NCBI GenBank assembly: GCA_016182655.1
Contig: JACPGB010000008.1
Coordinates: forward strand, 1 to 64,000
Reading direction: 5' to 3'
Length of the DNA stretch: 64,000 nucleotides
Source: Deltaproteobacteria bacterium
GTDB taxonomy: Bacteria > Desulfobacterota > GWC2-55-46
The notes beneath the pieces are model-generated. The model made no database searches and was not told where the DNA came from. It saw only the letters and a list, made by a program, of their open reading frames with translations. Made by a program: the position numbers and the translations under genes. Shown one piece after another: positions 1 through 64,000 of the stretch (within the stretch, counting starts at the first letter, position 1; the number at the start of each line of letters is the position of its first letter).

Positions 1-74
1 GAGACCGCCGGGGCCCCGAAGACCGCGACAGCCAGAAAGGCCGCAATCGCGCCAGTCACTATTCTTCTTTTCAT
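1..74 (-). CDS. N-terminus of a secreted protein, cut by the window edge
   Basis: The minus strand has an ATG at 72-74 preceded by a good Shine-Dalgarno (GGAGGT, complement of 81-86). The first residues read MKRRIVTGAIAAFLAVAVFG, a basic start followed by an alanine-rich hydrophobic stretch, as in a Sec signal peptide. Only about 24 codons are inside the window, so the mature protein and its role are unknown. It runs in the same direction as the operon to its right, whose last gene ends at 136. Confidence 0.6.
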   Translation of the reverse strand, partial: MKRRIVTGAIAAFLAVAVFGAPAV

Positions 75-135
75 CTGTTGACCTCCTTCTTGTTTAGGGT
101 CTTTCTCTCTGAGATATTATATTACGAGGAGAAAG

Positions 136-1959
136 TCAAATTTCATCACTTCTTTGCGTCCATCTCTCCTGAGCACACCTCCGCCTCCTTAAAAGGAACG
201 CGAGGGCCGCGATAAGCGAGACGGCCGATATCACAAGCCCTATCTTGAAAGACGCCGGAGAGTAGTAGAACCTCACAACACTCTTCCCCGCCGTGACCCT
301 TGCGGAGACGAGACCATTGTGACTGACGGCTTCCCCTGCCGCCCCTTCCGCTTTCCAGCCCTTGAAGAAGTTCTGGTTCAATACGAGCACGTCATCCGAC
401 AAGGAGTCGGCCTCTATCACGACCTCATTCGGGGAGAACTTCCTGATAACAACGGACCCGCCCTTGCCAGCGAGATATGCCTCTCCGGTGTAGTAAGGAT
501 TCAGCCTTCCCGCCTCGTCGCCGTAGGGTGAGACAGCCGTCGGCGGGTGCATCGATTCATAACAATTGGCGACCCCGATGTTCTTCAGGAAGTTCGGGTA
601 ATTCGTCCTTGTCGGGTCTGCGACGACTATCTGGGTGAACTCGGCGTTCGGTGTCAAGTTGAACGGCGGCTCGGTGAAGGCGTCCTTCAATACCGGCCTC
701 GCAACCGTTATCATCTCGATAAAGACGAGGACGATTATGGCGATGACAGCGGGCCTTGCGAGCCTCCATCTGTCCGCCTTCTCTTCAAGCCGGGAGAGCG
801 CGTAGCCCCCGACGACCGACAGCGAGAATATAAAGATCGGCATTATCCTCGAAGGCCCGTGGAGCGAGCTGAAGACAGGGAACCTCCTGAGCGTACTCCA
901 TATGTCCAGTGGAGAGAACTCTCCAAGAGAGAGAAGCGCGACTATTATCGAGACCGCGGCCCAAGGCCACGATCTCCTTAAAGACGCGAACCCCGCGCAA
1001 TAGAGCGCGAAGGCGGCAAAGCCCACGAAGGCCCCGTACTCCTGCCAGCCCCACGGTCTCGCCCCGCTCCAGAAGGTCTTAAGGTACTCTTCCGTCTTTT
1101 CATCCCCGGACATGTAGAATTCGGCGGCCTGCGCAGTCACCCTCTGTTCCCTCTTGAAAAGAGAGTCCTTCAATATCTTCGTCGAGTTGTACTCTACGGC
1201 CTCGGTCTTCCTCGGGAAGCTGGAGATGAACTCGTACTGGGGGACGGATTTTACGGCGCTCAAAAGGAACGCCGCGACCACGATGAGCGCGAGGCTTATC
1301 AATGGCCTTACGGACCTTCTCGCAATGACAGAAAATAAGCAGAAGAAGAGGAGGAATATGGCCGTCGCCGTAAACGGGTAAACGCCGCCCGCGAATATCA
1401 TCCAGGCGAAAAAAAAGGCCGACAGGATTATGTCCTTAAGCCTTATCCCATCGCCTGCGAAAGACCTTATATAGAAGGCCGCGACGAATGGGAGCAGAGC
1501 GAAGGGGAGAAACCCTGTGTGCCCCTCGACGACCCGGAGGGCGAACCAACTGCTCATCATGTAAACGATGGGAGGGAGGAAGGAAGAGAGCCTGCCGAAC
1601 CCGAGCGTGCGGGATAGCATATACATCCCCCACATCCCGAGGACGGCGTAAGCGATTATTATGAGCTTTACGCCCACGACCTCGCCGAAGAGGAGCGACA
1701 ATATGAAAGAAGGCGCGAGGAACGAGAGCTCCGGGCTTGCGAGCATCGGCGCGCCGCCGCAGTGGTACGGGTTCCAGAGCGGGAACTGGCCAAAGTCCAG
1801 TATCGTCCTTATAGAGGCGGCGTGGTAGAAGAGCTGGTTGTCCCAGTCGGAGACGCCAATGTTACCCCATTGCGAAAAGAAGGGCGAGACAAGGACGATC
1901 GCCGCTATCGCAAGCGCGACGGCGGGCAACGCCGCTTTTCTTAAAGCCCAGCCCTTCAT
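136..1959 (-). CDS. YfhO-like multi-pass membrane protein (possible GT-C-type glycosyltransferase)
   Basis: A 607-residue integral membrane protein with a first TM helix at about residues 10-30, roughly a dozen hydrophobic segments in total, and a soluble domain near 430-570 before a final TM helix. The early loop has WDNQLFYHAA and FPLWNPYHCGGAP, typical of YfhO-type proteins and distant GT-C transferases that use lipid-linked sugars. YfhO in Gram-positives serves lipoteichoic acid glycosylation; the role here is inferred only from the flanking glycosyltransferases. I chose the ATG at 1957-1959 rather than the GTG at 1980 because AGGAAGG lies just upstream and it follows the methyltransferase stop with one base between. 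It is the last gene of the operon. Confidence 0.7.
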   Translation of the reverse strand: MKGWALRKAALPAVALAIAAIVLVSPFFSQWGNIGVSDWDNQLFYHAASIRTILDFGQFPLWNPYHCGGAPMLASPELSFLAPSFILSLLFGEVVGVKLIIIAYAVLGMWGMYMLSRTLGFGRLSSFLPPIVYMMSSWFALRVVEGHTGFLPFALLPFVAAFYIRSFAGDGIRLKDIILSAFFFAWMIFAGGVYPFTATAIFLLFFCLFSVIARRSVRPLISLALIVVAAFLLSAVKSVPQYEFISSFPRKTEAVEYNSTKILKDSLFKREQRVTAQAAEFYMSGDEKTEEYLKTFWSGARPWGWQEYGAFVGFAAFALYCAGFASLRRSWPWAAVSIIVALLSLGEFSPLDIWSTLRRFPVFSSLHGPSRIMPIFIFSLSVVGGYALSRLEEKADRWRLARPAVIAIIVLVFIEMITVARPVLKDAFTEPPFNLTPNAEFTQIVVADPTRTNYPNFLKNIGVANCYESMHPPTAVSPYGDEAGRLNPYYTGEAYLAGKGGSVVIRKFSPNEVVIEADSLSDDVLVLNQNFFKGWKAEGAAGEAVSHNGLVSARVTAGKSVVRFYYSPASFKIGLVISAVSLIAALAFLLRRRRCAQERWTQRSDEI

Positions 1960-1960
1960 C

Positions 1961-2698
1961 TCACGCCTTCCTCGCCACACTGAAGACGGATGAGCCGAAA
2001 GGCATGTCGAGGCGTCTTAAAATGACATTCTCCAGCGAGAGTATCCCTGTCAATGCACCGTTGAGGACCGGGTTGACCTTTCCCAGGTCGCTGTCCTTCG
2101 AATGTCCGGCGGCAGAGGCTTTTTTCAATAACCTCACCGCCGCGATAGCGGGAAAGAGCGCGGCGTTCCTGTAGGTGACTTTTTCTATCGAGAACCCGGC
2201 GGATTTGAGCTTTTCCTCGAGCATAGCCTTCGTGTAGCGCCTTTTCGTTTGGTTAGCGAGGTCGTGGGGGCTTCTGAGGAACTCGAACGCAGGGAGGTTG
2301 AGTATTAGCACGCCGCCCTTCCTCAAGACGCGCCTGAACTCCCGGAGCGCCTCTACGTCGTCTTTTACCGCCACGTGATAGATGACGTCGAGCGAGACGA
2401 CCGCGTCGAAGCTTTCATCCCGGAAAGGCAACCCGGATACAGAACCCCTCACCAGCCTTTTGAGCCCCCTCTCAGTGCAGAACGCAAGGGCGATTGGAGA
2501 AAAATCGACGCCCACGGCCTTGTGCCCCTCCTCCAGAAGCCTCTTAAGTACCGCCCCGGTGCCGCACCCGGCGTCGAGCGCAAAGACCTTTCCCGGAATC
2601 GCTTCGCGTAGAGAGCTGAAGACCAAATCTCTCAAGCCCTCGTACCACCAGTGTCCGTCCTCGACCGAGTATATGGACCGGTACTCGCTCTCCTTCAT
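1961..2698 (-). CDS. Class I SAM-dependent methyltransferase
   Basis: A 245-residue protein with the class I methyltransferase core: motif I (ALDAGCGTGAVLKRL) near residues 40-54, an acidic residue ending motif II (VGVDFS), and a DAVVSLDVIYHV motif near 97-108. The start HWWYEGLRDLV is typical of small sugar or lipid methyltransferases in glycan clusters. The substrate cannot be told from sequence. Its ATG overlaps the stop of the upstream glycosyltransferase (ATGA), showing translational coupling within the operon. Confidence 0.82.
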   Translation of the reverse strand: MKESEYRSIYSVEDGHWWYEGLRDLVFSSLREAIPGKVFALDAGCGTGAVLKRLLEEGHKAVGVDFSPIALAFCTERGLKRLVRGSVSGLPFRDESFDAVVSLDVIYHVAVKDDVEALREFRRVLRKGGVLILNLPAFEFLRSPHDLANQTKRRYTKAMLEEKLKSAGFSIEKVTYRNAALFPAIAAVRLLKKASAAGHSKDSDLGKVNPVLNGALTGILSLENVILRRLDMPFGSSVFSVARKA

Positions 2699-3672
2699 CG
2701 GGACGGCTCAGTCGCCTGAGAGTCCCTTTCGAGTCTCCCAACGCGCCCTGCCTTTGCGGCGTTCGCGGTCTCGGAAAATACCTTTACCGAGGAGACGGTG
2801 TAATAGGGGCGGCCCTTTACTTCGTTCAATATGCGGAGGATGTACTCGCCGAGCATGCCGAGGATGAAAAAGAGGCCTGAAAAAACGCACGAGAGAAAGA
2901 CCATTATCGCGGTCCAGCCCTCGATTACGTTCTCGAAGAAGTAGCCGTATATCGCCCAGCCGCCTATGGCGAGCGAAGCCGACAGGAAGTGTATGGCCTT
3001 TATCCCTATGTTCGAATAACCTATGACTACGTCGAGCGCGAGGTCGAGGTCCTCGTACCAGGGCCTCCCGCTCCGTCCCCTCGAAGGAGACCGGTAGAGG
3101 AGGTTCTTCTTCGGGTATCCGGTAAGGAGATAGAGCGCCTTCCTGTAGCGGAACTTCTCCTTGAGGCTCAGCATCGCGTTTATGGCGCGTCTCGACGCGA
3201 GCCTTACCGTCTCGGAGGTCATGTGGAGGTCGGCGTAAGAGACCCTGTTTATGAACCTGTAGAAGAGCCTTGACGACATCGACTGGGCGGCCTCCGGGAC
3301 CCCGGCGACGATGTCGAAACCGGTTACGGCGGTCTCGTACATCTTGCGGAGAAAATCATCCGGGCAGTCGGTATCGATCGAGTCCATCTCGTAGACGAAG
3401 TCGCCGACAGACTTGTGCAGTCCGGCGGTCATCGCGGGTTCGAGCCCATGCCTCCAGGGGAGGTTTATGAGTATGAGGTTGCCGTTAAGGCCCCTGGACG
3501 CAGACTCGACCTCGGAGGCGGTCGAGTCTGTCGAGCCGTCGTTCACGATGATTATCTCGTGGCACTCGAAGGTCGAGCTCAGATAATCGTCGACGGCCTT
3601 AAGGAACCCCGCGACCTTTCCGCCGCCGTTATGCGTATAGGCTATGAAGGATACGAAGACCTTGTACTTCAT
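2695..3672 (-). CDS. GT2 glycosyltransferase with C-terminal membrane anchor
   Basis: A 325-residue GT-A fold family 2 glycosyltransferase. IIIVNDGSTDST near residues 40-51 is the nucleotide-sugar binding motif, and MDSIDTDCPDDF takes the place of the usual DxD region. Two strongly hydrophobic segments near 225-280 suggest an anchored enzyme like GtrB or DPMS, which load sugars onto undecaprenyl or polyprenyl phosphate. I take the ATG at 3670-3672 (GAGGTG upstream) rather than the TTG one codon earlier. The ATG overlaps the FAD gene stop by one base. Donor sugar unknown. Confidence 0.8.
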   Translation of the reverse strand: MKYKVFVSFIAYTHNGGGKVAGFLKAVDDYLSSTFECHEIIIVNDGSTDSTASEVESASRGLNGNLILINLPWRHGLEPAMTAGLHKSVGDFVYEMDSIDTDCPDDFLRKMYETAVTGFDIVAGVPEAAQSMSSRLFYRFINRVSYADLHMTSETVRLASRRAINAMLSLKEKFRYRKALYLLTGYPKKNLLYRSPSRGRSGRPWYEDLDLALDVVIGYSNIGIKAIHFLSASLAIGGWAIYGYFFENVIEGWTAIMVFLSCVFSGLFFILGMLGEYILRILNEVKGRPYYTVSSVKVFSETANAAKAGRVGRLERDSQATEPSR

Positions 3673-4784
3673 CAAAGCACCTCTTCGAGATCGTAGACCG
3701 TGTTTATCTTCCCCGAAAGGACCGAGACGAACGAGGGCTCTTCCGAGAGCCTCATCACGATCGTCGGCCTCGAATCGTCGAGCTCCGCCGCAAGCAAGAT
3801 AGGCTTTATCGCAAAGAGCGAGCCTTCATAACCCATCTCCATGCCCGTGGCAAGGTACTTCTTCGCGAGCTGGTTCATATACGGAAAGGCCGATGACGGC
3901 TTCGCCGGGCAGGTGTTGCAATTCGCGAGCTGTCCCGGCGTGCACTCCGGGTTCCTCTCCTGGCACATGAAGACCGGCAGTTTCTCGTAGGAGCTCATAT
4001 GAGGCGTGAACGCGACGGAAGTAAGCGAGTGGCTTCCGGTCAGCCCAAAAGGCATGACCGAGAAAAACTGCCCGTCCATGACGGTGAGCCCGGCGTCTTT
4101 AAGCCTTCCGCCCACTCCGACCATTATGACCTCGCAGATCTCGTACTTTATGTTCATCGGCTGAAAGCCGAACTTTGATAATACCTGGTTCGTGCTTGAG
4201 TATGTGGCGTTCAGGACCGCCGGGGCCTCGACCCTGCGCCCGTCTCCGAAGGCGACGGAGTATACGCCCCCCTGCCGCTCGGCGTTCAAGAGCCTCGCGC
4301 CGAAGAGGAAGTCGACCTTTCCGGTCTCCCGCGCCTTCTCCATGAGCGAGTCCCTTACGGCAAAGGGGTCGAAGGCGTACTCCTCGGTCTCGAACGCCGC
4401 CTCGACGTACTGCGGGTTGAAGTAGGCAGAGGCGTTTATCTCAGTCGCCGGAATGCCTACGTGCTCGCAGAATTTAAGGAACTGCGCGGCGTTTGTAAGC
4501 GAGCCCACGCTCGATAACGCGTATATCTTCTTGAACGACCTGTTGATGGCGAAAGGGAAGTCCGCGTTGAACCGGCGGTAGTACATGGCTGTCCGTAGCG
4601 CGGTCGATACCGACCTCGGGTAATGATACCCGTGGTGCACCCTCGCCTGGTTTATCCAGCTCGCCCTCCTGAAGGGGCCGTCCTCGTATTCGGCGACGAG
4701 GACCTTGAGCCCCCTTTTGCCGAGGAGTGTCGCCGCGTACAGGCCGTATATGCCGGCCCCGAGTATGAGGTGGTCGTAGCGCAT
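3672..4784 (-). CDS. FAD-dependent oxidoreductase (DAO/UDP-galactopyranose mutase-like)
   Basis: A 370-residue flavoprotein with an N-terminal Rossmann fingerprint (LILGAGIYGLYAA, residues about 6-18) and ARVHHGYHYPRS near 48-59, as in glycine oxidase/DAO and UGM-like proteins. A four-cysteine cluster near the C-terminus (C274, C281, C289, C292; last pair CNTC) is unusual for the family and could bind a metal or Fe-S cluster. It sits between two glycosyltransferases, so the substrate is probably a sugar or lipid-linked sugar. It abuts the upstream GT2 gene without a gap. Function is inferred from fold and context. Confidence 0.7.
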   Translation of the reverse strand: MRYDHLILGAGIYGLYAATLLGKRGLKVLVAEYEDGPFRRASWINQARVHHGYHYPRSVSTALRTAMYYRRFNADFPFAINRSFKKIYALSSVGSLTNAAQFLKFCEHVGIPATEINASAYFNPQYVEAAFETEEYAFDPFAVRDSLMEKARETGKVDFLFGARLLNAERQGGVYSVAFGDGRRVEAPAVLNATYSSTNQVLSKFGFQPMNIKYEICEVIMVGVGGRLKDAGLTVMDGQFFSVMPFGLTGSHSLTSVAFTPHMSSYEKLPVFMCQERNPECTPGQLANCNTCPAKPSSAFPYMNQLAKKYLATGMEMGYEGSLFAIKPILLAAELDDSRPTIVMRLSEEPSFVSVLSGKINTVYDLEEVL

Positions 4785-5492
4785 CTATCTGGCAGGCCCT
4801 GTCTTCAGCCTTATGTATAAAGCGAACATCTCTTTGACCGACCTGTAGACGTTCCTGAAGCTCGCGCCGGTCGCCGTGCCGTGGAGCCTGGGGTAGTGCG
4901 GCAACCAGAACTCCCTGACCCTCGCCCCGCGCATTTTGGCCCGTATGAGGACGTCGGTCTCGATGAACGGCGAATCGCCCGAGATAAGGGCCTTGTCCAC
5001 GAAGCTCATCCTTATGAACTTTATCCAGTGGAGGTCGTAAAAAGAGACCCCGAAGAGGAGCTTCAAAAGGAACTTGTCCATGAAGGTTATGAACTTCCTC
5101 ATGGCGCTGTCGTGCCGGTACTGCCTCCCGGATATCACTATGTCGTTGTCATTCAGATACGGCATGAACTTATCAAGGTCGTAGGGGTCGAACTGCATGT
5201 CGGAATCGACTATCGTTATCCAGTCGTGCTTGCAGTTCAGGAACGCGTACTTGACTACGCTCCCCCACCCTCCGCCGTTTTCAGCCCGGTGTACGACCCT
5301 GACATTTTTGAATTTCCTCGCGGCCCTGTCGCATATGGCCGCCGTAGCATCCGTCGAGCCGTCGTCAAAGGCGAGGACCTCGAACGATCTGCAATGTTTC
5401 GAGAGGACCTCGTGCGTCCTCTCTATGACCGTCCCTATCGTCGCCTCCTCATTGAAGGCGGGGATGAAGGCCTGGACGGACTCCTCTATCAT
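4785..5492 (-). CDS. GT2 glycosyltransferase, dolichol-phosphate mannosyltransferase type
   Basis: A 235-residue soluble GT2 enzyme. It has FIPAFNEEATIG near residues 9-20, FDDGSTDATAA near 42-52 and DSDMQFDPYDL near 97-107, the metal and nucleotide-sugar motifs of DPM1-like enzymes that transfer a sugar to a polyprenyl phosphate. No membrane helix is evident, unlike the second GT2 of this operon. Its ATG overlaps the stop of the aminotransferase (ATGA). Confidence 0.82.
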   Translation of the reverse strand: MIEESVQAFIPAFNEEATIGTVIERTHEVLSKHCRSFEVLAFDDGSTDATAAICDRAARKFKNVRVVHRAENGGGWGSVVKYAFLNCKHDWITIVDSDMQFDPYDLDKFMPYLNDNDIVISGRQYRHDSAMRKFITFMDKFLLKLLFGVSFYDLHWIKFIRMSFVDKALISGDSPFIETDVLIRAKMRGARVREFWLPHYPRLHGTATGASFRNVYRSVKEMFALYIRLKTGPAR

Positions 5493-6589
5493 CCGGCGTA
5501 CCCGTTAGCGGCCTCTATTACGGCCTCTATCTCATCGTCCGTCAGCTCCGGAAAGATAGGGAGCGACAGACACCCGACGGATAACGCCTCGGCGTTCGGG
5601 AACGCGCCCTTCCCGTACCCGAGATGAGCGTACGCCTTTTGAAGATGGCAGGGGACCGGGTAGTGGATGCCGGGGAAGACCCCCTTCTCCTCAAGAAATG
5701 CCTTGAACCTGTCTCTCTTTTCCGTCACTGCCACGAAGAGGTGGTAGGCGTGGGTAGCCCAATCCGGCGTCTTCTGGAACTTAAGCAACGGGTTCCTTAT
5801 GCCGTCGCGATACCTCTTCGCTATCACCCTTCTCTTTTCGTTCCATGAGTCTATATACTTTAATTTCAGGCTCAATACCGCGCCGTGGATGCCGTCCATG
5901 CGCATGTTGAAGCCTATCTCGTCGTGATAGTATTTCTTTACGGAGCCGTGGTTCCTGAGCGACCTCACCCTTTCATCTATCGCCGGGTCGTTTGTGGTTA
6001 TCCCGCCCGCCTCGCCGTAGGCCCCGAGGTTCTTGCCCGGATAGAAGCTGAAGCACCCGGCGATACCGAGCCCCCCCGCCCTCTTCCCCTTGTAGAGCGC
6101 GCCCACGGCCTGGGCGCAGTCCTCGATGACAAAAAGCCCGCGCCTCTCCGCGACTTCGGCGACTCCGTCGAAATCAAACGGCTGTCCGTAGAGGTGTACC
6201 CCTATGACGGCCTTTGTCCTTTTTGTTAGGCGTTTCTCTATCGAAGCCGGGTCTATGGTCCATGTATCCGGGTCGCAGTCGGCAAAGACCGGCGTCGCCC
6301 CGGCGTGGGATACGCCCCAGGCCGTAGCTACGAATGTATTGGCCGGCACTATGACCTCGTCGCCGGGCCCGATGCCGAGAGCGCGGACCGCGAGGTGCAA
6401 CGCGTCCGTGCCGCTGGACAGGCCTTCCGCGAACCCCGTGCCGCAATAGGACGCGAACGCGGCCTCGAACGCGTCGACAAAAGGCCCGCCGGAATATGCG
6501 CCTTCCCTGAAGACCTCGGAAGTCGCCGACTCTATTTCGTCTTTAAGGCTCGCGTACTGGCGCTGGATGTCGAGGAACGGGATACTCAT
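5489..6589 (-). CDS. DegT/DnrJ/EryC1/StrS family sugar aminotransferase
   Basis: A 366-residue PLP enzyme. SGTDALHLA near residues 57-65 binds the cofactor phosphate, VIEDCAQAVGA near 153-163 holds the PLP-ring aspartate, and FYPGKNLGAYG near 180-190 carries the Schiff-base lysine. Relatives such as FdtB/QdtB aminate nucleotide-linked 3-keto-deoxyhexoses. I take the ATG at 6587-6589 (MSIPFLDIQRQY, the usual family start): the longer form from 6625 would begin inside the candidate -10 box at 6624-6629. First gene of the operon, so it probably makes the amino sugar used by the downstream transferases. Confidence 0.85.
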   Translation of the reverse strand: MSIPFLDIQRQYASLKDEIESATSEVFREGAYSGGPFVDAFEAAFASYCGTGFAEGLSSGTDALHLAVRALGIGPGDEVIVPANTFVATAWGVSHAGATPVFADCDPDTWTIDPASIEKRLTKRTKAVIGVHLYGQPFDFDGVAEVAERRGLFVIEDCAQAVGALYKGKRAGGLGIAGCFSFYPGKNLGAYGEAGGITTNDPAIDERVRSLRNHGSVKKYYHDEIGFNMRMDGIHGAVLSLKLKYIDSWNEKRRVIAKRYRDGIRNPLLKFQKTPDWATHAYHLFVAVTEKRDRFKAFLEEKGVFPGIHYPVPCHLQKAYAHLGYGKGAFPNAEALSVGCLSLPIFPELTDDEIEAVIEAANGYAG

Positions 6590-6623
6590 GCAGGGTCCAA
6601 AACCTCCGGAAATGCCTGTTGCC

Positions 6624-6652
6624 ATTATACATAATCCTCAAATGCTTTAAAA
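6624..6652 (-). promoter_or_regulatory. Putative sigma-70 promoter of the glycan operon
   Basis: On the minus strand a perfect TATAAT lies at 6629-6624, with only a weak T-rich -35 about 17 bp upstream. Transcription would start near 6617, some 28 nt before the DegT ATG, leaving room for the GGAGG upstream of the start. The rest of the intergenic region to 6842 holds the divergent alr promoter. Confidence 0.45.
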
Positions 6653-6768
6653 GGATATTTAGTAAGGCCTTTGCCCGGTTCCCGGACCAAAAAGCCTTAT
6701 CCTTCAAATAATTACCGCGCACAGGGGGGGCAGAGAGTAAGCGGATGATTAACTCTTTCAATTTTCCC

Positions 6769-6797
6769 TTTACAGCGGCCCCTATAAGTGCTATTAA
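6769..6797 (+). promoter_or_regulatory. Putative sigma-70 promoter of alr-mlaEFD
   Basis: TTTACA at 6769-6774, a 17-bp spacer, and TATTAA at 6792-6797. It is about 45 bp upstream of the TTG start of alr. The -10 matches consensus at 4 of 6 positions, so this is a candidate only. Confidence 0.4.
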
Positions 6798-6842
6798 GTA
6801 GTTGATTATTTTGCTTTTTTAAGGTTATGAGGGGGAGTCTTT

Positions 6843-7958
6843 TTGGAGACAAGGCCGACCGTGGCGGTCATAGACACAGGGGCGCTACGGCATAATTACG
6901 CGGAGCTTAAGAAAAGCATCTCCGGGGCCGCAAGGATAATGGCGATCGTAAAGGCGAACGCCTACGGCCACGGGGACATAGAATCAGCCCGGGCCTTCGG
7001 AAAAGAAGGCTGCTCCTTCTATGGTGTGGCAACCGTCGAAGAGGGGGCGCGGCTCAGGGCGGGCAAGATCGACGGGTCCATCATCGTGCTCGGCGGGGTC
7101 TATGCCGGACAGATAAAGGACATATTCGACCTCGACCTTACGCCGGTGGTATTCGACCTCGGGACAGCCAAGAGGATAAACGAGCGCGCCCGCGCCTCAG
7201 GCGTTACAAAAAAAATACATGTAAAGATAGACACCGGCATGGGGCGCATCGGGCTCCTGCCGGAAGAGGTCGCGCCGTTTTTCGAGGGATTCAAGGCATT
7301 GTCGAATCTCAGGCTCGAATCCGTCCTCTCCCACTTCGTCGAGGCCGAGTCAAAGGACAAGGAATACACCAGAGGTCAACTTGAGCGGTTCCTCAAGGTC
7401 GTCGAAGAGATAAAGTCCCGCGGCTTTACGCCGGACTTCATAGACATGGCGAACAGCGCCGCGTCCGTCGACTATAAAGACGCGCACCTCGGACTAATAA
7501 GGCCCGGCATCATGCTCTACGGCTCGTACCCCGCGGACTCATTTAAAGAAAAGATAACCTTGAAACCGGCGCTCACCTTAAAGACCCGCATCCTGCACCT
7601 CAAGAAGGTCGGGCCCGGTTTTAATGTGAGCTACGGCAGGCGCTTTACAACAAGAAAAGAGAGCGTGATAGCGACCCTCCCCATAGGCTATGGAGACGGC
7701 CTGCCCCGGAAACTCACCGGTATCGGAGTGGCGCTCATCCGGGGCAGGAGGGCGCCGTTTGCCGGGACGGTCTGCATGGACCTTACGATGTGCGACTGCA
7801 CCGACATCCCGGGAGTTGCGGTTGGCGACGAGGCCGTTATAATAGGGAGGCAGGGGACGGAAGAAATAACCGCCGAGGAGATAGCCGGGAAGACCGGGAC
7901 CATCAGCTACGAGGTCTTCTGCAACATATCCTCGCGCGTGCCGCGCATATACATCTGA
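6843..7958 (+). CDS. alr: Alanine racemase
   Basis: A 371-residue PLP enzyme interconverting L- and D-alanine for peptidoglycan. AIVKANAYGHGD places the PLP lysine at K37, and the C-terminal domain has IGYGDGLPRKL, the region of the second catalytic residue (tyrosine), and GTVCMDLTMCD. It starts with TTG, supported by GAGGGGGAG just upstream; there is no better ATG before the conserved region. It is the first gene of an apparent operon with mlaE, which starts 45 bp after the stop. The length is normal for the family. Confidence 0.95.
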   Translation: METRPTVAVIDTGALRHNYAELKKSISGAARIMAIVKANAYGHGDIESARAFGKEGCSFYGVATVEEGARLRAGKIDGSIIVLGGVYAGQIKDIFDLDLTPVVFDLGTAKRINERARASGVTKKIHVKIDTGMGRIGLLPEEVAPFFEGFKALSNLRLESVLSHFVEAESKDKEYTRGQLERFLKVVEEIKSRGFTPDFIDMANSAASVDYKDAHLGLIRPGIMLYGSYPADSFKEKITLKPALTLKTRILHLKKVGPGFNVSYGRRFTTRKESVIATLPIGYGDGLPRKLTGIGVALIRGRRAPFAGTVCMDLTMCDCTDIPGVAVGDEAVIIGRQGTEEITAEEIAGKTGTISYEVFCNISSRVPRIYI

Positions 7959-8003
7959 TCCGAAGGCTAACTCTAAACCAAGTCGAAGGCTACACTGACA
8001 TAA

Positions 8004-8774
8004 ATGAGAAGACAGCTCGAATCCATAGGCAGGTTCTCCGAGGATTTTGTATCGGCCGCCGGGCAGATGACGATAATGCTCGCCTCTGCGTTTGTCTACG
8101 CCTTCACCCCTCCGATAAAATTCAGGAACATATTCAAGCAGATGGAGTTCGTGGGCGTACAATCGCTTTTCGTCGTAATACTGACCGGATCGTTCACCGG
8201 CATGGTGCTCGCGCTCCAGAGCTTCAACGCGCTTAAGAGGTTCGGCGCGGAATCCCTCGTCGGCCCGACTGTCGCTCTATCCATGGCCAGGGAGCTCGGG
8301 CCGGTGCTCACCGGCCTCATGGTCACGGGCCGCGCAGGCTCGGCCATGGCGACCGAGCTCGGCACCATGCGCGTCACCGAGCAGATAGACGCGCTCTTTG
8401 CAATGGCGGTAAACCCGATAAAATATCTCGTCGTGCCCCGGGTGCTCGCCGGAGTGCTCATGTTCCCCATACTCACCATCGTCACGGACTTCGTCGGCGT
8501 GATCGGCGGCTACGCCGTGGGAGTCAAGCTCCTCGGCATAAACCCCGGCGTATACATAGGGAGGACCATCGACTTCGTCCAGGTCGACGATATAATGACA
8601 GGGCTCACGAAGTCCCTGGTCTTCGGGCTCATAACGTCGCTTGTCGCCTGCTACAACGGCTTTTACGCGAAGGGCGGGGCCGAGGGCGTGGGCCGGGCCG
8701 CGACGAGCTCGGTCGTCATGGGGTCGATAATGATACTCATCTCCGACTACCTCATGTCCTCTTTTACGGTCTGA
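8004..8774 (+). CDS. mlaE: MlaE family lipid ABC transporter permease
   Basis: A 256-residue inner-membrane permease with about five or six hydrophobic helices. ELGPVLTGLMVTGRAGSAM near residues 95-113 and LGTMRVTEQIDAL are the MlaE/YrbE signature. With MlaF and MlaD it forms a phospholipid transporter that maintains outer membrane asymmetry. No clear Shine-Dalgarno precedes the ATG, so translation may be coupled to alr. There are no neighbouring mlaB, mlaC or mlaA genes, so the system looks minimal. Confidence 0.93.
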   Translation: MRRQLESIGRFSEDFVSAAGQMTIMLASAFVYAFTPPIKFRNIFKQMEFVGVQSLFVVILTGSFTGMVLALQSFNALKRFGAESLVGPTVALSMARELGPVLTGLMVTGRAGSAMATELGTMRVTEQIDALFAMAVNPIKYLVVPRVLAGVLMFPILTIVTDFVGVIGGYAVGVKLLGINPGVYIGRTIDFVQVDDIMTGLTKSLVFGLITSLVACYNGFYAKGGAEGVGRAATSSVVMGSIMILISDYLMSSFTV

Positions 8775-8841
8775 CGACGGTCCGTATGCCTGGCGTCCGG
8801 GGCTTGAATGCGCCCTCAAAACTTGATAGTTCCGCGTTTAT

Positions 8842-9588
8842 ATGATAAAAATTGTAAATTTAAGGAAGTCTTTCGGAGAAAAAAAGGTCCTCGACGGCGT
8901 GAACCTCGATATAGAGCGGGGTAAGATCACCGTCATCATCGGGAGGTCCGGCGAGGGCAAGTCCGTCCTTATAAAGCACATCATCGGGCTCCTTAAGCCC
9001 GACGAAGGGGCGATATTCCTCGAAGACCAGGACCTGACTTCGCTACGAGACAGGGACTTCAACGAGGTGAGGAAGCGCTTCGGCATGCTCTTTCAGGGGG
9101 CGGCCCTATTCGACTCGATGACGGTCGCCGACAATGTCGGCTTTCCATTGAAGGAACACACCGATCTTCACGACGAGGACATAAGGAAGATCGTCACCGA
9201 GAAGCTCAACAGGGTCGGCCTCGTGAACGTCGAGGAGATGATGCCCTCGGACCTCTCCGGAGGCATGAAGAAAAGGGTGGGGCTTGCCCGCGCCATCGTC
9301 ATGGACCCGGAGATCGTCCTTTTCGACGAGCCGACGACTGGACTCGACCCGATCATGAGCGACTCCATCGCGGACCTCGTCCTCGACACCCAGAAGGCGC
9401 TCAAGACCACTTACATACTAATCACGCACGACATACCGTTCACTTACAAGATCGCCGACAAGATCGCGATGCTCCACGAAGGCAGGATAATCGAGGAAGG
9501 CTCCGTAGAGGAGATGAAGGCGAACCCGAACCCGATTCTAAGACAGTTCCTCGAAGGCAGGGCCGAAGGGCCGATAAAGGTCTTCTGA
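8842..9588 (+). CDS. mlaF: MlaF family lipid ABC transporter ATPase
   Basis: A 248-residue cytoplasmic ATPase. Walker A is GRSGEGKS (34-41), the signature is LSGGMKKR (138-145), Walker B is IVLFDE (158-163) followed by PTTGLDP, and the switch histidine is in LITHD. It drives MlaE. The C-terminus (to IKVF) has none of the extra domains seen in unrelated ABC proteins. It lies between mlaE (67 bp gap) and mlaD (108 bp gap). Confidence 0.95.
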   Translation: MIKIVNLRKSFGEKKVLDGVNLDIERGKITVIIGRSGEGKSVLIKHIIGLLKPDEGAIFLEDQDLTSLRDRDFNEVRKRFGMLFQGAALFDSMTVADNVGFPLKEHTDLHDEDIRKIVTEKLNRVGLVNVEEMMPSDLSGGMKKRVGLARAIVMDPEIVLFDEPTTGLDPIMSDSIADLVLDTQKALKTTYILITHDIPFTYKIADKIAMLHEGRIIEEGSVEEMKANPNPILRQFLEGRAEGPIKVF

Positions 9589-9696
9589 GGGCCCGGCGGG
9601 CCCCTGTTACGCGCCAACTGACAATAGTCATTAAACTGGAACCCGTTTCGGGGATACATTCTTCGGCATGGCTTTCGTAAGTTTTAATAAAAATTC

Positions 9697-11250
9697 ATGA
9701 TCCCTAAAAGACCTTCTTTCCTAAAACTAAGCCCCGAGGCCAAGGTCGGACTTTTCGTCCTCCTCGGGATAGTCATCCTCGTCTACATGTCGCTGCGTCT
9801 CGGCGGCATCAAGTTCGGCAGGGCCGAGGGGTACACCCTCCACGTCTATTTCGATTCCGCCGCAGGGCTCGACAAGAACGCCTCGGTACGCGTCGCCGGC
9901 GTCGAGGTCGGGCGCATCAAGGACATACGCCTCAAGGACAGCAAGGCCCACGTGATACTCGAAATAAAGCCCGATGTCGCCATAGGCAGGGACTTTACCG
10001 CGGTCCTTACGACCAAGGGCCTCTTGGGAGAGAAGTACCTCGAGCTCGTCCCCGGCGCCCCGAACGCGCCGTCTTTAAAAGAGGGCGAGGAGATAACCCA
10101 CACAAAGTCGTACGCCGACATGGACAGGCTCATAACCGTCTTGAGCGACGTCTCCGACGACGTCAAGGAGGTCACCGAGTCGCTGAGCAAGGTCCTCGGC
10201 GGCGACGAGGGCGAGGCCACGCTCAGGAACATCGTAAAGAACGTCGAAGAGATGTCCTTCAGGGTCAACCACTTGATCGCGAAGAACGACGAGCAGGTGG
10301 GGAACGTCCTCCGTAATCTGGATGAGTTCACCGGCATGCTGAAGACCGAGGGGCCTGGCGTCACCTCGGAACTCAAGCTCGCGATAAAGAACCTGAACGA
10401 CGCGCTCGTCAAGACCTCTGACAACCTGAACCAGATGATCACCGAGAACCGCGGGAACCTCAAGGAAGGTGTCGAGAACCTCAAACTCGCCTCCTTAAGC
10501 CTCCAGCAGGCCATGGACACGGTCAACAAGGTCACCAGGGAGATCGGCCCGCAGATAAGCGACACCACGACATCGGTCGGGTCGATTGCCAGGAAGATAG
10601 ACAAGGGCGAAGGGACGCTCGGGAAACTCATCAACGACAAGACCCTCCACGAGGACATAGACAAGACGGTAAAGGGCATCAACAACTACATCGCCAAGGC
10701 AGAGTCCTTCCGCACCTTCATCGGCTACAGGGGTGAGTTCCTGTTCGACGAGCGGGACGTGAAGAGCTACTTCACCTTGCGCATACAGCCCAAGGCCGAC
10801 AAGTTCTACCTATTCGAGGTAGTCGACGACCCGAGGGGCAAGAAAAAGAAAGAGACGAAGGTATCGACCGTCGACGGAGTCACAACGACGCGCGAGGAGA
10901 CGACGACCTCGGACGCCATAAAGTTCTCGGCCCAGATAGCCAAACGGTACAAGGGCGTGACGTTCAGGGGCGGCATCATCGAGTCCGCCGGCGGCGCGGG
11001 CATCGACTACCACATATACGGCGACAGGCTTAAACTATCTCTCGAGGCCTTCGACTTCGACAAGGACGCGAACCCGCACTTGAAGGCCTCCTCGACCTTC
11101 TTCCTCAACAAGTTCTTCTTCCTCACAGCCGGGTACGACGACTTCGCGTCCAAGGTCGGGCTCAAATCCGCCTACGCGGGCGTGGGCTTCCACTTCGAGG
11201 ACGAGGATATAAAGTATCTCCTTACCTCCGCGCCTTCGATGTCGTTCTAA
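9697..11250 (+). CDS. mlaD: MlaD-like MCE protein with C-terminal beta-strand (outer-membrane barrel-like) domain
   Basis: A 517-residue MCE protein, far longer than E. coli MlaD (about 180). One TM helix at about 17-35 anchors it in the inner membrane. The MCE domain follows at about 43-120 (AGLDKNASVRVAGVEVGRI, GLLGEKYLELVPG). A long helical/coiled-coil stretch fills about 130-335. Residues 340-517 form some ten alternating amphipathic strands (for example GIDYHIYG, RLKLSLEAFDF) and end in phenylalanine, as outer-membrane barrels often do. A single-chain bridge across the periplasm is therefore likely, a design reported for Veillonella MlaD. This would explain the lack of mlaA and mlaC nearby. 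No strong Shine-Dalgarno is seen. Confidence 0.85.
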   Translation: MIPKRPSFLKLSPEAKVGLFVLLGIVILVYMSLRLGGIKFGRAEGYTLHVYFDSAAGLDKNASVRVAGVEVGRIKDIRLKDSKAHVILEIKPDVAIGRDFTAVLTTKGLLGEKYLELVPGAPNAPSLKEGEEITHTKSYADMDRLITVLSDVSDDVKEVTESLSKVLGGDEGEATLRNIVKNVEEMSFRVNHLIAKNDEQVGNVLRNLDEFTGMLKTEGPGVTSELKLAIKNLNDALVKTSDNLNQMITENRGNLKEGVENLKLASLSLQQAMDTVNKVTREIGPQISDTTTSVGSIARKIDKGEGTLGKLINDKTLHEDIDKTVKGINNYIAKAESFRTFIGYRGEFLFDERDVKSYFTLRIQPKADKFYLFEVVDDPRGKKKKETKVSTVDGVTTTREETTTSDAIKFSAQIAKRYKGVTFRGGIIESAGGAGIDYHIYGDRLKLSLEAFDFDKDANPHLKASSTFFLNKFFFLTAGYDDFASKVGLKSAYAGVGFHFEDEDIKYLLTSAPSMSF

Positions 11251-11280
11251 GCAGGTTGCTGAAAAAGTCCATCTGCCTTA

Positions 11281-11314
11281 TCCCCCTCCATCAAGGGAGG
11301 GGGATTTTTATTTT
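11281..11314 (+). terminator. Terminator-like hairpin after mlaD
   Basis: CCCCCTCC and GGAGGGGG form an 8-bp stem around a short loop, followed by a T-rich run at 11305-11314. The hairpin is built from the same palindrome found as a dispersed repeat elsewhere in the window, apparently reused as a terminator of the alr-mla operon. Confidence 0.6.
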
Positions 11315-11347
11315 CGCCCGGTTTTTCGGTATTAGGATTTTAAAAGA

Positions 11348-11690
11348 AACCTAGGCATAGGTAAGCGACCTTAAGGGAGGAAGCCTTATCGCGAAGCGCG
11401 AGCGTCCGAGGAAGTAAAAAGGCGCGACAGCGCCCTAAGGGGCGAGCGGTCCTCGCCGGACTGGCAAATCCGTATCGGACAACTGTGCTTCAGGTAGACT
11501 TAAGTGACCCGATTTGAAATTGGCCCCGCGCCGAGCGGGGAGGGGGAGGGCGAAGGGAGCGAACCCCTATGCCGAAAAAAGCCCGGCAGGGCGCAAAATG
11601 CAAAAAACAAAGTGTGCCAGGATTAAAAAAGACGCAAAGCGCGCGGAGCGCGCAAAAAGGCTTTATCCAAAAGCACAGTTATCAGAAAAA
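11348..11690 (+). repeat. Family D dispersed repeat, interrupted by a family A hairpin element
   Basis: This stretch matches a repeat also found near 42945-43100, 43180-43260, 46190-46370, 46390-46555 and 57136-57300. It begins with GCGACCTTAAGGGAGGAAG, continues through AAAAGGCGCGACAGCGCCC, and ends with ATGCCGAAAAAAGCCCGGC and GGCGCAAA. At 11451-11535 a family A element splits it; the copy at 46390 lacks that segment at the same point. The short reading frames inside are repeat translations, not genes. The remaining gap to 11825 shows nothing recognisable. Confidence 0.7.
11451..11535 (-). repeat. Family A ~88 bp hairpin repeat
   Basis: Read on the minus strand it starts CTCGGCGCGGGGCCAATTTC and ends near GCCAGTCCGGCGAGG. 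The two ends are imperfect inverted repeats of each other. The same element occurs at 14805, 21601 (tandem), 32926, 33013, 36484 and 43244. It lies within a family D element. Confidence 0.7.
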
Positions 11691-11824
11691 AAATGATTGC
11701 CTCTGCTTTCCCGCCTGCCTGCAAGGCACACCCTCCTCATCTTCCTTGATTAATCCTTAAAAAAAGTGTACAAGATATACTCCCGTCCCTGATGGTCGGG
11801 GCGTTATTCCCTTTATAAATCCAG

Positions 11825-11910
11825 TTGCTTAAAACGGCTGAAATCATTGAGAAATCCGGCGTCGGCGTCGCCTTTGACATAGGCACGGGGCCTCTGTCTC
11901 CCTTCCGGAG
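11825..11910 (+). pseudogene. Out-of-frame 5' fragment of the DUF4445/RACo-like gene
   Basis: From a TTG at 11825 the sequence reads MLKTAEIIEKSGVGVAFDIGT, clearly the phosphate-1 motif of an actin-like ATPase, then runs out of frame after 11887 and stops at 11921. The adjacent frame continues the same protein family from 11911. Relative to RACo-like proteins about 13 nt appear to be missing between DIGT and the NPQ motif (my recollection of family spacing). This suggests a real deletion rather than one miscalled base. Confidence 0.6.
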
Positions 11911-13068
11911 ATGCGCGTCCTGAAGGATGCCGCCTGCCCCAATCCTCAGTCGAGGTGGGGGCGGGATGTCCTATCGAGGATAACGGCGGCTATGAAAGAC
12001 CCCGCGCTTATCGATGAGATGTCCGGGGCAATCGTTACCGCCTGCAACTCCCTTATAAGGGAGCTCGTGCCCGTTGGGACGGCGGTAAAGGAGATAACGG
12101 CGGCGGGAAACCCGGTAATGGTCCACCTGTTGCTTAAGGTCTCGCCCGAGCCGCTCTCAAAGGTCCCATACAGGCCCGCGTTCGTCGAGGCAAAGAGGAT
12201 CAAGGCGGGCGAACTCGGCATCGAGTGCAAGGACGCTGACCTTTACGCCTTCCCGCTCATAGGCGGGTTCGTCGGCGGGGACGCGGTGGCTGTCGCGCTC
12301 GCGCTCAAACTCAAGGAAGAAAAAAAACCGGCGCTCGCCATAGACATAGGCACGAACAGCGAGATAATGCTCGCCTCGAACGGCTCCCTCTTTGCCACAT
12401 CCGCCGCGGCCGGCCCCGCATTCGAGGGCGGCGAGATAAAAGGCGGCATGACTGCCGCAAACGGCGCGATAAGCGGCGTCAAGATACACAATGAGGCGGT
12501 CTCGCTCGAAGTCATCGGCAAAGGGACCCCGAAAGGCATCTGCGGCTCCGGGCTCGTATCAGCGGTCTCGGAGCTTTTAAAGGCCGGGATCATCGAGCGG
12601 AACGGGCGGATACGGTCCCGCGACGAGGTCTCGACTAACCTCTCCAACAGGATAAGGATCGAGGCCGACGGCAATGCGTTCGTCCTCTACAAAGGGGCGA
12701 AGACAGAGGTTCTGCTCACGCAGTCCGACATAAGGGCGCTTCAGACCGCGAAGTCCGCGATAAGGGCCGGGATAAACCTGCTCCTTAAAAAGGCCGGGAT
12801 AGGCCCGGGTGATTTGGGCACAGTCTACATAGCCGGGGCCTTCGGGTCCAACCTCGACCCCGAGGGGCTGAAAGAGATAGGCATACTCGACCCGCTCTGG
12901 CTTGGAGCTTTAAAGACCGTCGGGGACGCGGCGCTCGAAGGCGCGGTGCTGGCGCTCGACGATAAGGGAAAGAAAGAAGCCGAGACGCTTGCGCGGGAAT
13001 TCAAATTCGTCTCTCTCTCGGGCTCCGCGCACTTTGAGAGGGAGTTTATAGCCAATCTCGGGTTTTGA
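11911..13068 (+). CDS. DUF4445 / RACo-like ASKHA ATPase, N-terminally damaged
   Basis: A 385-residue open frame matching the middle and C-terminal part of corrinoid-activating RACo/AcsV-type ATPases (DUF4445). Visible motifs are NPQSRWGRDVLSRI near residues 11-24, ALAIDIGTNSEIML near 142-155 and TVYIAGAFGSNLDP near 309-322. RACo normally has an N-terminal [2Fe-2S] domain and uses ATP to reduce inactive Co(II) corrinoid. Here the ferredoxin domain is absent and the first ATPase motif lies out of frame just upstream. The ATG at 11911 is probably an internal methionine, so the product may be non-functional or begin by frameshifting. purH follows after 33 bp. Confidence 0.7.
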   Translation: MRVLKDAACPNPQSRWGRDVLSRITAAMKDPALIDEMSGAIVTACNSLIRELVPVGTAVKEITAAGNPVMVHLLLKVSPEPLSKVPYRPAFVEAKRIKAGELGIECKDADLYAFPLIGGFVGGDAVAVALALKLKEEKKPALAIDIGTNSEIMLASNGSLFATSAAAGPAFEGGEIKGGMTAANGAISGVKIHNEAVSLEVIGKGTPKGICGSGLVSAVSELLKAGIIERNGRIRSRDEVSTNLSNRIRIEADGNAFVLYKGAKTEVLLTQSDIRALQTAKSAIRAGINLLLKKAGIGPGDLGTVYIAGAFGSNLDPEGLKEIGILDPLWLGALKTVGDAALEGAVLALDDKGKKEAETLAREFKFVSLSGSAHFEREFIANLGF

Positions 13069-13101
13069 CTATACTGCAAATAATCCGTACGAGGTAACCA
13101 T

Positions 13102-14667
13102 ATGAAAAGGATAAAAAGGGCGATAATAAGCGTCACCGACAAGACCGGCATAGTCGAGTTCGCAAAGGAGCTCGCCTCATCCGGGGTCGAGATAATCTCA
13201 ACAGGCGGCACCGCCGAGCTCATCAAGAACGCCGGGATAAGCGTCATACCGATCTCGTCGTACACGGGCTTCCCCGAGATGCTCGACGGGAGGCTGAAGA
13301 CCCTGCACCCGAAGATCCACGGCGGCATACTCGGGATAAGGGAGAACCAGACGCACAGGCAGGAGATGGAAGCGAACGGGATCCTGCCCATAGACATGGT
13401 CGTCGTCAACCTCTACGCCTTCGAAAATACCATCGCAAAGGGCTGTACGCTCGATGAGGCGATAGAGAACATAGATATCGGCGGCCCCACCATGATAAGG
13501 GCCGCGGCCAAGAACCACAACGACGTCGCGGTCGTCGTCGACCCCGCCGACTACGCCGCGATAACCGATGAGCTCAAGGAGAAAAAGGGTATGCTCTCGC
13601 GGCACACCCGCTTCAACCTCGCCAGAAAAGTCTTCCAGACGACGGCCAGGTACGACGCGGCCATATCCAACTACCTCGGCACTGTCCCGGACATGCCCGA
13701 GATAGAGGACAAGAAGAAGTTCCCGGACACCTTTACCGTCCAGTACGAGAAGGTCCAGGACCTGAGATACGGCGAAAACCCGCACCAGGCCGCGGCCTTC
13801 TATCGCACGAGGGCAAAGGGCGGGCTCGGCGACGCGAAAAAGCACCAGGGCAAGGAATTGTCCTACAACAACATACTCGACCTTAACGCCGCGCTCCACC
13901 TCGTCTCCGAGTTCCACGACCCGGCGGCTGTAATAGTAAAGCACAACAACCCCTGCGGCACGGCGGTCTCAAAAAACGGGATACTCTCCGCATACGAGCG
14001 CGCCTACGCCTGCGACAAGACCTCGGCATTCGGGGGCATCGTCGGCTTCAACAGGAAGGTGACGAAGGAGATGGCGGAGGTCCTGAACAGGATATTCCTG
14101 GAGGCCGTCATCGCGCCGGGTTACGATAAGGAAGCCCTCGATGTGTTAAGCGCGAAAAAGAACCTCCGGGTGCTCGAGTCCAGCGAAAAGGCCGATGACT
14201 GCCCCTCGGACTTCGACATAAAGAGGGTCTGCGGCGGAGTGTTGCTCCAGACGCTCGACAAGGAGAGCGCCGCCGACCTGAAGACCGTAACGAAACGCGG
14301 GCCGGTTGATGCGGAGCTCGAGGACCTGCTCTTCGCGTGGTCTGTCTGCAAGCATGTAAAGAGCAACGCCATAATACTCGCGAGTAACGGCCGCACAATC
14401 GGCATAGGCGCGGGCCAGATGTCGAGGATAGATTCCACCCGCATAGCCGTCATAAAGGCTCGGGATGCGGGGCTCGATGTCAAGGGCTCGGTGCTCGCTT
14501 CCGACGCCTTCTTCCCGTTCAGGGACAACGTCGACATGGCCGCCGAGCACGGCATAACGGCCATCATACAGCCCGGCGGGTCGATAAAGGACGAAGAAGT
14601 GATAAAGGCCGCCGACGAGCACGGGATTGCGATGGTGTTCACCGGCATCAGGCACTTCAGGCATTAG
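13102..14667 (+). CDS. purH: Bifunctional AICAR formyltransferase / IMP cyclohydrolase
   Basis: A 521-residue enzyme for the last two steps to IMP: formylation of AICAR (ZMP) with 10-formyl-THF, then ring closure. The N-terminal MGS-like cyclohydrolase domain has [10 protein letters not shown] and [10 protein letters not shown]. The formyltransferase domain has the catalytic KHNNPCGTA near residue 279 and [11 protein letters not shown] near 472. GAGGTA precedes the ATG. Its substrate ZMP is the signal family read by the riboswitch near 62850. Length is normal. Confidence 0.96.
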
Positions 14668-14760
14668 AATCACGAACGCACTAAATGTCTTAATATAACG
14701 CTAAAGCTCCTCGGAAAATCCTCGGCGTACGACACGGTTGCGCCTGCGGTTTTCAATTTG

Positions 14761-14889
14761 ACTTCCCCTCCCTTGATGGGAGGGGATTGAGGGGAGGGTG
14801 ACTGCTCGGCGCAGGGCCAATTTCAAATCGGGCGGTTCGGGGGCTCATTAAGCAATACCGCCAGTTGTGATTTTGCCTGCCCGGCGAGG
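14761..14889 (+). repeat. Composite repeat: C/G-rich palindrome (family B) joined to a family A hairpin element
   Basis: 14761-14804 is the palindrome CCCCTCCCTTGATGGGAGGG followed by GATTGAGGGGAGGGTGACTG. 14805-14889 is a family A element from CTCGGCGCAGGGCCAATTTC to TTGCCTGCCCGGCGAGGG. The same junction (GGGTGACTGCTCGGCGCAGG) recurs at 36484 and, inverted, at 33099. The rest of the purH-purD gap shows only another small CTCCC/GGGAG hairpin at 14908-14930. Confidence 0.75.
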
Positions 14890-14965
14890 GCCCCCTCACT
14901 CTCCGCCCTCTCCCACAAGGGGAGAGGGGACTTTAAAGTGCTACATCAAATCAGGCGGTCATTAA

Positions 14966-16234
14966 ATGAAGGTCCTCGTAATAGGCGCCGGCGGTAGAGA
15001 ACATGCTATCGCCTGGAAGTTAAAACAGAGCCCGCTCGTCGAATCCGTTTTCATCGCGCCAGGAAACCCCGGGACCGCGCTCGTCGGCAAAAATATTCCC
15101 ATCCCGGCTGAGGACATCGAAGGGTTGAAGGAGTTCGCCAAACGCGAAGGCATAGGCCTGACCGTCGTCGGCCCCGAGCTCCCGCTCACGCTCGGCATAG
15201 TGGACGCGTTCGAAGCCGCCGGGCTCAAGGTCTTCGGCCCCTCAAAGGCGGCTTCCGAGCTCGAAGGCTCCAAGGTCTTCAGCAAGGAGCTCATGATAAA
15301 GCACGGGATACCGACTGCTCACCACAAGAAGTTCGATAACGCGGACTTCGCCCGCGCCTATGTCGAGACCCACACCCCGCCCTTTGTAGTAAAGGCAGAC
15401 GGGCTGGCCGCAGGCAAGGGTGTCGTCATATGCAGGACTGGCGACGAGGCGCGGAAAGCCATAGACCTTATAATGAAAGACAAGGCCTTCGGCGCGGCGG
15501 GGAAGAGGATAATCATAGAAGAGTTCCTCGAGGGCGAGGAGGCCTCGTTCCTCGCCATAACCGACGGAAAGACGGTCGTGCCGCTCGCCCCGGCGCAGGA
15601 CCACAAGGCGGTACTCGACGGGGACACCGGCCCGAACACCGGCGGCATGGGCGCGTACTCGCCCGCGCCGGTCATCACACCCGCGCTCGCCTCCGATGTC
15701 ATGGACACCGTGATGGTCCCGACCGTAAAGGCGATGGAGGTCGAGGGCAGGCCCTACAAAGGCGTGCTCTACGCCGGGCTCATGATAAAGGACGGGAAGG
15801 CCAAGGTGCTGGAATTCAATTGCAGGCTCGGAGACCCGGAGACACAGCCGATACTCGCGAGGCTTGAGAGCGACCTGGCTGATGCGCTCATGAAGGCCGT
15901 CGAAGGAAGATTGTCGGAAGTAAAGCTTGCGTGGTCGAAGAAGACCGCCATTTGCGTAGTCATGACGGCCAGGGGGTATCCCGGAGATTATCTCAAAGGC
16001 GCGGAGATAAAGGGGCTGGAAGAGGCGGCCAAGTTGAAGGATGTCGTCGTCTTCCACGCCGGGACAGCTACGAAGGAAGGCCGGGTAGTCACCTCCGGCG
16101 GCAGGGTCCTCGGCGTGACCGCGCTTGGAGAAGGTGTCGCGGACGCTCGTGAGAAGGCTTACGAGGCTGTCGGAAAGATATCCTGGGAAGGCGCGCACTA
16201 CAGGAAAGACATAGGCAATAAGGCTTTAAAATAG
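14966..16234 (+). CDS. purD: Phosphoribosylamine-glycine ligase (GAR synthetase)
   Basis: A 422-residue ATP-grasp enzyme joining phosphoribosylamine and glycine in purine synthesis. The N-terminus has VIGAGGREHAIAW (residues about 5-17), and VKADGLAAGKGVVI near 138-151 is the ATP-grasp lysine region. GEEASFLAITDG and DGDTGPNTGGMGAYSPAP follow. No strong Shine-Dalgarno lies before the ATG, and the start follows a repeat region. purE follows 12 bp after the stop. Confidence 0.96.
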   Translation: MKVLVIGAGGREHAIAWKLKQSPLVESVFIAPGNPGTALVGKNIPIPAEDIEGLKEFAKREGIGLTVVGPELPLTLGIVDAFEAAGLKVFGPSKAASELEGSKVFSKELMIKHGIPTAHHKKFDNADFARAYVETHTPPFVVKADGLAAGKGVVICRTGDEARKAIDLIMKDKAFGAAGKRIIIEEFLEGEEASFLAITDGKTVVPLAPAQDHKAVLDGDTGPNTGGMGAYSPAPVITPALASDVMDTVMVPTVKAMEVEGRPYKGVLYAGLMIKDGKAKVLEFNCRLGDPETQPILARLESDLADALMKAVEGRLSEVKLAWSKKTAICVVMTARGYPGDYLKGAEIKGLEEAAKLKDVVVFHAGTATKEGRVVTSGGRVLGVTALGEGVADAREKAYEAVGKISWEGAHYRKDIGNKALK

Positions 16235-16246
16235 GAGGCTCTCAAT

Positions 16247-16744
16247 ATGGCTACGAAACCCCTCGTCGGCATACTCATGGGAAGCGACTCGGACCTCTCC
16301 GTTATGGAAGAGGCCGCGAAGATGCTCCGGGCATTCAACATACCTTACGAGATAACCATATCGTCCGCACACAGGACCCCGAAGAGGACCTCGGATTACG
16401 CAAAGAACGCCGAGAGGCGCGGTATAAGGGTCATCATAGCCGGGGCCGGGGCCGCGGCGCACCTGGCCGGCTTCATTGCGGCTGAGACGACGCTCCCGGT
16501 AATAGGCGTGCCCATAGACTCAAGCTCTTTGAATGGACTGGATTCGCTTCTCGCAATCGTGCAGATGCCCGGCGGCGTGCCGGTCGCCTCTATGGCCATA
16601 GGAAGAGCGGGCGCAAAGAACGCCGGCATATTCGCGGCTGAGATACTCTCGGTTGCTGATGAAAAGCTCCGGGAGGCCCTCAAAAGGCACAGGAAAGAGA
16701 TGGCTAAGCAGGTGGAGGAGAAGGCGAAGAAGCTCAAGGCGTAA
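16247..16744 (+). CDS. purE: N5-carboxyaminoimidazole ribonucleotide mutase
   Basis: A 165-residue class I PurE, which moves the carboxyl group of N5-CAIR to give CAIR. MGSDSDLSVM near residues 11-20 and SAHRTPKR near 41-48 carry the conserved active-site Ser, Asp and His. AGGAGG lies well placed before the ATG. No purK is adjacent. The C-terminus is lysine/glutamate-rich and helical. Confidence 0.95.
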   Translation: MATKPLVGILMGSDSDLSVMEEAAKMLRAFNIPYEITISSAHRTPKRTSDYAKNAERRGIRVIIAGAGAAAHLAGFIAAETTLPVIGVPIDSSSLNGLDSLLAIVQMPGGVPVASMAIGRAGAKNAGIFAAEILSVADEKLREALKRHRKEMAKQVEEKAKKLKA

Positions 16745-16745
16745 A

Positions 16746-17372
16746 TTGAAAGACAGACCCGTCATCTTAAAACCAACGGACGCCTTTGACGAAGCTAAGA
16801 TGGCGTTTAAGTCAGGCGGCGTCGTCGCCTTCCCGACAGAGACCTTCTACGGCCTATGCGTCGACCCGTTCGATCCCAAAACGATAGAGAGGCTCTTCAG
16901 CCTAAAAGGCAGGGCTGAAACCAATCCGGTCTCTGTCATCATAGCAAATAAAGAGATGCTTTCTCGGGTCGTGGTCGATATCCCGGCAACGGCGCTTAAG
17001 CTCATCGACAGGTTCTGGCCCGGCCCCCTTACGATTGTCTTGAAGGCTCACCCGGACGTACCCCCTCCCCTCATCGCGAACACCGGAAAGATAGGCGTTC
17101 GCGTGCCGGGGAGCGCGGTAGCGCGCAGACTCTCCGAATACCTCGCCTCTCCCATAACCGCCACGAGCGCGAACCCGTCGGGAAAAAGACCGCCAATCGA
17201 ATCCAATGAAGTCATCGCCTACTTTAACGGTGAAATAGATGTCCTCATAGACGGCGGCCGACTCCCCGGAAGGCTCGGGTCAACGGTAGTCGACCTGACC
17301 GGAGTTGGTTTTACGATAATAAGGGAGGGAGAGATAGCTTCTGAGGCAATCGAAAGGGCGATACGAGGGTAA
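16746..17372 (+). CDS. Sua5/YciO/YrdC (TsaC) threonylcarbamoyl-AMP synthase
   Basis: A 208-residue protein of the family that makes threonylcarbamoyl-AMP for the t6A37 tRNA modification. VVAFPTETFYGLCVD and LKGRAETNPVSVII form the substrate site, and ITATSANPSGKRPP near residues 137-150 binds ATP. I take the TTG at 16746, right after the purE stop, with AAGGCG upstream; the longer frame from 16653 runs inside purE. The length fits the short TsaC class without the Sua5 C-terminal domain. It ends the purine operon; a small CCCCTCTTT hairpin follows at about 17396. Confidence 0.88.
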   Translation: MKDRPVILKPTDAFDEAKMAFKSGGVVAFPTETFYGLCVDPFDPKTIERLFSLKGRAETNPVSVIIANKEMLSRVVVDIPATALKLIDRFWPGPLTIVLKAHPDVPPPLIANTGKIGVRVPGSAVARRLSEYLASPITATSANPSGKRPPIESNEVIAYFNGEIDVLIDGGRLPGRLGSTVVDLTGVGFTIIREGEIASEAIERAIRG

Positions 17373-17441
17373 CCCCCTTTGAATAATCTCCCCTCACCCC
17401 TCTTTAGAAAAGAGGGGTCGTATACAAGAGACGCCCTATGT

Positions 17442-17468
17442 CATTCCCGCGAAAGCGGGAATCCAGTC
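17442..17468. repeat. Short palindrome CATTCCCGCGAAAGCGGGAATCC
   Basis: TTCCCGC and GCGGGAA form a stem around GAAA. The motif is a common interspersed palindrome of bacterial genomes, and a relative with GATCCCCGCGAAAGCGGGGA occurs near 31310-31335. Confidence 0.6.
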
Positions 17469-17505
17469 AGTTTTAAAAAAAACTCCCCTTCCCGGAAAAA
17501 ATCCC

Positions 17506-17533
17506 TAAAGTCCCCGCCCCGGACTGCCGATAA
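17506..17533 (+). promoter_or_regulatory. Putative sigma-28 (FliA) promoter of the FlgC-like gene
   Basis: TAAAG at 17506-17510 and a perfect GCCGATAA at 17526-17533. TAAA and GCCGATAA are separated by 16 bp, one more than the usual 15. It lies 18 bp upstream of the ATG at 17552, with AGGAGG between. Together with the promoter at 19322 it points to control by the flagellar sigma factor. Confidence 0.6.
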
Positions 17534-17551
17534 TATAAAAAGGAGGCCTCC

Positions 17552-17887
17552 ATGATTTCCTCATCCCTCTCCGGCATAAGGGCGGCTGTCACCATGATAG
17601 AGGCATCCGCCAACAACACCGCCAACGCGAATACCAATGGATACAAAAAGAAAACGGTCGCACTCAACGAGGGCGAAAAGGGCGGGGTAGTGGCCTCTGT
17701 AAAGACGAGCTCTTCGCCGGGGATAAGCTATACCGACACATACGGCAACGCGTTCGAGGCCTCGACCGTCGACTACGCCTTCGATGCGGTCAACCGGATG
17801 ACGGCCAAACACATGCTATCGGCGAACATCGCGGCGCTGAAAACCGTTGACGAGATGGAAAGATCGGTCATAGACATACTCGCCTGA
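17552..17887 (+). CDS. Small FlgC-like flagellar rod-domain protein
   Basis: A 111-residue protein whose N-terminus (SGIRAAVTMIEASANNTANA followed by NTNGYKKK) is the flagellar basal-body rod signature of FlgB/FlgC/FlgG. Its C-terminus (MLSANIAALKTVDEMERSV) matches the helical C-terminal zone that pairs with it in the rod coiled coil. FlgC itself is about 140 residues, so the central part is shortened. No flgB, fliE or other flagellar genes are adjacent, so it is an orphan paralogue. Promoter and Shine-Dalgarno are strong. It is convergent with rsmB. Confidence 0.75.
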   Translation: MISSSLSGIRAAVTMIEASANNTANANTNGYKKKTVALNEGEKGGVVASVKTSSSPGISYTDTYGNAFEASTVDYAFDAVNRMTAKHMLSANIAALKTVDEMERSVIDILA

Positions 17888-17905
17888 GGAGGCTGCCCTC
17901 CTCCG

Positions 17906-19222
17906 TCATTCCTTCACAAGCACAGCCCCGAAGAACCCGTCGAGCCCGTCCCTGTGCGGATAGGTCCTCAAAAATCCGTCCTTATCGACGAGCTTCGCGC
18001 AGGATTCCGGAAGCCCCGCCCCCGCCTTCTCAAGCCTGAACTCCTTGTGTCTTTCGAGAAAATCCATTACGACCCCGTCGGTCTCCTCCGGCTCGAAGGT
18101 GCAGGTCGAGTAGACGAGCCTGCCGCCTTTTTTAAGATACCTTGAGAGATTTTCAATGAGCGACTCCTGCCTTCCGGAGAGTTCCTTTATGTCGCTCTCC
18201 TTCCTTCTCATCTTCATGTCAGGCGCCCTTCTTAAAACGCCGAGCCCCGAGCAGGGGGAGTCCAGTAGTATCGCGTCGAAGGTATCTTCTTTAAAAGGCA
18301 ACGGTCTTTCCGAGTCCGACGCGACGGTCCTGATAATGGAGACGCCGAGCCTCTTTGCCGCCCTCTCAACTGTATTGAGCCTCCCGGCGTATTTGTCGAG
18401 AGCGAGAATAAGCCCCTTGTTATTCATTATCTCAGCCATGTGCGTCGTCTTGCCGCCGGGCGCGGCGCAGGCGTCGAGGACCGTCATGCCGGGCTTGAGC
18501 CTTAAAAGGAGCGGGACGAGCTGGGAGGCCTCTTCCTGGATGTAGTACCTCTTCTCATGCGCGTCCACCATGGAGTCGACCTTAAGGCATACCGGCGAAT
18601 AGGCGCACGCCTGCCCCCCAATCTCTTTTACAAGCGTATCTTTCGAGGCAATGAGGGTATTCACCCTCACGGTCCTGGGAGGCCTCTCGTTATTAGCCTT
18701 CAAAAGCGCCTCTGCCTCATCGAGCCCGAGCCTCTCTACCCACCTCTTTACCAGCCATTCAGGGTGGGAGTAAAAGGCCGAGAGAAACCTTACCGGGGCT
18801 TTTTCCCTGTCCGGCCAGACAACCTTGCTTCTGCCCGCATCGAGCGCCCTTAATACCGCGTTAACGAACCCGGCCTTTCTTTCGCCGCCTGACTTTACAA
18901 GGTTTACGGTCTCGTTTATGGCCGCCCTCGCCGGAATCCTATCGAGGAAAAGCAGCTGATAAGCCCCGAGCCTGAGCGCAATCAATACCCGCCTTTCGAG
19001 CTTTGCGGTCTTGATCGACGAGAAGTTATCGATGATGTGATCGAGCCTCCCCTTCCACCGGAGCACCCCGTAGACGAGCTCGGTTGCCAGCCCCGCGTCC
19101 GCCTCGTCGAGGCCGGAGAGCCCGGCGTCAAGAATGATATCGACGTATGCCCCCGCCTCGACGCGCTCAAGGACTTTAAGGGCCGATAAACGAGCATTAT
19201 CATGCCTTTTTCCTTTTTCCAC
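17906..19222 (-). CDS. rsmB: 16S rRNA m5C967 methyltransferase
   Basis: A 438-residue RsmB/Sun/Fmu protein. Residues about 1-130 form the NusB-like RNA-binding domain. The methyltransferase core has VLDACAAPGGKTTHMAE near 248-264, LLDSPCSGLGVLRR near 320-333 and the catalytic cysteine in VYSTCTFEPEE near 375-385. It methylates C967 of 16S rRNA. The start is GTG at 19220-19222, after a GGC/GGAGG-poor region, so a slightly internal start is possible. It is convergent with the FlgC-like gene and divergent from the chemoreceptor. Confidence 0.94.
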   Translation of the reverse strand: MEKGKRHDNARLSALKVLERVEAGAYVDIILDAGLSGLDEADAGLATELVYGVLRWKGRLDHIIDNFSSIKTAKLERRVLIALRLGAYQLLFLDRIPARAAINETVNLVKSGGERKAGFVNAVLRALDAGRSKVVWPDREKAPVRFLSAFYSHPEWLVKRWVERLGLDEAEALLKANNERPPRTVRVNTLIASKDTLVKEIGGQACAYSPVCLKVDSMVDAHEKRYYIQEEASQLVPLLLRLKPGMTVLDACAAPGGKTTHMAEIMNNKGLILALDKYAGRLNTVERAAKRLGVSIIRTVASDSERPLPFKEDTFDAILLDSPCSGLGVLRRAPDMKMRRKESDIKELSGRQESLIENLSRYLKKGGRLVYSTCTFEPEETDGVVMDFLERHKEFRLEKAGAGLPESCAKLVDKDGFLRTYPHRDGLDGFFGAVLVKE

Positions 19223-19321
19223 CGCCGGACCTCTTCAAAAAAAGTTTAAAAAAATCACTTACGCAATCCCGTATATTGAAAGCAATAAAGGAATTCTTCA
19301 AAAAATATTTTACATCCAATC

Positions 19322-19348
19322 TAAAGTTACGATACTTACGTCCGATAA
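19322..19348 (+). promoter_or_regulatory. Sigma-28 (FliA) promoter of the chemoreceptor gene
   Basis: TAAAGTTA at 19322-19329, an 11-bp spacer, and TCCGATAA at 19341-19348. Against the flagellar consensus TAAAGTTT-N11-GCCGATAA both boxes match at 7 of 8 positions with exact spacing. The predicted start is about 19355, some 45 nt before the ATG. Chemoreceptors are classic FliA targets. Confidence 0.75.
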
Positions 19349-19399
19349 TAACATATACAGGAATTCTTCTAAGATATTTAAATTCGAACGGAGGCGTTT

Positions 19400-21544
19400 A
19401 TGCGATTTCTGAAGCACCTCAGCATCAAGAGTTTTCTAATGGGGGCGGTCGGTCTCCTCGTAGTGGCGCTATCCGCGCTCTCGGCGAACGATCTCCTCAA
19501 TACCTGGCGGGAGAACCGGGAGGTGTCGCGGGTCGATATGGCAAACGAGCTCGCGGACGCCATCATAGACGCAACGGGCATGGAGGCCAAGGAGCGCGGC
19601 ATAACCTCCATAGCTCTATCGTCCGACGCGCCTGCGGACGCCGATACTATTAAAAAGATACAGGACGTCAGGGCAAAGGGCGATGAGGCTGTAAACACGG
19701 CGGTTGAACGCGCCAAGACGCTCCTCGAAAAGGACAGCGGAAACACACTGCTCAAGGCATCCTTCTCAAGGGTAGAGTCGGCCCGCTCCGAGCTCGAGTC
19801 TGTCAGAAGGACCGTCGACCGCGAGCTCCAGAACGCGGCCAAGGGGTATCCTTCCAAAGACTGGGTCAGCTTCATAACCTCTGTAATAGACACCAACGCC
19901 GAGCTAAGGCTCGCCGCGTTCACATCCAACGCCTCAAAGAACACCCTTCAGGACGCCCTCCGGATGAATATAGAGCTCAAGCAGGCGATATGGCTCGTAA
20001 GCGAATACGCCGGAAGGGAGCGGGCGAACCTCGGCAGGTTCATAAGCGCGAGAAAGCCCCTCGACCCCGAAACGGCCCAGAAACTCAACACCTTCAGGGC
20101 CGTAGTCGACATAAACCTGAAACCGATATTGAGGCTCAAGGAGACCGCGGGCACTCACCCGGAGGTACTCGAAACGCTTACGAAGCTCGAAGAGGCCTTT
20201 CTCGGCAGGTTCGAGGGCGTACGCAAATCGGTCTACGAGGCGGCCTCCACAGGCGAGTACCCGATCTCGGGCAAGGAATGGATAGTGGAAAGCAGCGCCG
20301 GCATAGACTCCATAATCGCGCTCTCGGCGTCCGTCGGCAAGATCGTCGACGGCAAGGTCATGGCGGACCTCAAGTCCTCAAAGTGGTCGATGACGCTCTC
20401 TGCCGTTATACTCGCGGCCATACTCGCACTCGGCGCAATATGCCTCTGGGTCATAAAGTCGAAGGTCGTTTCTCCGATGCTCTACCTGAACGACACCATG
20501 AAGCGGGTCGAGGCTTCAAACGACCTGACTATAAAGGTGGACATCGACTCAAGGGATGAAAGCGGCCAGATGGCCGGCTCGTTCAACGGCATGATAGGCA
20601 AGTTCCACGACATCATCTCCGACGTGCACACCTCGGTTGCGCACCTCGCCTCGGCCTCGGAGGAGCTCTCGGCCTCGGCGGTGCAGATCGCCGGGGGCAC
20701 GCAGTCCCAGGGCGCGAGGGCCTCTCAGGTCTCGACCGCGGCCCAGGAGATGTCCGCGACGATTGTCGAGGTGGCCAAGTCCATCTCAAACGCCTCGGAT
20801 GCCGCGAGAGAGGCGAGCGGAGTCGCCGTCAAGGGCGGCGACATAGTGGATAAGACGATAGACTCGATGAACGGCATATCCGAGACGGCCAAGGAGTCGA
20901 GCAGGATAATCGCGACTCTCGGCGGCCGCTCGCAGGAGATAGGCAATATCATCGGTGTCATAAACGACATAGCCGACCAGACTAACCTGCTCGCGCTGAA
21001 CGCCGCCATAGAGGCGGCCCGCGCCGGAGAGCAGGGCAGGGGCTTCGCCGTCGTCGCCGACGAGGTCAGAAAGCTCGCCGAGAAGACGATGAAGGCGACT
21101 AAAGAGATAGGCGAGATGATAAAATCCATGCAGGACGAGACGGGAAAGGCGATATCCTCGATGGACAACGAGGTAAAGGCGGTAGCGGACGGAGTGAAGC
21201 TCGCGAGGAACGCCGGAAGCGCCCTCAAGGAGATAGTCTCCAAGGTCGACGTCGTGACCTCGATGGTCCACCAGATAACCACCGCGACCGAACAGCAGTC
21301 CGCCGCGACCGAGCAGATATCCGGAGACATAGAGTCGGTGGCCGACGTCATCAACGAGACGACGACGAGCGCCCAGCAGATAGCGAGGGCCGCCGAGGAG
21401 ATGGCCCAGCTCGCGGCCTCCCTGAAGCAGACGGTCGAGGTCTTCAGGATACACGAGAAGGCCCATGACGCCGCGCATCACGCCGCGGCCCCTTCCGCGG
21501 AAGTCCCGGGCAATGTGGTCCGCATCCACAAGCGCGCAGTTTAG
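19400..21544 (+). CDS. Methyl-accepting chemotaxis protein with NIT-like periplasmic domain
   Basis: A 714-residue chemoreceptor. TM1 lies at about 11-30 and TM2 at about 330-352, enclosing a ~300-residue helical periplasmic domain. [13 protein letters not shown] near 63 and [15 protein letters not shown] near 202 look like the paired ERG/RER motifs of NIT nitrate/nitrite sensor domains; the ligand is inferred. HAMP covers about 353-405. The signalling hairpin tip [20 protein letters not shown] is near 524-543. No C-terminal CheR pentapeptide is seen; the tail is His/Ala-rich. GGAGG precedes the ATG. Confidence 0.92.
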
Positions 21545-21560
21545 TTTTTTACCCTTTAAA

Positions 21561-21597
21561 CAAGGCCGGGCCCGCAAGGCCCGGCCTTGTTTTATTT
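21561..21597 (+). terminator. Strong rho-independent terminator after the chemoreceptor
   Basis: CAAGGCCGGGCC and GGCCCGGCCTTG form a perfect 12-bp stem around CGCAA, followed by TTTTATTT. Confidence 0.88.
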
Positions 21598-21600
21598 CCG

Positions 21601-21960
21601 CTCGGCGCGTGGCCAATTTCAAATCCGGTTACTCCAGGCCCCCGTACTCAAAGCCGTCCGATTCGGATTTGCCCGTCCGGGTACTCGGCGTACGGCCGGA
21701 TTCAAATCTGGTGACTTTGGGTATTATAGGCACAAAGCCGTTGGATACGGATCTGCCTGACCGGCAAGGGTACTCGGCGTACGGCCAATTTCAAATCGGG
21801 TTGCTCCAGGCTTACGGATTCAAAGCCGTTGGATACGGATCTGCCTGACCGGCAAGGGTACTCGCGGCAAGGGTACTCGGCGTACGGCCGGATTCAAATC
21901 TGGTGACTTTGGGTATTATAGGCTCATAGCCGTTGGATACGGATCTGCCTGACCGGCAAG
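21601..21960 (+). repeat. Four-unit tandem array of the ~88 bp family A repeat
   Basis: Units start at 21601, 21684, 21773 and 21876, each beginning CTCGGCG and ending in CTGCCTGACCGGCAAGGGTA or a variant. A 15-bp partial unit (CTCGCGGCAAGGGTA) lies at 21861-21875. Units 2 and 4 are nearly identical to each other; unit 3 shares their 3' half but has a different middle. The pattern shows expansion by unequal recombination. The array fills the gap between the chemoreceptor terminator and the RseC-like gene and has no coding potential. Confidence 0.85.
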
Positions 21961-22000
21961 GTCCCTTGAAATGCCCCCCTGTCTTTGATACCATGTAAGT

Positions 22001-22429
22001 ATGGAAGAGCACGGGCTTGTCGTACAGATAAAGGGCAAAAACGCGGTAATAAAAACGCAGAGGACCTCGGCGTGCGATAACTGCTCATCGAAAAAGTCCT
22101 GCGGCACGGGCGGGGCGGGCTCAGACGTCCTTGTCGAAGTCGAGAACTCGGCCGGGGCGAAGGTCGGCGACAGGGTCGCTTTCAGCGTCGGCTCTGCCTC
22201 CGTCCTGAAGGCCGGGCTCATCATCTACCTCGTTCCCATATTGAGCTTCATCGCGGGCGTCGTCATCGGGCAGGTCGTCTCGGGCTATTTACCCGGGATT
22301 AACCCGGACCTCGTATCCGGCCTCCTCGGCGCGGCGTTCCTCGCCGCCGCCTTTATCGGGCTTAAACTCTACAACGCCTTCCTCGACCGGAATTCGTCCT
22401 TCCGCGCAAAAATCCTTAAGGTGGAATAA
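22001..22429 (+). CDS. SoxR-reducing system RseC/MucC family membrane protein
   Basis: A 142-residue protein with an N-terminal domain containing ACDNCSSKKSC (C25, C28, C34), two TM helices at about 70-92 and 100-120, and a short basic tail. This is the RseC/MucC layout. In E. coli RseC modulates the RseA/RseB sigma-E pathway and belongs to the SoxR-reducing complex; no rse or rnf/rsx genes lie beside it here. smpB follows 3 bp after its stop, so the two are probably co-transcribed. Confidence 0.8.
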   Translation: MEEHGLVVQIKGKNAVIKTQRTSACDNCSSKKSCGTGGAGSDVLVEVENSAGAKVGDRVAFSVGSASVLKAGLIIYLVPILSFIAGVVIGQVVSGYLPGINPDLVSGLLGAAFLAAAFIGLKLYNAFLDRNSSFRAKILKVE

Positions 22430-22432
22430 CCA

Positions 22433-22903
22433 TTGTCAAACGAGCCCGTCTGCCAGAACAGAAAGGCGTACCACGACTATTTTATCGAGGAGACAGTCGA
22501 GGCCGGTCTCATGCTTACCGGCACGGAGGTCAAATCGCTCCGCCTGGGTAAGGCCAACCTCCAGGACAGCTACGCCCGCATAAAGGACGAGGAGGTCTTC
22601 CTCATAAATGCCCATATAAGCCCCTATACCCAGGCCGACGGGTTCGAGAAGATCGACCCCGAAAGGACCCGCAAGCTCCTCCTCCACAAGAAGGAGATCT
22701 TGAGGCTCATAGGCAAGACCCGCGAGAAGGGGTACACCCTCATACCGACGAAGCTGTATTTCAAGAAGGGGGTCGCCAAGGTCGAGCTCGCGCTCGCCAG
22801 GGGCAAGACCATGTACGACAAGAGGGCGACGATAAAAAAGAAAGAGGCCGCCAGAGAGCTTTCCAGGGCCTTCAAGGGCAGGAAGGAGCAGGAAAAAAAG
22901 TAA
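22433..22903 (+). CDS. smpB: SsrA-binding protein
   Basis: A 156-residue SmpB, the partner of tmRNA in rescuing stalled ribosomes. [29 protein letters not shown] and [19 protein letters not shown] are the family signatures; the lysine-rich tail enters the ribosome decoding site. The start is TTG at 22433, right after the upstream stop. No ssrA gene was seen nearby. Confidence 0.95.
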
Positions 22904-23051
22904 ACCTGCCGTCCGGAGCCTCCCCCTCGCGTCAACCCCACCCGGCTATCGATCCTCGTAAGTGAAGCGGTTTCATCCTTATCTAACCTGCCGTTCCGGC
23001 CAATGGACCTGCCGGCTTCTCCGGGCACACCCCGCCTTCGGGGTTCTCTGA

Positions 23052-23057
23052 TATAAT
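23052..23057 (+). promoter_or_regulatory. Candidate -10 box for the secreted orphan
   Basis: A perfect TATAAT at 23052-23057, but no recognisable -35 at the right distance. A small CCCCG/CGGGG hairpin with a TTCG-containing loop lies just upstream (about 23030-23044) and may be the terminator of smpB. Confidence 0.35.
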
Positions 23058-23116
23058 CTCCCTATAACTCTTTAAATCCGTCTCAATAATGTCTCCTAAC
23101 GAAAAAGGAGGAAGAG

Positions 23117-23698
23117 ATGAAAAGGACATTTGCAGTCGCAGTGCTCCTCGCGTTCGCGGCGTCCGGCGCGTTTGCCGCGGAAAAGGGCATAAAGGGGATG
23201 TCACAGGAGGATATGATAAAGACGGCGCGCTCCGCCGCGCCAGCGCATATCTCGGACAACGCAACGGTAATGTTGCCCGGCCCCGACGGCAAGCTCCATG
23301 AGGCCGTAAAAGGCACGAACGAGTTCACCTGCGTCCCGGATATAAGCGGACAGGAAAAGCCCGACCCGATATGCGGGGACAAGGCGGCTACCAATTGGGT
23401 GCTCTCGGCCATCAACAAAGAGGAGCGCCCGTCCAATACCGTGCCCGGCATAGCCTACATGGGCCAGGGCGGCTGGCACTGGGAAAAAGACGGCAAGGTC
23501 GTGATGGACCCGGCAACCCCCGGCGCAAAGCGCGTAAAGGAGCCGCCGCACTGGATGATCTTCTGGCCCGTAAGCTCGGCTGAATCAATGATACCGGAAA
23601 AGCCTACCAAGTTCGGCGCGTATGTCATGTACGAGGGCACCCCGTACGCGCACCTGATGATATATCAGGACCCGAACGACCTGCCAAAGAAGAAGTAG
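23117..23698 (+). CDS. Secreted protein of unknown function
   Basis: A 193-residue protein with a clear signal peptide (MKRTFAVAVLLAFAASGAFA, cleavage near residue 20-21) and a strong AAAGGAGGAAGAG ribosome site. The mature part has two cysteines (FTCVPDIS and PICGDKAA) that could form a disulfide, and a Trp-rich stretch (GGWHWEKDG, PPHWMIFWPV). The C-terminus is KKK. I recognise the pattern as a conserved secreted hypothetical of environmental bacteria but know no function. It stands alone with its own terminator. Confidence 0.75.
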   Translation: MKRTFAVAVLLAFAASGAFAAEKGIKGMSQEDMIKTARSAAPAHISDNATVMLPGPDGKLHEAVKGTNEFTCVPDISGQEKPDPICGDKAATNWVLSAINKEERPSNTVPGIAYMGQGGWHWEKDGKVVMDPATPGAKRVKEPPHWMIFWPVSSAESMIPEKPTKFGAYVMYEGTPYAHLMIYQDPNDLPKKK

Positions 23699-23702
23699 CG
23701 GC

Positions 23703-23730
23703 AAGGGGAGGCCTGCCTCCCCTTTGTCTT
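23703..23730 (+). terminator. Terminator of the secreted orphan
   Basis: AAGGGGAGGC and GCCTCCCCTT form a 10-bp stem around CT, followed by TGTCTT. The T-run is weak. Confidence 0.55.
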
Positions 23731-23833
23731 GCGCTCGGAGGCCCGTTGACCCGGGGGGCGCGCGCCCTCTCCAAAGGCGCCGATTTTTGCTGATATTCTA
23801 ACTGCTTCCACCTTCAGTGACGCCAGAATTCCC

Positions 23834-23868
23834 TTGACTTTTTCTTATGTACACAGTATACAATATAC
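23834..23868 (+). promoter_or_regulatory. Promoter and possible GntR operator upstream of the FCD regulator
   Basis: TTGACT at 23834-23839, a 17-bp spacer and TATACA at 23857-23862. Over the -10 lies GTATACAATATAC (23856-23868), an imperfect palindrome resembling the GTATAC-centred operators of FadR-subfamily GntR proteins. Negative autoregulation is likely but inferred. Confidence 0.45.
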
Positions 23869-23936
23869 ATTAAGCCTTTAATTCATTCGGCCTTTTCTCC
23901 ACCCCCAGACCCTTAAAAGAAGACCCCTGTACAAAT

Positions 23937-24635
23937 ATGGACAAAGTCCGCGTGCTCGACTATCCTATTGAAAAGCCCCTGACATTGCGGGAACGGATAG
24001 TCGACTTCATAAAAGATTCGATCGTGACCGGAAGGTTGAAGCCCGGCGAGCGCGTCCCGGAGCAGGACATAGCGGCATCCTTCGGCATAAGCAGGACTCC
24101 TATCAGAGAGGCCTTCCGCCAGCTCGAGTCCGAAGGCTTCATAACGGTAGTCCCGAGGAAGGGAGCGGTAGTAAGCCCCATAACGGACAAGGATGTAAGC
24201 GAGTTCTACGCGATAAAGAGCCTCCTTGAGGGTTTCGCGGCGCGGACCGCCTGCGAAAAGCTCACCCCGAAAGAGATAAGGAAGCTCGAAGGCTTGAACT
24301 CCCAGATGGAGAAGGCCGCCGAGAAGGGCGACGTGAAGGCCTTCTTCAAGCTCGACAACCAGTTTCACGATACGTTCCTCAAGTCCTGCGGCAACGAAAA
24401 GCTCTCGGCCCTCGTCCACCACCTCGTCCAGCAGTTCGAGAGGTTCAGGATAACGGCGCTGGCCCTCCCGGGGCGCATGCGCGACTCGGTGAAACAGCAC
24501 AACGAGATAATCGAGGCCTTCAAGTCGAACGACACGGCGCGGGTCGACACCCTGGTGCGCGCGAACGCCGAAAGAGGAAGGGATGTCCTCGTCGAGGAGA
24601 TCCTGAAGGAAAAGATGAGACATGGCTCTTATTAA
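23937..24635 (+). CDS. GntR family regulator, FadR/FCD subfamily
   Basis: A 232-residue regulator. A winged helix-turn-helix at about 15-85 includes GERVPEQDIAASFGISRTPI and REAFRQLESEGF. The FCD ligand domain at about 90-220 has the metal-binding pattern: D in KLDNQFHD, the H of QFHD, and later HNEIIEAF. FCD regulators sense organic acids. There is no adjacent catabolic operon, so its targets are unknown. A small helical gene overlaps its 3' end by 14 bp. Confidence 0.88.
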   Translation: MDKVRVLDYPIEKPLTLRERIVDFIKDSIVTGRLKPGERVPEQDIAASFGISRTPIREAFRQLESEGFITVVPRKGAVVSPITDKDVSEFYAIKSLLEGFAARTACEKLTPKEIRKLEGLNSQMEKAAEKGDVKAFFKLDNQFHDTFLKSCGNEKLSALVHHLVQQFERFRITALALPGRMRDSVKQHNEIIEAFKSNDTARVDTLVRANAERGRDVLVEEILKEKMRHGSY

Positions 24636-24888
24636 TTCCAGGGAAGCCGCTCTCAGGCTCGCAAGGACGATCATCTCGGACATCGCCCTCTACAACAGGG
24701 AGAAGATACTGAACGGGATAAAGAACGACAACATCTTCGACCTTCTGGAAAAGGAGCTCGCCGAAGGGCTCGCCCTTTACAAAAGCAGGATAGACCCGGC
24801 CTTCGACAGGAAGAACAGCCTGTACAACAAGGCGATCGTCGACATACTTATCAAGAGGAGCGGGGATATAAAATCAGAGATCTGGTAG
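24622..24888 (+). CDS. Small helical protein of unknown function
   Basis: An 88-residue, charged, largely helical protein overlapping the end of the GntR gene by 14 bp, so it is probably translationally coupled to it. It has no signal peptide, membrane segment or cysteine. AALRLARTIISDIALYNREK and LYNKAIVDILIKRSG are the most patterned parts. I do not recognise a family. Overlap and codon use like that of its neighbours support a real gene. Confidence 0.6.
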   Translation: MALINSREAALRLARTIISDIALYNREKILNGIKNDNIFDLLEKELAEGLALYKSRIDPAFDRKNSLYNKAIVDILIKRSGDIKSEIW

Positions 24889-24940
24889 ACTCCCCTGCCC
24901 GCCTCGTTTCCCGTATCCTTAACCCACTGACCCTCTTCCA

Positions 24941-25900
24941 ATGGCCGAGACCCGCACATTCCTTGTAGCAAAAGAAGACGCCTCAAAGAGGCTCGACCTG
25001 TTTCTCTCCGACTCGCTCTCTGAGCTTACGCGCTCTTCCGTAAAGGGGCTAATAGAAGAAGGGCGCGTGCTCGTAAACGGCAAGCAGACCAAGCCGGGGC
25101 TGAGACTCAAGGGAGGAGAGGCCGTCTCGATAGACCTGCCGGAGCCGAAGCCCCGGATACTTGAACCAGAAGAGGTCCCCCTCGATATCATCTACGAGGA
25201 CAAGGACGTGATCGTCGTGAACAAGCAGGCGGGGCTCGCGGTCCATCCGGGCGCTGGAAGGCCCTCGGGCACGCTCGTGAACGCGCTCCTCGCGCACACG
25301 CGGGAGTTGTCCGACATAGGCGGTCCCTTGAGGCTCGGCATCGTCCACAGGATAGACAGGGACACTACCGGCTCTCTGGTGATCGCGAAGAACAACCAGA
25401 GCCACCTCGCGTTGTCAAAGCAGTTCAAGGACCACACGACCGGGAGAAAATACATCGCCCTCGTCTGGGGCGCGTTCAAGGACGACGAGGGGACGATAGA
25501 CTTGAACATAGGCAGGGACTCGACCGAGCGGAAGAAGATATCGACCCGCACCCGCAGGGCGAGAAAGGCCGTCACGCACTGGCGCGTCCTCGGGCGCTAT
25601 CAGTTCACGACACTCCTCGAGCTTACGCTCGAGACGGGCCGCACCCACCAGATAAGGGTCCATCTCTCGGCCATCAACCACCCCGTGGTCGGCGACCAGG
25701 TCTATGGGAAGCGGGCCGTGCCCCCATCTATGGACAAGGCAGTCGCCGACAAGATCAGGGGCGTAAAACGCCAGCTCCTGCACGCCAAAACGCTCGTAAT
25801 CGTGCATCCCTCGACCGGCGAAGAGATGGAGTTCAACGCGCCCCTGCCGCCGGATATGGCGGAGGTGTTGGAGTCGCTCGATTCGATGCAAGGGGCGTAA
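24941..25900 (+). CDS. rluD: RluA/RluD family 23S rRNA pseudouridine synthase
   Basis: A 319-residue enzyme with an N-terminal S4 RNA-binding domain (about 15-75) and a pseudouridine synthase domain. The catalytic aspartate is D139 in VHRIDRDTTG. LETGRTHQIRVHLSAINHP and GDQVYGKR are conserved. It most likely modifies helix 69 of 23S rRNA, though RluA-type substrates vary. pgeF follows after a repeat-filled gap, the usual rluD-pgeF order. Confidence 0.9.
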   Translation: MAETRTFLVAKEDASKRLDLFLSDSLSELTRSSVKGLIEEGRVLVNGKQTKPGLRLKGGEAVSIDLPEPKPRILEPEEVPLDIIYEDKDVIVVNKQAGLAVHPGAGRPSGTLVNALLAHTRELSDIGGPLRLGIVHRIDRDTTGSLVIAKNNQSHLALSKQFKDHTTGRKYIALVWGAFKDDEGTIDLNIGRDSTERKKISTRTRRARKAVTHWRVLGRYQFTTLLELTLETGRTHQIRVHLSAINHPVVGDQVYGKRAVPPSMDKAVADKIRGVKRQLLHAKTLVIVHPSTGEEMEFNAPLPPDMAEVLESLDSMQGA

Positions 25901-25904
25901 TCTA

Positions 25905-26110
25905 AACTCCTCCCCTTACCAAGGGGAGGCCGGGAGGGGTGGTTTTGTTCGAATTTAAAAATAGACGACCTCCCCTCGCCCCTCCTTGGTAAGGAGGGGA
26001 ATTGAACTACCTAAAAAAACTCTTCCACCTTTTCTAAAGGGGGGATCGAGGGGGATTATATTAAGTTTTACTCCTCCCCTTAACAAGGGGAGGTTGGGTG
26101 GGGTCGTCTT
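25905..26110. repeat. Cluster of CTCCCC/GGGGAG palindromes (family C)
   Basis: At least four copies of a motif such as CTCCCCTTACCAAGGGGAGG followed by GGGAGGGGTGGT, in both orientations. Several can pair with each other into long hairpins. One frame through the cluster extends the following pgeF gene artificially at its N-terminus. Similar clusters are at 31207-31660 and 43485-43565. Confidence 0.7.
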
Positions 26111-26138
26111 AAAAATAAACGCGCGCCCCCTTACCCCT

Positions 26139-26924
26139 ATGAATAGACCTCAAATGCGAACCACCAACGGCATAAAATACATATCTTCCAACCTCATCGA
26201 GAGGGCGGGTGTCACGCACGCGTTCCTGTCCCGCGTCGGCGGCAGAAGCTCCGCTCCTTTCGACACGCTCAACTTCGATGACCGCGATACGGACACGGGA
26301 GAGAACATCGAGGAAAACAACCTCCGCATAAGGAACGCCTTCGAAATATCCACGCCTGTCGCGACCGTAAACCAGGTCCACGGAAAGGCCGTCTTCCTCC
26401 TCGACTCATCGACTGTCGACACCAAGGCCGACGCCGACGCGATAATCACGCGCATGACGGGTGCGGCTATCGGCGTGCTTACCGCCGACTGCGTCCCAAT
26501 ACTCGTCCTCGACCCCGTGCGAAAGGCCGTGGCCGCGATACACGCGGGCTGGAAGGGGACGGTAAAGCTCATAGCAAAAGAGACGGTCGACGCCATGCGC
26601 TTGAGCTTCAACTCGGACGCCGGAGACCTCGTCGCGGCCATAGGCCCCCACATCGGCCCTTGCTGTTACTCGGTAGGCGCGGAGGTGGCTGACGAGTTCC
26701 GACGCTCCTTCGGAGAAAACCCGGCGTGCCTGGAATTGTCAGGCGCCGGCGCAAAGGCAGACCTCGGGGAGGCGAATGTAAGCGCGCTCCTCTCCGCCGG
26801 GCTTAGAAGGGAGAACATCTCCTTCGAGCCGGTCTGCACCTCCTGCAACAACTCTCTTTTCTTCTCGTACAGGAAGGACAACGGCAGGACGGGCAGGCAG
26901 TTGAGCTTCATAGCGCTCAGATGA
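26139..26924 (+). CDS. pgeF: PgeF/YfiH family peptidoglycan-editing factor (multicopper polyphenol oxidoreductase fold)
   Basis: A 261-residue protein of the YfiH/LACC1 family. VNQVHGKAV, GVLTADCVPILVLD, AIHAGWKGTV and IGPHIGPCCYSVG hold the conserved His and Cys residues of the active site. In E. coli PgeF corrects misincorporated residues in peptidoglycan precursors; other members are purine nucleosidases. I start at the ATG at 26139, since residues before it are translation of the repeat cluster. The start codon is uncertain (26154 is an alternative). The stop overlaps the upstream ATG of coaE. Confidence 0.87.
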   Translation: MNRPQMRTTNGIKYISSNLIERAGVTHAFLSRVGGRSSAPFDTLNFDDRDTDTGENIEENNLRIRNAFEISTPVATVNQVHGKAVFLLDSSTVDTKADADAIITRMTGAAIGVLTADCVPILVLDPVRKAVAAIHAGWKGTVKLIAKETVDAMRLSFNSDAGDLVAAIGPHIGPCCYSVGAEVADEFRRSFGENPACLELSGAGAKADLGEANVSALLSAGLRRENISFEPVCTSCNNSLFFSYRKDNGRTGRQLSFIALR

Positions 26925-26947
26925 ACGGCGCTGAAGGGCAAAACCAT

Positions 26948-27556
26948 ATGGTCGTAGGACTCACCGGCGGCATCGCCTCCGGGAAAACTTTCGTATCGAG
27001 CGAGCTCAAAAGGCTCGGCGCGCACATCATCGACGCCGACGTAATAGCGCGCGAGATAGTCGAGCCGGGCTGTTCCGCGCTCGACGAGATAGCGAGGGAG
27101 TTCGGCGCGGGTATTCTTAAACCCGACGGCACGCTCGACAGAAAGGCGCTTGCGGGAATCGTATTCTCTGATAAGGAAAAGCTCCTCATACTGAACGGCA
27201 TAACGCACCCGAGGATCATCGATAGGACAAAGGCGCTGATTAATGAAATAAAGTCCGCGCACAAAGACCCGCTCATTATCATCGACGCCGCGGTCCTCAT
27301 AGAAGCCGGTATTCACGGCTCGGTCGACGAGGTCGTCGTGGTCCTCATAAGCGAGGAGGAACAGCTTAAGAGGCTTATCAACCGCGACAGCCTCACGGAG
27401 GAAGAAGCGAGAAAGAGGGTCGCCGCCCAGCTACCCCTAAAGGAAAAGGCCGGGTACGCCGATTATGTGATAGACAACAGCGGGACGAGGGAGGCTACCT
27501 TGAAGTGCGCCCGCGAGCTTTTTGAAGCGCTCACAAAAAAAACAAAAAGAGGTTGA
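26948..27556 (+). CDS. coaE: Dephospho-CoA kinase
   Basis: A 202-residue P-loop kinase for the last step of coenzyme A synthesis. MVVGLTGGIASGKTFVS gives the P-loop (residues 7-14), DADVIAREIVEPG near 31-43 and the lid region NRDSLTEEEARKRVAAQ are conserved. I prefer the ATG at 26948, which matches the family start and follows GAAGGGC; the frame is open to an ATG at 26921 that overlaps the pgeF stop. The TGA stop lies inside the -35 of the rho promoter. Confidence 0.93.
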   Translation: MVVGLTGGIASGKTFVSSELKRLGAHIIDADVIAREIVEPGCSALDEIAREFGAGILKPDGTLDRKALAGIVFSDKEKLLILNGITHPRIIDRTKALINEIKSAHKDPLIIIDAAVLIEAGIHGSVDEVVVVLISEEEQLKRLINRDSLTEEEARKRVAAQLPLKEKAGYADYVIDNSGTREATLKCARELFEALTKKTKRG

Positions 27557-27581
27557 CAGGCGCAAATAACCGTGCTATGTT
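27553..27581 (+). promoter_or_regulatory. Promoter of rho
   Basis: A consensus -35 TTGACA at 27553-27558, a 17-bp spacer, and TATGTT at 27576-27581. The start would be near 27588, leaving a leader of about 355 nt before rho. Confidence 0.65.
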
Positions 27582-27587
27582 GAAATT

Positions 27588-27942
27588 ACCTATCAAACGT
27601 TTCACTATGCGCTCATACCTCTAAAGCTTCAATCCGATGATTTAAGCCCAGAGGAAATAACCCGAATAAACGAAAAATCTCTCAACTGAAAAAACCCTCT
27701 AAATTTTAGGCCCATATTCGGCCTGTATTCCTGTCCGGACCTCCGGACTTGTTCTTGATTCGCGCCTTAACGCCGCTTGCGGAAGCCGCTTGATAGCTAC
27801 TCCTCCGCCAAACTGTCCCTCTTTTCCGTAACTGCGCGGCCCAGGAACCTTATATCAAACCCCATTTGAAGGGAGGCCGAATCCATAACCGGCCTCTATT
27901 TCTCAATTAAAAAAAAGCCCTAAAAACCATGCAGGAGAAAGT
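27588..27942 (+). promoter_or_regulatory. Long 5' leader of rho with a terminator-like hairpin
   Basis: The ~355-nt leader has no convincing open frame. Near its end GAGGCCG (27873-27879) and CGGCCTC (27890-27896) form a 7-bp stem followed by TATTTCTCAATT, an attenuator-like arrangement 46 nt upstream of the ATG. Rho in other bacteria is autoregulated by premature termination in its leader; that this happens here is inferred. Confidence 0.45.
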
Positions 27943-29193
27943 ATGAATCTTAAGGAACTGAAAGAGAAAAAAATAAACGAGCTGACGAACCTCGCGAAAA
28001 AGTATAATATCGAGAGCGCCTCGTCGATGAGAAAGCAGGACCTCATCTTCGCGCTCCTTCAATCCCAGAGCGAACAGAACGGGATGATATACGGCGAAGG
28101 CGTGCTCGAAACGCTTCCCGACGGCTTCGGCTTCCTAAGGGCCCCGGACTACAACTACCTCCCCGGCCCCGACGACATATATGTCTCGCCTTCTCAGATA
28201 AGGCGCTTCAACCTCCGGACCGGCGACATCGTAAGCGGACAGATCAGGCCCCCGAAGGAAGGCGAGAGGTACTTCGCTCTCCTCAAGGTCGAGAAGGTCA
28301 ACTACGAAGACCCCGAGGTCGCCCGCGAAAAGATACTCTTCGACAACCTGACCCCTTTATACCCGCAGGAGAAGATAAACCTGGAGCTCGCCCCGAACAG
28401 CGACATCGGGATGAGGGTCATGGACCTCTTTACCCCTATCGGCAAGGGCCAGAGGGGTCTCATCGTCTCCCCGCCGAGGGCAGGTAAGACGATACTCTTA
28501 CAGAAGATCGCGAACTCCATCACCACCAACCACCCCGAGGTCGTCCTCCTCGTGCTTCTTATCGACGAGCGTCCTGAAGAGGTCACCGACATGCAGAGGT
28601 CGGTAAAGGGCGAGGTAATAAGCTCGACCTTCGACGAGCCAGCGGCAAGGCACGTGCAGGTATCCGAGATGGTCATAGAAAAGGCAAAGAGGCTCGTCGA
28701 GCACCAGAAGGACGTCGTCATCCTGCTGGATTCCATCACGAGGCTCGCCCGCGCGTACAACGCGGTAGTCCCGCCCTCAGGCAAGGTACTCTCCGGCGGC
28801 GTCGACTCCAACGCGCTTCATAAGCCCAAGAGGTTCTTCGGAGCCGCGAGGAACATCGAGGAAGGCGGCTCCTTGACCATCATCGCAACGGCCCTTATCG
28901 ACACCGGTAGTAGGATGGACGAGGTCATCTTCGAAGAGTTCAAGGGTACGGGCAACATGGAAATCGTCCTCGACAGGAAGCTCTCGGAGAGAAGGATCTT
29001 CCCGGCCATAGACCTCAACAAATCCGGCACGAGGAAGGAAGACCTGCTCCTCACCAAGGAGACGCTGAACAGGATCTGGATACTCCGCAAGGTCCTCCAG
29101 CCGCTGAACCCGATAGAATCGATGGAGTTCCTGTTGGATAAGATCCAGCACACGCCTTCGAACAAGTCGTTTTTGGAGTCGATGAGCAAGTAA
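27943..29193 (+). CDS. rho: Transcription termination factor Rho
   Basis: A 416-residue hexameric RNA-dependent ATPase. An N-terminal helical Rho_N domain ([19 protein letters not shown]) is followed by a cold-shock RNA-binding domain ([28 protein letters not shown]) and the ATPase core with Walker A near [10 protein letters not shown] and [13 protein letters not shown]. The RNA-binding loops [17 protein letters not shown] are intact. Length is standard, with no insertion domain. GGAGAAAGT precedes the ATG. Confidence 0.97.
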
Positions 29194-29215
29194 GACGAAT
29201 GGTATATTGTTACTT

Positions 29216-29248
29216 AAAAAGGCGGGACTTGTTAGTCCCGCCTTTTTT
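29216..29248 (+). terminator. Terminator of rho
   Basis: GGCGGGACT and AGTCCCGCC form a 9-bp stem around TGTT, followed by TTTTTT and preceded by AAAAA. A nearly identical hairpin without the T-run sits at 43444-43469. Confidence 0.88.
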
Positions 29249-29261
29249 GCATATAAATGTA

Positions 29262-29385
29262 GGTTGGTTTAGCGAAGCGTAACCCAACGCAATAGTTCCG
29301 CCTTTTTAGCTTATTGAAATGTAGGGTGGGCTATGCCCACCTCTTTAAAACAAACCGAACTCTGGTGGGCGGAGCCCACCCTACA
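29262..29385. repeat. REP-like repeats, including a 22-bp inverted repeat
   Basis: TGTAGGGTGGGCTATGCCCA at 29320 and GGTGGGCGGAGCCCACCCTA at 29364 are inverted copies with two mismatches around a 22-bp spacer; each arm is itself palindromic. Just before is TAGGTTGGTTTAGCGAAGCG. A related piece, GATTGGGCTGAGCGTAGCGA, follows the next gene at about 30008. These motifs are widespread REP-like repeats and bracket the AT-rich gene at 29393. Confidence 0.7.
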
Positions 29386-29392
29386 ATCATAG

Positions 29393-29998
29393 ATGACGAA
29401 GAAGATATTTAAATACATCATCATTTCCGCCATAGTCTTAATATCGTTATCCATTATCGGGATAGCAAGCATTGTTATCCTGTTGTGGGGGCATTGTTTT
29501 TTTTCTAACCATGATTCAGTCCAAAGTGTCCGGACAAAACTGCTGAACGGGATAGAGAGTTATCAAACGCAAGAGGAGTTCGAGTCTTATCTCGCAAAAA
29601 ATTCCTTTCAGTGGCAAAAAGAACCCGAAGACTTTGATACGGAAGATCCTATTAAATCAATTCATATTAGGGCCTTTGATACAATAATAGTAAAAAATTA
29701 CAAACATCATGATTTCTACATGGATTTGCGAGTTAGTTTTTTCTATAACAGACTAATGGAAGTACTTTGGACTCCGGATGAGACTAAAGCAGACAAAATA
29801 AGGAATTACACTGAAGCCATAATGACCAAAGATCATGTCAGCTTCAAAAAGGAGGATGGCGAGATCCTTGAAGCTGATTTGGAACCTTATACTAGAATCA
29901 TAGTTAACAATAGGAAAAATGAATGGGGAGGTTTTGTGAATTGGATGGATACTCGCCTCTTTCATGAATATAGTAAATGGGAAATGTGTCATGATTGA
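29393..29998 (+). CDS. AT-rich orphan with N-terminal membrane anchor
   Basis: A 201-residue protein with one TM helix at about 7-32 (ISAIVLISLSIIGIASIVIL) followed by a charged extracytoplasmic domain (NHDSVQSVRTKLLNGIESYQ onward). Two cysteines lie in or near the membrane end and the C-terminus (WEMCHD). I recognise no family. Base composition is far more AT-rich than all neighbours, with many AAA, ATA and AAT codons. It starts 8 bp after a REP-like inverted repeat and ends beside another, all signs of a recently acquired gene. No good Shine-Dalgarno is seen. Confidence 0.6.
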   Translation: MTKKIFKYIIISAIVLISLSIIGIASIVILLWGHCFFSNHDSVQSVRTKLLNGIESYQTQEEFESYLAKNSFQWQKEPEDFDTEDPIKSIHIRAFDTIIVKNYKHHDFYMDLRVSFFYNRLMEVLWTPDETKADKIRNYTEAIMTKDHVSFKKEDGEILEADLEPYTRIIVNNRKNEWGGFVNWMDTRLFHEYSKWEMCHD

Positions 29999-30185
29999 GC
30001 CCCATAGATTGGGCTGAGCGTAGCGAAGCCCAACAATTCTGTCCTTAGTCATATGTCAATAGGCAACAAGACCGCTGGGCTGCGTTCCTTAGCCCAGCCT
30101 ACAAAAACCCCTTAAAAATACAACGCTTACACCACCCCACCAAAATCCCCACTGTTTTCAACCGCTTGGCGCAAAGTTTTTTTCC

Positions 30186-30214
30186 TTGCACTCAATGTAC
30201 TTAGTTGTTAATAT
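30186..30214 (+). promoter_or_regulatory. Putative promoter of rpmE-thyX
   Basis: TTGCAC at 30186-30191, a 17-bp spacer and TAATAT at 30209-30214, about 78 bp before rpmE. Upstream, 29999-30170 contains only REP-like repeats (GCTGGGCTGCGTTCCTTAGC) and nothing else recognisable. Confidence 0.4.
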
Positions 30215-30291
30215 TAACTATTACGGTTCCGGCCGGGGCGCATGCGTTATCGGCGTGCCGTATCCATTAGACATCAACGGAGGAAAGATAT

Positions 30292-30501
30292 ATGAAGGAA
30301 AACATCCACCCCAAGTACGAAGCCGCCAAGATCCACTGCGTGTGCGGCAACATCGTCGAGACCAGCTCGACCAAGAAGGAGCTCTCGGTAGACATCTGCT
30401 CGAGCTGTCACCCCTTCTACACCGGCGAGCAGAGGTTCATGGACACCGCCGGCAAGATCGAAAAATTCAATAGAAAGTACCGGAGCAACAAGGGGGCCTA
30501 G
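30292..30501 (+). CDS. rpmE: 50S ribosomal protein L31, zinc-binding form
   Basis: A 69-residue L31 of the C+ type. CVCGN and [10 protein letters not shown] provide the four zinc ligands, indicating the zinc-dependent form rather than the zinc-free paralogue. GGAGG lies before the ATG. It follows rho, a common neighbour, after the AT-rich insertion, and precedes thyX by 15 bp. Confidence 0.97.
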
Positions 30502-30516
30502 GACCGCGGAGGGGGA

Positions 30517-31206
30517 ATGTTGAAGGTACAACTCCTGAGTTTCACCCCCGACCCCGAGAAGACGGTCTGCATGGCCGCGAGGCTCTGCTATTCCGCGTCC
30601 ACAATATCCGCGCTCGCGGATAAGGTCGACGCGGCCTCCACCGAGAAGTTCCTCGGCAGGATACTCAAGATGGGGCACCTCTCGGTCCTTGAGCACGCCT
30701 CGTTCACCTTCGGCATAGAAGGGATATCGAGGGCGACCTCGCACCAGCTCGTCCGCCACCGCCTCGCCTCCTACTCCCAGCAAAGCCAACGGTACGTGAC
30801 CGCGAAAGAGCCCGAGTTCGTCGTCCCGCCTTCCATCGGAAATGACGCGGCCCGGAAAAAGAGGTTCGCCTCCGCCGTCGCGCGCGTGTACAAGCTCTAC
30901 TCCGAGCTCGTCGCCGAGGGTGTGGCCGCCGAGGACGCCCGTTATCTCCTCCCGAACGCCGCGTGCACTAAGATAATCGTCACCATGAACGCGCGTGAGC
31001 TACTCCACTTCTTCTCGCTCCGCTGTTGCGAGAGGGCGCAGTGGGAGATAAGGGACATGGCGACCGAGATGCTCAAGGTCGCAAAGAACAAGGCCCCGTT
31101 CATATTCAGGGACTCGGGGCCGTCGTGCGTAAAAGGTAAGTGCCAGGAAGGCGAGATGACCTGCGGACACCCCAAGGAGATAAGGGAGAAGTTCAAAGGG
31201 CTTTAA
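30517..31206 (+). CDS. thyX: FAD-dependent thymidylate synthase
   Basis: A 229-residue flavin-dependent thymidylate synthase making dTMP with methylene-THF. The ThyX motif is RHRLASYSQQSQRY near residues 79-92, matching RHRxxSxxxxSxR. LLPNAACTKIIVTMNAREL and the C-terminal CQEGEMTCGHPKE are also visible. GGAGGGGG precedes the ATG. It uses no THF oxidation, unlike ThyA, so it does not drain the one-carbon pool into dihydrofolate. Confidence 0.95.
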   Translation: MLKVQLLSFTPDPEKTVCMAARLCYSASTISALADKVDAASTEKFLGRILKMGHLSVLEHASFTFGIEGISRATSHQLVRHRLASYSQQSQRYVTAKEPEFVVPPSIGNDAARKKRFASAVARVYKLYSELVAEGVAAEDARYLLPNAACTKIIVTMNARELLHFFSLRCCERAQWEIRDMATEMLKVAKNKAPFIFRDSGPSCVKGKCQEGEMTCGHPKEIREKFKGL

Positions 31207-31665
31207 GTTCCTCCCCTTTACAAAGAGACCATTGATAATCCGTATGAGGTCAGGTTCTTGAAACTGGATTCCCGATTAAAACCTCGGGAATGACAAACAA
31301 AACAATACTGGATCCCCGCGAAAGCGGGGATCCAGTATCTTGTGCGAAGGTTCCCTTTATAAGGGAAGATCAGTAGGGGTGGGTTAAAAACAAATACGAC
31401 CTCCCCTTGCCCCTCCTTGTAAAGGAGGGGAACCGTTGACCTCCTCCCCTTAACAAGGGGAGGCTCGGAGGGGTGGTTTGAAAATGAACTACCCCGCCGC
31501 AAGCAGTGGGGTATCTTCTAATACCTCCCCTCCCTCGATGGGAGGGGACTGAGGGAGGGAGTGAAAAAAAGCGGCAAGCCGCGGAGTATTTAACTCTAAG
31601 AGAGAATAAATACGACCTCCCCTTGCCCCTCCTTGGTAAGGAGGGGAACCGGATCAGCCCCCTCT
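31207..31665. repeat. Dense cluster of short palindromic repeats (families B, C and a GATCCCCGCG hairpin)
   Basis: The thyX-prfA gap holds at least six CTCCCC/GGGGAG motifs (about 31370, 31403, 31440, 31523, 31615), one TCCCTCGATGGGAGGGGACT palindrome at about 31528, and CTGGATCCCCGCGAAAGCGG at about 31308. There is no open frame of note and no clear promoter. Confidence 0.7.
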
Positions 31666-31741
31666 CTTTCTAAAGGTGGATGATTTTGATAACGCTCAGC
31701 TTGCTCTTAAAAACCGCCGGGATTTTCACCATCAAACTATT

Positions 31742-32842
31742 ATGATACAAAAACGACTCGAAGAAGTAGAAAAGAGATACATGGAGATCGCCGACGAGCT
31801 CGCGAAGCCCGAGGTCATCTCCAACCAGGAGCTCTACCAGCGGTACGCCAAGGAGCATTCGTCTCTGGGCTCGATCGTCGAGGTCTTCAGGGATCTAAAG
31901 AAGACCGACGCGGAGCTCTCCGACAACAAGCTCATCCTCGAAGGCAAGGACGAGGAGCTCCGTGAGCTCGCCAAGGAGGAGATCCCGGCCCTTCAGAAGA
32001 AGAAGGAAGACCTCCTCTCGAAGCTGAAACTCATGCTCCTCCCCAAGGACCCGAACGACGACAAGTCCGTCATAATCGAGATAAGGGCCGGGGCAGGCGG
32101 GGACGAGTCCGCCCTCTTCGCCGCCGAGCTCTTCAGGATGTATTCGAGGTATGCCGAGCTGAACGGATGGAAGGTCGAAGTCATGTCCTCGTCCCCGACG
32201 GGGCTTAACGGCATAAAAGAGGTCATCGCGGCGATTGAAGGCAAGGGCGCGTACTCGCGCCTCAAGTTCGAAAGCGGCGTCCACAGGGTGCAGAGGGTCC
32301 CCGAGACAGAGGCCTCCGGGAGGCGTCACACCTCGACCGTGACGGTCGCCGTCATGCCCGAGGCCGAGGAGGTCGAGGTCGATGTCCGCATGGAAGACAT
32401 CCGCGTCGACACCTACCGTTCCGGCGGCCACGGCGGCCAGAACGTGAATAAGGTCGAGACCGCCGTCCGCATGACGCACATCCCCACCGGCGTCGTCGTG
32501 GCCTGCCAGGAGGACAAGAGCCAGCACAAGAACAGGGCCAAGGCGTTCAAGGTCCTCATGGCGCGCATCCTTGACATGAAGATACAAGAACAGCAGAAGA
32601 AGATAGCGGCCGACCGGAGGACGCAGGTAGGCACCGGCGACAGGTCGGAAAAGATCCGGACGTATAACTTCCCGCAGAACCGCATAACCGACCACAGGAT
32701 AGGGCTCACGCTCCACAGGCTTAGCGAGGTCATGGAAGGCGACCTTACGGAGCTTACCGACAACATAATAGCGTACTACCAGACCGAGGCGCTCAAGAAC
32801 TCCGAGAAGAACGGCGCGCCTGCGGTGGCAAAGGCTCAGTAA
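31742..32842 (+). CDS. prfA: Peptide chain release factor 1
   Basis: A 366-residue RF1 that reads UAA and UAG. The anticodon-like motif PET is in [16 protein letters not shown], the RF1 pattern rather than the SPF of RF2, and the catalytic GGQ is in [17 protein letters not shown] take the ATG at 31742; the upstream in-frame ATG at 31676 adds 22 residues not expected in RF1 and has its GG-rich stretch too close. The usual partner prmC, which methylates the GGQ glutamine, is missing immediately downstream. Confidence 0.95.
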
Positions 32843-32887
32843 AACGGCTTAAAGCCGGTCGCATTAAATTTCCGCAGACCGCGCACT

Positions 32888-33160
32888 AAATCTCCTCCCC
32901 CTTGACGGGGGAGGTTGGGTGGAGCCCTCGCCGGGCAGGCAAATTTGTAACGGACGGCAGGAGAATCAATTACCCCTGAGGCTCCGTACCGACTTTGGCC
33001 TGCGCCGAGCAGTCCTGGCCGGACGGGCAAAGTTCATATCCAACGATAGAGGGGTGTTTAGATTATAGTCGTCTCTGGATACTCTGCCCCTGCGCCGAGC
33101 AGTCACCCTCCCCTCAGTCCCCTCCCGTCAAGGGAGGGGAGGTATTATGATACCCGCGGT
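32888..33160 (-). repeat. Composite repeat block between prfA and murA
   Basis: From left to right: a CCCCCTTGACGGGGGAGG palindrome at 32897; a family A element on the minus strand at 32926-33009; a second, more diverged one at 33013-33099; and a family B palindrome at 33101-33147. The first family A copy, read on the minus strand, is close to the one at 36484-36568 (shared GGCCAAAGTCGGTACGGAG and GATTCTCCTGCCGT). No coding sequence is present in this 366-bp gap. Confidence 0.78.
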
Positions 33161-33208
33161 ATTCAATTTGCGGAGTATTAGACCCTAAGAAAAAAAAGGC
33201 ACCCTGAA

Positions 33209-34468
33209 ATGGACAAGATAGTCATCGAAGGCGGCAACAGGCTCGTGGGCGAGGTCGCTGTAAGCGGCGCGAAAAACGCGGTATTGCCCCTCATGGCCGC
33301 CGCCCTTCTCACATCCGACTGGACCACCATCACAAATGTCCCGAAGCTCAAGGACATAGACACCTTCAAAAAACTCCTCGTCCATCTCGGCGCGGAAATT
33401 GCGCCCGACACACCGGACGGCACTCTTAAAATCCGCACGCGCGATGTAAAGTCCCCGGAGGCCCCGTACGACATGGTCAAGACCATGCGGGCGTCTGTCC
33501 TCGTCCTCGGGCCGCTTGTCTCGCGCTTCAAGCGCGCGCGCGTGTCTCTGCCCGGCGGGTGCGCCATAGGCGCGCGCCCCATAGACCTCCACATAAAGGG
33601 ACTAAGGCAGATGGGGGCGGATATTACGATTGAGAGCGGGTACGTCGAAGTACGCGCCGAAAAGCTCAAGGGCGCCAAGATCTACATGGACACGACTACC
33701 GTCACCGGGACAGAGAACCTCATGCTCGCGGCGGTACACGCGGAAGGGACGACGATACTCGAAAACTCCGCGCTCGAGCCCGAGGTCGTCTGCCTCGCCG
33801 ATACATTAAACAAGATGGGCGCGCACATAGTCGGCGCGGGCACGGATACGATAAGGATAGAGGGTGTTGCGGAACTAAAGCCCGTCGAGGTCCGCGTCAT
33901 CCCGGACAGGATAGAGGCCGGGACATTCATGGTGGCTTCCGCCATGACGCGCGGCAACGTATTCATAAAAGACTGCCCCTACCACTATCTTGACGCTCTT
34001 AACACCAAGCTCAAGGAGACCGGGACAGAGGTCGTGGAAGAAGATGGCGGCGTGCGCGTCATCGGCGACTGGCCGATAAGGAGCGTGGACGTAAAGACCA
34101 TCCCCTACCCCGGCTTCCCGACCGACATGCAGGCGCAGATAATGGCGATGATGGCGATAGGCACCGGCCTTTCCGTCATAACCGAGACGGTATTCGAGAA
34201 CAGGTTCATGCATGTTAGCGAGCTTCAAAGGATGGGCGCGAACATTACGATTGACGGAAGGTGCGCGGTGGTGCGTGGCGTAAAGCGCCTCTCGGGCGCG
34301 CCGCTGATGGCGACGGACCTCCGGGCGAGCGCGTCCCTCATACTTGCCGGGCTCGTCGCCGAAGGAAAGACGGAGGTATCGAGGATCTATCATCTGGACC
34401 GTGGGTACGAGCGTATTGAGACAAAGCTAAAAGCGCTCGGAGCGAATATAAAGAGGGTCAAGGAATGA
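33209..34468 (+). CDS. murA: UDP-N-acetylglucosamine 1-carboxyvinyltransferase
   Basis: A 419-residue enzyme for the first committed step of peptidoglycan synthesis, adding enolpyruvate to UDP-GlcNAc. [16 protein letters not shown] near residues 18-33 and the loop [16 protein letters not shown] carry the catalytic cysteine (about C118, the fosfomycin target), so fosfomycin sensitivity is expected. Its TGA overlaps the hisG ATG (ATGA), coupling cell wall and histidine genes as in related bacteria. Confidence 0.97.
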
Positions 34469-35130
34469 AAAACCTTAACGACACACTCACTCTCGCCCTC
34501 CCGAAGGGGCGCATCCTCAAGGAGGCCGCCACACTCTTCAAGGCCGCCGGGGTGGACTTTAGCGAGATCATGCAGGACGAGCGAAAGCTCATCTTCGAAA
34601 ACATTGCGGAGGGACTGCGCTTCATGGTAATAAGGAGCCAGGACGTCCCGACCTACGTCGAGTACGGCGCGGCCGACATAGGCATAGCCGGAAAAGACGT
34701 CCTCATGGAACAGCAGAAGGACCTGTACGAGCCTCTGGACCTTAAGATCGGCGCGTGCAGGATGATGGTCGCCGAGCCCAGGGAGCTCGTACAGAAGGAC
34801 AACCCCAGGCACTGGACACACATAAGGGTAGCGACCAAGTACCCGAACATCACGCTAAAATATTTTCTCGACAAGGGCATACAGGTCGAGATAATAAAGC
34901 TCTACGGCTCCATAGAGCTCGCGCCGTTGCTCGGCCTCTCGGAGCGGATAGTCGACCTCGTGCAGACCGGAGAGACCCTCCGGAAGAACGGCCTCGTCGA
35001 GGTGGAGACGATCACCGATATCTCATCGAAGCTCGTCTGCAACAGGGCGAGCCTTAAGACCAAGCCCAAGAGGGTAAAGGACCTCGTCGAGCGGCTTACG
35101 AAGGCCGTAGCTGCCGTCGGGGCGAAGTAG
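34465..35130 (+). CDS. hisG: ATP phosphoribosyltransferase catalytic subunit, short form
   Basis: A 221-residue HisG lacking the C-terminal regulatory domain of the ~300-residue long form. [12 protein letters not shown] near residues 10-21 and the phosphate loop GIAGKDVL and [14 protein letters not shown] are conserved. Short HisG needs HisZ for activity and feedback inhibition; hisZ is at 58800, far from here. It begins histidine synthesis by joining ATP and PRPP. Its start overlaps the murA stop. Confidence 0.96.
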
Positions 35131-35138
35131 GCCTTACA

Positions 35139-36431
35139 ATGCGCGTTATCAATACAAACGACAAGGCCTTTGAAGGTGTCCTTGCAGGCATACTCGGCAG
35201 GGGCGAGGCGGACACCTCCGCCGTCGAGGAGGCCGTTAAAAAAATCCTCTCCGATGTAAAAAAAGACGGGGACTCGGCAGTAGTCGAGTATACAAAACGC
35301 TTCGACGGCGTTGATGTCGAAGGTGCTCTCCGTGTAACCGAAAAAGAGATAGACTCCGCAGTAAAGAAAATTTCCAAACAAGACCTCTCCATAATAGAGC
35401 TCTCGGCATCGCGCATCGAGACATTCCACAAAAGACAGATACAGCAGTCATGGTTCTCAACCGAAGACGACGGGACGATATTGGGCTCGCGGGTAACGCC
35501 CATCGAGCGCGCGGGCATCTATGTCCCCGGTGGCAAGGCGGCGTACCCTTCGACCGTCCTCATGAACGCGATACCGGCGCGCGTAGCAGGGGTGTCAGAA
35601 GTCGTCATGGTCACGCCTCCCGGCAAGGACGGCATAAGCCCTTATGTGCTGGCGGCGGCGCGAGTAGCGAAGGTGGATAAAATATTTCGCATCGGCGGGG
35701 CGCAGTCTATCGGGGCCCTTGCCTTTGGGACCGCTTCGGTCCCAAAGGTCGATAAGATAACCGGGCCGGGCAATATCTATGTGGCCACGGCCAAGCGGCT
35801 CGTTTTCGGCACGGTCGATATCGACATGATAGCCGGGCCGAGCGAGATACTCATCATAAACGACGGCACGGGCTCTGCCGAGTGGATGGCTATCGACCTC
35901 CTCTCTCAGGCAGAGCACGACGAGCTCGCGTCTTCCATTCTCATCACGACTTCTAAAAAAATAGCGACTAAAGTAGCCGGAGAGGTAAAGAGGCTCGGAA
36001 GGAAACTCAAAAGGCGCGCCATAGCCGAAAAGTCGATTGAAAGATACGGCGCGATAATCGTCGCAAAAGATTTAAACGAGGCCGCCGAAATCTCGAACAG
36101 GATCGCGCCCGAGCATCTCGAATTATTCGTCGAAGACCCGTTCGGCCTTATGGCTCTTATAAAGAACGCCGGCGCGATATTTTTAGGCAGGAACACGCCG
36201 GAGGCCGCCGGGGACTACCTCGCGGGCCCTAACCACACGCTCCCGACAGGAGGCACGGCGCGGTTCTCATCCCCCCTGGGTGTCTCCGACTTCATAAAGA
36301 GGACGAGCGTAATAAGCTTATCCCCATCCGCGATAAAGACGCTCGGCCCGTCTGTCAAGAGGTTTGCCGACCTCGAAGGGCTCGAGGCCCACGGCTTGAG
36401 CGCCGGGGCAAGGCTGAAGAAGTATAAGTAA
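35139..36431 (+). CDS. hisD: Histidinol dehydrogenase
   Basis: A 430-residue zinc- and NAD-dependent enzyme oxidising histidinol to histidine. RAGIYVPGGKAAYPST, AGPSEILII, LLSQAEHDELAS with zinc-binding Q and H, and PEHLELF and GDYLAGPNHTLPTGGTAR are visible. The length and ends are normal. It starts 8 bp after hisG. The next gene is hisB; hisC is not between them. Confidence 0.96.
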   Translation: MRVINTNDKAFEGVLAGILGRGEADTSAVEEAVKKILSDVKKDGDSAVVEYTKRFDGVDVEGALRVTEKEIDSAVKKISKQDLSIIELSASRIETFHKRQIQQSWFSTEDDGTILGSRVTPIERAGIYVPGGKAAYPSTVLMNAIPARVAGVSEVVMVTPPGKDGISPYVLAAARVAKVDKIFRIGGAQSIGALAFGTASVPKVDKITGPGNIYVATAKRLVFGTVDIDMIAGPSEILIINDGTGSAEWMAIDLLSQAEHDELASSILITTSKKIATKVAGEVKRLGRKLKRRAIAEKSIERYGAIIVAKDLNEAAEISNRIAPEHLELFVEDPFGLMALIKNAGAIFLGRNTPEAAGDYLAGPNHTLPTGGTARFSSPLGVSDFIKRTSVISLSPSAIKTLGPSVKRFADLEGLEAHGLSAGARLKKYK

Positions 36432-36439
36432 CCGGTTAA

Positions 36440-36610
36440 ACCTCCCCTCCCTTGACGGGAGGGGATTGAGGGGAGGGTGACTGCTCGGCGCAGGGCCAAA
36501 GTCGGTACGGAGTCTCTGGGTAAATCGATTCTCCTGCCGTTCGATACCGAATTGCCCGCCCGGCTGGCTTCACCCCCACCCCGGCCTCCCCCGTAAAGGG
36601 GGAGGAGTAT
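36440..36610 (+). repeat. Composite repeat (family B plus family A) in the hisD-hisB gap
   Basis: CTCCCCTCCCTTGACGGGAG and GGGTGACTG lead into a family A element at 36484-36568, then a CCCCCGTAAAGGGGGAGG palindrome. This is the same composite as at 14761 and, inverted, at 33147. It occupies the 228-bp space between hisD and hisB. Confidence 0.78.
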
Positions 36611-36659
36611 TACATAGCTACTGGATATAGATTTTACTAACGAGTGGCGAGGGATATAT

Positions 36660-37289
36660 ATGGCTCGTAAGGCGAAGATCGTACGAAAGACCCGTGAGAC
36701 CGACATCACAATCGAAGCAAACCTCGACGGTAGCGGCATAGCCGATATAAAGACGCCTATCCCGTTCTTCGACCACATGCTCGAAAACTTTGCGAGGCAC
36801 GGCCTCTTTGACTTGAAGATCAGGGCAAAGGGGGATGTCCATGTCGACCTCCACCACACCGTCGAGGACGTCGGCATAACGCTCGGCGAGGCCGTGAAGA
36901 AGGCCCTTGCCGGGGCCTCGGGAATAAAGAGGTGCGCCTCCAGTGATGTCCCCATGATGGACTCGCTCGCAACAGTCGTGCTCGACGTCTCAAACAGGCC
37001 GTACTTCAAGTTCACGACTACCAAGGACTCCTTCGCGGTATCGAAAAAAGTCATCTCCTCGATGATAGAGGGACATGTGACCGACACATTCGACATGGGG
37101 CTTTTGCAGGAGTTCATGAAGGCCTTCTCTAACAGCGCAGGCGTCGACCTCCACATAACCCTCCATTACGGGACGGACATACACCACGCGATAGAGTCCG
37201 TATTCAAGGCATTCGGCAGGGCCCTATCCGCCGCAGTCGCAAAAGATGCGCGCATAAAGGGCGTACTCTCCACAAAAGGCAAGCTGTAA
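36660..37289 (+). CDS. hisB: Imidazoleglycerol-phosphate dehydratase
   Basis: A 209-residue monofunctional HisB (no phosphatase domain). FFDHMLENFARHGLFD, HHTVEDVGITLGEAV and DIHHAIESVFKAFGRAL contain the Mn-binding histidines and glutamates. GAGGGA precedes the ATG. hisH follows after 6 bp. Confidence 0.96.
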   Translation: MARKAKIVRKTRETDITIEANLDGSGIADIKTPIPFFDHMLENFARHGLFDLKIRAKGDVHVDLHHTVEDVGITLGEAVKKALAGASGIKRCASSDVPMMDSLATVVLDVSNRPYFKFTTTKDSFAVSKKVISSMIEGHVTDTFDMGLLQEFMKAFSNSAGVDLHITLHYGTDIHHAIESVFKAFGRALSAAVAKDARIKGVLSTKGKL

Positions 37290-37295
37290 CCTCAG

Positions 37296-37919
37296 ATGAT
37301 AGCAATAATCGACTACGACATGGGAAATCTTCGAAGCGTTGCCAAGGCCTTTGAGAAGGTCGGGGCGACCGCCGCGGCCACGCGCGACCCGAAGGTAATG
37401 AATGACGCCAGCCACATCGTGCTCCCCGGCGTCGGCGCGTTCAAGGACTGCATGAGGAATTTGGAAGCCTATGGCTTGATAGACCCCATCGCAAAGGCCG
37501 TCGCCTCCGGCAAGCCCTTCCTCGGCATCTGCCTCGGGCTCCAGCTATTGTTCGACGAATCGAGCGAGTTCGGACTCCACAAGGGATTGGGCCTCATCCC
37601 CGGCAAGGTCGTCCGCTTCCCGTCGTCAAAGGACGAGGCAGGCGCGGAGCTCAAGGTCCCGCACATGGGGTGGAACGAGGTGAAAAAGGCGAAGGAGTCG
37701 CATCTCCTTAATGGCATCGACGACGGGACTTACTTCTACTTCGTCCACTCGTACTACGCCGCGCCTGCGGACGCCACAGTCACGCTCACGAAGACCGGCT
37801 ACGGGGTCGAGTTCACGAGCAGTATCGCAAAAGACAACGTCTTCGCCTGCCAGTTCCATCCTGAAAAAAGCCAGAAGGCGGGGCTAAAGGTCCTCAAGAA
37901 CTTCAGCTCCATGAGGTAA
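37296..37919 (+). CDS. hisH: Imidazole glycerol phosphate synthase, glutaminase subunit
   Basis: A 207-residue class I glutamine amidotransferase supplying ammonia to HisF. The nucleophile cysteine is in FLGICLGLQLLFDES and the His-Glu pair is in CQFHPEKSQ. The N-terminus IAIIDYDMGNLRSV is typical. It sits in the usual order hisB-hisH-hisA-hisF. Confidence 0.96.
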   Translation: MIAIIDYDMGNLRSVAKAFEKVGATAAATRDPKVMNDASHIVLPGVGAFKDCMRNLEAYGLIDPIAKAVASGKPFLGICLGLQLLFDESSEFGLHKGLGLIPGKVVRFPSSKDEAGAELKVPHMGWNEVKKAKESHLLNGIDDGTYFYFVHSYYAAPADATVTLTKTGYGVEFTSSIAKDNVFACQFHPEKSQKAGLKVLKNFSSMR

Positions 37920-37924
37920 TAAAG

Positions 37925-38641
37925 ATGATAATCTTCCCGGCCATAGACATAAAAGACGGAAGGTGCGTAAGGCTCACGCAGGGCAGGATGGACGCCGAGA
38001 CGGTCTACTCCGACGACCCAATAGACGTCGCGCGCAAGTGGGAGGCCGAAGGCGCGGAGATAATCCACCTCGTAGACCTCAACGGCGCCGTCGAAGGCAA
38101 CGCGAAGAACTACGAGGTCTTCAAAAACATAACGGCCGCGATAAACATCCCGGTGCAGATAGGCGGCGGCATAAGGGACGAGAAGACCGCCGAGCTCTAC
38201 CTTAATACAAAGGGCATAAAGAGGATAATCATCGGGACTGCGGCATATGAAAATCCCGCGTTTGTAAAGTCGCTCGCAAAAAAATACCCCGGCAGGGTCG
38301 CAGTCGGCATAGACGCAAAGGACGGGTGCGTTGCCATAAAGGGCTGGGTCACTGTAACGGACCAAAAGGCAACCGACCTTGCGAAAAGGCTCGAAGGCTT
38401 TGGTGTAGCCTGCATCATCTACACCGATATTTCGAGGGATGGGATGCTTACGGGGCCGAATATAGAGGCAACCCGCGAGCTTGCGGATTCCATATCCATC
38501 CCGGTCGTGGCCTCGGGCGGCATATCGTCGAAAAAGGATATAGAATCATATAGGGGCGTGAATATTGAGGGCATCATCGTCGGCAAGGCGCTTTACGCCG
38601 GGAAAGTAACATTGAAAGAAGCGATAGAGGCGGCTTCCTGA
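37925..38641 (+). CDS. hisA: ProFAR isomerase
   Basis: A 238-residue TIM barrel converting ProFAR to PRFAR. The catalytic aspartates are in [13 protein letters not shown] (near residue 8) and YTDISRDGM (near residue 169). VQIGGGIRD and VVASGGISS bind the phosphates. Its stop overlaps the hisF ATG by one base. Confidence 0.95.
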
Positions 38642-39408
38642 TGTTGACGAAGAGGATCATCCCCTGCCTTGACGTAAAGGACGGCCGCGTCGTAAAAGGC
38701 GTTAGCTTCGTCGAGCTCCGGGATGCCGGGGACCCGGTAGAATCCGCATCGGCCTACGAGGCGCAAGGGGCCGACGAGCTCGTCTTCCTCGACATAACGG
38801 CCTCGCACGAGGCGAGGAAGACGATACTCGACGTCGTCGAAAAAACCGCCTCGAACGTCTTCATGCCCTTGACAGTCGGCGGCGGGATAAGGACGCTCGA
38901 CGACATAAAAGAGTTGCTCCGCGCGGGCACCGACAAGGTCTCGATAAACACGACGGCCGTCGAGGACCCGGAGTTCGTCCGGAGGGCCTCCGAGCGGTTC
39001 GGGAGCCAGTGCATAGTCGTCGCCATAGACGCTAAGAAGAGAGAAGGCGGCGGCTGGGAGGTCTACACCCACGGCGGAAGGAAACCCCGCGGGCTTGACG
39101 CCGTCGAGTGGGCGAAGAAGATGGAGTCCTACGGCGCGGGCGAGATATTACTTACCAGCATGGACAGGGACGGCAGGAAGGACGGGTACGATCTCGACCT
39201 TACGCGTGCGGTATCCGACAACACTACCATCCCGGTCATAGCATCGGGCGGGGCCGGCACGCTCGAACACATGGTCGAGGCGTTCACTATCGGGCGCGCG
39301 GATGCCGCGCTTGCGGCCTCGATCTTCCACTTCGGGGTATTCACCATTCCCGAGACAAAGGAGTACCTCATGAGGCGCGGGATAAAAGTCAGGCCCCCTG
39401 GTAAGTAA
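38641..39408 (+). CDS. hisF: Imidazole glycerol phosphate synthase, cyclase subunit
   Basis: A 255-residue TIM barrel partner of HisH, producing IGP and AICAR (ZMP), the latter feeding Pur[13 protein letters not shown] holds the catalytic D11 and [15 protein letters not shown] the second aspartate. IASGGAGT binds phosphate. hisI/hisE do not follow; the next gene is a DUF2127 protein. Confidence 0.96.
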
Positions 39409-39418
39409 CAGGTACCCA

Positions 39419-39892
39419 ATGAAAGACAACGGCTCAGGGTTCCTTAGGATAATAATCGTTTACAAGGCAGTGATCGGCGCGATCGAACTCGGGTTCTCGG
39501 CCCTTCTCATAAAGAGCCTCGATATCGCGCCCGAGCTCACGATGGCGAACCTCGCCGCTAACCTCAACATAGATATCGGAAGCGCTCTCATGCGCGCAAT
39601 CTACGATAAGGCCGCCTCCTTTGACGGATATGTCTTCGGCCTCATCGCCGTCGCCGCGCTCGCCATAGGGGTGCTCAACTTAATAGAGGCCTGGGGTCTG
39701 CACCAGAGGGAGCGCTGGGCCGAGTGGCTTACGGTCGCCCTCACCGCCGTTTTCATCCCCTACGAGCTCTACATCACGGCATCGAGCTTTAGCCTATTAA
39801 AATTAGTCCTCTTATTTGCGAACTCGTACATCGTATACTACCTCGCCAGGCATAAGGAGCTTTTCAGGAGGCAGGCGGAGGCGGGCGCGTAG
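39419..39892 (+). CDS. DUF2127 family membrane protein
   Basis: A 157-residue inner-membrane protein with about four TM helices (near 8-30, 70-92, 100-120 and 122-140). [18 protein letters not shown] and [20 protein letters not shown] are typical of DUF2127. Function unknown. It starts 10 bp after hisF and may simply be the last gene of that operon. Confidence 0.75.
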
Positions 39893-40075
39893 TACACAGA
39901 GCGCAAACTAAAGCATACCTGTGTTGCTGTGTTCTGACGCTCTGTTTTTGAATCAAAGAGACGAGCAAGCGCGCGGGAATGACAAAATGTAAAATCAGCT
40001 GATATCTCAACAGGTTACCCTATTTTTACTCTCCGCCCCCCTCCCCTGCCTTATTACGGGAAACCAAAAAACCCC

Positions 40076-40106
40076 TTGCCTAATCGGTCCGGAAATAGTA
40101 TATAAT
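40076..40106 (+). promoter_or_regulatory. Promoter of rpsF-rpsR-rplI
   Basis: TTGCCT at 40076-40081 with TATATA at 40099-40104 (17-bp spacer) or TATAAT at 40101-40106 (19 bp). The region from 39893 to here shows nothing else recognisable. Confidence 0.6.
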
Positions 40107-40112
40107 CTCTTT

Positions 40113-40232
40113 ACTCAGGACCATGCCATAGGGGCATAACGGGCTTTGATCCTTAAGAAAGTCCGGCAACCGTAAAATCCTTGCGCCTTTCAGGCGCGAA
40201 CCCGCGACAGCGGGGAACCATAAGGAGGGACT
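40113..40232 (+). promoter_or_regulatory. Structured 5' leader of rpsF, candidate S6:S18 autoregulatory RNA
   Basis: The ~120-nt leader can form several hairpins: ATGCC/GGCAT near 40124, GGGCTTT/AAAGTCC near 40141-40163, GCGCCT/AGGCGC near 40183-40197, and CCCGC/GCGGG just before the AAGGAGGG site. rpsF leaders in many bacteria bind the S6:S18 complex. I could not confirm the characteristic CCG-bulge motif, so the assignment is tentative. Confidence 0.4.
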
Positions 40233-40640
40233 GTGAACAAGTACGAGACGGTCTGCATCGTAAGGCCCGATGCGGGGGATGAGCTCATCAAAGCGTTCAT
40301 CCAGAAGGCCACCGGCTCGCTCGAGTCTGGCGGCGGAAAGCTTAGCAGGCTTGACGAGTGGGGGAGGCGGAGACTCGCCTACCCGATCGAGAAGAAGAAC
40401 GAGGGGTACTACTTCGTAATGGAGTACCAGAGCGCCCCTGAGGTCTCCAAGGAGATCGAAAGGCTCATGAAGCTCAACGAAAACATCCTCCGTTACCAGA
40501 CCGTGAGGATCATAAGCAAGAAGCCTCCCAAGCTTTCGAAGAAGGCGAGGGAAAAGGCCGCAAAGGCACTGGCCGCCGCGGAAGCCGCAAAAGCCGCACC
40601 CGCACCCGTGACCGCTGAAGGAGGTAACGCAAATGGCTAA
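40233..40640 (+). CDS. rpsF: 30S ribosomal protein S6
   Basis: A 135-residue S6 starting with GTG after a strong [39 protein letters not shown] and the C-terminal Ala/Lys-rich extension (about residues 100-135) are seen. It overlaps rpsR by 8 bp. Confidence 0.96.
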
Positions 40641-40908
40641 CGAGAGACCCCAGCGCGAGGGCGGACGCCCCGAGAGGGGCGACAGGCGCCCCTACCAGAA
40701 GAAGAAGGTCTGCCGCTTCTGCAAGAACAAGGAGCTTACCATAGACTATAAGGACGCCAAGGCGCTCCGCCCCTACATAACCGAGAGGGGCAGGATAGTC
40801 CCCCGGAGGATCTCCGGGACCTGCGCCAAGCACCAGAGGGTAGTATGCGAGGCGATAAAGCGCGCCCGCAACCTCGCAATAATCCCGTTCACCGCAACGA
40901 GCATATAA
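40633..40908 (+). CDS. rpsR: 30S ribosomal protein S18
   Basis: A 91-residue S18. CRFCKN and the later [17 protein letters not shown] are characteristic; the cysteines suggest a zinc-binding (C+) form. [20 protein letters not shown] is the S6-contacting core. An Arg-rich N-terminal tail precedes it. Confidence 0.96.
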
Positions 40909-40921
40909 GGAGCCTTTAGCC

Positions 40922-41368
40922 ATGATAGTGATACTCAGGAAAGAAGTCGAGAACCTCGGCAGGTTCGGCGATCAGGTGAAGGTGGCCGAGGGCTACGCGA
41001 GGAACTACCTTATCCCCAAGGGATTCGCGGTAGAAGCGAGCGCGGGGAACTTAAAGCAGTTGGAAGCCGAAAGGGAAGCGTACCTTAAAAAGGCCGCCGT
41101 AACGAAGGCCAACGCCGAGAAGCTCAAGGCCGCAATCGACGCCGTCTCCTTAAGCTTCGCGAGGAAGGCCGGAGAAGACGAGAGGCTCTTCGGCTCTGTC
41201 ACCGGCCACGACATCGAAGAGGCCTTGAAGGCAAAGGGCTTCGCCGTCGAGAAGAAGGACATCCGTCTCGAGGAGCCGATAAAGACCCTCGGGCTCCACA
41301 CGGTGGCAATAAGGCTTACGACCGACGTCTCGGCGTCGGTTCAGGTAACGGTCTCAAAGGAAGAGTAG
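40922..41368 (+). CDS. rplI: 50S ribosomal protein L9
   Basis: A 148-residue L9 with the N-terminal domain (VILRKEVENLGRFGDQVKVA, GYARNYLIPKGFA), a long connecting helix, and the C-terminal domain (LFGSVTGHDIEEALKAKGF). Follows rpsR by 13 bp in the classic order. Confidence 0.96.
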   Translation: MIVILRKEVENLGRFGDQVKVAEGYARNYLIPKGFAVEASAGNLKQLEAEREAYLKKAAVTKANAEKLKAAIDAVSLSFARKAGEDERLFGSVTGHDIEEALKAKGFAVEKKDIRLEEPIKTLGLHTVAIRLTTDVSASVQVTVSKEE

Positions 41369-41410
41369 TAGGCCTCACCGCCTGAGCTGAAATCTCAAAC
41401 CTCAAACCAG

Positions 41411-41474
41411 GGGGCCGCGGGGGGCGGGCGCTCTTAAAAAAGCGCCCCGTCTTTCAAATACGCGGCCCCTTTTT
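41411..41474 (+). terminator. Nested terminator after rplI
   Basis: GGGGCCGCG (41411-41419) and CGCGGCCCC (41461-41469) form the outer stem, ending in TTTTT. An inner GGGCGCT-type hairpin with AGCGCCCC lies within. dnaB starts 10 bp later, so read-through or a promoter inside is needed. Confidence 0.7.
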
Positions 41475-41484
41475 CATTCCCCTT

Positions 41485-42888
41485 ATGGCTTTACGCCCCC
41501 AGAAAGAGATCTCGCACAAGGTCCCGCCCCATAACATCGAGGCCGAGCAATCGGTATTGGGCGGCATACTCCTTGAGAAGGACGCGATAAACAAGGTGAT
41601 GGAAGTGCTCACCCCGGACGGGAGCGACTTCTACCACAACGCGCACTCGCGTCTCTTCTCCGGCATGGTCACGCTCTTCGAGAGGAACATCCCCATTGAC
41701 ATAGTCACGCTCTCGGACCTCTTCAAGGACTCGGACGCCTTGTCTTCCGTCGGCGGCATCTCGTACATAGGCGAGATAGTGGAAGCCACGCCAACGGCGG
41801 CGAACATCATGTACTACGCGCGGATCGTCCGGGAGAAGGCGTTGCTACGCCGCGTCATCTCGGCCTCTACCGAGATAGTCACGCGCGGTTATGAAGGGGT
41901 CGATTCCGCCGACGACTTTATAGATGAAGCCGAGCAGAAGATATTCCAGGTCTCCCAGGACAGGGCGAAAAAGTCTTTCTACGCGCTGAAGGACATCATC
42001 AAGGACACCTTCGAGACCATCGAAAAACTCTACGAGCGCAAATCCCATGTGACCGGCGTGCCTACCGGGTACAGGGAACTCGACAAGATCACTTCAGGGC
42101 TCCAGGACTCCGACCTCATCATCATCGCGGGCCGCCCCAGCATGGGGAAGACCTCTTTTTGCCTCAATATCGCCGAGAACGCGGCGATAGAGCACAACTG
42201 CCCCGTAGCGGTCTTCTCGCTCGAAATGTCCAAGGAACAGCCCGTCCAGAGGATGCTCGCCTCACGCGCTCGCGTAGACCTCCAGAAGCTCCGTAGCGGC
42301 TTTTTGAAGGAAGAGGACTGGGGGAAACTCACGAACGCCGTCGGCTCGCTCTACGACGCCAACATATTCATAGACGATACCCCGGCGCAGTCGGTCCTTG
42401 AGATGCGCGCCAAGTCGCGGAGATGGAAAAACGAATTGGGTTTGAAGCTCGTCGTCATAGACTACCTCCAGCTCATGCGCGGCAGACGGAATACCGACAG
42501 CCGCGAGCAGGAGATATCCGAGATATCGCGGTCTCTTAAAGCCATGGCCAAGGAATTGCAACTTCCGGTCATCGCCCTCTCACAGCTCTCCCGTATGGCG
42601 GAGCGGAGAGAAGGCAACAGGCCGCAGTTGTCCGATCTTCGTGAGTCCGGCGCTATCGAGCAGGACGCGGACGTCGTCATGTTCGTCTACAGGGAATCCG
42701 TTTACAAGCCCTGCGAATGCCCGAGGGATCTGTGCACCTGCGGCATGAGGCGTAGCGCCGAGATAATCGTCGCCAAGCAGAGGAACGGCCCGACCGACAC
42801 CGCGAAGCTCACGTTCCTGCACGAGTACACCCGGTTCGAGGACCAGGCCTCGGCGGACATGGACGTGCAGAGCGAGTGGGTGGAGTAG
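41485..42888 (+). CDS. dnaB: Replicative DNA helicase
   Basis: A 467-residue DnaB. The N-terminal domain begins with PPHNIEAEQSVLGGIL near residues 13-28. The RecA-like domain has Walker A in IIAGRPSMGKTSF near 213-225 and Walker B in LVVIDYLQLMRG near 317-328; QLSRMAERREGNRPQLSDLR is the DNA-binding loop region. A cluster of cysteines (CECPRDLCTCG near 409-419) is an uncommon variation in the C-terminal domain. There is no intein. Confidence 0.96.
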   Translation: MALRPQKEISHKVPPHNIEAEQSVLGGILLEKDAINKVMEVLTPDGSDFYHNAHSRLFSGMVTLFERNIPIDIVTLSDLFKDSDALSSVGGISYIGEIVEATPTAANIMYYARIVREKALLRRVISASTEIVTRGYEGVDSADDFIDEAEQKIFQVSQDRAKKSFYALKDIIKDTFETIEKLYERKSHVTGVPTGYRELDKITSGLQDSDLIIIAGRPSMGKTSFCLNIAENAAIEHNCPVAVFSLEMSKEQPVQRMLASRARVDLQKLRSGFLKEEDWGKLTNAVGSLYDANIFIDDTPAQSVLEMRAKSRRWKNELGLKLVVIDYLQLMRGRRNTDSREQEISEISRSLKAMAKELQLPVIALSQLSRMAERREGNRPQLSDLRESGAIEQDADVVMFVYRESVYKPCECPRDLCTCGMRRSAEIIVAKQRNGPTDTAKLTFLHEYTRFEDQASADMDVQSEWVE

Positions 42889-42944
42889 AGGGAGTAATTT
42901 GTATTTTTTGAGCAACATTAATCTGCTCTTTTAGATATATTTTT

Positions 42945-43330
42945 TTCGCCCTGCCGGGCTTTTTTTCGGCATAGGGGTTCGCTCCCGTCGTCCTCCCCCT
43001 CCCCCTCCCACGCGCTCGCCTCCCCCGAGCGCTTCGCGTCTATCCTTCCTCCGGCTCGCGCGTCACTTCCTCACTTAAGGTCGCTCACCCCATGCCTGGT
43101 GGATTTTTGAAAGACAAAAAAATACTGGTTCAGTTTATTGACCCGATAGCGCCTGTATCGGCTATTCGAAACTTTCGCCAAGGCCTTTTTGCGCGCTCCG
43201 CGCGCTTTAGGCGATGGCTCCGAGCGCTTCCTTCCTCCCCCCGCTAGGCGCGGGGCCAATTTCAAATCGGGTTGCTTAGGGTTAATTTAAGCACAAACGC
43301 ACGATACGGATTTGCCTGTCCGGCGAGGAC
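42945..43330 (-). repeat. Family D repeat with an inserted family A element, downstream of dnaB
   Basis: On the minus strand this holds the end AGCCCGGCAGGGC near 42953-42965, the start near TGAGCGACCTTAAGTGAGGA at about 43070-43095, and a second partial copy with GCGCGCAAAAAGGCC at about 43185. A family A element lies at 43244-43328 (CTAGGCGCGGGGCCAATTTC to TTGCCTGTCCGGCGAGG), flanked by the same family D sequence (GGGGCGAGCG) as at 11451. No gene is visible in the whole 783-bp gap. Confidence 0.7.
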
Positions 43331-43443
43331 CGTTCGCTCGCCCCAGCCCCCCTTATGCGCTCTCCGCCATGCGCCCGTGTGTTTGAAAGACAAAGCGAAA
43401 AAAATGCTTAAGCGGTTGGAAAACCGTGCTTATCGATTATAGT

Positions 43444-43565
43444 TAGGCGGGACTAACGAGTCCCGCCTATTGGATAGAGGATACGACCTCCCCGGCCCCT
43501 CCTTGTGAAGGAGGGGAGCCAAAGACAATCTCCTCCCCTTTTTACAAGGGGAGGCTGGGAGGGGT
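43444..43565. repeat. GGCGGGACT palindrome and CTCCCC/GGGGAG cluster before priA
   Basis: AGGCGGGACTAACGAGTCCC is a palindrome close to the rho terminator stem but lacking its T-run. It is followed by several CTCCCC/GGGGAG motifs (about 43487-43562) of family C. Confidence 0.6.
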
Positions 43566-43671
43566 CGCAGTAAAAACATTACATCACATTTGGAAACCAC
43601 GCCTGAATCCAAATCATAATACCCCTTTCAAACTCCCCTCTTTTCTAATAAAATCTTCTGAGCACAAAGGC

Positions 43672-46089
43672 ATGAGAGAGGCCCCGTTGAAACGGACATT
43701 TGCAGAGGTCGCCATAGAGCTCCCGATCGAGGGCTCGTTCACCTATTCCATCCCTGATGCGCTTAAAGGCATCGGCATCGGCGCGCGCGTGCTCGTCCCT
43801 TTCGGAAAAAGGACCGTCACCGGATATGTCCTCTCCACGACGGATGCGCCCCCCGAAGGCGTCAAGGGGATAAAGCCTTTGATAGACACGCTCGACGAGA
43901 GGCCGATATTCGACGAAGCGCGCCTTAAGTTCTACAGATGGCTCTCATCATATTATTTCTCGTCGCTCGGAGAGGCGCTCTCGCTCATCCCGCCCGGGGG
44001 CGCGAACATCCGGAGCCGGCGGCACATCAACATTACGGAGGCGGGCATAAGCGCTCTCCCTCAAAAAACAGGGCTGGAAAAGGAGCTCCTGGAAGCCGCC
44101 GTAAAAGGCCCGGCGATCGCTACCATCCAGAAGAGGTTTCGCGGCGTTCCGGTTTTATCCGCCATTGAGCGGCTCAAGAAAGACGGCCTCATAGAGGAGG
44201 AGTCGCTCCTTAAAGGCGGTGGCTCGGCAAGGATCGAGCGGTTCGCAAAGGCCGTGAAAGGCGCGGACGCCCTTTCGCTCAAGAGGTCGCCCATTCAGGC
44301 AAAGGCGTATTCGCTCCTTCTGGAAAACGGGGAGATGGCCGTCTCCGCGCTCAAGTCCGCGCTCGGCGCAATCGACGACGCCCTCCGGAGGCTCGTCGAA
44401 AAAGGTCTCGTGGAGGTCTCGGAACGCGAGGTCGGAAGGGCCCCGCTGGATGCCATCACCCCGAGGGACGCAAACCATGCGCCAAACGAGGAACAGCAGA
44501 AAGCGATTGACAGGATATCTGAGGCCCTGAGGTCAGGGGCTTTCACGCCCTTCCTCCTCTACGGCGTAACCGGGAGCGGCAAGACGCTCGTGTATCTAAA
44601 GGCCCTCGAAGAGGCGTTAAGGTTGAATAAGCGGGCTATAATCCTCGCGCCCGAGATAGCGCTCACGCCCTGGCCCGCGGCCTACCTCGCTTCACTCTTT
44701 CCGGGCAGGGTCGCCCTCGCCCACAGCGGCCTCTCCCCAGGCGAGCGGCTCGACGAATGGCGGCGTGTCCTGAACAACGAAGTAGACATTGTCGTCGGCG
44801 CGCGCTCCGCGCTCTTCTCTCCCGTCGAAGGCCTCGGGCTCATCATAGTAGATGAGGAGCACGAGACATCGTACAAGCAGGAGGACGGGGTAAGGTACAA
44901 CGCGCGGGATGCCGCCCTCATGCTCGGCAAATACCTCGGGGCGACCGTCGTCCTCGGGTCGGCGACACCGTCGGTCGAGACCTTCTACAACGCAAACAGC
45001 GGCAAGCTCGAACTCCTCACCATGAGGCACAGGGTCGGGGAAAGCTCTTTGCCGCGCGTCGAGACCGTGGACATGAAAGGGAACAAAGAGTGCCTGTCGG
45101 AGAGGCTTAAGGCGCTCATGGAGGGGAACTCGGCGAAAAACAACCAGACGCTCCTATTTCTCAACAGGCGCGGCTTTTCCAACTCGCTCGTATGCAAGGA
45201 CTGCGGCCAGGTATTCAAGTGCCTCAACTGCTCGGTCTCTCTTACCATGCACAAGAGGTCCCATGTCCTTAAGTGCCATTACTGCGACCTGTCGATCCCG
45301 ATCCCATCGATATGCCCGAATTGTTCAGGCATAAACCTCTCCACGACCGGCTCAGGCACGGAGAGGCTCGAAGAGGACATGCGCGCTCTCTTCCCGAAGC
45401 TCACGATAGGGAGGATGGACCGGGACACGACCCGGAAGAAGGGCTCGGCAAGGCGGATAATGGATGCCATGGAGGACAAAAGCATAGATATCCTCATAGG
45501 CACGCAGATGGTCTCGAAGGGCCATCACTTCCCCGGCATAACGCTCTCCGGGATCGTGGCCGCGGACACATCGTTGAACATACCCGACTTCAGGTCCTCC
45601 GAGAGGACCTTCCAGCTCATAACGCAGGCGGCCGGGCGCGCAGGGCGCGGGGACGAGGCCGGCTCTGTCGTGATACAGACACTGAACCCGGGCCACTACG
45701 CGTTTTTAAGCGCGCTCAGGCACGACTACGGCGCGTTTTACGCCGAGGAGATAGAGCTTCGGAAAGAGGCCTTTTACCCGCCGTTCGCCCGGCTCTGCAA
45801 TCTCAGGTTTGAGGGGGCGAAAGAGGCGGCGGTAATAGAGGCGGCAAACGACATGAAGCGCGCGGCGGATGCGTTGCTCAAGAAAAAAAACGAGGATATC
45901 GCGGTCCTCGGCCCTGCGCCCGCGCCACTTGAGAAGCTCAAGGGCAGGTACAGGTGGCAGATGCTCTTAAAGTGCGCGGATGTAAAAAGGCTCCACTCGG
46001 TTGCGCGGACGCTCAAGGCTTCTTTCGTTGCGAAAAAGAGGCCCGGCGTCTCCCTCACCGTAGACATGGACCCGCTGAATACGCTCTGA
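43672..46089 (+). CDS. priA: Primosomal replication restart helicase
   Basis: An 805-residue 3'-5' helicase. The N-terminal DNA-binding domain covers about 1-110. LYGVTGSGKTLVY near 301-313 is Walker A and IIVDEEHETSYKQ the DEAH-type box. The zinc domain has CKDCGQVFKCLNCS and CHYCDLSIPIPSICPNCSG near 505-550, supplying eight cysteines. GRAGRGDEAGSVVIQT is motif VI. The ATG at 43672 is used here; a TTG at 43687 with GAGAGG before it is a plausible alternative start. Confidence 0.95.
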   Translation: MREAPLKRTFAEVAIELPIEGSFTYSIPDALKGIGIGARVLVPFGKRTVTGYVLSTTDAPPEGVKGIKPLIDTLDERPIFDEARLKFYRWLSSYYFSSLGEALSLIPPGGANIRSRRHINITEAGISALPQKTGLEKELLEAAVKGPAIATIQKRFRGVPVLSAIERLKKDGLIEEESLLKGGGSARIERFAKAVKGADALSLKRSPIQAKAYSLLLENGEMAVSALKSALGAIDDALRRLVEKGLVEVSEREVGRAPLDAITPRDANHAPNEEQQKAIDRISEALRSGAFTPFLLYGVTGSGKTLVYLKALEEALRLNKRAIILAPEIALTPWPAAYLASLFPGRVALAHSGLSPGERLDEWRRVLNNEVDIVVGARSALFSPVEGLGLIIVDEEHETSYKQEDGVRYNARDAALMLGKYLGATVVLGSATPSVETFYNANSGKLELLTMRHRVGESSLPRVETVDMKGNKECLSERLKALMEGNSAKNNQTLLFLNRRGFSNSLVCKDCGQVFKCLNCSVSLTMHKRSHVLKCHYCDLSIPIPSICPNCSGINLSTTGSGTERLEEDMRALFPKLTIGRMDRDTTRKKGSARRIMDAMEDKSIDILIGTQMVSKGHHFPGITLSGIVAADTSLNIPDFRSSERTFQLITQAAGRAGRGDEAGSVVIQTLNPGHYAFLSALRHDYGAFYAEEIELRKEAFYPPFARLCNLRFEGAKEAAVIEAANDMKRAADALLKKKNEDIAVLGPAPAPLEKLKGRYRWQMLLKCADVKRLHSVARTLKASFVAKKRPGVSLTVDMDPLNTL

Positions 46090-46179
46090 GGCGAAGCGCT
46101 TCCTGACATTCCCTTCCTTTCCTAACCCCAAGGTTCCGGTTGAACGCCTGAATTTGCTTACGCTTATTGAAGCACTTCT

Positions 46180-46555
46180 CTCAAAGACCCTTTTGCGCGC
46201 CCGCGCGCTCTTGGCGATGGCTCCGAGCGCTTTCTTCCTCCCCTACCCGCTCGCGCGCCCCTTAGAGCGCTCGCGTCTAATCTACCCCGGCGCGCTCGCC
46301 TCTTCCTCACCTTAGGCGCTCTCCGCCATGCGCCGGTGTATTGGTAAAACAAAGCGAAAAAAATTGTTTTTTTGTTTCTCAAAACTCCCCAGGCATGGGG
46401 TGAGCAACCTTAAGGGAGGAAGAAATATGAGCGAGACGAGGAAGTAAAAAGGCGCGACAGCGCCCTAAGGGGCGAGCGAATGGGAGGGGGAGGGTGGAGG
46501 GAGCGAAGCCCCATGCCGAAAAAAAGCCCGGCAGGGCGCAAAAGGCTTTTTAGCA
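46180..46555. repeat. Two family D repeats, inverted relative to each other
   Basis: A minus-strand partial copy (about 46180-46370) and a plus-strand copy (46390-46555) flank a short spacer. The plus copy runs from AGGCATGGGGTGAGCAACCT to AGCCCGGCAGGGCGCAAAAG and lacks the family A insertion found at 11451. The rest of the 610-bp gap shows no gene. Confidence 0.7.
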
Positions 46556-46644
46556 AGAATTGGAATTGCCAATCGAGCGCATATCGAATTACGATTAAAG
46601 GGTTCAGGTTACAAACCTGAACCCGCTCAAAAACCCGCAAAGGC

Positions 46645-46678
46645 AAAAAAAACGGGCGCGGAATCTTCCGCGCCCGTT
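46645..46678 (-). terminator. Terminator of the WecA/MraY-type gene
   Basis: AACGGGCGCGGAA and TTCCGCGCCCGTT form a perfect 13-bp stem with a 2-nt loop. On the minus strand it is followed by a run of U (complement of 46645-46652). Confidence 0.85.
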
Positions 46679-46699
46679 CTGATTTCAAATAGTATAGAC

Positions 46700-47854
46700 C
46701 TATATCCTCGTCGACTCCTCGCTCTGCTCCCTCAAAAACGCTATCGGCTCCCTCACCTCGAGACCGCCCAGGTCGGACTCCGCCGGTTTCAACAGGGAGT
46801 AACGGGGCATTGCCTCTTCCACCCTTGCGGGCCTCCTTCCCCTCACCTTTTTGGCGACAAGGAAGTTTATGAATATCCCGAGGAGGACCATGTTGTTTAC
46901 GAAGAGGATGAGGAGCTGCCAGCCCTTGGCCTCGCGTAGCACGACGGCCGCGAGACAGAACGCGAGCGTCAAGAGGCAGAGGACGAATACCGTCTTTCTG
47001 CTCCTTACGCCCACCCTCGTAAGTATATGGTGTATGTGGGTCTTATCCGGGTAGAAAGGGCTCTTGCCCTTCCGCATCCTCGAGACCATCACGCGGACGG
47101 TATCGAATATGGGGAGAGAGAGTATCACGACCGGCACCATCGGCTCGGAAGAGAACTCTGTCCTGAAAAGTGCGATGGAGCTTATGGCGAGCGCGAACCC
47201 GAGGAGGTTCGAGCCCGAGTCCCCCATGAATATCGAGCCTTTCGGATAATTGAAGACGAGGAATCCCGCAAGCGAGCCGATGAGCGCGACGGCGACGTAT
47301 ACGAACGCGGCGGAGCCGCTCAAATAGGCGAAGAAGGCGAGCGCCCCGAGCATTATTACCGAGAGGCCGCCGGCAAGGCCGTTGAGGCCATCTATCATGT
47401 TAAGGGCGTTCACTATGCCTATGACGCAGAAGAAGGTGAACGGCACCGAGAGAATACCCAGCCTTATGTTTCCGGAGCCGAAGAGGTCCCCGAGGTCGTC
47501 GAGCACTATGCCCCCGTAAAAGACGGTAATGGAAGTGGCGATGATGGTCCCCGCCATCTTGTACTTCCAGTTGATGTTCTTGAGGTCGTCGATAAGGCCC
47601 ACGGCGAAGATGACGGCCGCGGCGGCAAAGAAGCTCACAGCCTCCCTGCTTGGGCCGGCGAAGAGCATCGCGGCCCCGAGCCCGGCGAGTATGCCGAGGC
47701 CCCCGAGCCTCGGCACGGGCGCGGAATGGACCTTCCTTCTGTCAGGGACGTCGAGGCCGATCCGCCTCTTGCAACAATAGGTCAATACGGCCTTTATGGC
47801 CGCGATAGAGAGGCACGACGAGATGACCACTAAACCCAAGGCATTCGCAAGCAT
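46700..47854 (-). CDS. MraY/WecA family undecaprenyl-phosphate sugar-1-phosphate transferase
   Basis: A 384-residue polytopic enzyme with about ten TM helices. GLIDDLKNINWKYKM near residues 85-99 gives the DD metal/lipid motif, NMIDGLNGLAGG near 150-161 and MGDSGSNLLGF near 214-224 hold catalytic aspartates, and HIHHILTRVG near 271-280 is the HxHH motif of the WecA branch. It likely transfers GlcNAc-1-P (or similar) to undecaprenyl phosphate to begin O-antigen, teichoic or common-antigen synthesis. It stands alone with its own promoter and terminator. Confidence 0.88.
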   Translation of the reverse strand: MLANALGLVVISSCLSIAAIKAVLTYCCKRRIGLDVPDRRKVHSAPVPRLGGLGILAGLGAAMLFAGPSREAVSFFAAAAVIFAVGLIDDLKNINWKYKMAGTIIATSITVFYGGIVLDDLGDLFGSGNIRLGILSVPFTFFCVIGIVNALNMIDGLNGLAGGLSVIMLGALAFFAYLSGSAAFVYVAVALIGSLAGFLVFNYPKGSIFMGDSGSNLLGFALAISSIALFRTEFSSEPMVPVVILSLPIFDTVRVMVSRMRKGKSPFYPDKTHIHHILTRVGVRSRKTVFVLCLLTLAFCLAAVVLREAKGWQLLILFVNNMVLLGIFINFLVAKKVRGRRPARVEEAMPRYSLLKPAESDLGGLEVREPIAFLREQSEESTRI

Positions 47855-48124
47855 TACGGATACTCCATTCTAAAAGTGATACAACCCGGGCGCATGGGAC
47901 TTAAAAGCCCGCGCCTCTCCGCACACTTCCGGAAGAGTTCTTCGGCGTGTCTTTTGAACAGGAGGCCGTACGGGTGCGGGAGAAGGTACTGGTAGAGAGA
48001 GATTCGGCTCTGGCGGATCCTTGTGCGGGTTGTCCTTTGATGCAAAGATGATTCACGCCCTCTTCCCTGAAAATTGAACGCACTGCATGAGAATCTATGC
48101 AGAATTGCACAAACCTTTGTGCAT

Positions 48125-48153
48125 AATATAAGAAAAATGAGGTACTTTGTCAA
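48125..48153 (-). promoter_or_regulatory. Promoter of the WecA/MraY-type gene
   Basis: On the minus strand TTGACA (complement of 48148-48153), a 17-bp spacer and TATATT (complement of 48125-48130). The leader to the ATG is about 264 nt with no convincing open frame. Confidence 0.7.
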
Positions 48154-48417
48154 ACCTAAAACTTCCTTGCTTTAAATATTTAATTTAACTACATTCCGTG
48201 TTTCTTAGACCTTTCCGCATTGTCTGCAATTCCCTTTACTTTTGCACCTTTACTTGTAAGTTCATCGGCTGAAATCGGGCCTGACTTTAAAAAAAAATTG
48301 ATGGTCTGGCATAAGCGGATTTACATTCCATGCCCGTGCAGGTCCGAGTTTGCATAATTTTCTGTTCAGGATTTGCACATTTCCTTTGTTATTCAGGGCA
48401 ATCCAGAGTACCTGAGA

Positions 48418-48474
48418 TTGACAACCAGTTTTCGCGGGGCTAAAGTTAAAATAGCTACTATTCATAAAGAATAG
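48418..48474 (+). promoter_or_regulatory. Promoter with CTATTC/GAATAG inverted repeat before the membrane protein
   Basis: TTGACA at 48418-48423, a 17-bp spacer and TAAAGT at 48441-48446. Just downstream CTATTC (48458-48463) and GAATAG (48469-48474) form a perfect inverted repeat around ATAAA near the expected transcript start, a possible operator or leader hairpin. 48154-48417 is AT-rich and shows nothing else. Confidence 0.55.
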
Positions 48475-48492
48475 TGAGAGGAGGTGAATAGT

Positions 48493-49365
48493 ATGGCAGT
48501 GGGATATGGCACGGCAGGACCGATGTACTTTCAGGAATCCGAGGCGTTAAGGTATCGTCTCTCCTGGGGGTCTGTCTTCGCCGGCGTCGTCGTCGCGATG
48601 GTGACGTTCCTGGCGCTTGAGCTACTGGGCCTGGGCATCGGGCTCGGGCTTCTGAACCCCGCAGCCGCGCAGAGGTTCGCGGCAGTCGGCATAGGCACGG
48701 GGATATGGCTCATCCTCAGCACGTTGATCTCGCTCTTCTTCGGGGGCTGGACCGCCTCATGGCTTTCCGGCACGGCCACGCCGATGAGAGGGCTTCTTCA
48801 TGGAATAGTGACCTGGGGTCTCGTTACCCTTGTTTCCTTCTACCTGATGACGAGCGCGGTAGGCGCGCTCGCAAGCGGTTTCGCCGGCTTCATAGGCACG
48901 GGGCTCACGGCGGCGCCACAGATCGTCCAGCAACAGGGGTTGCCCGGCAATGTGATGGGGGACCTCGGACGGGTCTTGAGGGAATCCTCAAGGCCTGGGG
49001 CCGACACGCAGGCGGTAGTGACCTCGATGACGGGGCTCTTCGCCAGGGGTGATGCGGCAACGGCAGAGGACAGGAACGCGGCAATAGACACGCTTGTCGC
49101 GAATACTACCCTCGGCAGGCCCGAGGCGACAAGGCTCGTAGATAACTGGGTAGCCCAGTTCGGCGAGTTCAGGGCGCAGGCCGCCACCACTTCCGAACAG
49201 GTGACGAACGCTCTTTCCGCGGCGTCGCTCTGGGCGTTCTTCGCGATGATCCTGGGCGCCGGCGCGGCAGGGTTCGGCGGCTGGTACGGCGCTCCGTTAA
49301 GGACGCGCCCTTCGGCGAGGGTCGGGGAAAGGCCTGAGGAACCGAGGGAAAGAAAGGCCGCTTGA
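48493..49365 (+). CDS. Multi-pass membrane protein of unknown function
   Basis: A 290-residue protein with four or five TM segments: near 25-50, 65-90, 95-125 and a final one near 240-260, with a soluble helical loop of about 100 residues (roughly 135-235) between. The short C-terminal tail is Arg/Glu-rich. It resembles proteins loosely annotated as PhnA-like, a label I would not take as function. I start at the ATG at 48493, set after AGGAGGTG; the GTG at 48484 overlaps the ribosome site. A strong terminator follows. Confidence 0.65.
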   Translation: MAVGYGTAGPMYFQESEALRYRLSWGSVFAGVVVAMVTFLALELLGLGIGLGLLNPAAAQRFAAVGIGTGIWLILSTLISLFFGGWTASWLSGTATPMRGLLHGIVTWGLVTLVSFYLMTSAVGALASGFAGFIGTGLTAAPQIVQQQGLPGNVMGDLGRVLRESSRPGADTQAVVTSMTGLFARGDAATAEDRNAAIDTLVANTTLGRPEATRLVDNWVAQFGEFRAQAATTSEQVTNALSAASLWAFFAMILGAGAAGFGGWYGAPLRTRPSARVGERPEEPRERKAA

Positions 49366-49387
49366 CGCAAATCCGGTCCGGTAAACC

Positions 49388-49422
49388 AAAAAACGGGGAG
49401 AGGACGACTCTCCCCGTTTTTT
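49388..49422. terminator. Bidirectional terminator
   Basis: CGGGGAGAG and CTCTCCCCG form a 9-bp stem around GACGA, with AAAAAA before and TTTTTT after. Confidence 0.9.
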
Positions 49423-49505
49423 GCCTGAACCTCAAGCAAACCTTTGAAAAATCCCCCATGAAATAGTATCATTTATACCCTTTAAAGATTTGGCTTAAAC
49501 AGGCC

Positions 49506-49533
49506 CCCTCTTTACGGTATAATTTAAAGAGGG
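49506..49533 (+). promoter_or_regulatory. Inverted repeat over the -10 box upstream of def
   Basis: CCCTCTTTA (49506-49514) and TAAAGAGGG (49525-49533) are a perfect 9-bp inverted repeat around a 10-bp centre that contains TATAAT (49518-49523). The -35 is weak. It may be an operator overlapping the def-fmt promoter. Confidence 0.5.
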
Positions 49534-49572
49534 CGTAATACAAAAAGCCCTTATTACAAACAGGTTTGTCAG

Positions 49573-50100
49573 ATGCTTCTTGAGATATTGAAATACCCGG
49601 ACCCGTTCCTGAAGACCAGGGCTGAGAAGGTCGAAAAGATCGACGACGGGATAAAGGCGCTCGTAACGGACATGGTCGAGACGATGTACCACGCAAAGGG
49701 CATCGGGCTCGCCGCGACACAGGTGGGCGTGGGCAAAAGGATATCCGTGCTCGACGTGCCGACGGACGAGGAGAGGAGGGAGCGGGGCAAGCATCTCCTC
49801 GTCCTCATAAACCCGGAAATAATACTCTCCGAAGGGTCGGTCGTCTACGAGGAGGGGTGCCTCTCCATACCGGGCTTCACGGCCGACGTCACAAGGGCCT
49901 CGAAGCTCGTCGTAAGGACGCTCGATATCGAAGGAACGGAAAGGACGATAACGGCAGAAGGGCTCTTTGCCATAGCCGTACAGCACGAGATCGACCACCT
50001 TGACGGCCTCCTCTTTATCGACAGGCTCTCGCGCTTGAAGCGCGAGATGATGAAAAGAAAGATACGAAAATCGCTCGAGGCCGAGGACAGGGCGCTCTGA
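49573..50100 (+). CDS. def: Peptide deformylase
   Basis: A 175-residue metalloenzyme removing the N-formyl group from new proteins. KGIGLAATQVGVG near residues 42-54, EEGCLSIPG near 94-102 and QHEIDHLDGLLFID near 137-150 supply the Cys and the two His metal ligands. It precedes fmt, its natural partner. Confidence 0.96.
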   Translation: MLLEILKYPDPFLKTRAEKVEKIDDGIKALVTDMVETMYHAKGIGLAATQVGVGKRISVLDVPTDEERRERGKHLLVLINPEIILSEGSVVYEEGCLSIPGFTADVTRASKLVVRTLDIEGTERTITAEGLFAIAVQHEIDHLDGLLFIDRLSRLKREMMKRKIRKSLEAEDRAL

Positions 50101-50212
50101 GAAGACGCTAAAAAAGCTTCTCATGACTTTTTTTCAGCCTCGGCATCGACAAGCGGGTTCGCTCAAGCCACACTCCGTCCACTATTCTTTTAACGGGAAC
50201 AAGACCACCTGA

Positions 50213-51154
50213 ATGATAAAGGCCGTAAAGCTCGTCTTCATGGGGACTCCGCTCTTCGCCGTCCCGTCGCTCGAAGCGCTCATAAAGGCAGGCTACGACG
50301 TTTCAGCCGTCGTAACGAGGCAGGATAAGCCCAGGGGCCGGGGCCTTTCGGTCGTTCAGTCCCCTGTAAAGGAAGCGGCGCTAAAGCACGACATAGCCGT
50401 CCTCGAGCCGCTCTCCATGCGGGATGAGGCTTTCCATGAGACCCTCCGGTCAATAAGCCCCGACATAATAGCGGTCGTGGCGTACGGCAAGATACTGCCT
50501 CCGTCGATACTCGAGCTCCCTCGGAAGGGTTGCATAAACCTCCACGCATCTCTTCTGCCCAAATACCGGGGGGCCGCCCCAATAAACTGGGCGATAATAA
50601 ACGGCGAAAAGACGACGGGTGTATCGACCATGCTCATGGACAAGGGCATGGATACCGGGCCGATGTTGCTTAAGGAAGAGACGGCTATAGGCGAAGACGA
50701 GACCGCCGACAACCTCGGCAGAAGGCTCTCGGAGATCGGCTCACGCCTCCTCGCCGAGACTATAAAGCGGGTGCTCGAAGGGTCCGTGACTCCGGTCCCG
50801 CAGGACGAGAGGGATGCGAGCTACGCGCCGATACTGAAAAAAGAGGACGGCAGGATCGACTGGAAAAATGACGCGCGGCTCGTGAAGTGTCTCATGCGCG
50901 GGGTGACCCCGTGGCCCGGCGCGCACACCGGCTGGAGGGAGTCGCTCCTGAAGATCCACTCGGGGCTCGTAATCGACGCGGATACCGGGGAAGCCCCCGG
51001 CACCATAACCGGACTTTCAAAAGACGGGATAGAGGTCGCCTGCGGCAGGGGGACTTTCGTAATAACCGGGCTTCAGCCTGAAAACCGCAAAAAGATCACC
51101 GCCGCGGAGTTCATACAGGGTTACAGGATAGTAAAGGGGGAGCGTTTTTGCTAG
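50213..51154 (+). CDS. fmt: Methionyl-tRNA formyltransferase
   Basis: A 313-residue enzyme formylating initiator Met-tRNA with 10-formyl-THF. VFMGTPLFAVPSLEALI, CINLHASLLPKYRGAAPINW and MLMDKGMDTGPMLL are the hydrolase/THF-binding and catalytic parts; the C-terminal OB-like domain begins near 205. Its end overlaps the DUF116 start by 7 bp, so the two are coupled. Confidence 0.96.
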   Translation: MIKAVKLVFMGTPLFAVPSLEALIKAGYDVSAVVTRQDKPRGRGLSVVQSPVKEAALKHDIAVLEPLSMRDEAFHETLRSISPDIIAVVAYGKILPPSILELPRKGCINLHASLLPKYRGAAPINWAIINGEKTTGVSTMLMDKGMDTGPMLLKEETAIGEDETADNLGRRLSEIGSRLLAETIKRVLEGSVTPVPQDERDASYAPILKKEDGRIDWKNDARLVKCLMRGVTPWPGAHTGWRESLLKIHSGLVIDADTGEAPGTITGLSKDGIEVACGRGTFVITGLQPENRKKITAAEFIQGYRIVKGERFC

Positions 51155-51942
51155 ACGGTTCTCAAAAATGGCAGGGCAGTCCCGAATCTATCGCGTATAA
51201 GCCGGGTAGAGCCGTATACCTCGCGCTCCTCGGCGTCTCCACGCTTGCGGTCTCGGGAATAGCATTCTTATTCTGGTACGTACCGACCGTGGGCTTAAGG
51301 AACATACACCCGGCGCTCCCATATGTGCTCGGCGCGGCGCTCTTGACCGGGTCGGTCTTCATCCTCGGCGGAACGGCCTTCATAACGAACGCGGCGATAA
51401 AGGGCAGGCTCCCCTTCTATTCGCACACGTTAAGGTGGCTCCTCGTAAAGTTCTATCTCCCTCTCATGATAATGGCCGGAGGGATATTGAAGATACCGAA
51501 GATAAAGATAGAGCGGGCCTTCATAGACCTCAACAACCAGATGATAAAGATGATGGGGAAGAAGGTGAGACCCGAAAAGCTCCTCATCCTCATGCCCCAC
51601 TGCATACAGTTCGACAACTGCAAGATAAAGGTGACGAGGAACGTAAGAAACTGCGCGGGGTGCGGAAAGTGCGAGATAGGCGGTCTCTTATCACTCAGCG
51701 AGGAGTTCGGGGTGGGCCTCTTCATCTCCACGGGCGGGACGGTAGCCAGACGCAAGGTCTACGAGGACAGGCCCGACGCCGTAATAGCCGTCGCCTGCGA
51801 GAGGGACTTGACGAGCGGCCTCCAGGACTCGTACCCGCTCCCGGTCCTCGCCATAGTGAACAAGAGGCCGCGCGGCTACTGCATGGAGACCGGAGTCGCG
51901 ATAGAGGAGATCAGGCAGGCGATAAGGGACCTCATGGGTTGA
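51148..51942 (+). CDS. DUF116 family membrane protein with C-terminal cysteine domain
   Basis: A 264-residue protein with two or three N-terminal TM helices (near 25-50, 60-85 and perhaps 100-120), then a cytoplasmic domain with CIQFDNCKIKVT and CAGCGKC near residues 151-176, and later ACERDL and GYCMETG. The cysteines are suited to metal or Fe-S binding. DUF116 genes commonly follow fmt, but function is unknown. It starts with TTG at 51148, with AAAGGGGG upstream. Confidence 0.85.
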   Translation: MLDGSQKWQGSPESIAYKPGRAVYLALLGVSTLAVSGIAFLFWYVPTVGLRNIHPALPYVLGAALLTGSVFILGGTAFITNAAIKGRLPFYSHTLRWLLVKFYLPLMIMAGGILKIPKIKIERAFIDLNNQMIKMMGKKVRPEKLLILMPHCIQFDNCKIKVTRNVRNCAGCGKCEIGGLLSLSEEFGVGLFISTGGTVARRKVYEDRPDAVIAVACERDLTSGLQDSYPLPVLAIVNKRPRGYCMETGVAIEEIRQAIRDLMG

Positions 51943-52060
51943 CACCTGAGGATGCCTGCCCTATATTAAAGGGTGCCGTAACAGAATCGTCAAGACGCGG
52001 CCTGGTTATAAGGCCGTGACTGTTAACTTTCAAATGGATCATCTTAGCCGGAGGATATAA

Positions 52061-52927
52061 ATGAACTACTTAAAGACTGCCGTGCTCCTTGCGGTCCTGA
52101 CCGCGTTCCTGCTCTTTGCCGGGAGCGCGCTCGGCGGAAAACAGGGGGCCATGATGGCGCTCGTGCTCGCCGGGGTCATGAACTTCGGGACATACTGGTT
52201 CAGCGACAAGATAGTGCTTGCCATGTACAGGGCAAAGCCTGTCGAGGAGGGCGACGCGCCCGGGCTCCACGCCATGGTCCGGGACCTTACGATGAAGGCG
52301 AACATGCCGATGCCGAAGGTCTACATGATGGATAACGAGACCCCGAACGCCTTTGCGACAGGCAGGAACCCATCGCACGCCGCCGTAGCGGTGACAACGG
52401 GCATCATGAAGCTCCTGAATAAAGAAGAGCTCCAGGGCGTGATGGCCCATGAGCTCAGCCACATAAGGAACAGGGACATACTCATAGGCACGATAGCCGC
52501 CACCATCGCCGGGGCGATCGGCTACCTATCGCACTTCGCCTATTACGCGGCGATGTTCGGAGGCTCCCGGCGCGACGACGGCGAAGGCGGAAACCCCCTT
52601 GCAGGGATCGTGATGATGATAGTCGCGCCCATAGCCGCGATGATAATCCAGATGGCGATATCGCGCTCGAGGGAGTACGGGGCGGACCACTCCGGCGCCG
52701 AGATCTCCGGGAACCCCCTGTATCTCGCGAACGCGCTCAGAAAGCTCGAGCACTACAACAAGAGGATACCGATGCACGTGCCGAGCGAGGCTACCGCGCA
52801 CATGTTCATAGTAAGCCCCCTGTCCGGAGGCTCGCTCCTCAAGCTCTTCAGCACGCACCCGCCGATAGAGGAGCGGATAAAGAGGCTTGAGCAGATGGTA
52901 GGGAAGGTGGGGCAGAAATCTTTTTAA
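52061..52927 (+). CDS. htpX: HtpX family membrane zinc protease
   Basis: A 288-residue inner-membrane metalloprotease of protein quality control. Two TM helices lie near 6-22 and 26-45, and two more near 145-165 and 180-200. The zinc motif is [13 protein letters not shown] near residues 128-140, with the third ligand in [15 protein letters not shown] near 206-220. GGAGGA precedes the ATG. A strong terminator follows. Confidence 0.94.
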
Positions 52928-52965
52928 GGATTGACACGGGATTTATAGAGAACAATGTATTCGAT

Positions 52966-52995
52966 AGGCGGGGTTTTCCAACCCCGCCTTTTTTA
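52966..52995 (+). terminator. Terminator of htpX
   Basis: AGGCGGGGTT and AACCCCGCCT form a 10-bp stem around TTCC, followed by TTTTTATTT. Confidence 0.88.
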
Positions 52996-53031
52996 TTTCC
53001 CTGCTTGCGGGTTCAGGTCCCCCTCCCCCCC

Positions 53032-53059
53032 AAAAAAAGGGGGCCTTAAAAGGCCCCCT
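53032..53059 (-). terminator. Terminator of the PilZ gene
   Basis: AGGGGGCCTT and AAGGCCCCCT form a 10-bp stem; on the minus strand the hairpin is followed by a U-run (complement of the A-run at 53032-53038). Confidence 0.8.
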
Positions 53060-53087
53060 CTCATTGATAATAATTTGTAAGGCTGTC

Positions 53088-53501
53088 CTACGCCCCCGGG
53101 TCCGGCTGTAGCGGCGCGTTCTGGCACCTTATAAGGTAGCTCTCCATCGCCTTCTTGTCCTCCTCCCTCATGTCGAGGAAGATTATCCCGTAGCGGTAGA
53201 GCTTCTGGACCTTGGTCTTTGATTTTGCCTTTCTCTCGTCCTCGTCGTCCTTCACGCCCCGGACCACCTCGCCTATCACGTTCACCGGAATGGTGAAGCC
53301 CGGCATGCAGAACGCGTACTTGAGGAGAGAGCCCATGGGTATGAGGGAGCCCGTCTCAACGAGGGCCCCTGAGAGGCTCACGTTGATCGTGTTGCAGATG
53401 TAGGACTCGCCCTTGCCGTCGTTCGATTCCAGCGTTATCCGGCCGAGCACCTGGACATTGAATCTCTCCGCCCTGGTAAGCTTTTTGTAGCGCTTCTCCA
53501 T
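53088..53501 (-). CDS. PilZ domain protein
   Basis: A 137-residue protein made of one PilZ-like domain. INVSLSGALVETG is the D/NxSxxG motif of c-di-GMP binding; the RxxxR part is replaced by a basic RYKKLTRAER stretch at the N-terminus, so binding is likely but unproven. A lysine-rich insertion (KDDEDERKAKSKTK) lies in the barrel. I take the ATG at 53501, with AGAGGTGG just upstream, over the longer frame from 53543. It may be co-transcribed with the large gene upstream. Confidence 0.72.
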   Translation of the reverse strand: MEKRYKKLTRAERFNVQVLGRITLESNDGKGESYICNTINVSLSGALVETGSLIPMGSLLKYAFCMPGFTIPVNVIGEVVRGVKDDEDERKAKSKTKVQKLYRYGIIFLDMREEDKKAMESYLIRCQNAPLQPDPGA

Positions 53502-53559
53502 CTGTCCACCTCTCTTGAGGTCTATTCTTATCACATCCCGCATGAAAGGTCAAAGCCTC

Positions 53560-56145
53560 CTATCCGCCGGGATTCAACTCCCTGTTAATAGACTTTATCT
53601 GTTCGAGGGCCTCGGCGTTCTTAGGGTTCTCTTCGGCGGCGAGCTTGAAAACCTTTAGGGCCTGTTTGAGGCGGAAGTTGGAGCGGGAATAGGTCCTTCC
53701 GAGCCCCATGTAGAACGCCTCCCTCTCCCCGGCGTCAACCTCGACCGGAGGGACGACGTCTTCCACGGCTAAAAGCAGTTCCTCGACGTTCTTTACCCCG
53801 ACGAGCGGGTCCATGTAGAGGAGCTTCGGGAGGCTGAATTCCAGTATCGGGCGCTCGTCTGAATTTACCGGCTGGTCCCCTAAGTATCTCCGCAAGTCCT
53901 CGCTCCCGATGAGGAAAAGGTCGAGAACGTCGTATCTGTCCCTTATATCTATCCTCTCGAGGCCGTGCCTTACGGCAGGCATCGAGATCCTCTGCTCAAG
54001 CCTTCCAAGGTCAAATCCGTGCGGCGTTTTCGACCCGACGACGATAAGGTCGAGGGTGTCGGTGTAATGGAACCATATCGAGACATGGGGGAAGACCCTG
54101 GCAAACGAGCCGAGCGCGATCTTGAGCTCTTTGGGCGTTATCCTGTAGTTCTGGAACCAGAGGCCGACTATTCCGTCGTCTTCGAGCTTCGAGTCGAGCT
54201 CCTTGAAATATTCATATGTGAAGAGGTTCGAGACCCCGGTTATCCACGGGTCGGATACGCCGGAGACTATGACGTCGTATTTCTTATCCGCGAGCGCGAG
54301 GAAGCTCCTGCCGTCGGTCACATGGAGAGAGACCCTCTTATCGTCAAGGGCGTTGTTGTTCGATTCATTAAAGAACCGCGCCGCATCGACGACCGCGGGC
54401 TCGAGCTCGACGACGTCGAAGGCCTCGAGCGGATAGAGCTCCATCGCCCCGAGCGTGATGCCTGAGCCCAATCCCACGACGAGCGCGTCTTTCGGCTCAC
54501 CCGGGTGGAGGAGTAGCGGCACATGTCCCAGAAGCGACCACGCCTCCGAGGGGCGGCCCTCGACCGACCTCGCCTCCTGCTTGCCGTTGGCCTGGTAGGA
54601 GATCACTTTCCCGCCCGCCTCGCCCCGGACAGTCACTATGGCGTTTATGCCTTCCTTGTAATAGAGGAGGTCCTCTCCGAAAGAGCCCTGCCTGATCTTC
54701 GAGACCTTGCTCTCCTTTACCGGGTTCGCGTACAGGCCGAGAGTCATGACCATCTTCTCCCAGGGCGGGAGCGCGAGATACGAGACCGCGAATATCACGA
54801 CAAGGACGACCGAGTACGACAACCTTTTTACTGCCTTCAATTCCGAGTTCGTAAAAAGCGCAATTGCGAGCACGAGGTTCAGCGCGGCCGTTAGTATCAC
54901 GCCGTTCTGGACCCCGGCATACGGTATGAGGACGAAGCCGCCTATGAAGGCCCCGAAAATGGAGCCGGCGGTATTGAAGAAATAGATGTCGCCTATGGAT
55001 TTGCCGACGCTCTTAAGGTCTCTTGCCGCGAGCCTGCCCACGAGCGGGAATATCGCGCCCATGCAGAGCGTCGGGATTATCATGATCGCGGCGGTCAAGA
55101 GGAACTGGATGAACATGAAGAGCCAGAATTGCGAGGCGAACGACTCTTTTAACGAGTAGAATACGAAGGGGAGTTCCCTGTAGACGAAGATGGAGACGAG
55201 GGACACGACCCCGATGACCGCCTCGAACAGGGCGAACCAGGCGATCAAATTCTTCTTCCTGTCTATGAAGGGCGCAAATACTATGGAGCCGAGACCGATG
55301 CCCACGAGGAAGGTCGCGAGCATTATGGTGAAGGCGTAGACAGAGGAGCCGAGGACGAGGGACAGTAGGCGCGACCAGAGGACCTCGTAGTTGAGGGAGG
55401 CGAAACCCGAGAGCGCGAACGAGGCGATTATAAGGAGTCTCTTTCCGCTGTCTGCCTTTTCAGTTTGCGCGGGATCACCCACCCGGGGCTCGACCGGCAC
55501 TGAGACCGACCTGCCGTAGAGCATGTAGACGAGGACGCCGACTATGATGTCTATGACGCCTGCGGTGTAGACGGTCGTCTTGACGCCGAGGACGTATAGC
55601 GAGAAAAAGCCGGTCAGGAGACACCCCGCGACCGCGCCGAGCGTGTTTACGGAGTACGGCACCGCCGTGTGGAAGCCGATCCTCCCTGAGCCTGAGGCGA
55701 GGTATTTGACGAGCGCGGGAAGGGTGCCTCCCATGAGTGTTGTAGGTATTATGAGCGCGAGGAAGGAGAGCGCGAACTGCGGGGCCTCGAACGTCGCGCT
55801 TACACCCGTTGATGCCGCGGCGGCATGGCCCCCAAGCCCCAGGTACGCCCCCTTTATCGCCGAGAATATCGCGGGAGAGAGGACGCAGTAGACCCCGAGC
55901 GCCACTTCTATCATGGCGTAGAGCTTAAGGGGCGACGAAGTCCTGTCCGCGATCCTGCCGAATATGAGGGAGCCTAACGCGAGCCCGGCCATGAATACGA
56001 CGAGGACGGTCGTCACCGCGAACTGCGTGGAGCCGAAGGCGAGGATAAGCAGTCTTATCCAGACGAGCTCATAGGCAAGCCCCGTGAGTCCCGTAAGGAA
56101 GAAGAAGGCAAGGATAAGGTAATTTGCTGAAGGTCTTCCGGACAT
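53560..56145 (-). CDS. Fused membrane transporter-like / spermidine synthase-like protein with a C-terminal TPR
   Basis: An 861-residue fusion. The N-terminal ~470 residues have about twelve or more TM helices in MFS-like halves (YLILAFFFLTGLTGLAYELV, and again SFALSGFASLNYEVLWSRLL). The soluble domain at about 490-740 has the aminopropyltransferase/methyltransferase fold: ALVVGLGSGITLGAMELYP, VVELEPAVVDAARF and VIVSGVSDPW. The last ~80 residues form a TPR-like helical repeat. Such fused proteins are common in bacteria with unknown substrates; true spermidine synthesis is not implied. I use the ATG at 56143-56145; upstream residues have no conserved character. Confidence 0.78.
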   Translation of the reverse strand: MSGRPSANYLILAFFFLTGLTGLAYELVWIRLLILAFGSTQFAVTTVLVVFMAGLALGSLIFGRIADRTSSPLKLYAMIEVALGVYCVLSPAIFSAIKGAYLGLGGHAAAASTGVSATFEAPQFALSFLALIIPTTLMGGTLPALVKYLASGSGRIGFHTAVPYSVNTLGAVAGCLLTGFFSLYVLGVKTTVYTAGVIDIIVGVLVYMLYGRSVSVPVEPRVGDPAQTEKADSGKRLLIIASFALSGFASLNYEVLWSRLLSLVLGSSVYAFTIMLATFLVGIGLGSIVFAPFIDRKKNLIAWFALFEAVIGVVSLVSIFVYRELPFVFYSLKESFASQFWLFMFIQFLLTAAIMIIPTLCMGAIFPLVGRLAARDLKSVGKSIGDIYFFNTAGSIFGAFIGGFVLIPYAGVQNGVILTAALNLVLAIALFTNSELKAVKRLSYSVVLVVIFAVSYLALPPWEKMVMTLGLYANPVKESKVSKIRQGSFGEDLLYYKEGINAIVTVRGEAGGKVISYQANGKQEARSVEGRPSEAWSLLGHVPLLLHPGEPKDALVVGLGSGITLGAMELYPLEAFDVVELEPAVVDAARFFNESNNNALDDKRVSLHVTDGRSFLALADKKYDVIVSGVSDPWITGVSNLFTYEYFKELDSKLEDDGIVGLWFQNYRITPKELKIALGSFARVFPHVSIWFHYTDTLDLIVVGSKTPHGFDLGRLEQRISMPAVRHGLERIDIRDRYDVLDLFLIGSEDLRRYLGDQPVNSDERPILEFSLPKLLYMDPLVGVKNVEELLLAVEDVVPPVEVDAGEREAFYMGLGRTYSRSNFRLKQALKVFKLAAEENPKNAEALEQIKSINRELNPGG

Positions 56146-56327
56146 TCGTGAATAGCCCTTTGTTCGAGGGCGGTTCCTTTTCGTGTGTCTGGAATAGTAC
56201 CACGAAGGCTTTAAATCCAAAAGCCTTTTTTGGCATGGGCTTATGAAACACGCTTGCATTTCCGGGGCGGTTTTGGTAGTCTAATCCGGACAATAAATAT
56301 CCACTCAGGTTTTTTACAAGGAGGATT

Positions 56328-56864
56328 ATGGATAAAAGAGGCTTACTGAAAATGGCCCCGGGCGTGGCGCTCTCCGCCCTTCTCGCGTTCTCGGTGCTTC
56401 TCCCATACGGGTGCTCGAAGGAAAAGAAGGACGCGGCTCAAGAGGGCCAGCAGGCCCAGCCTGCCGCGGACCTCGGCAAGGAGCACTTTGAAAAAGGCGT
56501 TCAGGCCTCGATGAAGGGACAGATCGACGAGGCCATAAAGGAGTACGAAGCGGTCCTCCAGTTCAATCCGAAGTCCCCTGAGACATACAACAACCTCGGC
56601 TTCGCCTACTTTGACAAGGGCGACATGGACAAGGCCGTCGAGAACCAGAGGAAGGCGATCGAGTTGAACCCGAACCTCGCCAACGGCTACTACGGCCTCG
56701 CGCTCGCGCTGGAGAAGAAGGGCGACAAGGCCGGCTCCATCGAGAACTGGAAGAAGTTCGCCGAGCTCTCACAGCCCCACAGCAAGTGGTGGATGAAGGC
56801 CCAGGAGCACATACAGGCGCTCGAAGGCAAGAAGGCCGCGCCGGCGCAGGCGAAGAAGAAGTAG
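56328..56864 (+). CDS. TPR repeat lipoprotein
   Basis: A 178-residue lipoprotein. The signal peptide ends in a lipobox-like LLPYGC (cysteine near residue 29), then a Lys/Gln/Ala linker. About three TPR motifs follow at 50-150 (KEYEAVLQFNPKSPETYNNL, NQRKAIELNPNLANGYYGLA). The tail is Lys/Ala-rich. It probably acts as a protein-binding scaffold in the periplasm or outer membrane; the partner is unknown. AAGGAGGAT precedes the ATG. It is divergent from the 861-residue fusion gene. Confidence 0.85.
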   Translation: MDKRGLLKMAPGVALSALLAFSVLLPYGCSKEKKDAAQEGQQAQPAADLGKEHFEKGVQASMKGQIDEAIKEYEAVLQFNPKSPETYNNLGFAYFDKGDMDKAVENQRKAIELNPNLANGYYGLALALEKKGDKAGSIENWKKFAELSQPHSKWWMKAQEHIQALEGKKAAPAQAKKK

Positions 56865-56883
56865 GAAGGTATTTGATAAATTC

Positions 56884-56917
56884 AAAAAGGGCGGGGGGAA
56901 AACCCCGCCCTTTTTTA
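56884..56917 (+). terminator. Terminator of the TPR lipoprotein gene
   Basis: GGGCGGGG and CCCCGCCC form an 8-bp stem around GGAAAA, followed by TTTTTT and preceded by AAAAA. Confidence 0.88.
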
Positions 56918-56999
56918 TTGGTCCTCTATTATTTTAGGTTCTTTTTTCAAAGGCTATGCGCTCTCTGCCATGCGCCCGCGTGTTTGTAAAGACAATACA

Positions 57000-57350
57000 A
57001 AAGACTCGCCCTCAATCCCCTCCCTTGATGGGAGGGGATTGAGGGTGAACTTATGCAAAAACCCCCTCACCCCGGCCCTCTCCCACAAAGGGGAGAGGGG
57101 GAACTTCTTTTGCTTTTTTGTTTTTCAAAACCCCCCAGGCATGGGATGAGCGACCTTAAGGGAGGAAGTGACGCGCGAGCCGGAGGGAGGATAGACGCGC
57201 AAAGCGCGCTCAGGGGAGGCGAGCGCGTAGGATGGAGAGGGCGAAGGGAGCGAAGCCCCATGCCGAAAAAAAGCCCGGCAGGGCAAAAAAGAAAAAGACA
57301 CATACGCCGGATAAAATCGCATGTGTATGCTGAGCGGAAAAAGGCTTCAG
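57000..57350 (+). repeat. Family B palindrome and a family D repeat
   Basis: CCCCTCCCTTGATGGGAGGG at 57015-57037 and CCTCTCCCACAAAGGGGAGA near 57078 are short palindromes. 57136-57300 is a family D copy from AGGCATGGGATGAGCGACCT to AGCCCGGCAGGGC. The remainder of the 641-bp gap to purA shows no gene. Confidence 0.7.
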
Positions 57351-57443
57351 GCAGAGGGTTCGAATAAAGCCGGATGGGCGTATATCGAGTTACTAATTAA
57401 TGGGTTCAGTTTACAAAACTGAACCCGCAAAGCGATTGGATCA

Positions 57444-57480
57444 AAAAAAAGGGCGTCGCTTTCGCTCCGCCTTTCTCTTT
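57444..57480 (-). terminator. Likely terminator of purA
   Basis: On the minus strand GGCGGAGC and GCGACGCC form an imperfect stem around GAAA, followed by a run of eight or so U (complement of 57446-57453). Confidence 0.6.
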
Positions 57481-57505
57481 AAAACCCGGATTATCTTCCA
57501 GCCCT

Positions 57506-59807
<2,302 letters not shown>

Positions 59808-59876
59808 TAAAAAACCGCGAGCCTAATGTCCTTATATACCACGAACACAGCCCACGGTCACTAAGTTTTTAGATAT

Positions 59877-59916
59877 GCGTACATGGGGACCTTTCGGTCC
59901 CCATGTACGCCTTTTT
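59877..59916. terminator. Perfect 15-bp hairpin between hisZ and serA
   Basis: GCGTACATGGGGACC and GGTCCCCATGTACGC are exact inverted repeats around TTTC. The T-run (CTTTTTCT) is on the plus-strand side, so as an intrinsic terminator it would act on plus-strand transcripts, opposite to both flanking genes. For the serA transcript it may work as a Rho-assisted or processing hairpin. Confidence 0.6.
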
Positions 59917-59926
59917 CTGATCCCTT

Positions 59927-61510
59927 CTAAAGCTCTATCACGTTAGCGGATATCATGTGCGGGAGCTTCAGTATCTTCTCGATGAGCCCCTTTGCGAGCG
60001 GCGTGTCTATCGACCAGACCGAGACCGCCTCGCCCCCGACCGACTGCCTGCCGAGGTGGAGCCTCGCGATGTTGATGTTGTTGGCGGCGAGAAGCGTGCC
60101 GACGTTGCCGATGACGCCCGGCTTGTCCTCGTTCTGAAGGAGGAGGAGGTAGCCTTCGGGGACGGCGTCGAGGAAGAACTTGTCGATGCGCACTATCCTC
60201 GGCTCCTTCTTGCCGAAGAGAGCGCCCTCGACGACGGACTCGGTCTCCTTGGTCTTCACCTTTATGGTTATCGAGCTCGCAAAGTCTGTGGCGCGGGAGC
60301 TCTTCATCTCGATGACCTTTATGCCCCTCTCCTTTGCCACGAACGGGGCGTTTACGAAGTTGACGTAGGTGTCGAGCACCTGGTCGAGGAGCCCCTTGAT
60401 GCAGGCTATCGTAATGGGGGCGACGTCATAGTTGACGACCTCGCCGCTGTACTCGACGGTTATCTCCTCGATCCCGCCCTTCAATATCTGACCCTGGAAC
60501 GAGCCGAGCTTCTCTCCGAGCGCGATGTATGCGCCTAACGACGCAAGGAGGTCCGCCGGGACCGACGGGACGTTGACCGCGTTCCTGATGGTGCCGGTCG
60601 TTAGGTAATCGGCTATCTGCTCGGCGATGGCTATCGCCACGTTCTCCTGCGCTTCAAAAGTGGACGCCCCGAGGTGCGGCGTAAGTATCACCTCTTCCAA
60701 CTGGAGGAGGGGGTTGTCCGCCGGGGTCGGCTCTTTTTCGAATACGTCGAGGGCCGCGCCCGAGACTATCTTCGCCTTTATGGCTTCCGCGAGGTCGGCT
60801 TCGTTGACGATGCCGCCCCTTGCGCAGTTGATGAGCTTTACGCCCTTCTTCATCTTCTTGAACGCCTCGGCGTTGACGATGTTCTTCGTCTCCGCCGTAA
60901 GCGGCACATGGATGGAGATAAAGTCGCTCTTCTTGAAGAGGTCGTCGATGGTGACGAGCGATATGCCGAGCTTGTCCGCGGCGTCTGCCGAGATGAACGG
61001 GTCGTAGGATATGACATTCATCCTGAGACCCTGCGCACGCGCGGCGACTACCGAGCCGATGTTGCCGACGCCGAGTATGCCGAGGGTCTTGCCCGTAATC
61101 TCGGTCCCCTCGAACTTCTTCTTCTCCCACTCGCCCCTCTTCATCGAGGCGGTCGCCTGGGGTATCTTCCTCGCCAGCGCCATCATCATCGATATTGCGT
61201 GCTCTGCGGTCGTGACCGTGTTGCCGCCGGGCGTGTTCATGACGACCACACCTTTTTTGGTGGCCGCCGGCATGTCGACGTTGTCGACGCCGGTCCCGGC
61301 GCGGCCTACCACTTTAAGGTTCTCGGCGGCCTCAAGTATCTCGGCCGTCACCTTTGTGGAGGACCGGACCACGAGGCCGTGGTAGTCCTTTATCTTGACT
61401 TTAAGCTCTTCGGGCTTCAACCCGGTTATTACGTCGACATCGAGGCCCGGGGTGTTCTTCAACACCTCGACGGCCTTTGCGGACATGCTGTCGCTTATCA
61501 GTATCTTCAT
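59927..61510 (-). CDS. serA: D-3-phosphoglycerate dehydrogenase
   Basis: A 527-residue long-form SerA. The NAD domain has LGILGVGNIGSVVAARAQ near residues 142-159; LINCARGGIVNEADL and TPHLGASTFEAQENVA hold the catalytic Arg, Glu and His region. The C-terminal part has an ASB domain (about 320-445) and an ACT domain at about 453-527 (LLLQNEDKPGVIGNVGTLLA), pointing to serine feedback. It catalyses the first step of serine synthesis. Its ATG overlaps the upstream stop (TAATG). Confidence 0.96.
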   Translation of the reverse strand: MKILISDSMSAKAVEVLKNTPGLDVDVITGLKPEELKVKIKDYHGLVVRSSTKVTAEILEAAENLKVVGRAGTGVDNVDMPAATKKGVVVMNTPGGNTVTTAEHAISMMMALARKIPQATASMKRGEWEKKKFEGTEITGKTLGILGVGNIGSVVAARAQGLRMNVISYDPFISADAADKLGISLVTIDDLFKKSDFISIHVPLTAETKNIVNAEAFKKMKKGVKLINCARGGIVNEADLAEAIKAKIVSGAALDVFEKEPTPADNPLLQLEEVILTPHLGASTFEAQENVAIAIAEQIADYLTTGTIRNAVNVPSVPADLLASLGAYIALGEKLGSFQGQILKGGIEEITVEYSGEVVNYDVAPITIACIKGLLDQVLDTYVNFVNAPFVAKERGIKVIEMKSSRATDFASSITIKVKTKETESVVEGALFGKKEPRIVRIDKFFLDAVPEGYLLLLQNEDKPGVIGNVGTLLAANNINIARLHLGRQSVGGEAVSVWSIDTPLAKGLIEKILKLPHMISANVIEL

Positions 61511-62655
61511 TATTTGTATCCCTCGATGAGTATTTCCTGGGCCGCGCCTACACCCTTGCCGAACTGGACCTTGTGGCCTGCCTTGGCAAGCGCCATCTCG
61601 ATTGCGGCAATCGAGATGATGATGTCGAAGGTGTCGACATAGCCGAGGTGGGCGATCCTCAAGATCTTGCCCTTAAGGTGGTCCTGGCCTCCGGCCATGG
61701 TCACGCCGACTTCGTCCCTCAGGTATTTTACGAGCTTTCCGCCGTCAACGCCTTCAGGCACGAATACGCCGGTGGCCGCGTTAGACGGGGCGTCCGGGGC
61801 AAGGGCCTTAAGTCCCATCGCGGCGCAAGCGGCCCTTGTGGCGCGGGCAAGCCTGTCGTGCCTGCCGAATACATTGTAGAGACCCTCTTCCTTTATGAGC
61901 TTGAGGCACTCTCTTAAACCCGTGATGAGCGAGACCGCCGGGGTGTAGGCCGTGGTGTTGTCCTTGAGGTTCTTCCTTTCCTTCTTGTAATCGAAGTAGA
62001 ACCTCGGGCACTTCGCGGTCTCCTGGAACTTCCAGGCCTTTTCGCTGAGCGCGACAAAGGCGAGGCCCGGGGGGAGCATGAAGGCCTTCTGCGAGCCGGA
62101 GACGAGCACGTCTATGCCCCACTCGTCCATCGGGAGATCGAATACGCCGACACCGGTGATGCCGTCTACTATAAGGAGGCAGTCCCTGTCCTTTGTGATA
62201 GCCGCAAGCTCCTTTATGGGATGCGCGGCTGTCGTCGAGGTCTCGGAGGCCTGCACGAGCACGCCCTTTGCCTTCGGGTTCTCATCCAGCGCCTTCTTCA
62301 CTACGGCCGGATCTACGGCTTTCCCCCACTCGACGGTTATCCAGTGGACCTTCAAGCCGTAGGCTTCCGAGATCTTGCCCCACCTCTCCCCGAACTTACC
62401 GCCGTTTACTACGACGACCTCGTCACCGGGGGAGTAGAGGTTTACAATCGACCCCTCCATCGCGCCCGTGCCTGAGGCGGCGAGTATGAGGACATCCTGC
62501 TTGGTCTGGAATACATACTTAAGGAGGTCCGCCGTCTCCCTGAAGACCTCGGAGAACTGCGGAGTCCTGTGGTGGATGATGGGCGCGGCCATCGCGAGCA
62601 GAGCCTGATCAGGCACCGGGGTGGGACCCGGGGCCAAAAGATACCTCTTTTTCAT
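61510..62655 (-). CDS. Class V aminotransferase (serine-glyoxylate/phosphoserine-type)
   Basis: A 381-residue PLP enzyme of the SGAT/AGXT family. LLAPGPTPVPDQAL near residues 5-18 is the usual start, AASGTGAMEGSIVNL near 59-73 binds the phosphate, IVDGITGVGVFD near 166-177 holds the PLP aspartate, and SGSQKAFMLPPGLAF near 187-201 the lysine. Directly joined to serA (one-base overlap), it most likely serves as the phosphoserine aminotransferase of serine synthesis in place of SerC. AAGGAGG precedes the ATG. Confidence 0.88.
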   Translation of the reverse strand: MKKRYLLAPGPTPVPDQALLAMAAPIIHHRTPQFSEVFRETADLLKYVFQTKQDVLILAASGTGAMEGSIVNLYSPGDEVVVVNGGKFGERWGKISEAYGLKVHWITVEWGKAVDPAVVKKALDENPKAKGVLVQASETSTTAAHPIKELAAITKDRDCLLIVDGITGVGVFDLPMDEWGIDVLVSGSQKAFMLPPGLAFVALSEKAWKFQETAKCPRFYFDYKKERKNLKDNTTAYTPAVSLITGLRECLKLIKEEGLYNVFGRHDRLARATRAACAAMGLKALAPDAPSNAATGVFVPEGVDGGKLVKYLRDEVGVTMAGGQDHLKGKILRIAHLGYVDTFDIIISIAAIEMALAKAGHKVQFGKGVGAAQEILIEGYK

Positions 62656-62673
62656 GAAACCCCTCCTTAAGTT

Positions 62674-62689
62674 AAATACTCCAGTATTT
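62674..62689. repeat. AAATACT-CC-AGTATTT inverted repeat
   Basis: A perfect 7-bp inverted repeat with a 2-nt centre, 19 bp upstream of the aminotransferase ATG and 5' to its ribosome site. It lies downstream of the riboswitch terminator. Role unknown. Confidence 0.4.
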
Positions 62690-62785
62690 TTATGTTTTTA
62701 GAACCTTAAAGCTAACAGAGTCCAAAAGCGCAAGTCAAGGGGAAAGCTTTAGATTCAGGCCGGTCTTCCAACTCATTGAAATACA

Positions 62786-62934
62786 AAATAAAAAACCGCC
62801 TGGACGGCTCGCGCGGCAGTTCCCTGCCATGCTTTGCCCAGACGGTCGACAATCAAACGAACGCTTCCGCTCCCCGGTGGTCGCCCACCTTCATTCCGTC
62901 AGTTGCGGAAGGCCTTTTCTATTGTATACAGCGG
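62786..62934 (-). promoter_or_regulatory. ZTP (pfl) riboswitch with intrinsic terminator
   Basis: On the minus strand the RNA contains CAACTGACGGAATGAAGGTG, CCACCGGGGAGC and CCGTCTGGGCAAAGC in order, matching the conserved core of pfl/ZTP aptamers (about 62831-62912). The last conserved strand CCGTCTGG (complement of 62838-62845) can pair instead with CCAGGCGG (complement of 62796-62803), followed by a U-rich run (complement of 62786-62795). Thus the ligand would prevent the terminator and switch the genes on. Downstream are the aminotransferase and serA. ZTP/ZMP builds up when 10-formyl-THF is low. Confidence 0.88.
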
Positions 62935-62940
62935 CTTAGA

Positions 62941-62969
62941 ATAATACTCCGAGGGAGGGGTTTTGTCAA
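62941..62969 (-). promoter_or_regulatory. Promoter of the riboswitch-aminotransferase-serA unit
   Basis: On the minus strand TTGACA (complement of 62964-62969), a 17-bp spacer and TATTAT (complement of 62941-62946). The start would be near 62934, right before the aptamer. Confidence 0.8.
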
Positions 62970-63035
62970 GGGGTTTTCCCAAAAACCCACCCAAGAAAAC
63001 GCGCGTTATCTTTTTAAATATTTCTTTAAAAAAGA

Positions 63036-63064
63036 TTGACATCTTTATCTACAAATATTATAAA
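63036..63064 (+). promoter_or_regulatory. Promoter of the phospholipase C-like gene
   Basis: TTGACA at 63036-63041, a 17-bp spacer and TATAAA at 63059-63064, in an AT-rich region. The leader is about 63 nt to the ATG at 63133. Confidence 0.7.
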
Positions 63065-63132
63065 AGCTTGACTTTATGAACACATTAATGTCACATCTTC
63101 AAGCAAACTCATAATCAAAAAAGGATTCTTAG

Positions 63133-64000
63133 ATGCCTATTCCAAATTCGATTAAACACATTATCGTCTTAATGTTGGAAAACAGGTCCTTTGATCACAT
63201 GCTTGGTTTTTATCCGGGCGTTAACGGTCTAAATGGCACGGAAAGCATACCTATAGACCCCGATAGCCCAGCCTCGGGGTCTATAAATATAATAAAAACT
63301 TCAGATTCCGACGGGTATACAACTGACCCTGACCCGATGCACAACCTGGAAGATGTCAGTCTTCAGTTGTACGGCTCAAAAAACGCGGACTTCAGCAACA
63401 CTCCTCTCAACAACGGCTTTTTCAAGAACTATCTCTCCCGTTGCGGCAATAACGAAACTAAAGCTCGCAATATTATGAAGTGCTTCTCGCCCGAACAGCT
63501 GCCTGTTTTAATCACGCTGGCAAAAAACTTTGTCGTCTGCGACAACTGGTTCTGCTCCGTGCCTGGCCCTACATGGCCCAATAGGTTTTTTGCCCATGCC
63601 GCGACTTCACATGGGATTCTGGATAACAGATTAGCGCGAGGCCCTTTCAGGATGAAGACGATCTACAACCTTATAGAGGAGAAAAACAAGGAACTGCCGC
63701 TTCATCAGAAAATAAGCTGGCGCATATATTGGGAGAACTTCCCGCACACTTCGCTTTTCATAAAGCTTGCGGATTACAACGAGACCAACCTTTCGCATTT
63801 TAATAATTTTATAGGGGATGTTCATTTGTGCGGCGAGTCCGACCGCTTTTTCCCGAACTATGTCTTCATAGAGCCCGGGTATGAAGACGCAAAGATAGGA
63901 AAAAAGAACGACCAGCACCCGCCGGGGGACCTCAGAAAGGGAGAGGCTCTCATTGCCTATATTTACAACATACTGCGCGGCAATGAAAACTTATGGAATA
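63133..64000 (+). CDS. Phospholipase C / phosphoesterase family protein (PF04185 type), 3' end outside the window
   Basis: At least 289 codons, open to the end of the window. IKHIIVLMLENRSFDHMLGF near residues 7-26 is the hallmark of the acid phosphatase/phospholipase C family with the catalytic Asn/Asp region; VCDNWFCSVPGPTWPNRFF follows near 135-153. There is no signal peptide: the conserved start of the domain lies at residue 7, whereas many relatives are exported by Tat. AAAGGATTC lies before the ATG. Composition is more AT-rich than the housekeeping genes. Substrate unknown. Confidence 0.85.
   Translation, partial: MPIPNSIKHIIVLMLENRSFDHMLGFYPGVNGLNGTESIPIDPDSPASGSINIIKTSDSDGYTTDPDPMHNLEDVSLQLYGSKNADFSNTPLNNGFFKNYLSRCGNNETKARNIMKCFSPEQLPVLITLAKNFVVCDNWFCSVPGPTWPNRFFAHAATSHGILDNRLARGPFRMKTIYNLIEEKNKELPLHQKISWRIYWENFPHTSLFIKLADYNETNLSHFNNFIGDVHLCGESDRFFPNYVFIEPGYEDAKIGKKNDQHPPGDLRKGEALIAYIYNILRGNENLWN

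Follow-up and report, generated by a model that had tools for sequence, protein, structure and literature searches.

A barrel-type long MlaD in a deltaproteobacterium as a putative phospholipid bridge without MlaA and MlaC

Known MCE transporters and the mlaEFD locus

The closest described system is the MlaEFD transporter of Veillonella parvula, where a transmembrane helix, an MCE domain, a long helical zone and a ten-stranded barrel are combined in one MlaD protein (Grasekamp et al. 2023, PMC10665443). The same authors predicted barrel-type MlaD proteins in a clade of Proteobacteria and argued for the ancestry of this design. In Escherichia coli, the MlaFEDB-MlaC-MlaA system has an MlaD of 183 residues without a tunnel or a barrel and uses MlaC and MlaA. 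Periplasm-spanning MCE tunnels, as we propose here, are formed by PqiB, LetB (YebT) and the mycobacterial Mce1. PqiB and LetB have three to seven tandem MCE domains, and Mce1 is a heterohexamer that shares one small six-strand barrel.

We analysed a stretch of 64,000 nucleotides (the window) from a deltaproteobacterial genome. The window carries a three-gene mlaE-mlaF-mlaD operon, where mlaE and mlaF lie directly upstream of a real mlaD gene with an ATG start that encodes a long MlaD (Table 1). This gene order was repeated across the homologous loci examined. The inner membrane helix, the MCE domain and the long helical zone that the sequence-only reading had described in MlaD were all recovered.

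Table 1. Features of the mlaEFD operon and of the long MlaD in the window
Feature	Position	Strand	Evidence
mlaE, permease of MCE ABC transporter, 256 aa	8004..8774	+	PF02405, E=4e-84
mlaF, ABC ATPase, 248 aa	8842..9588	+	PF00005, E=3.6e-34
Long MlaD, 517 aa: TM helix, MCE domain, helical zone, predicted C-terminal 10-strand barrel	9697..11250	+	
Inner-membrane helix, residues 13-35	9733..9801	+	AF2 helix, low local confidence; hydrophobic run LFVLLGIVILVYMSL
Single MCE (MlaD) domain, residues 45-120	9829..10056	+	PF02470, E=9e-21
Helical zone, residues 142-335	10120..10701	+	AF2, low confidence; hydrophobic periodicity
Predicted ten-stranded barrel domain, residues 339-501	10711..11199	+	AF2, pLDDT 81; VIA-align
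Beta-signal-like end of strand 10, YAGVGFHF, residues 493-500	11173..11196	+	Pattern in 30/31 non-redundant relatives
C-terminal helix DEDIKYLL and tail, residues 503-517	11203..11247	+	Helix in both AF2 models; motif in 29/31

The host genome (2.9 Mb, 97.6% complete) was searched for the missing shuttle components. Neither mlaC nor mlaA turned up in the whole assembly, while E. coli and Caulobacter worked as controls for both, which bears out the claimed absence of the two genes beyond the neighbourhood of the operon. The host therefore does not have the E. coli-type six-component Mla system, which includes MlaC and MlaA. Since LptD and Omp85/BamA are encoded, the host is very likely an LPS-type diderm.

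Four features of a barrel-type long MlaD were found together: an N-terminal transmembrane helix with a single MCE domain, a helical region of at least about 150 residues, a predicted ten-stranded C-terminal fold and an mlaEFD operon in a genome without mlaA and mlaC. The V. parvula system has the same plan. The protein in the window is longer (517 residues, compared to 419 in V. parvula), as is its helical zone (about 200 residues compared to about 150), and it differs in the DDLKxLL helix that follows the last strand; helical extensions in some proteins are mentioned by Grasekamp et al. The identified neighbours of the operon are alr, a RACo-like gene and purH, whereas in V. parvula they are tolC and tamB. 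The host is a deltaproteobacterium and Veillonella is a Firmicute, and the two barrels are likened by their predicted architecture, not by sequence homology. MlaE, MlaF and the MCE domain are homologous to those of E. coli. In contrast to PqiB and LetB there is exactly one MCE domain, and unlike in Mce1 a complete barrel is predicted for each chain.

The RACo-like gene downstream is broken in the window (11840-11920), where the N-terminal ATPase motif VAFDIGT is in another frame than the remainder, which starts from 11911. RACo-like relatives, such as the one in locus L004 (4407-5666), are one uninterrupted frame. The break may be either a true frameshift or an assembly error.

We consider it probable that the protein is a barrel-type long MlaD that forms, with MlaE and MlaF, a conduit to an outer membrane barrel and serves as a phospholipid bridge without MlaA and MlaC. 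Alternatively, the barrel might anchor a periplasm-spanning transporter of another substrate, such as hydrophobic nutrients or sterol- or hopanoid-like lipids, comparable to the mycobacterial Mce systems. Substrates do differ among MCE systems, and the Mycobacterium-type MCE family TIGR00996 scored slightly above the MlaD family TIGR04430 (127 and 114 bits, both below the cut-off). However, the operon has the MlaEFD form with a single MCE gene instead of six mce genes, and the identified neighbours are not lipid-catabolic. We regard a substrate other than phospholipid as unlikely.

The C-terminal barrel domain

The C-terminal part of the long MlaD (residues 324-517) was modelled with AF2 from an alignment of 18 homologues; the residue number is that of the model plus 323. 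Ten strands and a terminal helix were predicted with a mean pLDDT of 81 and a pTM of 0.72, in agreement with the roughly ten amphipathic strands of the sequence-only reading. The predicted domain is a ten-stranded barrel fold, and it looks like a membrane barrel and not like a soluble beta domain that is unable to close. Searched alone against Pfam and NCBIfam, the domain matched no family. A sequence search of the PDB returned relatives of the MCE domain and no solved barrel-type MlaD; the one match to the C-terminal part (E=0.095) was at chance level.

The model was then compared with known structures by VIA-align, and the nearest structures were ten-stranded outer membrane barrels and a designed transmembrane barrel. 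OpcA was the closest (Z 16.7, 3.1 Å over 155 residues), followed by a Legionella porin (Z 16.5, 4.6 Å over 160) and Pla (Z 15.5, 4.8 Å over 158), with OmpT also near the top. The designed ten-strand transmembrane barrel TMB10_163 was matched with Z 14.9 and 2.6 Å over 133 residues, and the top Foldseek match was likewise a designed transmembrane barrel (E=4e-4).

Between strands 3 and 4, a loop of about 20-25 residues that is rich in Thr and in Lys/Glu was observed (window 10840-10915, residues ~382-406). Its presence is conserved and its sequence is variable, making it a candidate surface loop.

The faces of the strands were analysed with 48 homologues, and the near-invariant positions were taken from 31 non-redundant homologues. 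The alternation along the strands was 0.62, compared to 0.35 +/- 0.08 in shuffled sequences (p=0.001). One face is apolar and the other polar, with charged residues making up 0-2% of the apolar face in 8 of the 10 strands. On the polar faces 16 positions are nearly invariant; they include R345, E347, Q364, Q413, R424, D437, E450 and six glycines. Such conserved charges and glycines are to be expected in the interior of a membrane barrel, and it would be strange to find them on the surface of a soluble barrel. The conserved polar face thus fits the polar interior of a membrane barrel. Since the mean conservation was equal for the polar and the apolar faces, we take this as support and not as proof.

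The end of strand 10 follows the pattern [FYW]xGx[GS]-Phi-x-Phi, which resembles the beta-signal of outer membrane proteins; the single relative without it is stopped earlier by a stop codon. Strand 10 is followed by the conserved helix [DE][DE]DLKxLL. The sequence-only reading had pointed to strands ending in phenylalanine. F517 is indeed the last residue of the protein, but it is conserved in only 7 of the 31 non-redundant relatives and was rejected as an outer membrane protein signature. The aromatic residue that resembles those of outer membrane proteins is F500, the last of strand 10 and within the motif. From the two faces and the beta-signal-like end we infer that the C-terminal barrel is of a membrane type.

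A different explanation of the same fold is a soluble periplasmic lipid-binding barrel, similar to nitrobindin or the lipocalins, which would act as a tethered substitute for MlaC and take the lipid from the tunnel. Soluble barrels were indeed among the VIA-align matches, namely BFA1 (Z 12.7), DUF3598 (Z 12.6) and nitrobindin (Z 11.8), so the fold by itself is no proof of membrane insertion, and MlaC is often absent from genomes with a barrel MlaD. However, these matches ranked below the outer membrane barrels, the conserved end of strand 10 resembles a beta-signal, the polar face has its conserved charges and glycines as if it were a buried interior, and the equivalent barrel of Veillonella fractionated with the outer membrane (PMC10665443). 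A soluble barrel is therefore quite improbable. Another reading takes the C-terminal strands for disordered segments or remnants of beta-hairpins, such as those of most long MlaD proteins, which have no complete barrel (PMC10665443); it is hardly credible given the ten well-predicted strands and their strong conservation over a phylum.

Distribution of the barrel MlaD and its relation to MlaC and MlaA

Homologues of the long MlaD were found in 20 loci, mostly at full length, with 32-97% identity in the best segment. They come from uncultured Deltaproteobacteria (GWB2_55_19 and its kin) and from Desulfarculales, among them the cultured Desulfocarbo and Dethiosulfatarculus. Two homologues from draft metagenome genomes (L007:4062-4592 and L010:4443-5675) have an in-frame stop within the barrel region; these stops are probably assembly or sequencing errors. 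Neither a tblastn search of plasmids with the barrel nor a scan of viral contigs brought up a distant barrel.

The barrel domain was present in 53 of the 59 genomes of the class and in 53 of 297 in the phylum. The barrel MlaD belongs to the regular equipment of an entire class of uncultured deltaproteobacteria. Over the whole phylum, 14 of the 53 genomes with the barrel had mlaA or mlaC, compared to 159 of the 244 without it (Fisher p=4e-7, a statistic that ignores kinship). We therefore considered whether the barrel MlaD excludes mlaC. Within the class this was rejected, because the barrel was equally common with mlaC (9/10 genomes) and without it (44/49), and so there is no strict replacement of MlaA/MlaC; the exclusion remains a trend across the phylum. 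These class counts likewise ignore kinship and include some fragmented drafts.

The MCE proteins of the class fall into three sizes: about 470-610 residues with the barrel, about 300-390 residues with helices only, and 150-204 residues in the E. coli-like form. mlaC was found in 10 of the 59 genomes, and MCE frames below 210 residues were limited to exactly these 10. In 8 of them the short mlaD was 0.5-1.8 kb away from mlaC; in the other two (G300 and G321) the two genes lie on separate contigs of the draft, and the short frame could be truncated. A barrel MlaD was never encoded on an mlaC contig in the class genomes. This pattern of size and linkage indicates that the short MlaD pairs with MlaC and that the barrel MlaD goes separately. 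Because it is never on an mlaC contig, the barrel MlaD appears to be independent of the MlaA/MlaC shuttle.

The host genome has a second MCE operon (L023:3024-6463, contig C12) with mlaE, mlaF, a barrel-less MlaD of 340 residues with a helical tail and a TPR protein. The gene of this MlaD overlaps that of the TPR protein, which has a lipobox-like signal. Upstream of the operon, the open reading frame 2039-2917 encodes a small protein that is like an outer membrane protein and has no Pfam match. In the second operon a separate lipoprotein possibly completes the bridge, and this barrel-less MlaEFD could do the work of the barrel system in the same genome.

A putative phospholipid bridge

The long MlaD would be the substrate-binding and conduit subunit of the three-gene MlaEFD lipid transporter. 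By analogy to the solved MCE hexamers, six copies of MlaD most likely assemble their MCE domains into a ring that sits on the MlaE-MlaF ABC transporter of the inner membrane. The helices of about 200 residues would then bundle to a hydrophobic tunnel across the periplasm, of about 300 Å if each is one continuous helix. The hydrophobic periodicity of the helical zone was 102 degrees per residue, with a power of 138 compared to 102 for the 99th percentile of the shuffle maximum, as is expected if the helices pack along a single apolar stripe. In 39 relatives the zone has 166-269 residues, which at 1.5 Å each corresponds to about 250-400 Å and spans the periplasm if the helix is continuous. The full-length AF2 monomer was poor (pLDDT 53 overall and about 30 in the helical zone); since the zone is unreliable in this model, we make no claim on the geometry of the tunnel.

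At the other end, the predicted ten-stranded barrel of every chain would insert into the outer membrane, so that the barrels hold the mouth of the tunnel there. The barrels are more likely anchors than a lipid pore, because ten strands make a barrel too narrow to let a phospholipid through, as was stated for Veillonella (Grasekamp et al., PMC10665443). Phospholipids may pass between the outer and the inner membrane with neither MlaA nor MlaC, and by analogy to the solved MCE hexamers and the Veillonella protein the MlaF ATPase would power this; we assume a retrograde flow by analogy to the Veillonella mutants. The one-protein lipid bridge of the sequence-only reading is partly supported by our results: sequence, fold prediction and gene content speak for it, and the hexamer, the location in the outer membrane, the tunnel and the transport are what we infer.

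A long MlaD with a barrel is not new in kind, as the architecture has been published for Veillonella. The suggestion that its occurrence in a proteobacterium newly supports an ancestral design is weakened, since Grasekamp et al. (2023) already report the clade and argue for the ancestry; a literature search for later work on the barrel domain in deltaproteobacteria found nothing. What is added here is the genotype pattern across a class and the signature of a beta-signal and a C-terminal helix, a useful quantitative support of the published model. We know of no solved outer membrane complex with a ring of six complete ten-stranded barrels. That six such barrels ring one lipid tunnel, and that the deltaproteobacterial barrel arose independently of the Firmicute one, is a tentative and rather unlikely proposal. 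If true, one-protein lipid bridges would have evolved more than once.

It is not settled how phospholipids pass through the periplasm, and the MlaA/MlaC shuttle of E. coli may be the exception. The class is a natural experiment, where some genomes have only a barrel or a helix-only MlaD and others have the barrel together with a separate operon of short MlaD and MlaC. That the two types were never found at the same locus supports the barrel MlaD as a complete system, and MlaC as a partner of the short MlaD only. The cultured relatives Desulfocarbo and Dethiosulfatarculus carry the same protein, which makes the idea testable.
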